From a virus, in IMG/VR virus record IMGVR_UViG_3300047323_000240, positions 1 to 44,085 of that record: a stretch of 44,085 nt of DNA, one strand, 5' to 3'. The translations under genes and the position numbers were made by a program. This document shows positions 1 through 44,085 of the stretch, piece by piece. Position 1 is the first letter of the stretch, and every line of letters begins with the position of its first letter. The notes beneath the pieces were generated by a model. That model saw only the letters and a list, made by a program, of their open reading frames with translations. It had not been told where the DNA came from and did no database searches.

Positions 1-584
1 ATCAGTCTCTGGGCTTCAACGGGTTCGAGCCACCGAACCCGCTTGTTCCTTTCCTGAGGAACCTTAATCACCGGCCCTTTTTCGATCCACTTCCAGTCTC
101 GTTCAGCCGCCCGCATTAATGCCTTCATTAAAGCCAGGTGCTTCGCCTTCGTTGAAGTTGATACAGGCTCCGGCTTATAAACCCCCATATCGATTCCCTT
201 CTTCTGCATCCCTGCAGCACGCTGCCTCCAGCGCTCCTCAGACTTCCTGTTATTCATCCTGCTTACAGCGGTGTAAATCTTCGCTTCGGTAATGTCCTTC
301 AACAGAACACCCTCAAAGTGAATCAGCCAGAATCCCATCCGGCCTTTATCGGCATCCAGTGACTTCTTGTGTGCTTTCTCTTCAAGCCAGCGCATGCAGG
401 CTTCGTCAAAAGTCACGCTGGGAAAATCACCGAGTTTCTCTATCCGCCACAGCTCAGCTTTTCTTTGGTCGTGCAGCTCCTGAGCTTGCTTTCGGTCCGT
501 TGTCCCAAAAGACTCCTTAATCCTTTTGCCGCCCGGCGTTGTGTAGCTGCCGTACCAGACATTCCCTCTGCGGAATAATGACAT
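1..584 (-). CDS. int: Phage integrase, tyrosine recombinase (C-terminus cut by window edge)
   Basis: Site-specific recombinase that would integrate and excise the prophage at the tRNA-Arg att site. About 194 residues are visible. They hold the short N-terminal arm-binding region (starts [20 protein letters not shown]) and a core-binding helical region (about residues 55-190). The frame is open to the window edge, so the catalytic Arg/His/Tyr residues lie outside. The start at 584 has a near-perfect AAGGAG Shine-Dalgarno. It overlaps the 3' half of the upstream excisionase-like gene. The family call rests on the N-terminal pattern and on its place at the prophage end. Confidence 0.85.
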
Positions 585-811
585 GCTCTCTCCTTATCAT
601 GTGCATCACCCGCGCTCACGGCGACAGTGTGCAACGGATTATTAAGGGCGGCAATACACGCCTGCCGGGTTACAAGATAGGGTGACTTGTTTTTGCTGGG
701 GTCTTTACGTGTCGCGGTGAGCCGGCCGGTCCGTATCCAGTTGCTGGCGGTCGGCCGGGAAATACCGAGAAACGCACAGGCCTCATCCAGCGTCAGTGAG
801 TACGCTTCCAT
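440..811 (-). CDS. Excisionase-like helix-turn-helix protein
   Basis: 123 residues. Residues 1-55 look like a MerR/AlpA-type helix-turn-helix ([20 protein letters not shown]), as used by many phage excisionases and small DNA-bending proteins. Residues after about 70 are low-complexity and basic and are coded over the start of int. A GAGG ribosome site precedes the ATG. Position directly upstream of int suggests a directionality factor (inference). The 145-base overlap with int is long, and the tail may have little function. A true stop earlier than 440 is not available in this frame. Confidence 0.65.
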
Positions 812-894
812 AGTTGACCTCGTTCAGAGTATTTTGAATATCGCCCAGGCGGCGATCACGAATGATATTGCGATGAGAATATGGGGAAGGGTTA

Positions 895-1149
895 TCACGT
901 TGCCTGTTGCTTTAATTTCTCGAGAATCTCATCCGGGTCTGCTGCTGTTTCTGCGCAGCACTGATAAAAATCATCTTCGTTCTCATCCGTCAGCAAGGTG
1001 ATCGCTTGCGCCTCTTCCTGACTGAGTTGGTATTGTCGAATATCGTCGAAAGCTACGTAGCAAAGGCGACCTCCCAATATATCAGTCTGCGAACCTATTG
1101 CTGGCTCCTTGCCATCTTCGTACTCAACGACAAATGTGTACCTGCTCAT
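895..1149 (-). CDS. Hypothetical small acidic phage protein
   Basis: 84 residues, acidic, with an N-terminal beta-like stretch (MSRYTFVVEYEDGKEP) and a C-terminal helix rich in Asp and Glu. I do not recognise the family. Its ATG overlaps the stop of the upstream 73-residue gene (ATGA), so the two are translationally coupled in the leftward early operon. Nothing suggests an enzyme. Confidence 0.6.
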   Translation of the reverse strand: MSRYTFVVEYEDGKEPAIGSQTDILGGRLCYVAFDDIRQYQLSQEEAQAITLLTDENEDDFYQCCAETAADPDEILEKLKQQAT

Positions 1150-1367
1150 CTCATCTCCTTATCCACTACGCGCACGTAATAGGTCAGCCACAGGCGTGCT
1201 GAGAACTTACCTGGCGGCAGCGCGGTGATTTGTTTGGTGTGTTTGTCCAACAGAAGGGTGGTAATGCGATCGTGTTCTGACTTGGGTTTGTCGGTGATGG
1301 CTTTGAGGATTTCAGCTCGACACTTGCGGGCTACTGACCTCAACGCGTTTTCCTGTGCTGGCGACAT
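1146..1367 (-). CDS. Hypothetical small phage protein
   Basis: 73 residues, basic, mostly helical in appearance (MSPAQENALRSVARKCRAEI at the start). No known domain recognised. Lies between a DksA/TraR-like zinc protein and the coupled gene at 895-1149. Same strand and tight spacing support expression as part of the int-proximal leftward operon. Confidence 0.55.
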   Translation of the reverse strand: MSPAQENALRSVARKCRAEILKAITDKPKSEHDRITTLLLDKHTKQITALPPGKFSARLWLTYYVRVVDKEMR

Positions 1368-1376
1368 AGCACATCC

Positions 1377-1592
1377 TCACGCTACACGGCGCTGCTTGGC
1401 TGCCCACTGATTAAGCTCATCATCTTTCCTGCACTCCGGGCAGCAGTAGCTCGCACCCGGCTGAGACGGCTCCCCACAATCGCCATTGCGGCAAATGGGT
1501 GACGGCGGTTCCGGCTTCTTCCTGTTAGCCAAAGCGATAGTCCTTTCCAGTTCTTCAAGCTCAGTGGCCTGGTCAGTTATGTCTGCATGCAT
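1377..1592 (-). CDS. DksA/TraR-like small zinc-finger protein
   Basis: 71 residues from the internal ATG at 1592, which has an AGGAG site eight bases upstream. An upstream in-frame Met at 1649 would place the start inside a terminator and is unlikely. The C-terminal half holds CRNGDCGEPSQPGASYCCPEC, the C4 zinc-finger pattern of short phage TraR/DksA proteins. An N-terminal helix (ATELEELERTIALANRK) would match the coiled-coil part. Family members bind RNA polymerase through its secondary channel. That role is inferred here. Confidence 0.7.
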   Translation of the reverse strand: MHADITDQATELEELERTIALANRKKPEPPSPICRNGDCGEPSQPGASYCCPECRKDDELNQWAAKQRRVA

Positions 1593-1616
1593 GGGGTGAC
1601 TCCTGAATTTGGACGT

Positions 1617-1646
1617 AAAAAAACCACCGCATGGGTGGCTTTTTTT
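1617..1646. terminator. Bidirectional Rho-independent terminator
   Basis: A CCACC/GGTGG stem with a five-base loop is flanked by A7 on the left and T7 on the right, so it can work on both strands. On the minus strand it ends the 1659-2072 gene. The next leftward gene starts just past it, so antitermination would be needed for read-through. Confidence 0.7.
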
Positions 1647-1658
1647 CATTGAAAAAAA

Positions 1659-2072
1659 TCAATTGAGAATTAGTTTTGCAAAATAATCCCCAAAGGCATT
1701 AATCACGGAAGATACAATAATTAGCGCAATACCAATTACTATATTGATAGAGGTTGACCTCCCTTCAGCCGAGGTGGATGTGGTCTTACCTTCATCATCC
1801 AGGCTAGCAAATCCAAATGATTCTGCATTTGAAAGATAAATCCCACCCCTGAAAAGCGGTGAAAGGGTAAGAAGAGTGCCAATCATCACTCCTATAGCGC
1901 CGAACCTTGCCAGCCAAGACCAGTCACTCATCTTGAAGGAGATGATTAGCCCCAAAATGATCGTCAAAGCCCACAGAGGAAGCATCAGCCATCGACTGCC
2001 AATGTAATAAAAAATGCCATCCAAAGGATGTATATCTTGGTCGCTTGTGTACGGGTTTCTTTTGTAAGACAT
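1659..2072 (-). CDS. Small membrane protein, unknown function
   Basis: 137 residues with three likely membrane segments: about residues 29-47 (LMLPLWALTIILGLIISF), 55-75 (LARFGAIGVMIGTLLTL) and a C-terminal one near 110-128 (INIVIGIALIIVSSVINAF). AT-richer than its neighbours and closed by its own terminator. This is the usual look of a lysogeny-expressed accessory gene (moron). An exclusion or host-modification role is possible but unsupported. Confidence 0.6.
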   Translation of the reverse strand: MSYKRNPYTSDQDIHPLDGIFYYIGSRWLMLPLWALTIILGLIISFKMSDWSWLARFGAIGVMIGTLLTLSPLFRGGIYLSNAESFGFASLDDEGKTTSTSAEGRSTSINIVIGIALIIVSSVINAFGDYFAKLILN

Positions 2073-2170
2073 GATTCCTCCATGATGTTTTTATATTTGC
2101 ATCTTTATATTAGTCCGGCCTCAAGTTCAAGAAAATATCTGACTGCACTATCCTTATAGAGGAGGTGCCT

Positions 2171-2854
2171 ATGTGCGGACGATTCACGCAGTACAGAACA
2201 CGCGAAGAATACCTGAAAGAGTTTGCCGACGAAGTAGAGCGGGAGATTGCCTACGACCCTGAACCGATCGGCCGGTATAACGTGGCGCCCGGCACAAATG
2301 TCCTGCTGCTAAACCAGCGCGAAGATTCCCTTCATCTTGACCCGGTTAACTGGGGCTATGGGCCCGAGTGGTGGGATAAAGCACCACTGATTAATGCCAG
2401 GGTAGAAACCGCAGCCACCGGCCGCATGTTCAAGCCTTTGTGGAACAACGGTCGCGCTATCGTTATGGCTGACGGCTGGTACGAATGGAAGCGTGACGGC
2501 AGCAAGAAACAACCATACTTTATCTACCACAAATCCGGAAAACCCATCTTCTTCGCGGCAATCGGCAAAGCTCCCTACGACAAGCAGAATGAGAACGAAG
2601 GCTTTGTGATAGTCACCGCCGCCAGCGATAAAGGCCTGGTCGATATCCATGACCGGCGGCCGCTGGTTCTGAGCACATGCGCTGTGCTGGACTGGCTAAA
2701 TCCCGATACCACTTCCGAAGAGGCGCAGGACATCGCCAAAGAGCAATCCATACCCTCAGACGAATTCACCTGGCATCCGGTAACGAAGTCAGTGGGCAGC
2801 GTTAAGAATCAGGGAAGTGAGCTGGTCGAGGAGATTTATGATCCGGTACTTTAA
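2171..2854 (+). CDS. SOS response-associated peptidase (SRAP/YedK/HMCES family)
   Basis: 227 residues. The family forms a covalent, protective thiazolidine link with abasic sites in single-stranded DNA. The catalytic Cys must be residue 2, so the ATG at 2171 (MCGRF) is chosen over a GTG six bases upstream. A GGAGG lies just ahead. Key residues fall at the same numbers as in E. coli YedK: Cys2, Asn75 (INARVET), Glu105 (WYEW) and His160 (IHDR). It is on the plus strand inside a leftward operon and so needs its own promoter. I saw no LexA box upstream. It may protect phage DNA during recombination or replication (inference). Confidence 0.93.
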   Translation: MCGRFTQYRTREEYLKEFADEVEREIAYDPEPIGRYNVAPGTNVLLLNQREDSLHLDPVNWGYGPEWWDKAPLINARVETAATGRMFKPLWNNGRAIVMADGWYEWKRDGSKKQPYFIYHKSGKPIFFAAIGKAPYDKQNENEGFVIVTAASDKGLVDIHDRRPLVLSTCAVLDWLNPDTTSEEAQDIAKEQSIPSDEFTWHPVTKSVGSVKNQGSELVEEIYDPVL

Positions 2855-2875
2855 AAAACCTCGCGGGAGCGAGGT
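2852..2875 (-). terminator. Terminator for the 2897-3100 gene
   Basis: Seven-base stem ACCTCGC/GCGAGGT with a GGGA loop. The minus strand runs into T6. It sits between the convergent ends of the SRAP gene and the 67-residue gene. Confidence 0.65.
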
Positions 2876-2896
2876 AGTATTGTTGTTATTGTTCTG

Positions 2897-3100
2897 CTAC
2901 AACTTTGGCTTTACATAGATTCGGTATAAGTAAGGAACGCTGTTTTCGAATCCAGTCGTGTCAATATCCACGATGACATACTCTCGGGTTTCGCCAGCTA
3001 CGGTTAGTGGTAAGATATCACCTAGCTTTGGTTCAATTATGAAGCTTATTGGGAAGGTCTCATCACTATCTGCGACTGCAACTATAGCCTTAACATCCAT
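2897..3100 (-). CDS. Hypothetical small phage protein
   Basis: 67 residues, beta-rich in appearance (start MDVKAIVAVADSDETF). No family recognised. It is divergent from the 3144 membrane-protein gene, with about 40 bases between their starts, so the two probably share a regulatory region. Closed by its own hairpin terminator. Confidence 0.5.
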   Translation of the reverse strand: MDVKAIVAVADSDETFPISFIIEPKLGDILPLTVAGETREYVIVDIDTTGFENSVPYLYRIYVKPKL

Positions 3101-3143
3101 AAGTTCTTATCCTATTGATAATCGATGATGTACGAGGGAAGTA

Positions 3144-3380
3144 TTGAACAATAAAACAATAAGAATTTTAGCAGCATTAATTATTGCTGCCATGTTCGTG
3201 ATAGTTCCGACGACATGGGGCCTCAACGGTTCACCGATGGGTTTCAGATACCAGTTTATCTGGAATATTGGAATGGATGGGCAGACTTCAATGCCCTCAA
3301 CCCCTTCACCTGCATATCTGATTGCTCAAATTATTGGCGTGCTTGCCATTACGTGGCTTTTGACACGTGACCGACATTAG
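3144..3380 (+). CDS. Small two-pass membrane protein, unknown
   Basis: 78 residues from a TTG start at 3144 with a GAGGGA site upstream. Residues 6-25 (IRILAALIIAAMFVIVPTTW) and 58-72 (YLIAQIIGVLAITWLL) look like membrane segments. It is AT-rich and opposite to the surrounding leftward operon, which suggests an inserted accessory gene. The first segment could also be read as a signal peptide. Function unknown. Confidence 0.5.
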   Translation: MNNKTIRILAALIIAAMFVIVPTTWGLNGSPMGFRYQFIWNIGMDGQTSMPSTPSPAYLIAQIIGVLAITWLLTRDRH

Positions 3381-3498
3381 TTTAAGTAACTAACATCGCT
3401 ATTTATTACTTTGTCCTCTGGTGCTGAGGTGGTGAATAGTAGGGGTATCATTGACGAAACAAGGTCATCTTTTAGTGGGCATTTCATAGCTCCGCTAC

Positions 3499-4356
3499 TT
3501 AAAATTCAAATTCAATTTGATTGGAAAAGACTTCGCAGGACTCAGAGCAGCTGCCAGTGTCCAGTTTCTTGGCTCGGATCATTCGTTCGAACAAATCCCC
3601 ATAGTCCTGTTCCGCATACATTTTCGCGATACCATCCAATGACAGGTGTCCGCGATACATGACCTCCTTTGGTGTCGCCCGATGCCCATCCCTGACATGC
3701 TTTCCGGTTACGCAGTCCTGAAAAAAAAGCTTCATACCCGGCTCATCTTTCGTCGCTAGGCCAAGCTTGTGCGTAGATTTTTTGATGCAGAAAATGCAGT
3801 TGCCGAGGTGCTCGGCTATCTGAAGATCGAAGGGTTGCTGCTTCCACCAATCGAGTACGTCCTGTTTCTCAAAGTCGGACATTTCAGCCAGAAACCGGAT
3901 GCCATCTTTTTTGGCCAGCCGGCGCGGTTCGTCTGCCCTGATTCCAAGCCACGTGGTGTAATTCCCTTTGCCGAATGTGTCCTCGCAATACTTCCTGAAC
4001 GGCTGCAGCTTCATACGGTCCGTGCAGAAAGCGCCGCCGATATATGGGGTTCCGTACTTCTTGACCATATCCATGAATGGCTTCATGGCAGGCATTTGGG
4101 TCTGAATGTCCTTTGGCTCCCAAACCGTGTAGCCGTTGCCTTCACCCAGCTCTGGGTTGATATCGACCTGAAGGCAGACAAGGGGGATACCCCAGAATTT
4201 CACCACCTCGCGCACAAACCGGTACGTCATTGGGTGTTCTGCTCCGGTGTCCATGAAGATGTAGTGAACATCTTCCCCGGCCTTCCTGCGCTGCTCCATG
4301 AGATAAACGAGATAGGCTGACGTCCTGCCGCCTGAGAAACTAACGACATGAGTCAT
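3499..4356 (-). CDS. PAPS reductase-like PP-loop ATPase
   Basis: 285 residues. The N-terminus has the PP-loop SGGRTS (residues 8-13) of the PAPS reductase/ATP-pyrophosphatase superfamily, followed by FMDTGAEHPMTY, the usual second motif. Cys pairs occur in CIFC and near the C-terminus in CSESC and could bind a metal or act in redox. Phage members are usually annotated as PAPS reductase, but sulfate assimilation is not established for them. Nucleotide or nucleic-acid thiolation (DndC/TtcA relatives) is an alternative. The ATG follows AAGGAG. It is the last large gene of the recombination operon. Confidence 0.85.
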   Translation of the reverse strand: MTHVVSFSGGRTSAYLVYLMEQRRKAGEDVHYIFMDTGAEHPMTYRFVREVVKFWGIPLVCLQVDINPELGEGNGYTVWEPKDIQTQMPAMKPFMDMVKKYGTPYIGGAFCTDRMKLQPFRKYCEDTFGKGNYTTWLGIRADEPRRLAKKDGIRFLAEMSDFEKQDVLDWWKQQPFDLQIAEHLGNCIFCIKKSTHKLGLATKDEPGMKLFFQDCVTGKHVRDGHRATPKEVMYRGHLSLDGIAKMYAEQDYGDLFERMIRAKKLDTGSCSESCEVFSNQIEFEF

Positions 4357-4368
4357 ACCAACTCCTTT

Positions 4369-4776
4369 TTAAATTTTCGTTACATACAAGCCTGCAGCAA
4401 TCAGGCGCGCACGACGCTGGGCTGCGATGATGTTCTTCTGGCGCTGCTCTTCATTCGCCAGGCTGAATGACCTCACGCTAACAACGATCGTCTTGCCTGC
4501 TTTCGGGGTAATGCGCTGAGGTCGAGAGGTGAGGGTGTAGATGCGGTCGCGATTCCCTTCGCTGTCGATAATCCATTCGCTGGCTTCAATGGTGGCTGTC
4601 TGATTGGCGCCGACCTGCCAGCGCATCTGAGCGTGAAGGTCGGTGACAGTCATCTTCAATATCTTCGCCAGCTCCATGCCGGTCATAGGCCGCTTGCTGA
4701 GTTGCCAGCATGCTAATTCCTTGAAGCCATCGTTCTTGCATCCTGTGCGGCGGCGATAAAAGGGATTTTTCTTCAA
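4369..4776 (-). CDS. Hypothetical phage protein with possible HTH
   Basis: 135 residues from a TTG start at 4776. The start is preceded by a strong GGAGG that lies in the last codons of the exonuclease gene. Residues about 25-50 (LSKRPMTGMELAKILKM) resemble a helix-turn-helix, followed by a beta region and a basic C-terminal helix (RQKNIIAAQRRARLIAAG). No family recognised. Position right after exo suggests a DNA-linked role, which is inference. Confidence 0.6.
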   Translation of the reverse strand: MKKNPFYRRRTGCKNDGFKELACWQLSKRPMTGMELAKILKMTVTDLHAQMRWQVGANQTATIEASEWIIDSEGNRDRIYTLTSRPQRITPKAGKTIVVSVRSFSLANEEQRQKNIIAAQRRARLIAAGLYVTKI

Positions 4777-4779
4777 TTC

Positions 4780-5460
4780 TCACCTCCACTGATCACCAAA
4801 AGAGAAGCCGACAACCTCAAGCGCTTGGTCCATTTTTTCGATGAAGTCAGGCACCATGTCGTCAAATTTAGCCATGAATTCAGGGTCTCTTTCGACGATG
4901 ACGTGGTGGATACCTTCGCGTCTCATGCGCGGGTCGTAGTTGGCAAAGAACCAGGCATCCTTACCTGTAACCCACATGCTGTACTGAACCTGAGCCATGT
5001 AATCCGATTTGATGGCATCGAACCCGCCAAGACGGAATTTCATGAACACCCCTGTAGTGAATGGGCATTTCAATTCCAGCCCCATCCCGTTGCTGCACAA
5101 TCCATCAGGAGAACAGGCCACACGCATTGATTCGTCCTTGTAGAGGATCGGAGCCTCAACGACATCCACTCCCGCCGTGAATTCAAACAGCGTCCGTGCT
5201 GCCTCTTCGTTTTGCTTACCCCAAGCCAAAGACTTTGCGTTTACCTCCGGCGAGCTGCCGGTGCATATCTCGCCGAGAAGGGTGTAGAAATAGGTCAACT
5301 TCATGTCTGACCATGTTTTCCCGCTCTTAGGCTTGGATATCACCTTGGATGCTTCCGATGCGGTGATAACTCCGAGCCTCAATGACATCCAGTCATCGCT
5401 TCCCTGCTCGACGCGAAGTACATCTATCCCTGTGCGCTCCAGAATTATTTCTGGTGTCAT
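4780..5460 (-). CDS. exo: Lambda-type exonuclease (YqaJ family)
   Basis: 226 residues, the same length as lambda Exo. It degrades 5' ends of double-stranded DNA to leave 3' tails for the annealing protein. Active-site residues match lambda numbering: Glu85, Asp119 (CSPDGL), Glu129 and Lys131 (LELKCP). Its ATG overlaps the stop of the RecT-like gene (ATGA), so nuclease and annealase are coupled, as in lambda bet-exo. With a RecT-like rather than Bet-like partner the pair is a mix of two recombination systems. Confidence 0.95.
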
Positions 5461-6389
5461 GCCGCCGCCTTAGCCTTTTTAGACAGGAAGTCATGAGCCT
5501 TAACTGCTTCGATTTCTGTCAGTTCTTCTGCAGCCTTAATTGGCCGGCGGAAGATTTGAGAGCAAAGGGGAAGCATGTCGTCATCCCATGTTTTATCCAT
5601 GGTGGTGAGAAGGTCAGTGATTGTCTGGAGGGTAGTGATAGTGGCGGGAGATACATCCTTTTCCTGACCGCGCTCCTGATTGAAGTTGATGCCTTCGTTT
5701 CCTTCCGTGTTCACGTAGTCAATAGCGGCATCCAACCGTTCGCGGCGAGGCCAGTATTTGGCTGCTTGCTTGACCACTGTCTTAAGAATCATCTGCTCTT
5801 CGTCAGTCACCCAAGGGCAGGACTTTCCTTTGGTCTTGTATGCCTTCCAGGCTTCAGATCGGTCACGGATAGAGAAAATGTCTTCGGCGCGCATGGTGTG
5901 CGTCAGGTAGTCACCTTCATCAGTCTTGATCACGGTGTAGGCACCAACGATGTCTCCGCGCTGCTCCTGAGTATCAAATTCGTTGAATTCATGGCGTGGC
6001 GCGTTATCGATACCGGTACGCATGAACTTATCGTTCTTCCTGACGATCGCAGACTGGCACCACTTGATAGCTCCGGATTGCTGAGCAATGTGCATCAGCC
6101 CCATGTAACTGATGTCCAGACAGATAGCGCCTTTCCTTGGCACCATGTAGGCAAGCTTTTGCGCCGGGTTCAGTGTTATCCCGATCGCTGAAACGTTCAT
6201 GATTGCGCTACGGGTTGAAGTGGCGTTCTGCACCGCAACCCCGGCCAGATAATCGTTGTTTGCGAAAATCTGCATCGCGAATTCAGACTCGCGTTTGAAG
6301 GTAACCGACTTCTCCGAGCAAACCTGCTCAAACTCTGCTTTCAGCGGGTTAACAATCTCGTAAATTTGATTAACTAACTGCTGGTTCAT
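5457..6389 (-). CDS. RecT family single-strand annealing protein
   Basis: 310 residues from the ATG at 6389 ([17 protein letters not shown]). An upstream extension of 28 residues lies inside the previous gene and is rejected. The core has typical RecT features: residues about 55-100 ([20 protein letters not shown]), then [16 protein letters not shown], then [14 protein letters not shown]. It would bind single-stranded DNA and anneal it to replicating targets. Start overlaps the previous stop (TGATG), and its own stop overlaps exo. Confidence 0.92.
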
Positions 6390-6703
6390 CACGCCACCTC
6401 CCGGTATGAATGCCTGTCTTTCCATATTGTTTCTGCAAGTCGCTGCTCTTCGTTTTTGGTCACGTAATCCCAAAGGAATTTATGCGCCAATTCCTGTGCC
6501 TCTGAACCATCCTGAGCGCGGCCAACCATTTCCATATCGTCGCCTTGCTTGGAGAAGAACACCGTCATAGCGGCTTCCACAGGGTTGTGCTTGAGAGGTT
6601 CAACAATCTGCTCGACCATCTCCCGCACCTGTTCATGCTCAACATCACCAAATCCTTTGATGATGGTTTCGATTTCCTGTCTGTCTTTGAATGTGAGCCT
6701 CAT
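6389..6703 (-). CDS. Hypothetical early phage protein
   Basis: 104 residues, acidic and helical (MRLTFKDRQEIETIIKGFGD at the start). No domain recognised. Coupled at both ends: its ATG overlaps the stop of the 56-residue gene upstream, and its stop overlaps the RecT-like start. The position matches that of Gam-like or kil-like genes in other phages, but I see no sequence support for either. Confidence 0.6.
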   Translation of the reverse strand: MRLTFKDRQEIETIIKGFGDVEHEQVREMVEQIVEPLKHNPVEAAMTVFFSKQGDDMEMVGRAQDGSEAQELAHKFLWDYVTKNEEQRLAETIWKDRHSYREVA

Positions 6704-6870
6704 GGCTTACCCTCCGATCGCAGGAACTCAACCAACTTATCCAGCCAGCTCTTACGGGGCGGGGGAGTGAAGCTGGCGCTGGTCAGGATGTTTGATGGCT
6801 GGCGCTCGATGTAACCGAACGCGTTAAATCCAGGGCGACCGCATGCCGCCCCATGAGCTGTAGCTAACAT
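6700..6870 (-). CDS. Small hypothetical early protein (56 aa)
   Basis: 56 residues (MLATAHGAACGRPGFNAFGY at the start, ending LVEFLRSEGKP). It is supported by its overlap with the next start (ATGA at 6700-6703) and by having no stop in the frame. A Gly/Pro-rich middle and a C-terminal amphipathic helix are visible. No known family. Confidence 0.5.
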   Translation of the reverse strand: MLATAHGAACGRPGFNAFGYIERQPSNILTSASFTPPPRKSWLDKLVEFLRSEGKP

Positions 6871-7004
6871 GGGTAATCCTTAGGTTGATGGTTTGCATAG
6901 CGATGCCCACTCGAATGAATGAGCGTTGATATGAAATTTATTAAATTTTAATTAATGCGTTGATTGTTGTGATTTAATGTGGCTTTTAGCTCTGAGGAAA
7001 AAGG
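6871..7004. other. Intergenic divergent region
   Basis: AT-rich stretch between the leftward operon and the plus-strand membrane gene at 7005. It holds the promoter listed at 6926-6954. No other gene is seen. Confidence 0.5.
6926..6954 (+). promoter_or_regulatory. Sigma-70 promoter for the 7005 membrane gene
   Basis: TTGATA, 17 bases, TAATTA, ahead of the plus-strand gene at 7005. The start lies about 50 bases upstream of the ATG. This would let the gene be expressed from the lysogen independently of pL. Confidence 0.5.
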
Positions 7005-7457
7005 ATGAAACGCTACGATATTCCACTTGAAGGTAATGAGTATTATTACAATGGTCTGAGAAATAACCTGTTGTCTTTTTGTGTCTCCCTAATTGGAGTG
7101 GCCATTTACGCTTTAGTAAAATCATGGCCAGATGGAATGTTTTCTAACATTCCTGCTTGGATATCTATGACTGGTTTGATTGTGCTGGTGATGATTATTT
7201 TCTTTTCCACAAAAATATTACCAAGTAGGTTTTACGTTTTTAATTGTGCCAAGAAACCAATTTATAACGCAAGGAAAGCAGCTTTTTGGAATGCGTCTTT
7301 ACAGCTATCTACAGGCGTGTTCTGTTCATTTTTCTTTGATGTTATGTTCTCACCTGTAACCCTTAGACTCTTTATAACGACTTTGATATTTCTTTCAATC
7401 TATGGGATCGGCATGAATGAGTTCGCAAAAAATGCCGTGAAAAAATCCATTCCTTGA
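7005..7457 (+). CDS. Four-pass membrane protein, accessory (moron) candidate
   Basis: 150 residues. A polar start (MKRYDIPLEGNEYYYNGLRN) is followed by likely membrane segments near residues 23-40, 49-67, 98-114 and 121-137. A basic stretch (NCAKKPIYNARKAA) lies between the second and third. Own promoter, AGGA ribosome site, and a hairpin after the stop. Much more AT-rich than the flanking early genes and on the opposite strand. This is the arrangement of lysogen-expressed exclusion or defence genes. The specific function is unknown. Confidence 0.65.
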   Translation: MKRYDIPLEGNEYYYNGLRNNLLSFCVSLIGVAIYALVKSWPDGMFSNIPAWISMTGLIVLVMIIFFSTKILPSRFYVFNCAKKPIYNARKAAFWNASLQLSTGVFCSFFFDVMFSPVTLRLFITTLIFLSIYGIGMNEFAKNAVKKSIP

Positions 7458-7481
7458 AAGTAGTGAGTAATGACTTTGGAA

Positions 7482-7510
7482 AAAGAGTTAGCTGTGACAG
7501 CGAGCTCTTT
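7482..7510 (+). terminator. Hairpin after the 7005 membrane gene
   Basis: 13-base stem AAAGAGTTAGCTG / CAGCGAGCTCTTT with two mismatches and a TGA loop. Short T run at the 3' end. The left arm is preceded by A-rich sequence, so it may also act on the minus strand. Confidence 0.5.
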
Positions 7511-7668
7511 CATTCCGCATTCCACCTCTCAAACTGGTCTTTGTTCATCTGCTGGCTGATTACCTTGCCTGCAAATACCCCTTTACCTTCTGTTAAATCA
7601 GCGCGCCAATGACAGCCACAGGCCATCTGTGTGACGCGCCATTTACCGTCTTTGCGGTCGACTATCAT
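7510..7668 (-). CDS. Small hypothetical early protein (52 aa)
   Basis: 52 residues (start MIVDRKDGKWRVTQMACGCH, end DQFERWNAE). A CGCHWR motif could be part of a metal site, but only two Cys and one His are present. No family recognised. The gene lies in the leftward pL operon, upstream of the recombination genes. Confidence 0.5.
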   Translation of the reverse strand: MIVDRKDGKWRVTQMACGCHWRADLTEGKGVFAGKVISQQMNKDQFERWNAE

Positions 7669-7684
7669 GGTGTGCTCCGGGCAT

Positions 7685-7709
7685 AAAAAAGGCCGCCTGG
7701 TGGCAGCCT
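7685..7709 (-). terminator. Leftward Rho-independent terminator
   Basis: AGGCTGCC / GGCGGCCT stem with an ACCA loop, followed on the minus strand by T6. Lies just past the stop of the 7711 gene. Confidence 0.7.
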
Positions 7710-7710
7710 G

Positions 7711-7950
7711 TTATTCGTTAAACGCTTCGATTATTTCATCGAGACATCGGTCAGTGTCGACGTCCATTCCGTCAGCACGTTGAAGAACATCGCGCACCTC
7801 ATCAACAGTCAAATTGAGTGCGGTAAGAAACTCCACGACCGCTGATGTCACAGCTCTGTATTCCCGCTCCTGCAAGCATCCTGCGAATGAACCAGCTACT
7901 GCATCCTGCAGCTTTTGCTTAACGTCGCCGGGGTAATCCGTGTTGATCAT
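7711..7950 (-). CDS. Hypothetical early protein
   Basis: 79 residues, acidic and helical (ends DTDRCLDEIIEAFNE). No family recognised. Terminators flank it on both sides in the leftward operon, so its level should depend on N-type antitermination. Confidence 0.55.
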   Translation of the reverse strand: MINTDYPGDVKQKLQDAVAGSFAGCLQEREYRAVTSAVVEFLTALNLTVDEVRDVLQRADGMDVDTDRCLDEIIEAFNE

Positions 7951-7988
7951 CTCTCACTCCTGCGGCAGCGCCGCTGGTATTCAGGCGT

Positions 7989-8013
7989 AAAAAAAGGCCA
8001 CCGTGGTGACCTT
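7989..8013 (-). terminator. Leftward Rho-independent terminator
   Basis: AAGGTCACC / GGTGGCCTT stem with a two-base centre, then T7 on the minus strand. Ends the 8033 gene. Confidence 0.7.
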
Positions 8014-8032
8014 TACTTGTGCGGTTAAAAAA

Positions 8033-8305
8033 TCACCCATGCAACTCCACATACCCTTTTTCAACATCGTATTTAAGATGCTTGGTCAATGAGAACTGTG
8101 GATCTGCTTCGTCAAACCGCCGCTTGATCATTGACTGATACTCACCAACGGTCATGCCATCAACCAGTTCTCTGTTGATATTGAAACCTGAGCAGTTGGT
8201 GCCAGAGTCAGAGCCGCGCCTGTTAGTTTTGCCGACGATTTTGATGATGTAATGCGGGTTATCGCTGATATCAAATGCTGCAATGTTATTGCCGTTAACA
8301 ACCAT
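8033..8305 (-). CDS. Hypothetical early protein
   Basis: 90 residues, mixed charge (start MVVNGNNIAAFDISDNPHYI). Contains a repeated short beta pattern and a C-terminal DVEKGYVELHG. No recognised domain. Second or third gene of the pL operon after N. Confidence 0.55.
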   Translation of the reverse strand: MVVNGNNIAAFDISDNPHYIIKIVGKTNRRGSDSGTNCSGFNINRELVDGMTVGEYQSMIKRRFDEADPQFSLTKHLKYDVEKGYVELHG

Positions 8306-8405
8306 ATCGCCCCCAGCGGGTTTGCTTATATCAGTTTACGTAGTTCTTCTTCAGAAGATTCAAGCTTTTCAATGCGTCCCTAAGAATTATGTATGAAGTC
8401 TCACT

Positions 8406-8582
8406 CTATCGGCCGTCATCACTTTGATGTAGGTTTTGAGGTCGGTTGTAATAGGCCTCAATTTCATCACCAAGGATATTTTTTAACTGAAACCTGATCT
8501 TATCTATTTCGTACAAGACCAACCGTATTTCCCGACGTCGATCATCATTCATAAATTCATCTCTGCAAAGCAAAGAAAGCAT
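8406..8582 (-). CDS. Small hypothetical early protein (58 aa)
   Basis: 58 residues if read from the ATG at 8582, or 48 from the ATG at 8552. Neither has a strong ribosome site. Charged and helical (RREIRLVLYEIDKIRFQLKN). Lies directly downstream of N. Coding is likely but not certain. Confidence 0.4.
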   Translation of the reverse strand: MLSLLCRDEFMNDDRRREIRLVLYEIDKIRFQLKNILGDEIEAYYNRPQNLHQSDDGR

Positions 8583-8609
8583 TCTGCCAAAAATTTCCGG
8601 TTTGATGAA

Positions 8610-8870
8610 TTAGATAAGTGGGATCGACTTGCCGCGCATTTTCTGTCGGGCGTTGGTTATCTGCCCGTATGGGTTATTCACCTTCCGGTACTCAGGATCC
8701 TCGCGAGTCACAAACTCAGGATCAGCCTTAACGCGCCAGTTCGGTGCTGTAACTGCTCTCAGAACCCGGTCAGTGCAGCCAGTCACTGATGTATTGCGCT
8801 CAGCTGCACGTTGAGCCCTGCGGCGATTTCTGGCGTTATCAGAGGCCAGATAGGTCATTACGATTGTCAT
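8610..8870 (-). CDS. N: N-like transcription antiterminator (arginine-rich motif)
   Basis: 86 residues. The start MTIVMTY followed by NARNRRRAQRAAERN (residues 12-26) is the arginine-rich RNA-binding motif of lambdoid N proteins. P22 N has a similar start and motif. The rest is weakly ordered, as expected for N. It is the first gene after pL, downstream of a boxA and boxB hairpin, with a strong GGAGGTAAGT start site. It should bind boxB RNA and make RNA polymerase ignore the terminators in both early operons. The call rests on the motif plus location. Sequence identity to known N proteins is low. Confidence 0.8.
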   Translation of the reverse strand: MTIVMTYLASDNARNRRRAQRAAERNTSVTGCTDRVLRAVTAPNWRVKADPEFVTREDPEYRKVNNPYGQITNARQKMRGKSIPLI

Positions 8871-9032
8871 ACTTACCTCCGTTAATTGGCTTAGGTGTTA
8901 CCAACAAGTAGGGATTTCCTTGATGCTTCTAACAGCAATCGATTGGGGAAGTGATAAACGTCTTTCGACTGTCAAATCCTTATCCACAAGGCCTTTGTTT
9001 TGTTGGTAACCCAAAGCCAACTTCACTTTGGT

Positions 9033-9077
9033 TTCCCGCATTTCGGCGGGAACAAACCCCATCAATGTTAAAGAGCA
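9033..9077 (-). promoter_or_regulatory. nutL: boxA and boxB for N antitermination
   Basis: Minus strand: boxA TGCTCTTTAACA (9066-9077), identical to the rRNA-operon boxA. After 13 bases comes boxB, TTCCCGC-CGAAAT-GCGGGAA (9033-9052), a perfect 7-base stem. The loop CGAAAT and its closing C-G pair also occur in nutR. Located between pL and N. Confidence 0.85.
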
Positions 9078-9117
9078 TCGGCTTCCTGCCGGTCAGTGCG
9101 TCCTGCTGATGGGATGA

Positions 9118-9146
9118 ATAATACATATCGTACTGAATGCGGTCAA
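9118..9146 (-). promoter_or_regulatory. pL early leftward promoter
   Basis: TTGACC, 17-base spacer, TATTAT on the minus strand. It overlaps two of the three left operator repeats, so repressor binding would block it. Confidence 0.8.
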
Positions 9147-9190
9147 TACAAAATGTACTGTAAATTATCGAATTAAAACGATATGTATGA
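9120..9190. promoter_or_regulatory. Left operator region, three repressor sites
   Basis: Three related 15-base repeats at 9120-9134 (AATACATATCGTACT), 9145-9159 (AATACAAAATGTACT) and 9176-9190 (weaker, opposite orientation). They match the repeats between cI and cro. Partly palindromic, as expected for dimer binding by CI and Cro. Confidence 0.75.
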
Positions 9191-9221
9191 TTTTGATGGG
9201 GTTTTATTTTCTAAAGGCAAT

Positions 9222-9246
9222 AAAAAACCCGCTCAAGGCGGGTTTA
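9222..9246 (-). terminator. Terminator of the cI transcript
   Basis: AAACCCGC / GCGGGTTT stem with a CTTGA loop, running into T6 on the minus strand, just past cI. Confidence 0.8.
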
Positions 9247-9263
9247 TAGGTGGCGAGGGTAGG

Positions 9264-9926
9264 TTACAAACCTTCCCATTTCGCCTCAATGACGACGCCG
9301 ATGATTCGACAGTTGCCATTTATAGAGATCATGTTGTAGGAGGGATTCAGCGGTTTAAGGTACTTATTACCCGCATCAACAATGTAGCGCTTGAAAGTCG
9401 CTTCATTATCGGAGTCTAATTTGGCAACCACCAGGCGGCCATTGGTTGCCTCTATACTCGGATCAACCAAGATAATCATCCCTTCAGGGATACTGAGTCC
9501 AGAGGGGGATGTCATTGAGTCGCCCCTAACTTCCAGCCAGAATGATTTCTCATCTGCATTGGCAGTCGTCTCGGGCCACTTGTCAATCTCATTAATTGAA
9601 TAAGGCTCAATAGCCTCTGCCCATTGGCCTGCGCTTACCCAGCTTATCAAGGGATATCTTTTTGCTTCGATATGCGGCCTAGGCTTAACAGCGTTACCCT
9701 GTCCTTCATCGGGCCAGTTAACCGTTCCATCTGCATTTAAAACCAACTCCTTTAGGCCAATCACTTTCATGATTGAAGCTATCTCTTCAACGCTTGGTTG
9801 CCTACGCCCATTTAGCCAGTGCCCTATTGCGCCTTGAGTTTTGCCAATAGCTTCCGCGAGGCGATCCTGGGTAATCCCCGCCTCTTTCATTTTGGATTTA
9901 GCTAGTTCGTTCCACGTCTTTTTCAT
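9264..9926 (-). CDS. cI: CI-type prophage repressor, LexA-like (S24 peptidase)
   Basis: 220 residues from the ATG at 9926. The track start 14 residues upstream lies in the operator and is rejected. Residues 17-42 form a helix-turn-helix (TQDRLAEAIGKTQGAIGHWL). The C-terminal S24 domain has an Ala99-Gly100 self-cleavage site (SAGQW), Ser137 (GDSM) and Lys179 (TFKRY). It should keep the prophage silent and be destroyed with RecA help under SOS stress. Divergent from cro, with operator sites on both sides of the gene. Confidence 0.95.
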   Translation of the reverse strand: MKKTWNELAKSKMKEAGITQDRLAEAIGKTQGAIGHWLNGRRQPSVEEIASIMKVIGLKELVLNADGTVNWPDEGQGNAVKPRPHIEAKRYPLISWVSAGQWAEAIEPYSINEIDKWPETTANADEKSFWLEVRGDSMTSPSGLSIPEGMIILVDPSIEATNGRLVVAKLDSDNEATFKRYIVDAGNKYLKPLNPSYNMISINGNCRIIGVVIEAKWEGL

Positions 9927-9932
9927 CCACCG

Positions 9933-9961
9933 ATTATTACGGAGTGTATTAACTGTGACAA
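9933..9961 (-). promoter_or_regulatory. pRM maintenance promoter for cI
   Basis: TTGTCA, 17 bases, AATAAT (or 16 bases, TAATAA) on the minus strand. The predicted start is at or within a base or two of the cI ATG, so the maintenance mRNA may be leaderless, as in lambda. One operator site covers the -10. Confidence 0.55.
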
Positions 9962-10010
9962 CGCACAAAGTGTATTAATCCTCTTGCTTTATTTAAGTAC
10001 GAAATGTATT
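9936..10010. promoter_or_regulatory. Right operator region, three repressor sites
   Basis: Repeats at 9936-9950, 9962-9976 and 9996-10010, all sharing AATACA on the minus strand. The last, AATACATTTCGTACT, is closest to the left-operator consensus and overlaps the pR -10. The first overlaps the pRM -10. Confidence 0.75.
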
Positions 10011-10012
10011 AT
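9984..10012 (+). promoter_or_regulatory. pR early rightward promoter
   Basis: TTGCTT, 17-base spacer, TATTAT ahead of cro. The strongest right-operator repeat overlaps the -10 hexamer. The same -10 sequence and spacing occur in pL. Confidence 0.75.
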
Positions 10013-10040
10013 TCAGCAATTACCCAACATGGAGAACCGT

Positions 10041-10256
10041 ATGAGCAACTTACGGAAGTGCCGGGAGGCAATGAAGCTTTCCCAGTCCGCTCTAGCGGAC
10101 ATCGTTGGTTGCACTCAGGGAGCTATTGGTCATTGGGAGTCAGGTCGCCGAAGTCCAGATCTGAAAACATGCCGCCAGCTCGTTGATGCCCTCAACGGAT
10201 TAGGTGCTGAGGTTGGTCTGGATGATGTCTTCCCTCCGGAACTAAACGCAGCATAA
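10041..10256 (+). CDS. cro: Cro-like repressor
   Basis: 71 residues from the ATG at 10041, chosen because GGAG lies seven bases upstream. In-frame starts at 9984 and 10029 are less suitable because pR lies over the first. Residues about 12-35 are a helix-turn-helix (LSQSALADIVGCTQGAIGHW) nearly identical in its recognition part to that of CI (KTQGAIGHW). That agrees with both proteins binding the same operators. First gene of the pR operon. Confidence 0.9.
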   Translation: MSNLRKCREAMKLSQSALADIVGCTQGAIGHWESGRRSPDLKTCRQLVDALNGLGAEVGLDDVFPPELNAA

Positions 10257-10263
10257 GCACCAC

Positions 10264-10307
10264 CGCTCTTTAAAACTCTGAAGCCGCTCCCACCGAAATG
10301 TCGGAGC
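10264..10307 (+). promoter_or_regulatory. nutR: boxA and boxB for N antitermination
   Basis: boxA CGCTCTTTAAAA (10264-10275), ten bases, then boxB GCTCCCAC-CGAAAT-GTCGGAGC (10286-10307), an 8-base stem with one C-C mismatch. The CGAAAT loop is identical to nutL. Located just after cro, as in lambda. Confidence 0.85.
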
Positions 10308-10330
10308 AAAACCCACGTGACTTGCTCACC

Positions 10331-10344
10331 GCAAAGTCACGCAA
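10331..10344 (-). promoter_or_regulatory. CII-binding site (pRE)
   Basis: Minus strand TTGC-GTGACT-TTGC, the exact TTGC-N6-TTGC pattern bound by lambda CII, placed between cro and cII and pointing at cI. The matching -10 is poor, as expected for an activator-dependent promoter. The site lies in the right arm of an 8-base inverted repeat (10316-10323 / 10334-10341). Confidence 0.7.
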
Positions 10345-10370
10345 TTACTTAACCAACAAAGGAATTTTAC

Positions 10371-10673
10371 ATGATGGAAATTGCAACCTATCGCAAAAAA
10401 GCAAGAGAGATTGAAAGCCAGTTACTGAACAAACTGGCTGAACGTGGACAGGGAACATTAGCGAAGGTACTTGAGCTGGACGATGCAGCTGTAAGCCGAA
10501 TGAAGAGACCATCAGGAAAGCAGCGTCACAGCTTCTTCCAGTTGATGAGCCTGGCAATGGCTTATCTGGATGTGGTGTCGCCGGAATCGGAAGTGGCGAA
10601 AAGTCTGTTGCGGATAGAGCAGCTACTGACAAAAGAAAAAGCCCCGAGCTGCGCGAACAGCTTCGAGGCCTGA
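10371..10673 (+). CDS. cII: CII-like transcription activator
   Basis: 100 residues. It resembles lambda CII: an N-terminal helix with ALRIESALLNK-like text (KAREIESQLLNKLAERG), an HTH (TLAKVLELDDAAVSRMKR), then a helical C-terminus. It should activate cI, int and antisense-Q promoters during lysogeny establishment. TTGC-N6-TTGC sites are present between cro and cII and inside Q. AAGGA lies seven bases before the first of two adjacent Met codons. The 3' end is covered by an antisense RNA. Confidence 0.88.
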   Translation: MMEIATYRKKAREIESQLLNKLAERGQGTLAKVLELDDAAVSRMKRPSGKQRHSFFQLMSLAMAYLDVVSPESEVAKSLLRIEQLLTKEKAPSCANSFEA

Positions 10674-10699
10674 TAGCAATTAGCGAACACTAATAACTG
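10634..10699 (-). ncRNA. oop: OOP-like antisense RNA to the cII 3' end
   Basis: A predicted leftward transcript of about 66 bases. It starts after a promoter between cII and O and ends at a GC-rich hairpin (10641-10670) followed by T5 on the minus strand. About 40 bases are antisense to the end of cII. Lambda OOP is 77 bases with the same placement, and there it guides cleavage of cII mRNA. Based only on promoter, terminator and location. Confidence 0.6.
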
Positions 10700-10705
10700 G
10701 AGAAA

Positions 10706-10734
10706 AGTATGCCAGGAATAACTGGATATGTAAA
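10706..10734 (-). promoter_or_regulatory. pO promoter for the OOP-like RNA
   Basis: Minus strand TTTACA (10729-10734), 17 bases, CATACT (10706-10711), between cII and O. Confidence 0.6.
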
Positions 10735-10751
10735 CAGTGTCGAGGTCTATC

Positions 10752-11540
10752 ATGAGTAATCTCGCACGCGACAATGTATTACCTTTCAAGCCCGACCTGC
10801 GGGCAGTGGAGCAACGAGTGGCAGATACCGATGACGGTTTCATGCGCGTAGCTAACGAGCTTACAGATAGCATCTTGAAGGCGGATTTATCCATCCGCCA
10901 GATGAAGATAATGCTGGCTATCATGCGTAAGACATACGGTTTCAACAAGTCTCTGGACCGCATCACCAATACGCAGATAGCTGCTATGACAGGGATTCAT
11001 CATACGCATGTGTGCTCAGCTAAGCGCCAGTTAATCAACAGAGGATTGTTGGTTAGCAACGGTTCTAAGATCGGGATTAACAAGCACATCTCGCAGTGGG
11101 ATAAAGAGTTTAGCCAAGATAGCGAACCATTAGCTGAAGCGGCTAACCAAACATTAGCCAACTCAGCTAATACCCATTCGCCAAAACAGCTAAACACAAA
11201 AGACAATATTCAAAAGACAAAAGACATAACTAATACCCCTGTAGTCCCCACCGCAAAAAAGGCTTCCAAGCCAGAGGCAAAATCGACCCAGTTGCCGAAA
11301 GATTTTTCCCCATCTGAAAAGCACCAGGAAATGGCTAAAGAGCTGGGTATTAATCTCGATCGCGAATTTACCAAGTTCGTCGATTACAACCTTGCGAAAG
11401 GCAACAAGTACAAAGTTTGGGATGCAGCTCTGAATAACTGGCTGCGGCGCTCTGCTGAATTTAGCGGCCGGCAACCTTCGAGGGGAGTATCTCAACCGTC
11501 CCGACCAATGAATCACATTCCGGAGGGCTTCACAGGATGA
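10752..11540 (+). CDS. O: Replication initiation protein O
   Basis: 262 residues from the ATG at 10752 (GAGG upstream). The N-terminal DNA-binding half (residues about 25-115, GFMRVANELTDSILKADLS... YGFNKSLDRITNTQIA) is the lambda O type. The linker around 125-160 is coded by the iteron region. The C-terminus (residues about 190-245) would contact the helicase loader. O binds the iterons to start replication. It is followed by the DnaC-like gene with a 4-base overlap. Confidence 0.92.
   Translation: MSNLARDNVLPFKPDLRAVEQRVADTDDGFMRVANELTDSILKADLSIRQMKIMLAIMRKTYGFNKSLDRITNTQIAAMTGIHHTHVCSAKRQLINRGLLVSNGSKIGINKHISQWDKEFSQDSEPLAEAANQTLANSANTHSPKQLNTKDNIQKTKDITNTPVVPTAKKASKPEAKSTQLPKDFSPSEKHQEMAKELGINLDREFTKFVDYNLAKGNKYKVWDAALNNWLRRSAEFSGRQPSRGVSQPSRPMNHIPEGFTG
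11110..11194 (+). promoter_or_regulatory. Replication origin, four iterons inside gene O
   Basis: Four 18-base partly palindromic repeats: 11110-11127, 11130-11147, 11154-11171 and 11177-11194. The shared pattern is TTAGCCAAnNNAGCTAAc, with TTCGCC in the fourth. Starts are 20, 24 and 23 bases apart. An A-rich stretch follows (11191-11240). Number, length and placement match the lambda origin layout. Confidence 0.75.
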
Positions 11541-12265
11541 GCGCACATAACCTACTGAAACGCCTGCAGGCTTCAATGCCTCCCGGCGTGCAACCGAAGT
11601 TTACCACTGGCGAGGAGTGGAAAGCATGGCAGGAAGAGCAGGGCCGGATTTCTTCTCAGCGCGTTGCCGAACGAAATCGACTTACCCGGCTTCAGGCTGT
11701 TCTCGGGCGCTCAGGCATTCAGGGGCTTCACCAGTCCTGCACCTTTCAGAACTACAACGCTGAGCTACCAGGCCAACAGCACGCACTTGGAATGGCAAAG
11801 CAATACGCATTCCAGTTTGGTAATGGCTTTGGTGGATTCATCTTCAGCGGCGGTTGCGGCACTGGAAAGAACCACCTGGCGGCCGCGATCGGCAATCAGC
11901 TGCTTTCAAAGGGCCAGTCGGTGCTCGTTGTTACCGTTCCTGACCTGATGATGCGCTTTCGTGAAACGTACCAGGATGGCGCCCGACTGACTGAGTCAGA
12001 CCTGATGAAAGACCTATGCAATGTTGACCTGCTGGTGCTCGATGATATTGGCGTACAACGAGGCAACAAAAACGAGGAAGTGGTGCTTTTCCAGATCGTG
12101 GATAACCGCCTGAGCAACCGTAAGGCTGTCGGCATGCTGACTAATCTGGACGAGAAGGGCATGACCGAAGTGCTGACCGAGCGGATCATGGACCGGATGA
12201 AAATGGACGGAGGCATGTGGATTAACTTCGACTGGTCTAGTTACCGTAGCCAGGTGAAATCATAA
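11537..12265 (+). CDS. DnaC-like helicase loader (replication protein P)
   Basis: 242 residues. AAA+ ATPase of the DnaC/IstB type: Walker A GGCGTGKN (105-112), Walker B LLVLDD (165-170), sensor-like TNLD and arginine-rich RIMDRMK near 200-215. It would load host DnaB onto the O-bound origin. Differs from lambda P, which is not an ATPase. Start overlaps the O stop (ATGA). Confidence 0.92.
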   Translation: MSAHNLLKRLQASMPPGVQPKFTTGEEWKAWQEEQGRISSQRVAERNRLTRLQAVLGRSGIQGLHQSCTFQNYNAELPGQQHALGMAKQYAFQFGNGFGGFIFSGGCGTGKNHLAAAIGNQLLSKGQSVLVVTVPDLMMRFRETYQDGARLTESDLMKDLCNVDLLVLDDIGVQRGNKNEEVVLFQIVDNRLSNRKAVGMLTNLDEKGMTEVLTERIMDRMKMDGGMWINFDWSSYRSQVKS

Positions 12266-12447
12266 TTTTTGCCATTGGAGGTTTTTATATTACTTACAGG
12301 CCATCACTCGTAATAGCTGTATTTAAATTGTTTTTTGGAGCAATTGACGCATGCAAGGCTATGAAATGATTATCACACCGATAACAAGAGTGGCTGTATT
12401 GCGGCTTGTGAAATAACCAATACCCTACTGGAACACAGGAGCAATTC
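12266..12447. other. Gene-free stretch before the nin region
   Basis: AT-rich. I see only a 21-codon reading frame (ATG at 12351) without a well-placed ribosome site, and no clear terminator or promoter. Confidence 0.4.
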
Positions 12448-12627
12448 GTGACAGCTGATGTAATCCCATTAAAACCCCGCCAAGACCACCTATCCGAAGT
12501 CAGCAATGCACTGTTGCTGCTGAAAGTGATGGTTGCCCAAAATCACAGCCCGGTGCTAATCAGCGAAATACTGATGAAAGCAGAGCATGAACTCGCTTTG
12601 CACAGGGAGCAGGTTAAAAGGAGGTAG
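12448..12627 (+). CDS. Small hypothetical protein (59 aa)
   Basis: 59 residues from a GTG at 12448 with AGGAG six bases upstream (MTADVIPLKPRQDHLSEVSN at the start). Helical C-terminal half. Its last codons carry the ribosome site of ninB (AAGGAGG). No family recognised. Confidence 0.6.
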   Translation: MTADVIPLKPRQDHLSEVSNALLLLKVMVAQNHSPVLISEILMKAEHELALHREQVKRR

Positions 12628-12630
12628 AGT

Positions 12631-13065
12631 TTGAACAAACAAAGTTACTTTCTGATTGATTCAGAACGACGACGAAACTGCATTGAATTCATCAAGACCC
12701 TGCCAGCCAATCCCGCTTCACCCCTCGTAGTAACCATCCAAGAGAAAACCCGCAGCCTCGACCAGAACGCCAAGCTTTGGGCGACGCTTTCTGACGTCTC
12801 CGATCAGGTTGACTGGCATGGCCGCAAGCTAACCAGCGAAGAATGGAAATGGGTCTTTACCGCGGCGCTGAAAAAGCAGGATGTCGTGCCGGGGATTGAT
12901 GGCGGATTTGTGGTGTTAGGGCAGTCAACCAGCCGCATGACCGTAGGTGAAATGCGGGACTTAATCGAACTAATCAGCGCCTTTGGTGCAGAGCAGGGCG
13001 TCCGCTTCGGTGATGAAGCAGCTGAAGCCTTGCAATGGGCCCGGCGTTACGGGAGAGCAGCATGA
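12631..13065 (+). CDS. ninB: NinB recombination protein
   Basis: 144 residues from a TTG start with GGAGG at 12620-12624. NinB (lambda Orf) is a recombination mediator that binds single-stranded DNA and partly replaces RecFOR. The family signature is seen in TRSLDQNAKLWATLSDVSDQ and HGRKLTSEEWKWVFTAALKK. Length matches lambda NinB (146). First conserved gene of the nin region. Overlaps the next start by 4 bases. Confidence 0.93.
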   Translation: MNKQSYFLIDSERRRNCIEFIKTLPANPASPLVVTIQEKTRSLDQNAKLWATLSDVSDQVDWHGRKLTSEEWKWVFTAALKKQDVVPGIDGGFVVLGQSTSRMTVGEMRDLIELISAFGAEQGVRFGDEAAEALQWARRYGRAA

Positions 13066-13325
13066 GCAAAGTAAAAGTGGCAATCAGTGAAGCTCTGGAA
13101 TCAGGTGAATGGCTTACCGCCAGCGAGATTACGGCCAGGACCCAGTTTGCAGGCCCATCGATAAAAGTAACCCTATCCCGGATGTGCTCTGACAGCCTGG
13201 TTATCAGCAAAGACAATCCCTAGGTCATCGGCGGGTTGCTCTACAAAAAAGGCATCGTCAATTCTGGTTTCGGCATTGGCAACATCGCCCAGCTGGACAA
13301 GCTTCTCCGCGAGGTCAGGCCATGA
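13062..13325 (+). pseudogene. Small winged-helix-like gene interrupted by an amber stop
   Basis: Reads MSKVKVAISEALESGEWLTA for 53 codons, reaches TAG at 13221-13223, then stays open in the same frame (VIGGLLYKKGIVNSGFGIGN...) to a TGA at 13323 that overlaps the next start. The whole frame is 87 codons plus the internal stop. The final overlap, matching its neighbours, shows the intact gene once ended there. The visible part looks like a winged helix (ASEITARTQFAGPSIKVTLS). Either a one-base nonsense mutation or an amber codon read in a suppressor host. Confidence 0.7.
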
Positions 13326-13471
13326 GAAAAGGCAGATATGAGCATTACACCCGTGAGGATGCGGCCAAAATAGCAAAGCTCAGGAAGATAGGCCTCACTT
13401 GGGATGCCATCTCAGAGCGGCTCGGCATCTCAAAACGAACATGCCACAGCCTGTGGGAGAAAGCCAGATGA
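13322..13471 (+). CDS. Small HTH protein (49 aa)
   Basis: 49 residues, basic (start MRKGRYEHYTREDAAKIAKL). Residues 23-45 (IGLTWDAISERLGISKRTCH) are a clear helix-turn-helix. Overlaps both neighbours by 4 bases. Possibly a minor DNA-binding regulator. Confidence 0.65.
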   Translation: MRKGRYEHYTREDAAKIAKLRKIGLTWDAISERLGISKRTCHSLWEKAR

Positions 13472-13674
13472 GCAAATCATGGTTCCACCACTCAGACTGC
13501 ACCACTGAAGAAGCCAGTCAGTTAATCCTCAGCTACACCGCCCGCAACATCAAAACCGAAAAGCACCTCGCCGCCGACTACAAGTCCTGGACGGTTTGGG
13601 CATTGCTGCCAGAAACCAAATACGAACCGATCCCAAGCAAGCGCTGGGAACAGCCGATATGGAGCCGGGTATGA
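13468..13674 (+). CDS. Hypothetical nin-region protein
   Basis: 68 residues (start MSKSWFHHSDCTTEEASQLI). Rich in Trp and Tyr near the C-terminus. No family recognised with confidence. Four-base overlaps with both neighbours support coding. Confidence 0.6.
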   Translation: MSKSWFHHSDCTTEEASQLILSYTARNIKTEKHLAADYKSWTVWALLPETKYEPIPSKRWEQPIWSRV

Positions 13675-13835
13675 GTGAGCCATATGACAGGGTATGCGCG
13701 GAGTGTGGCCGCCCATTGAGCGAAGACGAAGCACACTGCTGCGACGATTGCGCTGCCTGGATGCTGGAAGGCCCGAACGCCAACATAGCAGGAGGATACG
13801 ATGGCAACAGTCATCAAGCCGCCGAAGAAGCCTAA
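13671..13835 (+). CDS. Small zinc-ribbon protein (54 aa)
   Basis: 54 residues. CAECGRP near residue 9 and HCCDDC near residue 22 form a four-Cys zinc knuckle. Small proteins of this sort are common beside ninG. It overlaps the start of ninG by 35 bases. Confidence 0.65.
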   Translation: MSEPYDRVCAECGRPLSEDEAHCCDDCAAWMLEGPNANIAGGYDGNSHQAAEEA

Positions 13836-14388
13836 GCCGAAGAAATGCAAATGCTGCCCCACCAAGTTCACACCCCGCAACAGCCTTCAGACCGTCTGCT
13901 CTCCCAAATGTGCAATCCAACTCGCTAACCAGCTATCCGAACGCAAACAAAAGCGACAGGAGAAAGCTGAGCGTGCTGCATGGAACAAGCGCAAAGCCGA
14001 TGTTAAGCCGTTAAGCCACTGGATGAACATGACCCAGCGGGCATTTAACGACTACATCAGGGCGCGGGACGGGGAAGTCTGCATCAGTTGCGGCAGCACA
14101 GCGGCGGTCAGCTACCACGCCGGGCATTTCAGAACGACAGCGGCGGCATCTCAGCTCAGGTTCAACGAAGACAACTGTCACAGCCAGTGCTCAGCATGCA
14201 ACGTGCATCACTCTGGCGCTATCAGTCCGTACCGCATCAACCTCATATCGAAAATCGGCCTTCAGCGCGTCATAGCGCTCGAATCTGACAACAACCCTCA
14301 CCGATACACCCGTGAAGAACTGGACTCGCTACGTGCGAAATACAGGGCTTTGCTGCGGGAAATTATTAAGCAAAAGGAGGCGGCATGA
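13801..14388 (+). CDS. ninG: NinG recombination protein (Rap)
   Basis: 195 residues. NinG/Rap is a structure-specific endonuclease for recombination intermediates. Conserved features: CKCCPTKFTPRNSLQTVCSPKC (two CxxC pairs, residues 16-36), RARDGEVCISCG, AGHFRTTAAASQLRFNEDN and CNVHHSG. The Cys/His arrangement is HNH-like. GGAGG precedes the ATG at 13801. Four-base overlap with the next gene. Confidence 0.95.
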   Translation: MATVIKPPKKPKPKKCKCCPTKFTPRNSLQTVCSPKCAIQLANQLSERKQKRQEKAERAAWNKRKADVKPLSHWMNMTQRAFNDYIRARDGEVCISCGSTAAVSYHAGHFRTTAAASQLRFNEDNCHSQCSACNVHHSGAISPYRINLISKIGLQRVIALESDNNPHRYTREELDSLRAKYRALLREIIKQKEAA

Positions 14389-14603
14389 TCAAGCCGGTAT
14401 ATGGCATAAGTGGACCATTAACTGACGCCAACTTTAACATTTTGCGAATGAACAGAAGGCAGGCTCAAGCAGAAGCAGATCGCCTTGCAAGAGACACCAT
14501 TAAACGTGGCTGGTCAAATATCGCGAAGGGCTTCGTATTTGACGCTGGGGATTATTATCGACTTTCAGTAGCGGTCAGCTCTATTAACAGGAGGATTGCA
14601 TGA
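14385..14603 (+). CDS. Hypothetical nin-region protein
   Basis: 72 residues (start MIKPVYGISGPLTDANFNIL), helical and basic in the middle (RRQAQAEADRLARDTIKRGW). No family recognised. Overlaps ninG and the next small gene by 4 bases each. Confidence 0.6.
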   Translation: MIKPVYGISGPLTDANFNILRMNRRQAQAEADRLARDTIKRGWSNIAKGFVFDAGDYYRLSVAVSSINRRIA

Positions 14604-14734
14604 CCGATTACCTCAGAACCAAGTGGCTTCACCTTCGCATGTACCGCCCCAAAGCCAGTTTCATGCTGGATTACAAAATCCTCCGCAACACAGCAAAGCT
14701 AATGGGAGCCAGAAATGAGCGTACGCGAGCTTAA
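14600..14734 (+). CDS. Small basic protein (44 aa)
   Basis: 44 residues (start MTDYLRTKWLHLRMYRPKAS), strongly basic. ATG at 14600 follows GGAGG and overlaps the previous stop. Its end overlaps the start of Q by 20 bases. Function unknown. Confidence 0.5.
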   Translation: MTDYLRTKWLHLRMYRPKASFMLDYKILRNTAKLMGARNERTRA

Positions 14735-15245
14735 TCTAAACAAAGAGCAGCATGACTGGCTGAATAACTGGCTGGAGCTTTGGGGTGCGTGGGTTTATTC
14801 AGGCCGACAGGAAAAGCGACAGAGCAGCATGATCGCTCAATGGATGGCCAGTGCAGAGCCACAACCGGGAATGCCCCGGCCAATGTGTAATGACGATGAC
14901 GGAATGTTGATTTCTCAGGTCGTAGATTCCGTCATGTGCATCGATAAAAAAGCCTTTGGCATCCTGCTAAGTTATTACGCTCACGGTTCTTCCAAGCGAG
15001 CCATTGCATCCTACTACCATCAGTGCGCAAGTCCTCGCAAAATCAATAAGGGCCGTAGTGGTGAAGGGTGGCGTAAACCGTCTTATGGCACCTGTAGAAA
15101 TGAAATTGACGACATACTGAATGCCAGCCTCTGGCTAATCTTCACTCCACTGCAAAAAGCATTTAACGATCGCAAACGTGTGGGTAAAGTGCAACATTGT
15201 GCCAATAACATGTTGACATCCTTTAGCCATTTAGCCACTATGTAA
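14715..15245 (+). CDS. Q: Late antiterminator Q
   Basis: 176 residues. It has the antiterminator Q pattern seen in phages such as 21 and phi80: LELWGAW near residue 20, RPMCNDDDGMLISQVVD near 55-72, and the LLSYYAHGSSKRAIASYYHQ region. Q is the last gene before a TTGACA promoter and an immediate terminator, which is exactly the late-control site it would act on. The first 20 bases overlap the previous gene. An antisense CII-type promoter lies within it. Confidence 0.85.
   Translation: MSVRELNLNKEQHDWLNNWLELWGAWVYSGRQEKRQSSMIAQWMASAEPQPGMPRPMCNDDDGMLISQVVDSVMCIDKKAFGILLSYYAHGSSKRAIASYYHQCASPRKINKGRSGEGWRKPSYGTCRNEIDDILNASLWLIFTPLQKAFNDRKRVGKVQHCANNMLTSFSHLATM
15008..15040 (-). promoter_or_regulatory. 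paQ-like antisense promoter with CII site
   Basis: Minus strand TTGC-GAGGAC-TTGC (15027-15040) with TAGGAT 17 bases after the central hexamer (15008-15013). Inside Q, antisense to it, as paQ is in lambda. Confidence 0.6.
15213..15241 (+). promoter_or_regulatory. pR' late promoter
   Basis: Perfect -35 TTGACA, 17 bases, weak -10 CACTAT, overlapping the end of Q. A terminator follows about ten bases after the -10, the arrangement needed for Q control. Confidence 0.6.
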
Positions 15246-15251
15246 GGGTAA

Positions 15252-15293
15252 GCTGCCGTAAGTGTTCTTAGTGAATGCGACGGCGGCTTTTTT
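15252..15293 (+). terminator. tR' terminator, target of Q
   Basis: GCTGCCGT / ACGGCGGC stem with one G-U pair and a 20-base loop, then T6. Would stop transcription from pR' until Q modifies the polymerase. Confidence 0.75.
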
Positions 15294-15350
15294 GTTACCT
15301 GAAAGCGGCCATATGAGCCGAATAACGAATTTAATCGGCTCACATTCAAA

Positions 15351-15405
15351 TATAAACAAAAATGGTTATCTTCCTGTTGACGCTATAAACAAAAATGTTT
15401 ATAGT
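15351..15405 (+). promoter_or_regulatory. hicAB promoter and palindromic operators
   Basis: TTGACG (15377-15382), 17 bases, TATAGT (15400-15405). A perfect inverted repeat CTATAAACA-AAAA-TGTTTATAG (15383-15404) covers spacer and -10. A second, imperfect copy lies upstream at 15351-15369. Fits autorepression by the HicB antitoxin. Confidence 0.7.
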
Positions 15406-15434
15406 TATCTCAACTTAAACAGACAGGAGGAGTA

Positions 15435-15611
15435 GTGAAGCAAAGCGAGTTTCAACGTTGGCTTGCATCGCAAGGGGCAGAATTTAAGAACGGTACAAAC
15501 CACCTTAAAATCTTCCTAAACGGCAAGCAAACGATAATGCCGAGGCATCCGGGTAAAGAGATACCGGAGCCGCTTAGGAAAGTGATTCTTAAGCAACTTG
15601 GATTGAAATAA
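15435..15611 (+). CDS. hicA: HicA toxin, mRNA interferase
   Basis: 58 residues from a GTG at 15435 after AGGAGG. Double-stranded-RNA-binding-like fold that cleaves mRNA. Family features: GAEFKNGTNHLKIFLNGKQ with the catalytic His in TNHLK, then MPRHPGKEIPEPLRKVILKQ. Followed by the antitoxin after a 49-base gap holding a hairpin. Under the palindromic operator. Probably stabilises the prophage or blocks other phages (inference). Confidence 0.93.
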   Translation: MKQSEFQRWLASQGAEFKNGTNHLKIFLNGKQTIMPRHPGKEIPEPLRKVILKQLGLK

Positions 15612-15636
15612 AAAAACCAGCCCTTCGGGGCTGGTA
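15612..15636 (-). terminator. UUCG hairpin between hicA and hicB
   Basis: ACCAGCCC-TTCG-GGGCTGGT with A7 to its left, so it is a full terminator on the minus strand and a stable hairpin without a T run on the plus strand. It could lower read-through, protect the hicA 3' end, or block antisense transcription. Confidence 0.6.
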
Positions 15637-15660
15637 CTCGCGAAGGTTCACTGATTCGAT

Positions 15661-16068
15661 ATGAGATACCCAGTAACGTTTGATTGTGATGAGACGGGAT
15701 GTGCGGTGTTGTTCCCAGACATCCCGGAAGCGATGACCGGTGGAGACACCAGAGAGGAAGCGTTAGCGATGGCGCAAGATGCTCTGGTAACGGCGTTTGA
15801 TTTTTATTTCGAAGATCGCCGTGAAGTGCCACCACCATCGAGAGAGGGTGAGGCTTTTGTGGAAGTGCCCGCCAGTGTTGCAGCGAAACTGCTGTTGCTT
15901 AATGCTGTCGTTCAGAAAGGCATTTCTAACGCTGAACTGGCACGTATGATTGGCACGCGACCACAGGAAGTAACCCGAATCCTGGATCTTCACCATTCAA
16001 CGAAAATCGACACTATTCAGAAGGCGCTATCCGCGCTGGGTAAACGGCTGGAACTGACCGTAGAATAA
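15661..16068 (+). CDS. hicB: HicB antitoxin
   Basis: 135 residues. N-terminal HicB fold (MRYPVTFDCDETGCAVLFPD, GGDTREEALAMAQDALVTAF) that occludes HicA. C-terminal helix-turn-helix (GISNAELARMIGTRPQEVTR) for operator binding. The ATG lacks a close ribosome site (AAGG about 14 bases away), so translation may be weak or use a separate transcript. Closed by a terminator. Confidence 0.93.
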   Translation: MRYPVTFDCDETGCAVLFPDIPEAMTGGDTREEALAMAQDALVTAFDFYFEDRREVPPPSREGEAFVEVPASVAAKLLLLNAVVQKGISNAELARMIGTRPQEVTRILDLHHSTKIDTIQKALSALGKRLELTVE

Positions 16069-16086
16069 ACCACCAATATTATTCAA

Positions 16087-16113
16087 AGGCTGCCTTCGGG
16101 TGGCCTTTTTTCG
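16087..16113 (+). terminator. Terminator after hicB
   Basis: AGGCTGCC-TTCG-GGTGGCCT stem followed by T6. Confidence 0.75.
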
Positions 16114-16118
16114 TTTTA

Positions 16119-16175
16119 GCGCCTCCCGAATCAAAAATGAATCCCTCCTGTGTGAAGTCGGGACGGCGCTTTTTT
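16119..16175 (+). terminator. Second long hairpin terminator
   Basis: GCGCC-T-CCCGA pairs with TCGGG-A-CGGCGC across a 28-base loop, followed by T6. Lies a few bases after the hicB terminator. Confidence 0.55.
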
Positions 16176-16182
16176 AATGCAA

Positions 16183-16206
16183 AAAATCCGCACAGTGGCG
16201 GATTCA
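16183..16206 (-). terminator. Hairpin with U tract on minus strand
   Basis: AATCCGC / GCGGATT stem, six-base loop, T6 on the minus strand. The span between hicB and the holin (16069-16335) holds only terminators and the holin leader. Confidence 0.5.
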
Positions 16207-16335
16207 TTTCGGTTGACTACCCCAACGGCAAGGCGGTGCTTTTTCTCTCGACAAGAAAGAGTTTACCCGGACTTGTTCAGTTCAACATTTAGACAATTCT
16301 GAAATCGGACAAGTCCCCCATTGAGGGGAATTGAT

Positions 16336-16575
16336 ATGAAAACTATGGCAGACAAAGTGACAACTGTAGCGGCGTATAGCACGTCCGGAGCGACCTTCCT
16401 TGCGGGAAGTATGTCGCTCAATGAGTGGCTGGCTGTCGGTGGCTTCATTCTGGCTGTGGCCACGTTTGGAGTGAATATCTACTTCCAGCGTAAAAGAGAT
16501 CGGCGTGAAGAACGCCTCAGTAATTTGAGATGGGGCATTCGCGATGAGTCAGATAATCCAGATACTCAACTTTGA
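16336..16575 (+). CDS. Holin, phage 21 S-like with dual start
   Basis: 79 residues. The start MKTMADKVTTVAAYSTSGAT closely resembles phage 21 holin (MKSMDK...), including two start codons, Met1 and Met4, separated by a Lys. In S21 the longer form is an antiholin. Likely membrane segments at about residues 12-27 and 33-52, then a basic tail. The tail is longer than in S21. The endolysin start lies inside its 3' end. It would time membrane permeabilisation. Confidence 0.8.
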   Translation: MKTMADKVTTVAAYSTSGATFLAGSMSLNEWLAVGGFILAVATFGVNIYFQRKRDRREERLSNLRWGIRDESDNPDTQL

Positions 16576-17011
16576 GGAGGGGTTTAAGCCCCGGCCTTAT
16601 ATCGACACGGAAGGCTATCCAACTATTGGAACGGGATTCCTGATCGGGCCAAAGGGTGCATCGCTCAGCAATTACACCTTCACGCTGTCAAAAAGTGTCT
16701 CTGACATCTGGCTGCAGGAGTTGGTGGATGATCGCACAGCGAAGATGAAAGCAAACCCTTCCATCCTCTCAGCATTAAAACAATGTAACCCCGCCCGGTC
16801 TGACGTATTAACCAGCATGTCGTATCAGCTTGGCGTTAATGGCCTGGCTGGATTCAAGAACACGCTGGCGATGATTTCTGCTGGCAATTTCACTGGCGCG
16901 GCTTCCGGGATGATGAACAGTCTGTGGGCTAAACAGACCCCAGAAAGGGCTCAACGTCACTCTGATGTAATGCGCACCGGAACCTACGACATTTACAAGG
17001 GGAAGATATGA
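16544..17011 (+). CDS. Endolysin, T4-type lysozyme (GH24)
   Basis: 155 residues. Hydrolyses the peptidoglycan glycan chain. The catalytic triad has T4 spacing: Glu12 (FEEG), Asp21 (YIDTEG) and Thr27 (PTIGTG). No N-terminal hydrophobic segment, so it is a soluble cytoplasmic enzyme rather than a SAR endolysin and needs large membrane holes. Overlaps the holin by 32 bases and the next gene by 4. Confidence 0.93.
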   Translation: MSQIIQILNFEEGFKPRPYIDTEGYPTIGTGFLIGPKGASLSNYTFTLSKSVSDIWLQELVDDRTAKMKANPSILSALKQCNPARSDVLTSMSYQLGVNGLAGFKNTLAMISAGNFTGAASGMMNSLWAKQTPERAQRHSDVMRTGTYDIYKGKI

Positions 17012-17352
17012 AACTCGCGGTCTTCTCTGCTGTTGTGGTGGCGCTGGTGATTGGCCTGCTGCTGATCCGAAAGTACAGCAACCTGGAGTTTGTCAGCCAT
17101 GCAAAGCTTCTCTTCAAAACGTGGTCGGTCTGGCTGGCATCAGTAGGGACCGCGATTGGCGTTGTGGTTCAGTCTTTCCCGGATGCTGCATTACATGCCT
17201 GGATGGCTCTCCCGCCAGACATCAAAGGTTACTTACCGCCGAATATCCTCAGCTTCATCAGTCCGGCATTAGTAGTGATGGCGATCCTCGCTCAGTACGT
17301 CAGGCAACCAAAGCTGAAAGATAAGCGGGATGAACTGGAGCAGCAGCAATGA
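17008..17352 (+). CDS. Small membrane protein, possible second holin
   Basis: 114 residues. Membrane segments at about 3-21 (LAVFSAVVVALVIGLLLI), 37-55 (WSVWLASVGTAIGVVVQSF) and 80-97 (ILSFISPALVVMAILAQYV), then a charged tail. Proteins of this look in lysis cassettes are annotated as holin or DUF7940-like. Placed between lysozyme and Rz, overlapping both by 4 bases. Could be the large-hole holin that the soluble endolysin needs (inference). Confidence 0.65.
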   Translation: MKLAVFSAVVVALVIGLLLIRKYSNLEFVSHAKLLFKTWSVWLASVGTAIGVVVQSFPDAALHAWMALPPDIKGYLPPNILSFISPALVVMAILAQYVRQPKLKDKRDELEQQQ

Positions 17353-17645
17353 ACGAATTCATCTCACTGCTTACAGGTGGTTGGGGTTGGTTAGCTGGCC
17401 TTGGGCTGGCTGCTGCTGCGCTGGTTGGCACATATCTTGGCGGGAAGAAGATTGGCACAGTAAAAACCCAGGCTGCTGCTGACGTAACTGCCGTAAAGGT
17501 TGAATCACAGCAGGTCGCTGAAGTCGCCAAACAACAATCCCAGAACGTGGAGAAAGCTAACAGTGTTAAAACGAGCAATGCTTCTCTCTCTGATAGCGCT
17601 AGCCGCGACCGGATGCGGAAATCGCAATTCAACTCCGACGACTGA
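17349..17645 (+). CDS. Rz-like i-spanin
   Basis: 98 residues. N-terminal membrane segment (residues about 12-29, GWGWLAGLGLAAAALVGTYL) and a long periplasmic helix (AADVTAVKVESQQVAEVAKQ). Inner-membrane half of the spanin that fuses inner and outer membranes at lysis. The Rz1 gene starts inside it in another frame. Shorter than lambda Rz (153). Confidence 0.8.
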   Translation: MNEFISLLTGGWGWLAGLGLAAAALVGTYLGGKKIGTVKTQAAADVTAVKVESQQVAEVAKQQSQNVEKANSVKTSNASLSDSASRDRMRKSQFNSDD

Positions 17646-17796
17646 CGCACCAACAAAGACCATCGATTCGCTCTGCACGCTCGACACCCCAATCCGAACC
17701 CACGGCAAAGATGCTGACCTGATGGACATCCGAACCGTGAGGGCGATTAACGATCACAACGACCTCTGGGTGAAGTTGTGCGGAGAGCCCAAATGA
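17578..17796 (+). CDS. Rz1-like o-spanin lipoprotein
   Basis: 72 residues from the ATG at 17578. Lipoprotein signal MLLSLIALAATGC with the lipobox Cys at residue 13, then a Thr/Pro-containing mature part. Nested in the +1 frame of Rz and extending past it, like Rz/Rz1 pairs in many phages. The end overlaps the next ATG by 4 bases. Confidence 0.85.
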   Translation: MLLSLIALAATGCGNRNSTPTTDAPTKTIDSLCTLDTPIRTHGKDADLMDIRTVRAINDHNDLWVKLCGEPK

Positions 17797-18044
17797 ACCC
17801 TATCAAAGTAGTCATCCACTGGCTAATCACCAAAGAAGAGACACCAAAAATGACCGATCAAGTCGTAGAAGTTCAGCCGGCTGTAGCCGAGCCAGTAGCA
17901 GTGACCGCCGCAGTAGCACAACAGGCAGCTCCAAGTGATGCTGATATCCTGTTGGCAAAGGTGAAAGAAGTCCTGGTGATGCTTGGTCACCCAGTTGAAC
18001 TGGTATTTGATGAAGTGGTGGCGCTGGCTAAGAAGCTGATTTAG
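17793..18044 (+). CDS. Hypothetical Ala/Val-rich protein
   Basis: 83 residues from the ATG at 17793, which overlaps the Rz1 stop. A low-complexity stretch rich in Ala, Val and Gln (residues 25-50) joins two helices. An internal ATG at 17850 is also possible. No family recognised. Confidence 0.5.
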   Translation: MNPIKVVIHWLITKEETPKMTDQVVEVQPAVAEPVAVTAAVAQQAAPSDADILLAKVKEVLVMLGHPVELVFDEVVALAKKLI

Positions 18045-18097
18045 CAATTCTATCAAAAAATAATGGCATAATGATGGCTTTTAAAAAAGGAGCGCGT

Positions 18098-18358
18098 ATG
18101 TCAAAAGTTAAAGTTGGGATAGCTGCCAAAGCCATTGTGATGGATGCAGAGATTGGTGATTTATACGATGGTGAAGTTGAATTCGTGGATGTCGATGTTA
18201 ACGACATCAGCGATATGTTTCTGTCAAAGCTTCAGCCAAAGACCCAAGTGGAGCTTTTCGGTATTAACGGATCGATCGGTTCTTATATCTTCATTGCAAA
18301 GATTCCAAAACTATACATGTTCGCCCGAGGCGACATGAGTAAGGTATTTAAAGACTAA
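18098..18358 (+). CDS. Hypothetical protein
   Basis: 86 residues from the ATG at 18098, preceded by AAAGGAG. An upstream Met pair lacks a site. Mixed alpha/beta look (MSKVKVGIAAKAIVMDAEIG at the start). No family recognised. Own terminator follows. Confidence 0.55.
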   Translation: MSKVKVGIAAKAIVMDAEIGDLYDGEVEFVDVDVNDISDMFLSKLQPKTQVELFGINGSIGSYIFIAKIPKLYMFARGDMSKVFKD

Positions 18359-18381
18359 CCTCCTTCGGGAGGTTTTTATTT
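18355..18381 (+). terminator. Rho-independent terminator
   Basis: AACCTCC-TTCG-GGAGGTT followed by T-rich sequence. Confidence 0.8.
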
Positions 18382-18496
18382 TGTGCTAAAAATTGCATTC
18401 AATGAGTTCAATTTTCAGCATAAACACAATGAATCTCCGGTTGCCAGTTGCGGTACTGCCGAGGGTTAAAAACATCCATCTAGCAGGAAACTCTAA

Positions 18497-18682
18497 ATGT
18501 CTCGATTAAGTGTCGAAATCATCCATCCAAAGAATGCCGATGTGAATGGTGTGTTGGCAGAGATTGAGCGCAAATATGCCGGTAAGCGGGTGACGCCAGA
18601 AACCATCGCAGAGATGGAAAAAGAAGCTGCCCGATTAATCCGCCGACTCATTACCACCCAAGTGACTTACGTAAGAGATTAA
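18497..18682 (+). CDS. Small hypothetical protein before terminase
   Basis: 61 residues (start MSRLSVEIIHPKNADVNGVL), helical C-terminus. AGGAAA precedes the ATG. Sits two bases from the terminase small subunit. No known family. Confidence 0.55.
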   Translation: MSRLSVEIIHPKNADVNGVLAEIERKYAGKRVTPETIAEMEKEAARLIRRLITTQVTYVRD

Positions 18683-18684
18683 TT

Positions 18685-19158
18685 ATGGCGCGTCCAACCA
18701 AGTACCAGAAGGCGTACGCCGAGCAGGCTCGCAAGCTGTGTTTGCTTGGTTACACCGATGCAGAGTTAGCTGATTTCTTCGAGGTAGATGAAGCAACCAT
18801 CAACAGATGGAAGATTGCCCATGAAGAGTTTTGCGAGTCCATAAAAAAGGGTAAGGGTGTTGCAGATGGCGAAGTGGCAGCCAAATTATTCCACCGCGCT
18901 ACCGGATATGAGCATCCTGAGGATGACATACGTGCAGTAGATGGCACGATCGTCATCACCCCAACCGTTAAGCATTACCCGCCAGATACAACCGCAGCCA
19001 TATTCTGGCTCAAGAATCGTCAAAGCAAAAAGTGGCGTGACAAGATTGATCATGGCCTTGAGGGGCCGAATGGTCAGGCTCTTGCTGTGCCAATTTTCAA
19101 TGTGACGTTTGGAAATGAAAATGACAACAGCGATGACGACGGAGATAAAGGCGCTTAA
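18685..19158 (+). CDS. Terminase small subunit
   Basis: 157 residues. DNA-recognition subunit of the packaging motor. N-terminal helix-turn-helix (residues about 17-43, [20 protein letters not shown], then TINRWK), then an oligomerisation region ([17 protein letters not shown]), then [13 protein letters not shown] typical of this family. The acidic tail overlaps the large subunit gene by 38 bases. Confidence 0.88.
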
Positions 19159-20350
19159 ATTCGCCCCCAAGTTCAAGCCGCTGTTTCAGCCAAAACGATA
19201 CAAGACATTCCACGGTGGTCGGGGTGGTGCTAAATCATGGGCCGCCGCCCGCGCTCTGGTCATCATGGCCGCATCAGGGAAGCTTCGCATACTCTGCACT
19301 CGTGAAGTTCAGAACTCGATTAAGGATTCAGTACACAAGCTGCTGAAAGACCAGATCGAGATGCTTGGGCTAAACCCATGGTTCCGCATCACCAACGAGA
19401 GCATCACCAGCGCTTCCGGCAGCGAGTTCCTGTTTAAGGGGCTTCGCTTCGACCCGCTTGGCATTAAGTCGACTGAAGGCGTGGACATCTGCTGGGTGGA
19501 AGAAGCGCAATCTGTTTCCTCCGACTCATGGGCAATCCTGATCCCGACGATTCGTAAGGAGGGCTCTGAGATTTGGGTGACGTTTAACCCAGGCGAAGAG
19601 TCAGACCCGACCTATCAGCGATTCATCGTAAACCCGCCGGATGACAGCATCACGGTTGAGGTGAATTACTACGATAACCCCTACCTGCCGGAAACACTCC
19701 GCAAGGAGATGGAGTACTGCAAGCGCGTTGACTATGAAGCCTATGAGCACATATGGCTGGGTAAACCTAAGTCCATCAGCGACTCAGTAATCTTCCGCAA
19801 CCGGTACAGGGTAGAGGCATTCCCGGATGACCTCTGGCAACAAGCCGATCGCCTGTTCTTCGGCGCTGACTTCGGCTTTGCGAATGACCCCAGCACGTTG
19901 ATCCGCATGTTCATGATTGGCACCCGGCTTTATATCGAATACGAGGCGTATGGCGTAGGCGTAGAGCTGGATGAAATGCCCCAGTTTTACGACTCAATCC
20001 CTGAAGTCAGGAAGTGGCCACTCAAGGGTGATAACTCTCGCCCTGAGACGATCAGCTATCTGTCCCGGCAAGGCTTCTCTATGGATGCCGCGGCTAAGTG
20101 GAAAGGCAGCGTTGAGGATGGCGTCACTTACCTGAAAGGGTTTGAGGAAATCATCATCCACGAGCGCTGCAAGCATACCGCTGACGAATTCCGCCACTAC
20201 TCATACAAAGTCGACAAAAAGACCGGTGAAATACTTCCGATCATCGTCGACAAGTTCAACCACTGCATTGATGCCATTCGCTACGGCCTGGATGGATACA
20301 TTACCAGCTCAGACAGCCTCGGCACCTGGGCGCAACTTGGGAAAGGCTGA
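19121..20350 (+). CDS. Terminase large subunit (PBSX type)
   Basis: 409 residues from the ATG at 19121 (GGAA ahead). ATPase motor: Walker [11 protein letters not shown] (31-40) and Walker [12 protein letters not shown] (about 120-130). Nuclease: [11 protein letters not shown] (about 247-257) and C-terminal [13 protein letters not shown]. Translocates and cuts DNA at the portal. Overlaps TerS. Confidence 0.95.
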
Positions 20351-20352
20351 AT

Positions 20353-21825
20353 ATGTCCGAAACAGAAAGCATGTCGCAGCCTGTACCAACGCGTGACAGC
20401 TATGAAAACTTCGTCGCCCGAATGGGTGTCAACGAGTCGAACCAGTCTGGCTCCGGCACGTATCGCAATAACTGGACGTCCCGCAACCGCCTTCTGGTAG
20501 AGCAGTCCTACCGGTCCTCTTGGCTGGTTGGCGCTGGTGTCGATGCAATCCCGGACGACATGACCCGCAAGGGCATCACCATCACTTCGAAGTTGGATGA
20601 TGGACGCAAGAAGCAGCTGGATAACACCTGGGATGAGATGGGGTTATGGGAAGCAATCAACGACACGCTGAAGTGGGCTCGGCTCTATGGCGGCGCGGTT
20701 GGCGTTATCCTGATCGACGGGCAGAACTATTCTACACCGCTACGTGTAGAGGCCATTGCGAAGGACTCATTTAAAGGCGTCATGGTAATGGACCGTTGGA
20801 TGCTCAACGCCACCACTGAGCGCCGCGTGACCGAATTAGGGCCGGAGTTCGGCATGCCGGAATTTTACCGGGTAGTGACGTCTGCAACGGGCATCCCCCC
20901 GTGGCGTATCCATCACTCCAGGCTCATCCGCTTCGATGGCATCCCATTGCCATATCAGCAGCGGCTGACGGAAAACGATTGGGGTATGTCGGTCATTGAG
21001 CGCTGCTTCGATCGGCTGCTGGCCTTCGATTCAACCACACAGGGTGTTGCTCAACTGATTTACAAGGCTCACCTGCGAACGTACAGCATCAAAGACTTCC
21101 GCAAGCTTCTGGCATTTGGAAAGGATAACGCCGCCTACAAGGGGCTTATGGCGCACATGGACATGATCCGGCAATACCAGAGCAATGAAGGTATGACGCT
21201 CATGGATGCTGATGACAAGTTTGAGGCACACACCTATTCGTATGCAGGCCTCAGCGATGTGCTGGCTCAGTTCGGTCAGCAGGTGTCTGGTGCATTCGGT
21301 ATCCCACTGGTGCGCCTGTTTGGTCAGTCACCGGCTGGCTTCTCAACAGGTGACACAGACCTGGCGAACTATTACGACAACGTGTCGACGCAGCAGGAGC
21401 GAAAGCTACGGCGTCCGATCCGCAAGTTGTTCGAAGTGCTGCACATGAGCATGTTCTCTGCACCTTTGCCGGATGACTTCTCCTTTGAGTTTAACGAGCT
21501 GTGGCAGACACCTGACAGTGAGCGCGCTGATACAGCAACGAAAGTCGTGGCAGCAACGGTGCAGGCGGTAGACGCCGGGCTGATGACCGAAAAGGCAGGC
21601 GCTATGCATCTGCAGGAAACAGCCCGCGTAACCGGTCTGGGTGGAACGATTAGCGACGAGGATATTGATAATGCCAGTGACCTCCCGCCGCCGAGCGAGA
21701 AAGACATCGATAACGTCGAAGCCACCGAACCTGAAGAGGGCCGAGCGCCAGCTAAGAACACAGCTACGACAGATAGCCCAGGCAGTAGGAGCAATCGTCG
21801 AGGGTTCTTACGATGGTTCAAATGA
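20353..21825 (+). CDS. Portal protein, DUF1073 family
   Basis: 490 residues. Ring-forming DNA gate of the head. Conserved DUF1073 text: RNNWTSRNRLLVEQSYRSSW near the N-terminus, PDDMTRKGI, ARLYGGAVGVILIDG, and GQSPAGFSTGDTDLANYYD near 335. The same Pfam family is named after Acb1 because some members carry a fused anti-CBASS phosphodiesterase. Here the C-terminus is a low-complexity acidic tail with no paired HxT motifs, so no Acb1 activity is expected. Confidence 0.92.
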   Translation: MSETESMSQPVPTRDSYENFVARMGVNESNQSGSGTYRNNWTSRNRLLVEQSYRSSWLVGAGVDAIPDDMTRKGITITSKLDDGRKKQLDNTWDEMGLWEAINDTLKWARLYGGAVGVILIDGQNYSTPLRVEAIAKDSFKGVMVMDRWMLNATTERRVTELGPEFGMPEFYRVVTSATGIPPWRIHHSRLIRFDGIPLPYQQRLTENDWGMSVIERCFDRLLAFDSTTQGVAQLIYKAHLRTYSIKDFRKLLAFGKDNAAYKGLMAHMDMIRQYQSNEGMTLMDADDKFEAHTYSYAGLSDVLAQFGQQVSGAFGIPLVRLFGQSPAGFSTGDTDLANYYDNVSTQQERKLRRPIRKLFEVLHMSMFSAPLPDDFSFEFNELWQTPDSERADTATKVVAATVQAVDAGLMTEKAGAMHLQETARVTGLGGTISDEDIDNASDLPPPSEKDIDNVEATEPEEGRAPAKNTATTDSPGSRSNRRGFLRWFK

Positions 21826-22432
21826 CAGCGTTACCGACATCATGGACCGGCTTGATCGTTACGCTGACCTGATAGAGCCATGGGCGGAAGCAGTATCCAG
21901 CCGCCTGATGTCCACGCTTGAACTCTCTGATGATGCAATGTGGCGTGACAGGTCTGTGGCGATATCAGCTGGCCTTCGCGACATCATGAATAGCGGCACC
22001 GGTCAGGTCACCCGCAGCATCATTGATGAGCAGGTAAAGCTTTTCAAATCACTCCCCCTTCAGGCTGCTGACCGCGTTTACGACATTCACAACGAGGCAA
22101 TAGACGCTGTAGTGAAAGGCCGGCGGTCCAGTGAGCTGACAGCAGAAATCATGCGTACTGGTGAGGTCACTGAGGCGCGGGCCAGAACAATCGCCCGCAC
22201 TGAGGTAGGTCGGGCATCCACGGCACTCACTCAGGCCCGCTCAACAGCAATTGGATCACCCGGCTATATCTGGCGCACCGCTGAAGACAGTGATGTGCGG
22301 CATTCGCATGCACAAATGGAAGGTAAGTACGTAGCCTGGGCAAGCCTGCCAACGCTTGATGGAATGACCGGCCACGCTGGCCAGTTCCCTAACTGTCGTT
22401 GTTATCCAGAGGTGGTAATACCGGAGAATTAG
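21671..22432 (+). CDS. Phage minor head protein (SPP1 gp7/Mu F family)
   Basis: 253 residues from the ATG at 21671 (GAGG upstream). The N-terminus overlaps the portal gene by about 155 bases and is very basic. The C-terminal domain has the family signature EARARTIARTEVGRASTALT, then SDVRHSHAQMEG and GQFPNCRCYPEVV. Binds portal or DNA during head assembly. Start is uncertain because of the overlap. Confidence 0.85.
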   Translation: MPVTSRRRARKTSITSKPPNLKRAERQLRTQLRQIAQAVGAIVEGSYDGSNDSVTDIMDRLDRYADLIEPWAEAVSSRLMSTLELSDDAMWRDRSVAISAGLRDIMNSGTGQVTRSIIDEQVKLFKSLPLQAADRVYDIHNEAIDAVVKGRRSSELTAEIMRTGEVTEARARTIARTEVGRASTALTQARSTAIGSPGYIWRTAEDSDVRHSHAQMEGKYVAWASLPTLDGMTGHAGQFPNCRCYPEVVIPEN

Positions 22433-22434
22433 CA

Positions 22435-23673
22435 ATGCAATATTTTTACACCTCACGCATCGGCAACAGCCGGTTCGAAATGGCAGACGGTTCACTGCTC
22501 TGCAAAGACGTCCCGATCGCCCGCACAGGCTCACAGGTTTACGACGAAAGCGAACTCCCTGGCATTGAAGGGGATGAAGACGGTGAGATTGTCGTCACTC
22601 GCGATGCTGACGAAGTTTTCAGGCCTGAAACTCTCGCTTCATTCGAAGGCATGGCGTTCACGCTGGGCCACCCAAAAGACATGGTCAATCCGGGCAACTG
22701 GAAAGAGTACTCCCATGGCCACATTCAAAACGTCCGGCGCGGCACTGCCGACCAGTCAGATCTAATGCTCGGCGATATCCATATCAAAACCTCTGAAGGC
22801 ATCCAGAAGGTTATGGACGGCCAGGATCAGATCTCGATGGGTTATGACGCCGAGTACGACCAGTCAGCACCAGGGCAAGCCCGACAACACACCATCATCG
22901 GTAACCACTGTGCGAGCGTTCCAAACGGGCGTGCAGGTATTCGCTGTTCAATTGGAGATAGCACATTCATGACTACCAAAAATCAGGGCTGGTTAACCCA
23001 GCTGAAACGGGCGATTAAAACTAAGGATGCCGATGGTCTGGCTGATTTGGTTGATAACGCGCCAGCGGAGCTGATCGAACCAAGCCTTGATTTGGCTCGG
23101 GCAGTAAACATCACGATTAACCCGGCCCAGCCGTTGCCACAAGAGAAAGAGCTTGGCGGCCTGACGACTGATGAAGGCGGGGAAGGTGGTGCGCAGACTA
23201 ACGGCGAACTTGAGGCTAAGGTGGACGCGCTCACGATTCTGGTTCAGCAGCTGCTAAACCCCTCGACCGCAACAACTGACTCTGAAGATGATCCGGACGA
23301 GAAAGAAGAGAAAGCGAAGGCCACAACCGATGCTTCTTATCAGCAGGGTGTAATTGCCCGCGCTGAGCTGATCCTGCCGGGTGTGAAGCTTCCTGAAGGT
23401 GGCAAAATGGCTGCATTCAAGCGCTCAACGATGGATGCTGCTTTCAAAACTCCCGCAGGTCAGGCGCTCCTTGCTCCACTGGTAGGCGCATCCCCTGACT
23501 TTGCCAAAATGCCTAAAGCAACACTGGACGCGATGTTCATCTCGGCCAGTGAGATTGCCAAAGCACGCAATACCGCTCCGGCAACAACCCGAAGCCACGG
23601 CTTTTACGACTCCGCTAACAAAAACTCTCCGGCTGCCCTGAATAAGGCCTTCGCCGCTCACTGGAATAAATAA
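22435..23673 (+). CDS. DUF2213 protein, probable prohead protease/scaffold
   Basis: 412 residues from the ATG at 22435 (GGAG upstream). Residues 1-180 hold the DUF2213 features: LPGIEGDEDGEIVVTRDADEV, FTLGHPKDMVNPGNW, QISMGYDAEYD, and IGNHCASVPNGRAG with conserved His and Ser. The C-terminal half is acidic and low-complexity, as in scaffolds. Protease plus scaffold fits the gene order before cement and capsid. The catalytic residues are my inference. Confidence 0.8.
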   Translation: MQYFYTSRIGNSRFEMADGSLLCKDVPIARTGSQVYDESELPGIEGDEDGEIVVTRDADEVFRPETLASFEGMAFTLGHPKDMVNPGNWKEYSHGHIQNVRRGTADQSDLMLGDIHIKTSEGIQKVMDGQDQISMGYDAEYDQSAPGQARQHTIIGNHCASVPNGRAGIRCSIGDSTFMTTKNQGWLTQLKRAIKTKDADGLADLVDNAPAELIEPSLDLARAVNITINPAQPLPQEKELGGLTTDEGGEGGAQTNGELEAKVDALTILVQQLLNPSTATTDSEDDPDEKEEKAKATTDASYQQGVIARAELILPGVKLPEGGKMAAFKRSTMDAAFKTPAGQALLAPLVGASPDFAKMPKATLDAMFISASEIAKARNTAPATTRSHGFYDSANKNSPAALNKAFAAHWNK

Positions 23674-23682
23674 GGTAACTCA

Positions 23683-24177
23683 ATGGCCTCTTATCTGCTT
23701 CGCATGCCAGTAGGCATCCCGGGCGCGATTTCTCGCCCACAAGACCTGACCACTGAGCCTGTTATCCTGGACGCTGCTAAAGCCTTCAGCGCATACGGAC
23801 TCGTTGGTAAAGACAGCGCAGACGGTAAATTCATCCCTCTGGTAGCAGGTGACGCTGCCACGCTGATCACCGGCCTGTACGTCCGCCCATACCCAACCAC
23901 GTCAACCCCTGACATGGTTCGCCAGATTGGCACCGCGTTGAGCTTCCCGGGTGACGTAATGAAGCGCGGTTACATGACCGTGAACGTTGGCGGCACCGCT
24001 GTAAACCTGACCAAAGGCTCCCCGGTTTATGTTCGTAATGCGAACCCGACCGATGCCAGCCCGCTGGGCTCGATTCTTGGCGCTGCAGTAACTGACGAAA
24101 CTGTCGTGCTGCCAAACGCTACTTTTACCGGTGCAGGCGATGCCAAGGGCAACGCTGAAATCGCATACAACATCTAA
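23683..24177 (+). CDS. Head decoration/cement protein (Gp24-like)
   Basis: 164 residues, Gly- and Val-rich beta protein (start MASYLLRMPVGIPGAISRPQ). Matches proteins called structural cement protein Gp24, which sit before the capsid gene and stabilise the shell. No catalytic motifs. Confidence 0.8.
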   Translation: MASYLLRMPVGIPGAISRPQDLTTEPVILDAAKAFSAYGLVGKDSADGKFIPLVAGDAATLITGLYVRPYPTTSTPDMVRQIGTALSFPGDVMKRGYMTVNVGGTAVNLTKGSPVYVRNANPTDASPLGSILGAAVTDETVVLPNATFTGAGDAKGNAEIAYNI

Positions 24178-24191
24178 GGGAAACGCTGAAT

Positions 24192-25130
24192 ATGTTTACT
24201 TTTGACCAAGCCACCGTAGACGGTACTGGCGCTTTCCTGGTTGGTGAGCTTGAGCGCCTCGACCAGACACTGAACATGCCACTGGTGGGATACACCTGGT
24301 CGCGCGATATCCAGCTGCGCGAAGACGTGTCCATCGCCGATGACATCAGTTCCTTCACCAACTCTTCTTTTGCTGCTGCGGGTACACCTAACCCGAACGG
24401 TAAAAACTGGATCGGTAAAGACTCCACCGCTATCGCAGGCGTGAGTGTCGATATCGCTAAAACCGGCTTCCCGCTGTCCCTGTGGGGTATGGAGCTGGGC
24501 TGGACTCTTCCTGAACTGGCTGCAGCCGCACAGGTAGGCCGTCCTCTGGACACCCATAAGTATGACGGCATGCAGCTGAAGTGGAACATGGACACCGATG
24601 AGCAGGTTTATCGCGGTGATTCCCAACTCGGCGTTAAAGGTCTGTTCAACTACACCGGCGCAGCTATCACCAATGCCGTGAAAACGTGGGCGAACTCCAC
24701 CAACGCGGAAATTCTGGATTCAATCAACGCACTGCTGACCAGCGCCTGGCTGGCCTCTGGTTACACGCTGGTTCCCCGTGATCTGCGTTTGCCACCGAAG
24801 GCCTTTGCTCTGCTGGCGCAGCGTATCGTTTCAGATGCGGGTAATCAGTCTCTGCTGACCTATTTGCAGATGAACACCATCGCTTACCACCAGAACGGCG
24901 TGCCACTGAACATCTACGCGGTTAAGTGGCTGGAAGGCGCTGGCGTTGGCGGCACCGATCGCATGGTTGCCTACACCAACGACAAAAAGTATGTGCGCTT
25001 CCCGATGGTTCCACTGCTGAGCGTTCCAATCCAGTATCGGGGCATCTACCAGATGACCACCTACTACGGCAAGTTGGGTGCAGTTGAATCGCCTTACCCT
25101 GAAACGATCGCTTACCTCGACGGGATTTAA
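24192..25130 (+). CDS. Major capsid protein, DUF2184 family
   Basis: 312 residues. HK97-fold shell subunit. DUF2184 features: ERLDQTLNMPLVGYTWSRDI, SLWGMELGWTLPELAAAAQV near 100-120, LPPKAFALLAQ near 198 and a C-terminal PIQYRGIYQMTTYYGKLGAV. No N-terminal delta domain, in line with a separate scaffold gene. Followed by a strong hairpin. Confidence 0.93.
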   Translation: MFTFDQATVDGTGAFLVGELERLDQTLNMPLVGYTWSRDIQLREDVSIADDISSFTNSSFAAAGTPNPNGKNWIGKDSTAIAGVSVDIAKTGFPLSLWGMELGWTLPELAAAAQVGRPLDTHKYDGMQLKWNMDTDEQVYRGDSQLGVKGLFNYTGAAITNAVKTWANSTNAEILDSINALLTSAWLASGYTLVPRDLRLPPKAFALLAQRIVSDAGNQSLLTYLQMNTIAYHQNGVPLNIYAVKWLEGAGVGGTDRMVAYTNDKKYVRFPMVPLLSVPIQYRGIYQMTTYYGKLGAVESPYPETIAYLDGI

Positions 25131-25140
25131 GCCCACAACC

Positions 25141-25156
25141 GGCCCCGCAAGGGGCC
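25141..25156 (+). other. GGCCCC-GCAA-GGGGCC hairpin after the capsid gene
   Basis: Perfect 6-base GC stem with a GNRA (GCAA) loop and no T run, in the 40-base gap. More likely an mRNA-stabilising or partial-termination element than a full terminator. Confidence 0.6.
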
Positions 25157-25170
25157 ATCAGGAGATTCAC

Positions 25171-25533
25171 ATGGCTAAGAAAACAATCCGCGTCCACACC
25201 CCGTTTACCTTCACCAATGAAGACAATACCAGCCAGAGATTTGAAGCTGGTGAGCACGTTGTTGATGACAAGGTTGCCGATCACTGGTTTGTCACTGCCC
25301 ACTCTGAAATCACCGGCAAAGCTAAAGCGACTGCCGATACCAAAGAGTTTCAGGCGCAGATTGACAGTCTGACCGCGCAACTTGAAGACAAAGACAAAAC
25401 CATAGGTGAGCAGCAGGCGTCCATTTCTGAAAAGGACGCGACCATTGAAGATCTTACCGCGCAGCTTGAAGCACTTAAGGCGCCTGCAGGTGACAAAGAT
25501 GCCAAGGAACAAAAACCTACCGACGGTAAGTGA
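25171..25533 (+). CDS. Structural protein with coiled coil (STY1053-like)
   Basis: 120 residues from the ATG at 25171 (GGAG upstream). N-terminal beta domain ([20 protein letters not shown]), then a coiled coil from about residue 55 with repeated [10 protein letters not shown] and [10 protein letters not shown]. Of the type called STY1053 family phage-associated protein. Role in the head or neck is inferred. Confidence 0.7.
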
Positions 25534-25903
25534 TTTTCGCCGCGACTTCCCGCAATTCGCTGACACCACCAAATACCCCGATCCAGTAATCCAGTTCCGC
25601 TTAAACCTCGCTGACACGCTAATCGACGGCTCCGCCATGGGGGATATGTTCCCCTATCTGGTGGAGTTGTTCGTGGCGCATTACATGGTGCTTTACGCGG
25701 CTGATTCAGCATCTGGAGCAGTTGGTGGTGCTGGCGGCGCGTCAAGTGGTGTGGTCGCGTCAAAGTCTGTCGATAAGGTCAGCGTCAGTTACGACAACAG
25801 CTCAACACTGAATGCTGATGCAGGCTTCTGGAATTACTCCCGATATGGCGCTGAGTTTTATCAGATGCTCATGCTGTTTGGTTACGGTGGTGTGCAGCTA
25901 TGA
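25499..25903 (+). CDS. Head-tail connector, DUF4054 family
   Basis: 134 residues from the ATG at 25499 (AGGTG upstream), overlapping the previous gene by 35 bases. Features: [20 protein letters not shown], a Gly/Ser-rich middle, and [20 protein letters not shown] near the C-terminus. Adaptor below the portal. Confidence 0.8.
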
Positions 25904-26394
25904 AATCTGGCCTGACAGTGCGTGCTGACAAAGCTCAGTCGGTTCTGGATTCACTCCGTTCTCTCACCCGAAAGGATGTGCTCGTTGGCATTCCTGAAGA
26001 TGAGAATGCGAGGGAAGAAGGCGAGTTTGGCAACGCCGGGATCGGCTATATCAACGAAAACGGCTCTCCAAAACAAAACATTCCAGCACGACCACACCTG
26101 AAGCCAGGCGTATCGTCAGTTCAGGACCAAACGCTGATTCACCTGAAATCTGCTGCGCAAAAGGCAATGGAAGGTGATGAGGCTGGCGCGCTGACCTCGC
26201 TGGACCGGGCCGGAACAGTGGCAGCCAACGGTGTGAAGCGTTACATGACTATCACAGGGTTTACACCTCTTGCTGATGCCACGGTGGCAGCGCGTCAGCG
26301 TCGTGGAAGGACCGGTATCAAACCACTCATCGACACGGGCGAGTACCGCCGAGCAATCACCCACGTAGTGAGGGATAAAGATGCCGACTCTTGA
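25900..26394 (+). CDS. Neck / tail completion protein
   Basis: 164 residues. [30 protein letters not shown] and [20 protein letters not shown] are typical of phage morphogenesis (HK97 gp10/virion morphogenesis) proteins. Overlaps both neighbours. Confidence 0.7.
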
Positions 26395-26767
26395 TATGAC
26401 GGACGTACTGCTGTCGCCTGAGTTTCTCGATACCACTCTTATCGTGAAGCGAAATGAGCAGTCAGTTGATGAGGACGGTTTCACGGCGAACATCACCACC
26501 TCGACGCCATTTTCTGGCGTAGTAACGGTTGATCGCTCACTTGAAGCCAGGCGCATGCAAGCTGGGCAAGTGATTGGCGGCGCCATCCTGATCGTGACTG
26601 TTTTCCGGCTAACGAACGGCAATACCGGTGTTGATGCAGATATCGTCACCTACCGTGGAAGAGATTACCGCGTGACCTTCGTCGATCCATACACTGCTTA
26701 CGGTGCCGGATTTGTTCAGGCGCACTGCGAGCTTCAGCCGTTTGATGGAGGCCAGGGTGAGCAATGA
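26381..26767 (+). CDS. Head-tail joining protein
   Basis: 128 residues, beta-rich (LIVKRNEQSVDEDGFTANIT, FRLTNGNTGVDADIVTYRGR). Size and position fit the head-tail joining family. Specific family not certain. Confidence 0.65.
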   Translation: MPTLDMTDVLLSPEFLDTTLIVKRNEQSVDEDGFTANITTSTPFSGVVTVDRSLEARRMQAGQVIGGAILIVTVFRLTNGNTGVDADIVTYRGRDYRVTFVDPYTAYGAGFVQAHCELQPFDGGQGEQ

Positions 26768-27302
26768 CAGCACTTCCGCAGGATACCTCACGCCTCTTAG
26801 CTCCCAGCCCATTTATGACGAGGCGCTGGAACGACAGTTAAGCCAGTGGGTTCGCGCTCTGTCTGGATTGCCTGCTGGCTTGGTTCGCCCCCGCTGGACT
26901 CCCGTTCAGGCCTCGCAGCCCGCAGCTGATGTTAACTGGTGTGGTTTCGGCATCACTGATTTTGATGCTGATTACAACCCGGCGTTTATTCAGCAGGGCG
27001 AGGACTCAAGCGAGCTATGGAGACATGAAGTAGTTGAGTGCATGGCTTCATTTTATGGCCCAGGCGGACAGGGCATAGCTACACAATTTCGCGATGGCAT
27101 CACAGTAGGTCAGAACAACGACACGCTGAATGACACCGGATTAAGCCTTTTTGACCATTCAAAGCTCACGCCTTTCCCCGAGCTGATAAACAACCAGTGG
27201 GTACGCCGGTACGACATCACGGTACGCCTGCGCCGCAAAGTTATTCGCGAATACGGCATTAAATCGCTGCTGTCCGCGCCCGTTACATTCTTTGGAGAAT
27301 AA
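26760..27302 (+). CDS. Neck terminator protein, LIC_12616 family
   Basis: 180 residues from the GTG at 26760 with GGAGG five bases upstream. A Met four codons earlier is possible. Features: LERQLSQWVRALSGLPAGLV, RPRWTP, and YDITVRLRRKVIREYGIKSL at the C-terminus. Forms the tail terminator above the sheath. Confidence 0.75.
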   Translation, partial: SNDSTSAGYLTPLSSQPIYDEALERQLSQWVRALSGLPAGLVRPRWTPVQASQPAADVNWCGFGITDFDADYNPAFIQQGEDSSELWRHEVVECMASFYGPGGQGIATQFRDGITVGQNNDTLNDTGLSLFDHSKLTPFPELINNQWVRRYDITVRLRRKVIREYGIKSLLSAPVTFFGE

Positions 27303-27305
27303 ACC

Positions 27306-28451
27306 ATGCCACAGGGCTTGCCTGTATCCAACGTTGTCAGCGTTGATGTAATCATTTCGCCAAAGGCGGCTACGGGCCGTAACTTCGGCGCACTTTTAAT
27401 CCTCGGGTCATCTGAGGTCATTCCGGCCGCCGAGCGTGTTCGTCTGTATTCTGCAATTGAAGATATCGGAGATGATTTCGGTATCACCAGCGAAGAGTAC
27501 AAAGCCGCTCAGGTGTTCTTCTCTCAATCCCCGCAGCCAGATTCGGTTTACCTTGGGCGCTGGGTTAAGACGGTTGGTGATGACGAAACAGACGCGATTG
27601 AAACGCTTCCTGAAGCATTGAACGCCTGCCTCGATTTCACTAACTGGTACGGCCTGGCTGTCGCTGATACTGACGTGATCGCCGATTCTGATGTGATTGC
27701 AGTCGCGGCAGCAATTGAAGCTGCTTCACTGAGTCGCGTGTTCTGCGCAACAACTGCAGAGCCTGAGTCTATTCAGGCTGCCGTGACAACCGACCTGGCA
27801 TCAAAACTGAAGGCCGCAGGCTACTCACGCACTTTCATCCAGTATTCAACGTCCAGTAAGTACGCCGCCATCTCTGCCTTTGGCCGCGCCTTCACGGTGA
27901 ATTTCACTGGCAGCAACACGACCATTACGCTGAAGTTTAAACAAGAGCCTGGCATTACCTACGAGACCCTGACCAGCGCACAGGCTGCCGCGCTGGATGC
28001 GAAAAATTGCAACGTTTACGTTTACTACGCGAACGACACTGCAATCATTCAGCAAGGGATAATGTCCAACGGCGATTTCTTCGACGAGCGACACGGCCTG
28101 GACTGGCTGCAGAACTACGTGCAGACCAACCTGTTCAACCTGCTCTACACCTCTACCACCAAAATCCCGCAGACAGAGCCAGGCGTTACCCGCTTACTGG
28201 CAAACGTTGAGCAATCAATGGATCAGTCTGTGACAAACGGTCTGGTGGCGGCTGGCGTGTGGAATGGCAGCCCGATTGGTCAGCTTGCTTCAGGCGATAC
28301 GTTGACTAAAGGCTATTACGTTTACGCCGCACCGCTCTCAACCCAGGCTCAGTCAGATCGTGAAGCCCGTAAAGCTCCACTGATTCAGGTGGCCTGTAAA
28401 CTCGCTGGCGCAGTGCATTATGCAGACGTCCAGATTAACGTTGTCCGCTAA
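27306..28451 (+). CDS. Tail sheath protein, DUF3383 family
   Basis: 381 residues. DUF3383 proteins form the contractile sheath, so the phage is a myovirus. Features: [40 protein letters not shown], and [20 protein letters not shown]. Highly expressed structural gene with a clean ATG after GGAG. Confidence 0.93.
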
Positions 28452-28461
28452 GGGGATTTAA

Positions 28462-28902
28462 ATGCCAACGTACAGTTTTATGGATGTTTCGGCCTCTATG
28501 GTCGGCCCCACTGGCGCACTTGATTTGGGGTATGGCGCCGCAAACTCAGAAGAAGGCATCACGGTCACAATGGTGGAAAACAAAAACACCATGACGATCG
28601 GAGCCGACGGTGAAGTGATGCACAGCCTCTCTGCCGGCAAGGCTGGGACGGTGACGGTGAACCTTCAGAAGACCTCTCCGATGAACAAGAAGCTTTCGCT
28701 GATGTATAACGCGCAAAGCCAGTCATCCGCCACATGGGGCAATAACGTGTTTGTTATCCGAAACCATGCATCTGGTGACATCACCACCATTCGCGCAGCA
28801 GCCTTCCAGAAGCAACCAGACTGGAACAACCCGAAAGTGGCCGGCATGGTCGCGTGGGTGTTCGATGGCGGCAAAGTTGATCAGGTTCTTGGGGAGTTTT
28901 AA
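28462..28902 (+). CDS. Tail tube protein, DUF3277 family
   Basis: 146 residues. MPTYSFMDVSASMVGPTGAL, the GADGEVMHSLSAGKAGTVTV segment and KVAGMVAWVFDGGKVDQVLG are typical of tube proteins paired with DUF3383 sheaths. Confidence 0.88.
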   Translation: MPTYSFMDVSASMVGPTGALDLGYGAANSEEGITVTMVENKNTMTIGADGEVMHSLSAGKAGTVTVNLQKTSPMNKKLSLMYNAQSQSSATWGNNVFVIRNHASGDITTIRAAAFQKQPDWNNPKVAGMVAWVFDGGKVDQVLGEF

Positions 28903-28905
28903 CAG

Positions 28906-29364
28906 ATGGAATTCGAACTAAAGGGCCAGCAGTACCGCACTGCAAAACTCGATGTATTTTCCCAGCTGAAAGTTTCACGAAAGCTCATGCCTGTACTGGC
29001 TGGGCTGCTTTCAGAATTCGGTAGCCTTAAGGAGTTGATGCCGAAGAAAACTGCTGGCGATGACTCGCTACCGTCATTTGATCAGCTTCAACCTCTCTTC
29101 GATAAAGTGCTGCCTAAAATTGCAGAAATCATCTCTGAGCTGAGTGAAGAAGATACCAATGCGATCATCTATCCGTGCCTGTCGGTGGTAGCCCGTCAAC
29201 ACGGCAAGGGCTGGACACCCGTGTTTAGTCAGGGGCAGTTGATGTTCGATGACATCGACCTTATGAGCATGCTGCAAATGGTTGGCCGTGTGGTGGGTGA
29301 CAGTCTGGGAAATTTTTTGCCAGAACTCCCCGCCAGCGGGACGGACAGCCTGCCAGCGGCCTGA
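28906..29364 (+). CDS. Tail assembly chaperone (short form)
   Basis: 152 residues, helical and acidic, before the tape measure gene. A T TTT TTG run in the right frame (29313-29319) can shift ribosomes by -1 into an open frame ending at 29552, giving a longer form as with lambda G/GT. Chaperone for the tape measure. Confidence 0.8.
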   Translation: MEFELKGQQYRTAKLDVFSQLKVSRKLMPVLAGLLSEFGSLKELMPKKTAGDDSLPSFDQLQPLFDKVLPKIAEIISELSEEDTNAIIYPCLSVVARQHGKGWTPVFSQGQLMFDDIDLMSMLQMVGRVVGDSLGNFLPELPASGTDSLPAA

Positions 29365-29552
29365 CGCTTGAAAGCCTGCCTGATGGTGAGGACTGCCTGA
29401 TGCGCCCGGTGGATGCCGGGTACATCCTTTATTCCTCGCTGAAAGATGGTTCGGTAGATCTCGCTGACATAGCCCGCATGAATGACTGGCTCGATTTGAA
29501 AGCCGATAACGAATACCGGATTGAGAAGTGGAGACAGGATAATGAATGCTGA
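28906..29552 (+). CDS. Tail assembly chaperone, predicted -1 frameshift product
   Basis: Frame 0 up to Leu138 (about 29319), then the -1 frame from 29319 to TGA at 29550-29552, about 215 residues. The -1 segment is open from the slip site: ARTPRQRDGQPASGLTLESL at its start, then GYILYSSLKDGSVDLADIAR and ending WRQDNEC. It has no good start of its own. The slippery heptamer and order (chaperone then tape measure) match the conserved G/GT mechanism. Confidence 0.7.
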
Positions 29553-31449
29553 GACTATCAAGGACTTTCTGGTAAGCCTCGGCTTTCAAGTTGATGAGTC
29601 AGGATCGCGAAAGTTTGAAGCCACACTCACAGGTGTAACGCTTCAGGCTGTGAAAATGGGCACGGCCGTTGAGGCGGCCGCCCTTTCGGTGGTGGCATTC
29701 ACTGCCAAAATTGCCAGCGGCCTGGATAATCTGTACTGGGCATCGCAGCGCACCGGCGCAACGGTGGCCGGCATCCAGCAAATTGGTTATGCAGCTTCGC
29801 AAATGGGCGGCAGTGTCGAGGCGGCAAGGGGCTCTCTTGAAAGCCTGTCACGGTTCATGCGTAACAATCCCGGAGCAGAAGGCTTCCTGAATCGCCTTGG
29901 GGTGCAAACTCGGGATGCCAGGGGCAACATGAGGGATATGGCTTCCGTCTTCACAGGCGTTGGCCAGAAGCTCAGTGGCATGCCGTATTACCGTGCTAAC
30001 CAGTACGCTCAAATGCTTGGCATTGACGAAAACACGTTAATGGCAATGCGGCGCGGCATGGGTAATTTCAGCGCCCAATACTCACAGATGGCAAAGGTAA
30101 TCGGCTATAACGCTGATACCGCGGCTGTCAGTTCCAACAAATTTATGACATCCCTTCGCAGTTTCGGCCAGATGGCGGGAATGGCGCGGGATAAAATCGG
30201 TTCAAACCTGGCAGATGGCCTTACCGGATCACTGGAAAAACTCCGCAAGCAAATCCTCGACAATTTCCCGAAAGTCGAAGAGACGATCACAAAGGGTATT
30301 CGTGGACTTCTCAGCCTCGCTGATGTTATAGGCCGGGTTATTTACCGGTTAATTCAAGCCGCGGGCGATATCCGGGACTGGTGGAGTGGTCTGGATAAAG
30401 GCACCAAGCAGCTAATCGAAACGTTTGGGGCTTTGATACTTGCCTGGCGCTTGCTGAACAGTGCGTTCATGACATCCCCAATCGGGATTATTCTCTCTCT
30501 TGGCGTGGCAATACTTGGTCTGTATGACGACTACAAAACGTGGAAAGAGGGCGGGAAATCATTAATCGACTGGGAGAAATGGCAGCCAGCGATTGATTCG
30601 GCGAAAAAGGCGCTGGACTGGTTTACTGACAAGCTGAATAACCTGAACAACGGCACGCTAACGTGGAAGGGCACCCTTCAGTCACTTTCTGACTTTATGA
30701 AAGGTGACTGGTCTAAGGCCATTACTGACGCCATCAATTACGTGAACACTAAGTTCAACGGATTCTTTGCTGACTTCGGTAAGAAGCTGGCAAGCAGCCC
30801 ATTCTGGCGCCTGCTGGTTCGCGCTCACATTATGTCTGATTCAGATACGCAGGATATGCAGAACTTCTTCAGTGGCAAAGCTGGAACCGGAGAAGGTGAT
30901 ACCGCAATACCTGATGGGGCAAAGCGTGGTGAGCGAAACAACAATCCCGGCAACCTGAATTACGCCGGTCAGGCCGGTGCTGAGTTGGAGAAGCCTGGCG
31001 GAAGGTTTGCGAAATTCCGTACCGCTTACGATGGCCTGCGTGCCATGTCACGGCAACTTATGTTATACGCAAACCGTGGAATTAACACGGTCGAGAGCAT
31101 TATATCCACCTGGGCACCGGGTAGTGAAAATGACACTGGCGCATACATCAATGCCATTTCCAAAGGTCTTGGCGTTGACTCAAAAGCAGCGCTTAACCTG
31201 CAAAACCCTCAGGTAATGTCTTCACTTATGAACGGCATCATCCAGCATGAGAATGGCAGGAATGTTTATTCTGGTGAACTTGTTAATCGCGCTGCGATTG
31301 CTGGAACAGGCGGGGCAACAGTCAATCAGGAAACCAATATTCATATTCATGGAGTTTCCGATCCTGCCGCAGCTGGCGGCGCAGTCGCCGATCGTCAGAC
31401 CGGCGTTAATTCCCGACTCACTCAAACTCTCGCAACAGGGCCGCGCTGA
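29542..31449 (+). CDS. Tape measure protein with lysozyme-like C-terminal domain
   Basis: 635 residues from the ATG at 29542. Sets tail length and helps DNA entry. Long helical region (residues 1-260), a hydrophobic stretch near 290-330 (LIETFGALILAWRLLNSAFM, SPIGIILSLGVAILGLYDDY), then a domain at about 460-580 with RNNNPGNLNYAG, TAYDGLRAMSRQLMLYANRG and IISTWAPGSENDTGAYINAI. That is the pattern of phage structural peptidoglycan hydrolases. It may open the cell wall during infection. Confidence 0.92.
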   Translation: MNAETIKDFLVSLGFQVDESGSRKFEATLTGVTLQAVKMGTAVEAAALSVVAFTAKIASGLDNLYWASQRTGATVAGIQQIGYAASQMGGSVEAARGSLESLSRFMRNNPGAEGFLNRLGVQTRDARGNMRDMASVFTGVGQKLSGMPYYRANQYAQMLGIDENTLMAMRRGMGNFSAQYSQMAKVIGYNADTAAVSSNKFMTSLRSFGQMAGMARDKIGSNLADGLTGSLEKLRKQILDNFPKVEETITKGIRGLLSLADVIGRVIYRLIQAAGDIRDWWSGLDKGTKQLIETFGALILAWRLLNSAFMTSPIGIILSLGVAILGLYDDYKTWKEGGKSLIDWEKWQPAIDSAKKALDWFTDKLNNLNNGTLTWKGTLQSLSDFMKGDWSKAITDAINYVNTKFNGFFADFGKKLASSPFWRLLVRAHIMSDSDTQDMQNFFSGKAGTGEGDTAIPDGAKRGERNNNPGNLNYAGQAGAELEKPGGRFAKFRTAYDGLRAMSRQLMLYANRGINTVESIISTWAPGSENDTGAYINAISKGLGVDSKAALNLQNPQVMSSLMNGIIQHENGRNVYSGELVNRAAIAGTGGATVNQETNIHIHGVSDPAAAGGAVADRQTGVNSRLTQTLATGPR

Positions 31450-32027
31450 TGGATATCATTTCGACGCTGTTTTCTCAGCAGTCCCGGAAGATTGGCCTGA
31501 TTATCCCTGACGTGGTGATTTCAGAGAAGCACAGCGACACGCTGGAGATCACTGAGCATCCCGTTGAGGACTCAGCGCCCGTTGCCGATCACGCATTCAG
31601 AAAGCCTTCTGAGCTGGTGATGGAGGTTGGATTTGCTGGCGGAGGTTCTTTGCTCGACCTGCTGGACACTACGTCTGTGGGGGTTGGCTTGGGGTTGAGC
31701 CCAAAAGAGACTTACGACCAACTATTGGTTCTGCAGCGCAGCCGGTTACCTTTCGATGTGGTGACCGGGAAGCGCATCTATAAGAACATGCTGATCCGGG
31801 TGATTGACGTTACGACTGACAGGACATCTGAGAACGTCCTGATGGCCTCCCTCGTTCTGCGGGAGGTGCTTATTTCGCAAACGCAAAGCATCACTGTTGC
31901 GAATAAAGCGGATATGGCTACCGGCGCCAGCACTTCAGCTGTCCAGAGTACAGGCACAAAGTCAGTTAAGACGGTGAATAACTCTGCGATTTATACACTG
32001 GCCTCATCACTTGGAATTGCGCCATGA
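31449..32027 (+). CDS. Baseplate/tail protein, Dit-like
   Basis: 192 residues. N-terminal beta domain (IPDVVISEKHSDTLEITEHP), then LPFDVVTGKRIYKNMLIRVI, typical of the Dit-like baseplate protein after the tape measure. C-terminal low-complexity Thr/Ser tail. Overlaps the tape measure by one base. Confidence 0.8.
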   Translation: MDIISTLFSQQSRKIGLIIPDVVISEKHSDTLEITEHPVEDSAPVADHAFRKPSELVMEVGFAGGGSLLDLLDTTSVGVGLGLSPKETYDQLLVLQRSRLPFDVVTGKRIYKNMLIRVIDVTTDRTSENVLMASLVLREVLISQTQSITVANKADMATGASTSAVQSTGTKSVKTVNNSAIYTLASSLGIAP

Positions 32028-32329
32028 ATATCACTGAAATTCCGCTCTCTCCTGATAACCAGCAATTTAACGCCCTGGTGAATAACGTCACTTACAAAAT
32101 TCGTGTGATTTGGCGGGACGATGCCGGGTGGGTTATGGACCTGCAGGACAGTAGCGGGGCGGACATTATTGCCGGCATTCCACTGGTAACCGGTATCGAC
32201 TTGCTTTATCAGTATGCCTATCTGGGGTTGGGGTTCTCTCTCCTGTGTTTATGCGATGCTGATACTCAGGAATACCCGTCTAAAACGGACCTCGGAACAG
32301 GCAGTCATCTTTACGTCATCACGGAGTAG
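32024..32329 (+). CDS. Baseplate plug-like protein
   Basis: 101 residues (start MNITEIPLSPDNQQFNALVN), beta-rich, with DLLYQYAYLGLGFSLLCLCD. Matches short phage baseplate plug proteins placed before the hub. Four-base overlap with the previous gene. Confidence 0.75.
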   Translation: MNITEIPLSPDNQQFNALVNNVTYKIRVIWRDDAGWVMDLQDSSGADIIAGIPLVTGIDLLYQYAYLGLGFSLLCLCDADTQEYPSKTDLGTGSHLYVITE

Positions 32330-32331
32330 CC

Positions 32332-33396
32332 ATGAGCCAGAACTGGATGCGCCACTTTGAGCTTCTGCTCACTGATGACAGTGGCAAGGGGATCAGCCTT
32401 TCCGATTTCAAGGTGACGTTCAATATTGAGTGGACGAACACGTTATGGCCGCGCGTTGCCCTGGTGAAAATCTATAACCTGTCGAAGGATACTAATAGCC
32501 GGATTCTTGGCAGTGAGTTTTCGAAGATAAAGATGATCGCCGGCTACGATGGGTTGGCTTCGGCAGTGGATGCCAGCCAGGTAGGTGTGGTGCGAAACGT
32601 TGATACCTCTCAGGTAGGCCAGACTGACGGGCAGAACTTCGGGGAAATCTTTAACGGAGAAATTCGTTTCACCATCACCGGCCGTGATAACCCAACAGAC
32701 ACTTTTATTCTGGTCCAGGCTATCGACGGCCACCAGGCATTTGAGCAGGCGCAGATGATGACGACTCTCGCAGCCGGGTACACGGTAGCGGACCTTCACG
32801 CGGTGACTATGAGCACTTTTGCTCCGTTTGGAGTAACTCAGGGCATTACCGGCGCAATGCCCGACACTGTGTTTCCACGCGGGCGGGTGATGTACGGCAT
32901 GAGCCGTGACGTGATGAGTAATGTTGCCATACAGTGCAAAGCAAACTGGCAGTTTGTTGATGGCCAGGTGCAGATGGTGCCTACGGATAAATACATCCAT
33001 GAGGCTATTGTGCTGAACAGCGACACTGGACTGATCGGGATGCCGCAGCAAACAATGGGGGCCGGCGTTAACGTCCGCTGCCTCATCAATCCCAATATCA
33101 GAGTGGGCGGCCTGATTGAGTTGGATCAGGCTTCCGTGTACCGGGCATCGCTTTCATCCAGTGAGGTTCAGTCGATACCGGGAAGGGCCAGTGAGGCCAG
33201 TAATAACGGCAATCTGACCGTAAACGGAACCCTGCAACAGCCCGCAAGTATTGCCACTGATGGCGTGTATATCGTGCAATCAATAAGCTATAATGGCGAC
33301 ACAAGAGGGCAGGCGTGGTACATGGATTTGATGTGCTTTGCCCGGGGATCGGCAGACCTAATGAATGCATCTGCCAAGGAAAGGGCGCTGCCATAA
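32332..33396 (+). CDS. Baseplate hub protein
   Basis: 354 residues. VTFNIEWTNTLWPRVALVKI YNLS near the N-terminus and hub-type beta modules after it, with GQAWYMDLMCFARGSADLMN at the end. Sits at the tail tip below the tube. The end overlaps the ribosome site of the next gene. Confidence 0.82.
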   Translation: MSQNWMRHFELLLTDDSGKGISLSDFKVTFNIEWTNTLWPRVALVKIYNLSKDTNSRILGSEFSKIKMIAGYDGLASAVDASQVGVVRNVDTSQVGQTDGQNFGEIFNGEIRFTITGRDNPTDTFILVQAIDGHQAFEQAQMMTTLAAGYTVADLHAVTMSTFAPFGVTQGITGAMPDTVFPRGRVMYGMSRDVMSNVAIQCKANWQFVDGQVQMVPTDKYIHEAIVLNSDTGLIGMPQQTMGAGVNVRCLINPNIRVGGLIELDQASVYRASLSSSEVQSIPGRASEASNNGNLTVNGTLQQPASIATDGVYIVQSISYNGDTRGQAWYMDLMCFARGSADLMNASAKERALP

Positions 33397-33407
33397 GGAA
33401 TTCACTT

Positions 33408-33749
33408 TTGTTAAAGCCATCATTATTAGTTTCATTGCTTCTTGCTTCACAATTCTCCATGGCCGCTGGGCAGTGCGGTCCATTTCGCATTAGCGCAGGC
33501 CCGGATGATGGCTATATGCGAATAAACGGCATCAAACCAACCAGCCAGAAGGTCACCTTTCTGAAGCAGAAAGACGATTACGACAACATCAAGATGCAGT
33601 GGATGGTGCCTCGAAACGACTACCCTGGCTTTTACGGCATGGACTACCTCAAGCGTAACGGCAAGGCCATTCTGAATGTTGAGGCAGTCCGTAACAACAT
33701 GGATCAGCCGCGGATTTTTGGAACCTACGACTGTGTGAAGGTGAAATAG
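33408..33749 (+). CDS. Secreted protein with two cysteines, unknown
   Basis: 113 residues from a TTG at 33408 with AAGGA eight bases upstream. Signal peptide LLKPSLLVSLLLASQFSMAA, cleavage near AAG-QCG. The mature part has a Cys at each end (GQCGPF and TYDCVKVK), so a disulfide-closed periplasmic protein is likely. Located between baseplate hub and spike genes, where accessory genes insert. Function unknown. Confidence 0.65.
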   Translation: MLKPSLLVSLLLASQFSMAAGQCGPFRISAGPDDGYMRINGIKPTSQKVTFLKQKDDYDNIKMQWMVPRNDYPGFYGMDYLKRNGKAILNVEAVRNNMDQPRIFGTYDCVKVK

Positions 33750-33755
33750 ATTTTC

Positions 33756-33764
33756 TGTTAGAAT
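33756..33764 (+). promoter_or_regulatory. Extended -10 promoter for the accessory pair
   Basis: TGTTAGAAT, an extended -10 (TGn-TAGAAT), about 30 bases before the 33796 gene. The -35 region is weak. Confidence 0.45.
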
Positions 33765-33795
33765 CGGTGCAACTTACCCCAGCATAGGCGGGAAC

Positions 33796-34236
33796 ATGGA
33801 AGCTCAAAATAAAATTCTGTTTGCTTACCCAGTTGAGAGCAAAGAAGACATGTCAAAAGAGGACATGTGCATCCCGAGTCCTTTTTTTACTGATTTAGAA
33901 AAAAACTCTGTTAATCCGCTTGTTGTAACGGTCGGATATTCAGTAATTTTCGGTCGTAGAAGTTACATCCTGATAAATGTATACAAAGTTGGGGAGGATG
34001 ATGATCCGGGCCCTGTCATTAAGGATGGTGCTGTAGATACCCTTAGAGGGGCTTTTTTCCATAATAATATGGGTATTTTCCTTGCTAGCTTTCATATGAA
34101 AGACTTTGAAGTGAAAGGTACCGGATTTTATGAGATTTCTGTAAAGTTGTATGAAGCTGACGAGAATGGGGAAAAAACAGAGAAAATCTTAGACAGCATC
34201 AACTCTCAGTTTTACGTGCAGTCCAAGGAAAAATAA
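33796..34236 (+). CDS. Hypothetical accessory protein
   Basis: 146 residues, soluble, beta-rich (VNPLVVTVGYSVIFGRRSYI, LINVYKVGED, FFHNNMGIFLASFHMKDFEV, FYEISVKLYEADENGEKTEK). The layout suggests an immunoglobulin- or C2-like beta sandwich, but no family is recognised. AT-richer than tail genes. The stop overlaps the next ATG by one base (TAATG), so the two are coupled and may act together. Confidence 0.65.
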   Translation: MEAQNKILFAYPVESKEDMSKEDMCIPSPFFTDLEKNSVNPLVVTVGYSVIFGRRSYILINVYKVGEDDDPGPVIKDGAVDTLRGAFFHNNMGIFLASFHMKDFEVKGTGFYEISVKLYEADENGEKTEKILDSINSQFYVQSKEK

Positions 34237-34703
34237 TGAACAACGTGTACTTGGTCCCTGCAAACGGTGAGGTGGTTGATTCTCTCTTTGACGATCACCA
34301 TAGTAAAAGGAATGGCGATGACGGTGGAAGTGGAGGAGGCGGCATGAACGAGCGAATCGATCGGCTTGAAAAGAAAGTCGACTCACTAGAGTCCACATTG
34401 TCACGCTTGAATGACACGCTGACAAAGCTCGATCATCGCATTGAAATTCAGAATGAAAGATCTTCATCTGCGATGGAAGTTCAGTCTACGAAATTGTCTG
34501 CGGCGATTGAGCTGCAAGGTGAAAAGTTATCATCTTCTATTTCTCAGCAAACCCAGTCTCTGACATCAGCAATGGCAACCCAATCCATCGCATTTGATGG
34601 GAAAATAAAAGATCAGAAACTCGGGATTGTTATGTGGGTTCTGGGATTACCAAGTGTCATTTTTGGTATCTATAAGCTGATTGAAATCATTTCAATACAA
34701 TGA
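34236..34703 (+). CDS. Coiled-coil protein with C-terminal membrane anchor
   Basis: 155 residues. N-terminal 35 residues end in a Gly-rich linker (DDGGSGGGG), a long coiled coil follows (MNERIDRLEKKVDSLESTLS to about 125, with heptads and repeated Ser-rich blocks), then a membrane segment (IVMWVLGLPSVIFGIYKLIE). Tail-anchored sensor or exclusion proteins look like this. Role unknown. Followed by a strong terminator, so the pair forms its own unit. Confidence 0.7.
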   Translation: MNNVYLVPANGEVVDSLFDDHHSKRNGDDGGSGGGGMNERIDRLEKKVDSLESTLSRLNDTLTKLDHRIEIQNERSSSAMEVQSTKLSAAIELQGEKLSSSISQQTQSLTSAMATQSIAFDGKIKDQKLGIVMWVLGLPSVIFGIYKLIEIISIQ

Positions 34704-34721
34704 CTTAATCTTAAAATCATC

Positions 34722-34746
34722 AAACCCGCTTCGGCGGGTTTTTTAT
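34722..34746 (+). terminator. Terminator after the accessory pair
   Basis: AAACCCGC-TTCG-GCGGGTTT followed by T-rich sequence, just before the spike gene. Late transcription must pass it, possibly with Q help. Confidence 0.85.
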
Positions 34747-34756
34747 TGGAGCCAAT

Positions 34757-35509
34757 ATGCCAGTTTCCCAACAAGCACAGGCTGGCGGTCAGCAGCAATC
34801 ATTCGACGCACTGGCTAAATCCATCTTCTCCATGATGCGCGTTTCGATGCCTGGCATCATTCAATCCTTTGATCCAATCGCCGTTACCTGCACCGTCCAG
34901 CCAGCAATAAAGGGCGCGGTGCCAGATGCATCGGGAAACTACACCTCCGCAAACATGCCGCTTCTGATGGACGTTCCGGTGGTATTCCCTCGCGGTGGTG
35001 GCTGCACAATCACCTTCCCGATTAAAGAGGGAGATGAGTGCCTGGTGGTATTCAGCGACCGCTGCATTGATTTCTGGTGGCAGAATGGCGGTGTACAGGA
35101 ACCGGTTGACCCAAGGCAGCATGATTTATCGGATGCTTTTGCATTTGTCGGTCCACAGTCACAGGCGGAGAAGATCAGCAACATCAGCACAACCACACTT
35201 CAGATGCGCACCGATGACGGAGCCGCTTACATTGAACTGGACCCAAACAGTAATCAGGTGAACATCGTGGCCCCCGGCGGGATGAATGTGACAGCTCCAC
35301 TGGCGAAATTCAGCGGAGCCGTGACCATTACCGGAATGCTTACCTGGCTTGGTGGGATGACCGGCAGTCTGGCTACTGGTGTGGCGGCAAAAATCACCGG
35401 CGCCATTGAGTTCTTCGGAAGCCTGAAGGCAAACGGCAAAGTCATTGATGACAGCCACACCCATAGCGGCGTACAGACTGGATCTGGCAACTCAGGCAAG
35501 GTGAACTAA
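34757..35509 (+). CDS. Membrane-puncturing spike, Gp138 family
   Basis: 250 residues. Central tail spike that pierces the outer membrane. Residues 25-110 form the OB-like part (IIQSFDPIAVTCTVQPAIKG, VVFPRGGGCTITFPIKEGDE). Then FWWQNGGVQEPVDPRQHDLS, and a beta-helix-like repeat region ending in DSHTHSGVQTGSGNSGKVN. GGAG lies ahead of the ATG. Confidence 0.88.
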   Translation: MPVSQQAQAGGQQQSFDALAKSIFSMMRVSMPGIIQSFDPIAVTCTVQPAIKGAVPDASGNYTSANMPLLMDVPVVFPRGGGCTITFPIKEGDECLVVFSDRCIDFWWQNGGVQEPVDPRQHDLSDAFAFVGPQSQAEKISNISTTTLQMRTDDGAAYIELDPNSNQVNIVAPGGMNVTAPLAKFSGAVTITGMLTWLGGMTGSLATGVAAKITGAIEFFGSLKANGKVIDDSHTHSGVQTGSGNSGKVN

Positions 35510-35862
35510 TGCGATACAGACGTGAAGATATCGATGGTGATTACACCTTCGGTCAGGGTGATGACACATGGCTGATTAACACGCCAGAGTGCGTCGCTCA
35601 GGCCATTAAAACGCGATTTGAGCTCTGGTATAAGCAGTGGTTCCTCGATCAAACTAAGGGCATGCAGTGGCGCGAGGCTGTCCTGGGGAAGCAAAAGCCA
35701 GAAGTCTATAACCTCGCGATCCGCCAGTACATTCTGGAAACTCAGGGCGTGAATTCAATCTCAACCTTTAATTCGAACCTCAACACCTCATCACGCCGCG
35801 TCATTTTCACGGCGACCATCGACACCATCTACGGAACGACGACAGTCACAAGCGAGGCATAA
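35509..35862 (+). CDS. Baseplate wedge protein (gp25/XkdS-like)
   Basis: 117 residues. WLINTPECVAQAIKTRFELW and FNSNLNTSSRRVIFTATIDT fit the small wedge proteins before baseplate J. Overlaps both neighbours by one base. Confidence 0.72.
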   Translation: MRYRREDIDGDYTFGQGDDTWLINTPECVAQAIKTRFELWYKQWFLDQTKGMQWREAVLGKQKPEVYNLAIRQYILETQGVNSISTFNSNLNTSSRRVIFTATIDTIYGTTTVTSEA

Positions 35863-37058
35863 TGGCTCTCAATCTCGACACGCTGGGGCTCTCCGCTACG
35901 GTGACCGCCTCAGGGATAACTGCGCCTGATTACCAAACAATCCTGACAACCATCACCAATTATTTCTACCAGATTTATGGTGCTGATGCTTACCTTGAGC
36001 CAGACGGTAAAGACGGACAGATGATCGCCCTGGTATCGCTGGCAATTCACGATGCCAATAACACCGCCATAGCCTGCTACAACTCATTTTCACCTTCAAC
36101 CGGACTTTCTGAAGCGTTGACGCGCAACGTGAAAATAAACGGTATTGCGCGTAAGGCCGCTACCAATTCAACTGTTGACGTCACCCTGACGGCATCCACG
36201 GTAGTAACCGTGAACAATGGCTCGGTTAAAGATACCAACAACATCATTTGGAATCTGCCGGCCAGCGTAACCATCCCCCTGGAAGGGATTACGGTAACGG
36301 CAACATGTGCGAACTCCGGTCCTGTTGCCGCTGTCATTGGATCGGTGAACCAGATAAACACACCAACACGTGGCTGGACAGCGGTAACTAACGCCACGGC
36401 GGCCACGGTGGGAAGCGCTGCAGAAACGGATGCACAGTTGAGGCTGAGGCAGGCGCAGAGCGTTGCACTGCCATCGCTGACTCCATTTGATGCTGTTGAT
36501 GGAGCGCTGGCTAATATTGATGGCGTAACCCGTCACAAGCTTTATGAAAACGATACCGGTACTGTGGATAGCAACGGTTTGCCGGCGCACTCCCTGGCGG
36601 CGATCGTTGATGGTGGTGATGCTGATGTTATTGCTCAAACGTTAAGGGGAAAGAAAGGGCAGGGTGTTTCAACCTTTGGTACTACGGCAATATCTGCAAG
36701 CGACACTTATGGCAACCCTCACATAATTAACTTTTCACGGTCATCCAATGTTCCGGTATATGTGGCCATTACCATTAAGGCCTTTACAGGTTACACAACT
36801 CAAGTCGGTGAAGATATGAAAGCGGCGATCGCCGCGTATATCAACTCACTGACCATTGGAGATGACGTTCTTCTCAGCCGTATTTATTCACCGGCAAACC
36901 TCGGCGTAGTGAGTGGTGGCGCAAGTAGGTACTACGACATCACCAACCTTCAGATCGGGAAGACCGCAGGTTCAGTTGCTGCTTCTAATATTGCCGTGGC
37001 GTTCAATGAATCAGCCTCATGCGCAACTGCAAATATCACTGTTACGGTGACGGCATGA
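35862..37058 (+). CDS. Baseplate J/gp47 family protein
   Basis: 398 residues. Wedge component that links hub to tail fibres. Features: YGADAYLEPDGKDGQMIALV, GLSEALTRNVKINGIARKAA, a long Thr/Val beta middle, and GRTDAQ-like AAETDAQLRLRQAQSVALPS near 185. Four-base overlap with the next gene. Confidence 0.9.
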   Translation: MALNLDTLGLSATVTASGITAPDYQTILTTITNYFYQIYGADAYLEPDGKDGQMIALVSLAIHDANNTAIACYNSFSPSTGLSEALTRNVKINGIARKAATNSTVDVTLTASTVVTVNNGSVKDTNNIIWNLPASVTIPLEGITVTATCANSGPVAAVIGSVNQINTPTRGWTAVTNATAATVGSAAETDAQLRLRQAQSVALPSLTPFDAVDGALANIDGVTRHKLYENDTGTVDSNGLPAHSLAAIVDGGDADVIAQTLRGKKGQGVSTFGTTAISASDTYGNPHIINFSRSSNVPVYVAITIKAFTGYTTQVGEDMKAAIAAYINSLTIGDDVLLSRIYSPANLGVVSGGASRYYDITNLQIGKTAGSVAASNIAVAFNESASCATANITVTVTA

Positions 37059-37720
37059 GTAAATATACCGACCTGATTACCAATTATCACAGGGGAAAAC
37101 CCCTGTTCGTCAATCACATCGACCTGTCAACTCGCCCATTATCTGATGTAAACACTTCGCTTAACGAACTGATAACCACCTTTGATATTGATAATGCGGT
37201 AGGTGTTCAACTCGACACTCTCGGTGAGTGGATTGGAAGGACACGAATCGTCAGCCAGCCCATTGCAGGTGTTTATTTCTCTTGGGATACAGATGGACTT
37301 GGCTATGACCAGGGTATCTGGCAGGGGCCATACGATCCTGATGCCGGGTATACAAGCCTCAGCGATGACACTTACCGGATAATCCTCAAAGCTAAAATAG
37401 CTATAAATAGCTGGGATGGAACTAACGACTCTCTTCCAGGGATTTTAGACACCGCACTGGTGGGGTCTGGGCTAACAATGCAGATCGTTGATAATCAGGA
37501 CATGACCATTTCTATATGGGTCTTTCCTGACACTACGATCGCAGATGTTTCATTGGAGTTGCTAGCGGCTATAAGGCAGGGGTATTTAACCGTCAAAGCA
37601 GCCGGCGTTTATACCGGAGAAATTATTACGCCATCAACTGGCAATCAGTTCTTTGGATTCGATATCGAAAATCAATTTATCGCCGGATTTGATGAAGGCG
37701 CATGGGGAGCAACACTTTAA
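37055..37720 (+). CDS. Tail/baseplate protein, DUF2612 family
   Basis: 221 residues from the ATG at 37055. DNAVGVQLDTLGEWIGRTRI, YRIILKAKIAINSWDGTNDS and GFDEGAWGATL at the end are typical of DUF2612, the gpI-like wedge-fibre adaptor. Its stop overlaps the tail fibre start. Confidence 0.85.
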   Translation: MSKYTDLITNYHRGKPLFVNHIDLSTRPLSDVNTSLNELITTFDIDNAVGVQLDTLGEWIGRTRIVSQPIAGVYFSWDTDGLGYDQGIWQGPYDPDAGYTSLSDDTYRIILKAKIAINSWDGTNDSLPGILDTALVGSGLTMQIVDNQDMTISIWVFPDTTIADVSLELLAAIRQGYLTVKAAGVYTGEIITPSTGNQFFGFDIENQFIAGFDEGAWGATL

Positions 37721-38370
37721 TGGCTACAAATAACTTTAAATCTTTTGCATCTGCATCAGGCGCAAATGTTACGCCACAAGCGGATTACGAAGCCTTACCA
37801 GCAGTAAGCACTGGATTTCAATCCGGCAAAGCATCATCTTCTCAAGTTAATAAAGCATTAAGACAATGCTCAACAATGTCGGCTTTGCTTGGGCAGTTTA
37901 TAAATGCCGCAGGACTTGACGCACTTGATAATGGTAACCTCACTGCTTTACTTGCAAACTTTAATGCTGCTTTATCTACAAACCTATCACTCGGTAGCGC
38001 ATCAAAACGAAATGTTGGCATAGGGGTTAACCAGATCCCAGACATGAGTTACTTCGCATCAAATCAGACTGCTAATGGTTACCAGAAATTACCTGGAGGA
38101 TTGATTATACAGTGGGGAACAACTGGATTCAGTGCTGCGTCCACCGGCATTGCAACTACAACATTTCCCATAATGTTCCCGAACGCCTGCCTACAAATAT
38201 CCTTGACTGAAATGACGACAATAAGCGGTTCAACTCCTTACACTGGTATTAATGCTTGGGGGTCAGATACTACTCTGACAACAAGTGGATTTAACGCTAC
38301 TTGTGCCAATCGAATTAGTCAGGCAGCAGCTGTAGCAGAAGCTGCAAGATATATTGCTATAGGATATTAA
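37720..38370 (+). CDS. Tail fibre protein, short, gp53-like C-terminus
   Basis: 216 residues from the ATG at 37720. N-terminal PQADYEALPAVSTGFQSGKA is the usual attachment part. The C-terminal NGYQKLPGGLIIQWGTTGFS to ARYIAIGY is a gp53-like receptor-binding tip. Fibre-assembly gene follows. Confidence 0.85.
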   Translation: MATNNFKSFASASGANVTPQADYEALPAVSTGFQSGKASSSQVNKALRQCSTMSALLGQFINAAGLDALDNGNLTALLANFNAALSTNLSLGSASKRNVGIGVNQIPDMSYFASNQTANGYQKLPGGLIIQWGTTGFSAASTGIATTTFPIMFPNACLQISLTEMTTISGSTPYTGINAWGSDTTLTTSGFNATCANRISQAAAVAEAARYIAIGY

Positions 38371-38371
38371 T

Positions 38372-38791
38372 ATGAATTATGTTTACAGCCCATCCAAAAA
38401 TGCTATGTACGCAGTATCAATGAAAGACGACTATGAAGCTGCTGGAACATGGCCAGCAGATGGGATTGAAATTTCTGATGATATTTTCATTGAATTTAGT
38501 CAAAGTTCGCCCCAAGGAAAAATACGCACTGCGGTTAACGGTGTGCCAGCATGGGTAGATGTTCCGCCACCGACCGCCGAGCAATCAGTGGCTTATGCAG
38601 AGAATTTAAAGATGGGTCTCCTTAATGAAGCAACTAAGGCCATTACGATATGGCAAACGAAATTATTGATGGGGCGAAAACTTACGGATACTGAGTCAGC
38701 ATCATTGAACGCATGGATGGACTACATCGATTTGCTATCAGCTGTAGACACAACCAAAACATCCGATCTTGTTTGGCCTGAATCACCGTAA
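38372..38791 (+). CDS. tfa: Tail fibre assembly protein
   Basis: 139 residues. MNYVYSPSKNAMYAVSMKDD at the start and LMGRKLTDTESASLNAWMDY near the end are typical of Tfa chaperones. Starts right after the fibre stop. Confidence 0.88.
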   Translation: MNYVYSPSKNAMYAVSMKDDYEAAGTWPADGIEISDDIFIEFSQSSPQGKIRTAVNGVPAWVDVPPPTAEQSVAYAENLKMGLLNEATKAITIWQTKLLMGRKLTDTESASLNAWMDYIDLLSAVDTTKTSDLVWPESP

Positions 38792-38803
38792 ATGTGGGAA
38801 GCC

Positions 38804-39925
38804 TTAGGGCTTCCTTATAAATGGGTGCTCTATAAAACGAAAAGTGAAAGAAGTGACTAGTAAAACGACTATGCAATATAAAGGGATGATAAGAAATACA
38901 TTATATGTTGGCAGGAATCTTCCAAAGTAGAAATGAGATACAGCATAATTAAGGAGCAGAAAAATCATAGCATGGAAGAGATAAATACCATAACTTATCT
39001 CACCAATGTAAACTGCGCTCTTTGCTTTAAGTATTTTAGGTTCGCATTCAACTAAAAGAATGAAAAGAATTGTAGTGGTCAGGAATCTAAAATAACTATA
39101 CTTTTGAATTGAAGTTGATGCGATGCTAGCAATTATGATGGATAATGTAATTAGTAATAATGCATTTAAAGTATGCTTGTTTAATGCTTTGCTAAAGCCA
39201 TGTGCAAATGCAGCAAGTCCACCACTTATAAAAAACACCCAAACATTTCTATAACTTGAAATATCAGATTTGTAAAATATAATAGCTGAAATAATTATGG
39301 CCGGTAAAATAAGGCGCTTGCGCATAATTATCAAAGAAAGAAATGGTAATGAGAAGTAAAATGTCCATTCATAAGGCAAAGTCCATAATATAGGTGTAAT
39401 GTATCCTGAAAAGTAGTTGCCTATACTTACATCATTTCCAAAAAAACCAAATAAATAGAATTTTATTATAGGGGTGATGGTTTCTATAGTTATCGACGAA
39501 AGTCCTGACTTGTAGACACCCAAGCATACGACGCATGTGCAGAAGAAAAAATACAATGGAGCAAGTCTTTTGAATCTTGATACAAAGAATGATGCCCAAT
39601 TAATATTAGAGTTATGATTGATGATTTTCCTAAAGAAAAGGAACCCAGATATACAAAAGAAAAGCTGAACCCCTAAGGCGCCGAGATTTCCAATAAAATG
39701 ATAATTAGCTTTAACAAAGGTATCATTAATATAACCTCCCTCTCTAAATCGCCAAGAGTGACTGCACACTACGAGGAGGGCAGCTATACCCCTAAGCCCA
39801 TCAATATATTCAAATCGGTGGGTTTTTTCATACATGTGCGGAAGTATATTCGCCTTATATAATAATCCAGCAAAGACAAAGAAAGAAATTAGTGTTATCG
39901 GAGTAATTAGTAAAGATAAGTCCAT
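38804..39925 (-). CDS. Acyltransferase 3 family membrane protein
   Basis: 373 residues, about ten membrane segments. The N-terminal motif YIDGLRGIAALLVVCSHSWR carries the conserved Arg and His of the family. FFCISGFLFFRK and WTLPYEWTFYFSLPFLSLI follow. Phage members O-acetylate lipopolysaccharide O-antigen and so change serotype and block related phages. AT-rich and on the opposite strand to the fibre genes, so probably expressed in the lysogen. Confidence 0.9.
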   Translation of the reverse strand: MDLSLLITPITLISFFVFAGLLYKANILPHMYEKTHRFEYIDGLRGIAALLVVCSHSWRFREGGYINDTFVKANYHFIGNLGALGVQLFFCISGFLFFRKIINHNSNINWASFFVSRFKRLAPLYFFFCTCVVCLGVYKSGLSSITIETITPIIKFYLFGFFGNDVSIGNYFSGYITPILWTLPYEWTFYFSLPFLSLIIMRKRLILPAIIISAIIFYKSDISSYRNVWVFFISGGLAAFAHGFSKALNKHTLNALLLITLSIIIASIASTSIQKYSYFRFLTTTILFILLVECEPKILKAKSAVYIGEISYGIYLFHAMIFLLLNYAVSHFYFGRFLPTYNVFLIIPLYCIVVLLVTSFTFRFIEHPFIRKP

Positions 39926-40096
39926 GATTATTTACTGTATTTGATCATTATCATTACCGAATTCTAACAGTTAACCCATTAATGGCAAGTGATTCAAATG
40001 ATTTAGGATTGGGAGGATTTAGGCAAAAATTCAGCAGCATCATAGAGATATACTCCTGATGCCAAAATCCTCTTGAAAGGTCATATCGATCAATAG
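39926..40096. other. Intergenic region with inverted repeat
   Basis: AT-rich spacer between the acyltransferase and the LexA-controlled genes. Contains AGGATTTAGGCA (40014-40025) facing TGCCAAAATCCT (40060-40071), 11 of 12 matching. No gene seen. Confidence 0.5.
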
Positions 40097-40116
40097 TACT
40101 GTATGTACATACAGTG
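40097..40116 (+). promoter_or_regulatory. LexA box
   Basis: TACTGTATGTACATACAGTG, a full CTGT-N8-ACAG palindrome just upstream of the 40135 gene. Close to the E. coli consensus. Confidence 0.85.
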
Positions 40117-40134
40117 CTTTATCGAGGCATTCCC

Positions 40135-40377
40135 ATGGCACGCAGATACGACATAGCAACTGCATTCAGAGCAAGCATCAGGATAGCGCCGAACGGCAAG
40201 CGCACCGTGGCCACTGTGGAATTCGTGGAGCATCTTGCGAAGGTAAACCACGATTTCACCCTGGCCGAGGCCAACCGTTGGATTGAGCACTACCAGGGCA
40301 ACTTCCGTGACATCTCGACTGAAGAGGGTGAGCGCCGGACGTTCCACCTCTTCAATCCAAACAACGGGGGGCACTGA
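40135..40377 (+). CDS. SOS-regulated small protein, unknown
   Basis: 80 residues from the ATG at 40135 (GAGG seven bases upstream). MARRYDIATAFRASIRIAPN at the start, then AKVNHDFTLAEANRWIEHYQ and RRTFHLFNPNNGGH. Probably induced when LexA is cleaved. LexA-controlled small phage genes may counter repressors (Tum, antirepressors) or modulate RecA (DinI), but neither similarity is visible. One base separates it from the UmuD-like gene. Confidence 0.7.
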   Translation: MARRYDIATAFRASIRIAPNGKRTVATVEFVEHLAKVNHDFTLAEANRWIEHYQGNFRDISTEEGERRTFHLFNPNNGGH

Positions 40378-40378
40378 T

Positions 40379-40567
40379 ATGGGATTTCCATCACCGGCGC
40401 AGGACTATGTTGAAACGAGGATAGATCTGTATGTGATCTGCCAGGTGCGGCCCAGCGTGAGTCTTTTCGAAATTGACGGTGTTATTCATCTGATGGATTC
40501 CGGATCTAAGCCCATACTAGAGTATTTTTTACTTATAAATCAAAGTGATATTGTAATAAGGAACTGA
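40379..40567 (+). CDS. UmuD-like protein, truncated
   Basis: 62 residues. MGFPSPAQDYVETRIDL matches the UmuD segment GFPSPAADYVEQRIDL right after its cleavage site. The usual S24 domain after it is short and lacks the Ser and Lys of the protease. It may act as a UmuD'-like partner of a polymerase or be a decayed remnant. Follows the LexA-controlled gene by one base, so it is probably co-induced. Confidence 0.7.
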   Translation: MGFPSPAQDYVETRIDLYVICQVRPSVSLFEIDGVIHLMDSGSKPILEYFLLINQSDIVIRN

Positions 40568-40626
40568 CTGTTATTTTGCCAGTTCTACCCCACCTCAATC
40601 GTATTCACCCACACTGGAGAAGAACA

Positions 40627-43170
40627 ATGATGGATTCCCCGAAGTCGGTTAGTGAAATCCGCGAAACGACTGAACAACTGCTTGATGAATCGGACCGCTC
40701 GCTAAAGGTTCGCCCGGGCGAGAAGCTGCGCTCATATATACCTGCGCTCGATGCCCGTGCGGGCAAGCTCCTGGGCTTCAATAGCGAAGGTGATCCGATA
40801 GCCATATCTCTTTCGTCGGGCGGCAGCCAGGCTGACATTGACATGATTAAAGAGTTGGAAGGCCAGGCTGTTGCTGCCCGTGCAGCCCTGAGCGTTCCCA
40901 CCGTGGACGCGGCGGCGGCACAGGAGTTCAGCGTGAACCTGTTTGAGGATCTGCGTACCCTCGTGCCGCGCTTTGAAGGCGAACGTGTCTTCCTTCGTGC
41001 CCACACCGCGCCTGCGCTGTCCGTCCTGCAGCCTGCCGGTACGGGCTGGTTCATTGGGCACAACACCAGTCAGGCTGATGATGGCGGCTTCGTCGCGTCG
41101 AATGGTGGCAACTGGCACTGGGTGCGTGAAAAGCCTATCGCAGCCCTCGACATCGGCGATTTCGGCGGCGTGGCGGACGGTATCACCGACACCCAGCCCG
41201 CTTTCAAGCGGTTGGCCGACTTTCTCTTCAGTAATTACGCTCGCCTGCGGACTGGCGGCACGCAAAACGGCAGTACCGTCAGTGGCGGATACTCTCCTTA
41301 CCTGGCTATCCAGTACGGCTCGGGCACCTACTATCAGTCGCCAGGGGAATATGTAGCTTACGGCACTAAGGTAGCTAGTGGGGCTGCTGATGCCCCGTTC
41401 AACCCGTCAGGCTGGTACGCTGCTGGGGGCTTGCGTGTCGAGGGTGTCGCCGCTGGATCTGGCCGCCTCATCGCGACCCGGATCATTTCCGATAAGACCG
41501 ATGCCCCGGTCTTCCTTATCAACCACCGCCGTATTGCGTTCAAAAATATCATCTGGGACGGTCAGCAGACGACTCAAGTTGACCAGTACAATGCGACCAG
41601 TAATCCAACTGGTACGAACCTGCTGATCGGCGCGACGCAGGGTGTATTCAACGAAACGGCCAGCAACAAGCAGCCATTCGTTACTAACCAGTGCCCCGGT
41701 GGCTGCTACGCGTACATCGCTAACATCCAGGCGAATAATACGGGTTCCCACACCTTCTATCTGTTGGATACCCTCGATTCCATCGTTGAGCAGGTGTACG
41801 GCTCGAAAACCGCTGGCCCGGTAATTCAGACGGGCTGGTCTGGTCAGACCGCGGGTGTGTGGGATCACTCTACTTCACTGGAAATCCGCAACTGTAACTT
41901 CGGCACGCCGGTAGCCCCTGCGATCTGGGCGCCACGCTGCGGCCAGTCCATCATGCGCAACTGCTGGTTCGAACATGGCAACTGCCCGTTCGACATCAAC
42001 AACGGTCAGTGGGACCTGTCGATGATCTGCGTTGAGGATTGCAGGAAGAACCCGTCGATCTACAACAGCAAGGTATCTTGCATCACGCTGTCCGTACCGA
42101 CCGGTAACGACTTCAATATCGCTGCGCCTGGCACTTCTGACTGGCCGAGCTACCTGACTAATCCGGATGGCTCAGCCATCACCTCGTGGGCCAACGGCTA
42201 CGATCAGGGCCGCTGGTTGCTGCAGAACTATGGCGCGTACTTCGACTGCCCGGTAGTTTCCCAGTGGGACCGCGGCATAATCCGTGGCACCAACAACACG
42301 GACGCGACCTTGTGGGTGAATGTTGGCTCGTTCCGCAACCCTACTAACGGTGGATCTTGGCGCATCCGCGTCGTGGGTGGCTCTTACTACAATACGTCAG
42401 CGTCGCAGAATATGCTTAGCGACCGACTGGAAGGGCAGGCAGTTATTAGTCTCGGACGCGGCACGGGCAGCACGCCAAAGGCATCGTACTTTAACGAAGG
42501 TGGCGGACCGCTGGCAGCAGCACCGCAGTACCAGAGTCAGCAGTTCAACGACATTATCCCCGCGCTGTGGGTACCGATTCGGGGACGTTGCGGCGAGTAC
42601 ACGATCTATGTCGAAGGTACGGGGCTGACCCGTCGTGAAGCTGGCATCCCAGCTCAGTTCACGCCGAATGGAGCGACGCAGACCGCGGCACCAGGCCTGA
42701 ATGTTATCGCTGGCCGTTTCAGCTTCAATACAGGCAAAGCGGGCTTTGGTGCGAACGAAGACGTTGTAGAGATCACCAGCCGCAAGGCGACAGTGAGCGC
42801 GCAGCCGGTTGATACCACTGCGCCAGTCCAGTACATGCGCGTGTCGGTGAATGGTCAGGAACTGGCATTGCAGCTCTTCGCCTACATTCCGCAGGTCACC
42901 ACACCGCTGCCAGCGACAACAGCCGTTGCTTTGGGTAACACGCTGACCCTTTCGCCGGTTGTCACGGATGCCGTGTCCTACCAGTGGCAGAAGTCGGCTG
43001 ACGGTACCACGTGGACCAGTATCAATGGTGCAACCAGCATGAGCTTCACGAAAGCCAGCGTAACGGCGAATGATGCGGGGCAGTACCGTCTGGCCTATCG
43101 CCAGAATAACGGTGCGGGAGGCAATGGCACGACGCTGTTCAGCACGCCAACCGCTGTATCCATCACCTAA
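40627..43170 (+). CDS. Tailspike with beta-helix and C-terminal Ig-like domain
   Basis: 847 residues from the ATG at 40627 (GGAG, seven bases). N-terminal attachment region (residues 1-170: EIRETTEQLLDESDRSLKVR, GKLLGFNSEGDPIAISLSSG). Then the pectate-lyase-like start IGDFGGVADGITDTQPAFKR near 175, a long beta-helix (about 180-690), and a C-terminal Ig-like domain (about 757-847: VSYQWQKSADGTTWTSINGA, NDAGQYRLAYRQ). Probably degrades or binds surface polysaccharide. Higher GC than its neighbours, so likely a separate acquisition. It is outside the tail operon, so its promoter must be local. Confidence 0.85.
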   Translation: MMDSPKSVSEIRETTEQLLDESDRSLKVRPGEKLRSYIPALDARAGKLLGFNSEGDPIAISLSSGGSQADIDMIKELEGQAVAARAALSVPTVDAAAAQEFSVNLFEDLRTLVPRFEGERVFLRAHTAPALSVLQPAGTGWFIGHNTSQADDGGFVASNGGNWHWVREKPIAALDIGDFGGVADGITDTQPAFKRLADFLFSNYARLRTGGTQNGSTVSGGYSPYLAIQYGSGTYYQSPGEYVAYGTKVASGAADAPFNPSGWYAAGGLRVEGVAAGSGRLIATRIISDKTDAPVFLINHRRIAFKNIIWDGQQTTQVDQYNATSNPTGTNLLIGATQGVFNETASNKQPFVTNQCPGGCYAYIANIQANNTGSHTFYLLDTLDSIVEQVYGSKTAGPVIQTGWSGQTAGVWDHSTSLEIRNCNFGTPVAPAIWAPRCGQSIMRNCWFEHGNCPFDINNGQWDLSMICVEDCRKNPSIYNSKVSCITLSVPTGNDFNIAAPGTSDWPSYLTNPDGSAITSWANGYDQGRWLLQNYGAYFDCPVVSQWDRGIIRGTNNTDATLWVNVGSFRNPTNGGSWRIRVVGGSYYNTSASQNMLSDRLEGQAVISLGRGTGSTPKASYFNEGGGPLAAAPQYQSQQFNDIIPALWVPIRGRCGEYTIYVEGTGLTRREAGIPAQFTPNGATQTAAPGLNVIAGRFSFNTGKAGFGANEDVVEITSRKATVSAQPVDTTAPVQYMRVSVNGQELALQLFAYIPQVTTPLPATTAVALGNTLTLSPVVTDAVSYQWQKSADGTTWTSINGATSMSFTKASVTANDAGQYRLAYRQNNGAGGNGTTLFSTPTAVSIT

Positions 43171-43183
43171 CTCTCGGCCTACT

Positions 43184-43223
43184 CATTCCACCGTCAGTAG
43201 AATATTATACTGATGGTGGAATG
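43184..43223. repeat. 40-base near-perfect inverted repeat after the tailspike
   Basis: CATTCCACCGTCAGTA (43184-43199) against TACTGATGGTGGAATG (43208-43223): 15 of 16 pair, plus one G-U, with an 8-base AT loop. No T run follows. Likely an mRNA 3' hairpin or a DNA cruciform. Confidence 0.6.
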
Positions 43224-43331
43224 CCTTCAGCGCCCATACGTAATAAGCAGATTCTTATAATAGCCAGATATGGAAGCACTCATACCAGTTTCAAGTATCC
43301 CCGTTATCGGCTCTGCAGTGGCAGCAACCTG

Positions 43332-43406
43332 ATGGGACCAGATTGGGACATGCAAAGGTTTGCACCCTTTACCAAGCCTTTGCATGTTTTAGCATCATGG
43401 GACGTG
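43332..43406 (+). repeat. Direct repeats and hairpin near attR, possible integrase arm sites
   Basis: ATGGGACCAG (43332-43341), ATTGGGACATG (43342-43352) and ATGGGACGTG (43397-43406) share a TGGGAC core. Between them lies the inverted repeat CATGCAAAGG / CCTTTGCATG (43349-43358 / 43377-43386), followed by TTTT, which could be a terminator for the tailspike. Arm-type integrase sites are often repeated motifs beside the core. That role is inferred. Confidence 0.45.
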
Positions 43407-43457
43407 TGAGCGCGGCGTGATGCGGTAAGTTACTGTGTTATAGAGTAAATCTAGGAA

Positions 43458-43502
43458 CTTCTAAGCCGTAGGTCACAGGTTCGAATCCTGTAGGGCGTAC
43501 CA
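43458..43502 (+). other. attR, 3' part of a tRNA-Arg(UCU) gene
   Basis: Runs from the anticodon loop CTTCTAA (anticodon TCT at 43460-43462) through the T arm ACAGGTTCGAATCCTGT to the CCA end. Upstream sequence does not continue a tRNA, so this is a fragment duplicated by integration. The intact gene should lie left of the window, next to int. Phages commonly use such argU-type targets. Confidence 0.8.
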
Positions 43503-43598
43503 TCCTCTCTCTTCTGTTTATTCCTTTATTCCCGACCTTCCCCTTTAATTTCAGTGAACGCACTCATTTAAGATTCATCCCGATGCTATATCAACGAT
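43503..43598. other. Intergenic host DNA right of attR
   Basis: Pyrimidine-rich then AT-rich. No gene seen. Confidence 0.4.
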
Positions 43599-43810
43599 TT
43601 ATTCCACAATAATCCGCCCATTCACTGGCTGGACAGGACGATTGTTGTGATGCTCCAGTGCATCCTGGAATTTAGCCAGCTGCTCAGCGGGCATACTTGA
43701 CGGTTATCTGAACGGTAGGGCCAGTATTGATCATGCGCTCTAACGCATTGCGACCCACCAGGCATAGGCCTGTAAGTAAACAGGCTCTGCGCCAAAAAAC
43801 GCCATATCAT
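43599..43810 (-). pseudogene. Decayed gene with frameshifts, possibly host or phage remnant
   Basis: Three reading-frame pieces on the minus strand look related: MAFFGAEPVYLQAYAWWVAM, then VGRNALERMINTGPTVQITV in another frame, then PAEQLAKFQDALEHHNNRPV ending NGRIIVE at a TAA (43599-43601). Frames change near 43750 and 43695. No family recognised. The pieces read like one disrupted protein, but this is a weak call. Confidence 0.3.
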
Positions 43811-44041
43811 CCCCCTGGGACCGCTATCCCCGATGAACTACGTAGAAATACCTGGAAACCCAGGTGTTCGTACCAATAGTTTGCCCAGCCTCGGTTGCAT
43901 ATTATTTTCCCGGTTAATTAGAGCCATGAATAACCCATTGAACACATGCCTGTCAGGACGTTTAGCCGTTATATAGCAACTTCTTGCTGTTAGGTTTAAG
44001 GCGCGTTGAAGCAAAATTGATATATATACAACCAGAGATAT

Positions 44042-44085
44042 ATGGACATGAAAGCGATTATTTTTGTACTGCCAATGATGATGGT
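44042..44085 (+). CDS. Start of a small exported or membrane protein (partial)
   Basis: ATG at 44042 (or 44048) opens MDMKAIIFVLPMMMV, hydrophobic like a signal peptide or membrane segment. Cut by the window end. Preceded by GAGA and AT-rich DNA. Confidence 0.35.
   Translation, partial: MDMKAIIFVLPMMM

Follow-up and report, generated by a model that had tools for sequence, protein, structure and literature searches.

In phage lambda, the arginine-rich motif (ARM) of the N protein binds boxB RNA, NusA joins N, and the tail of N enters RNA polymerase; N is expected to be disordered in the absence of RNA. In the lambda boxB, the loop is closed by a U-A pair, and one base is extruded. Lambda N/boxB and P22 gp24/boxB both have five-base loops with one extruded base, and their ARMs read AQTRRRERR and AKTRRHERRR, respectively; in the P22 GACAA loop, one base is looped out (PMC12550061). 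Phage phi21 has an AKSRYKARR ARM and a CUAACC hexaloop (PDB 1NYB), in which UAAC folds in a GNRA-like manner and stands on a C.C pair (PMC12550061). The first-pass annotation of the DNA analyzed here was right about the five-base lambda and P22 loops and left out this six-base loop of phi21.

Phage HK620 (NC_002730) is annotated with a putative nutL and a putative nutR, and both have a C[CGAAAU]G loop, in the boxBs TCCCGC[CGAAAT]GCGGGA and TTCCCGC[CGAAAT]GCGGGAA. Its N protein is annotated as "similar to Bacteriophages H19B and 21 N protein." A literature search, with older key papers outside its reach, found no biochemical or structural study of the HK620-type N/boxB pair.

Early region, nut sites, and N protein

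We analyzed a 44,085-nucleotide stretch of the IMG/VR virus record IMGVR_UViG_3300047323_000240 ("the window"). The region of interest has the lambdoid order N, nutL, pL, cI, pR, cro, nutR, cII. Its closest relatives in this region are Erwinia phage vB_EhrS_49 (98.8% identical in the nutL stretch and 98.3% in the cII stretch) and Pantoea phage PA-1. The features are as follows.

8610-8870, minus: N antitermination protein, 86 aa, first gene of the pL operon (phrog_271, Erwinia phage relatives, place after nutL)
8613-8648, minus: lambda-N-like C-terminal tail RQKMRGKSIPLI (aligns with the end of lambda N in PDB 6gov)
8793-8840, minus: ARM of N, residues 11-26, DNARNRRRAQRAAERN, HK620 type (alignment of 28 distinct ARMs of the same shape)
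9052-9033, minus: nutL boxB, TTCCCGC[CGAAAT]GCGGGAA (sequence reading and ViennaRNA folding)
9077-9069, minus: nutL boxA, TGCTCTTTA (sequence reading)
9118-9146, minus: putative pL, TTGACC-17-TATTAT (consensus scan, 10/12 matches)
9264-9926, minus: cI-like repressor (phrog_4, E 8e-56)
9984-10012, plus: putative pR, TTGCTT-17-TATTAT (read by eye; absent from the consensus scan list)
10041-10256, plus: Cro-like repressor (phrog_3, E 2e-11)
10264-10272, plus: nutR boxA, CGCTCTTTA (sequence reading)
10286-10307, plus: nutR boxB, GCTCCcAC[CGAAAT]GTcGGAGC, with one C.C mismatch (sequence reading and folding)
10371-10673, plus: cII-like activator (phrog_191, E 4e-18)

The first-pass annotation had placed a boxA and a stem-loop at nutL and at nutR, with an identical C-CGAAAT-G on different stems, and we found both sites there. 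C[CGAAAU]G tops the two hairpins, while the stems below it, the spacers, and the flanks are unlike. The nutL site lies about 35 to 40 nt downstream of the pL promoter match and is followed by the N start codon after 163 nt, and nutR lies between cro and cII. The pL call was argued from position, since promoter matches in the region are not commoner than in shuffled sequence. An Rfam scan of 7 to 13 kb of the window gave nothing but sub-threshold chance hits.

Folding with ViennaRNA put the CGAAAU register at the energy minimum for both boxBs. The nutL stem is perfect (-13.3 kcal/mol for the 22-mer); the nutR hairpin and loop stood as described (minimum free energy -9.1), but the annotation had not mentioned that the third pair under the loop is a C.C mismatch. 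An alternative nutR hairpin, CCGA/AAUG/UCGG, has a worse energy (-5.7 versus -9.1) and was also ruled out by relatives that swap an A-U pair for G-C in the CGAAAU register. The window holds SSSSCCGAAATGSSSS once, versus 0.01 expected, and nutR falls outside this strict pattern. In nutR sites of the Erwinia/Pantoea type (10286-10307 in the window; also loci L006, L104, and L142), C.C or C.A stands at the third pair, the 5' base being C in every case; the nutL stem there is fully paired. The kept 5' C would fit an ARM lying along the 5' strand.

The arginine-rich protein at 8610-8870, proposed earlier as an N-like first gene of pL, matches phrog_271, "anti-termination protein N-like" (E 1.6e-7), and is the first plausible gene past nutL. 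It has the class ARM shape [N/T]A[R/K]NRRRx[R/K]R with one deviation, a Q for R/K at the lambda R10 position, where nearly all other class members have R or K. Its tail matches the lambda-N pattern RQKxxGKSIPLI; in a PDB sequence search, the sole match was the lambda N tail (6gov), which was weak (overall E 3.1). The same search returned no relative of HK620 N, and a Pfam search with the window N gave no match. Elsewhere in the left operon, a small protein at 7711-7950 on the minus strand matches the anti-restriction family phrog_14587 (E 1e-26).

HK620, along with CUS-3, HK140, IME10, ECP1, and mEpX2, resembles the window in boxB loops, ARM, boxA, and layout. The HK620 ARM, DNARNRRRARRQAQRE, is nearly equal to that of the window and sits on an unrelated C terminus; HK620 N ends in AAGYRKSKQLTAR, whereas the window N ends in KSIPLI, and the HK620 nutR stem is fully paired where the window has its C.C mismatch. 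Phages vB_EhrS_49 and PA-1 share the loops, the ARM, and the nutR type with its third-pair mismatch, but differ from the window in the C-terminal residues of N and in the lambda R10 position, where the window N has Q. Lambda and P22 resemble it in N/nut architecture, a GNRA-like loop core, and a lambda-type tail; phi21 resembles it in having a six-base loop that is the same in both nut sites and is probably a tetraloop on a noncanonical pair. We found in the window neither the GAARA pentaloop of the lambda boxB class, nor the GACAA pentaloop with RRHERRR ARM of the P22 class, nor the CUAAC-type loop with AKSRY ARM of the phi21 class.

ARM type and boxB loop across N genes

Related N proteins were compared with their boxB loops, a check that the first-pass annotation had proposed. 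We collected N genes solely by protein similarity, using lambda, phi21, ST64T, ES18, and HK620 as references, classed each ARM by sequence, and looked for boxB loops upstream of N. Among the N genes with a classifiable ARM and a recognized nutL loop, the ARM type agreed with the loop in 252 of 252: the HK620-type ARM came with CGAAAU (121/121), the P22 type with GACAA (83/83), the phi21 type with CUAAC (46/46), and the lambda type with GAARA (2/2). Many near relatives stand behind the 252/252, with 19, 17, 8, and 1 distinct N termini in the four classes; the four loop motifs and the ARM patterns were defined after viewing the first table, so that unlisted loops count as unrecognized and not as contradictions. 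Ten further N genes had no recognized nutL loop. Where both loops were recognized, nutL and nutR agreed, except in one record with an extra GACAA match beside CGAAAU. Relatives with a different ARM have a different loop in both nut sites.

In 26 seeming exceptions, an AGTTC/AATTC hairpin upstream of HK620-type N genes was a picking artefact, as all 26 also have GCCGAAATGC upstream. One locus with an HK620-type ARM and a lambda-type nutR fits phage mEp213 (PV340538), in which two N genes lie on the minus strand (458-730 and 1883-2215). One N is of lambda type and has nut sites of lambda type; the other is of HK620 type, and ahead of it, near 1101, stands only the 3' half of a broken CGAAAT boxB.

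Other ARM types carry other loops, such as GATACA and CGCTT. Loci L011 and L024 have GATACA in nutL and nutR with the ARM NSRERRAQAYR, a possible further boxB class. At loci L003 (3072 and 797) and L010 (3831 and 271), CGCTT (Erwinia phage Midgardsormr38) and GATAC/GTTTC, with ARMs of their own, may mark additional classes. Locus L015 (N at 4001-4300) has CTAAC loops in both nut sites, at 3722 (plus) and 1290 (minus). Its ARM, AKDNAKNRYRARRAAKRE, one of the 28 aligned, is HK620-like except that the residue at the lambda R7 position is Y and not R; phi21 N (RYKARR) likewise pairs a Y-bearing ARM with a CTAAC-type loop. This single case only suggests that Y versus R at this position matters for the loop.

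HK620-type ARMs occur with tails ending in KSKQLTAR, KSIPLI, KSIPAYYD, GSKPLI, and DATHITK, and a phi21 N query matched many N genes only from residue 34 on, at 95 to 98%, with an HK620-type ARM. Among N genes with at least 90% identity to phi21 N over the last 60 residues, those with an HK620-type ARM and a recognized loop have CGAAAU (39/39), whereas those with the phi21 ARM have CUAAC (2/2). By this sequence comparison, the loop tracks the ARM and not the tail. In another class, phage L and P22 gp24 have the N-terminal 75 residues in common, apparently identical boxB sites, and different C termini, and are interchangeable (PMC8022706), which agrees with a loop that follows the ARM. The epsilon34 authors took a divergent N terminus to mean a novel boxB specificity (PMC2629481). 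At L159, L161, L163 to L167, L182, and other loci, a detached open reading frame ending in LKDRHNLYYRKPRSEMGVTCVGRQKMKLGSKPLI, an N tail without an ARM, lies about 0.4 to 1 kb downstream of an HK620-type N with another tail; it looks like a trace of tail exchange.

CGAAAU nut sites recur in phages of Erwinia, Pantoea, and E. coli. With a 91-base nutL query, 28 phage records matched, among them HK620, CUS-3, HK140, HK630, IME10, mEpX2, and PA-1, and HK620-like nutL DNA is present in 498 of 5,426 complete E. coli genomes. An IMG/VR scan for boxA plus GCCGAAATGC returned at least 119 stretches. Among the scan matches listed, at least 95 have boxA, a good CGAAAU stem, and the ARM; at least 14 have a good stem in a sequence that ends before N; and at least 10, with a poor stem and without N, match by chance.

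Stem covariation and predicted loop fold

In an alignment of 14 different CGAAAU boxB sequences, chosen by hand, the loop and two C-G pairs, one of which closes it, are invariant; four stem pairs show two-sided changes, and 89% of cells are paired. The covariation score was 0.345, versus 0.203 in shuffles, and none of 500 shuffles scored as high. By analogy with phi21 CUAACC, in which UAAC stands on C.C, CGAAAU is probably a GAAA (GNRA) tetraloop over a noncanonical C.U pair, with no extruded base.

Proposed specificity of the HK620-type module

The window very probably has an antitermination module of the lambdoid N/nut kind that belongs to the HK620 specificity class. Besides the ARM and loop, this assignment draws on the layout, the N family match, the nutL/nutR agreement, the stem covariation, and the phi21 and P22 loop structures; conversely, at least 95 of the listed scan loci with boxA and a good CGAAAU stem have the ARM, and those without it (at least 14) break off ahead of N. 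We counted against it the nutR C.C mismatch, the Q at the lambda R10 position, and the many close relatives compared. The earlier proposal that the shared loop points to protein recognition gained support, as the loop and the ARM of N go together. A separate specificity from those of lambda and P22, also proposed, is well supported by comparison, based on the 252/252 agreement and the 39 natural tail swaps; it is neither new nor special to this phage, as HK620 and many others already have this loop with this ARM, and we do not claim the class itself as new.

A shared loop could instead reflect common ancestry or local duplication, since the two nut sites of a phage could be duplicates of each other and many of the loci are related. 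We consider this very improbable, as stems, spacers, and flanks differ between the two sites where the loop does not, relatives with other ARMs have another loop in both sites, and the stems covary. Chance hairpins without function are scarcely credible: such elements are short, and the scan did list chance matches, but here both sites lie in their expected positions, the strict pattern is rarely expected in the window, and conservation across Erwinia, Pantoea, and E. coli phages and covariation contradict chance. An unlikely but weightier alternative is an N/nut system with no separate specificity, in which lambda-type N would read the CGAAAU boxB equally well because both loops are GNRA folds. 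The lambda loop GAAAA and the window GAAA do have a common GNRA core, and the ARM shape A-x-x-RRR-x-x-R occurs in lambda (AQTRRRERR) as it does here. Yet the lambda U-A closing pair and extruded base are absent here, and the lambda-type ARM was never paired with CGAAAU in a set that holds only two lambda-type loci.

In the HK620-class reading, RNA polymerase leaving pL or pR would transcribe boxA and boxB, and boxA would load NusB/S10. The ARM of N would fold onto boxB and recognize the CGAAAU loop as well as the upper stem, the latter mainly by its 5' strand (CC[A/G]C). Together with NusA, N would then make the polymerase terminator resistant via the lambda-like tail, and both early operons would be expressed as a result. 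More tentatively, and with somewhat less than even confidence, we propose a fourth recognition mode for the HK620-type ARM and its CGAAAU boxB: an arginine-rich helix would recognize a simple GAAA tetraloop that sits on a C.U pair. This mode would be orthogonal to those of lambda, P22, and phi21, and R versus Y at the lambda R7 position would help switch N between GAAA-type and UAAC-type loops.

For this phage alone, the module suggests ordinary lambdoid early regulation. For the family, four ARM types and four loops at 252 loci without contradiction provide a clean, naturally occurring data set on the code of RNA-peptide recognition, in which the natural tail swaps tell RNA recognition apart from contact with the polymerase. 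Should it prove orthogonal, the CGAAAU/ARM pair would be another RNA tether beside lambda-N/boxB.
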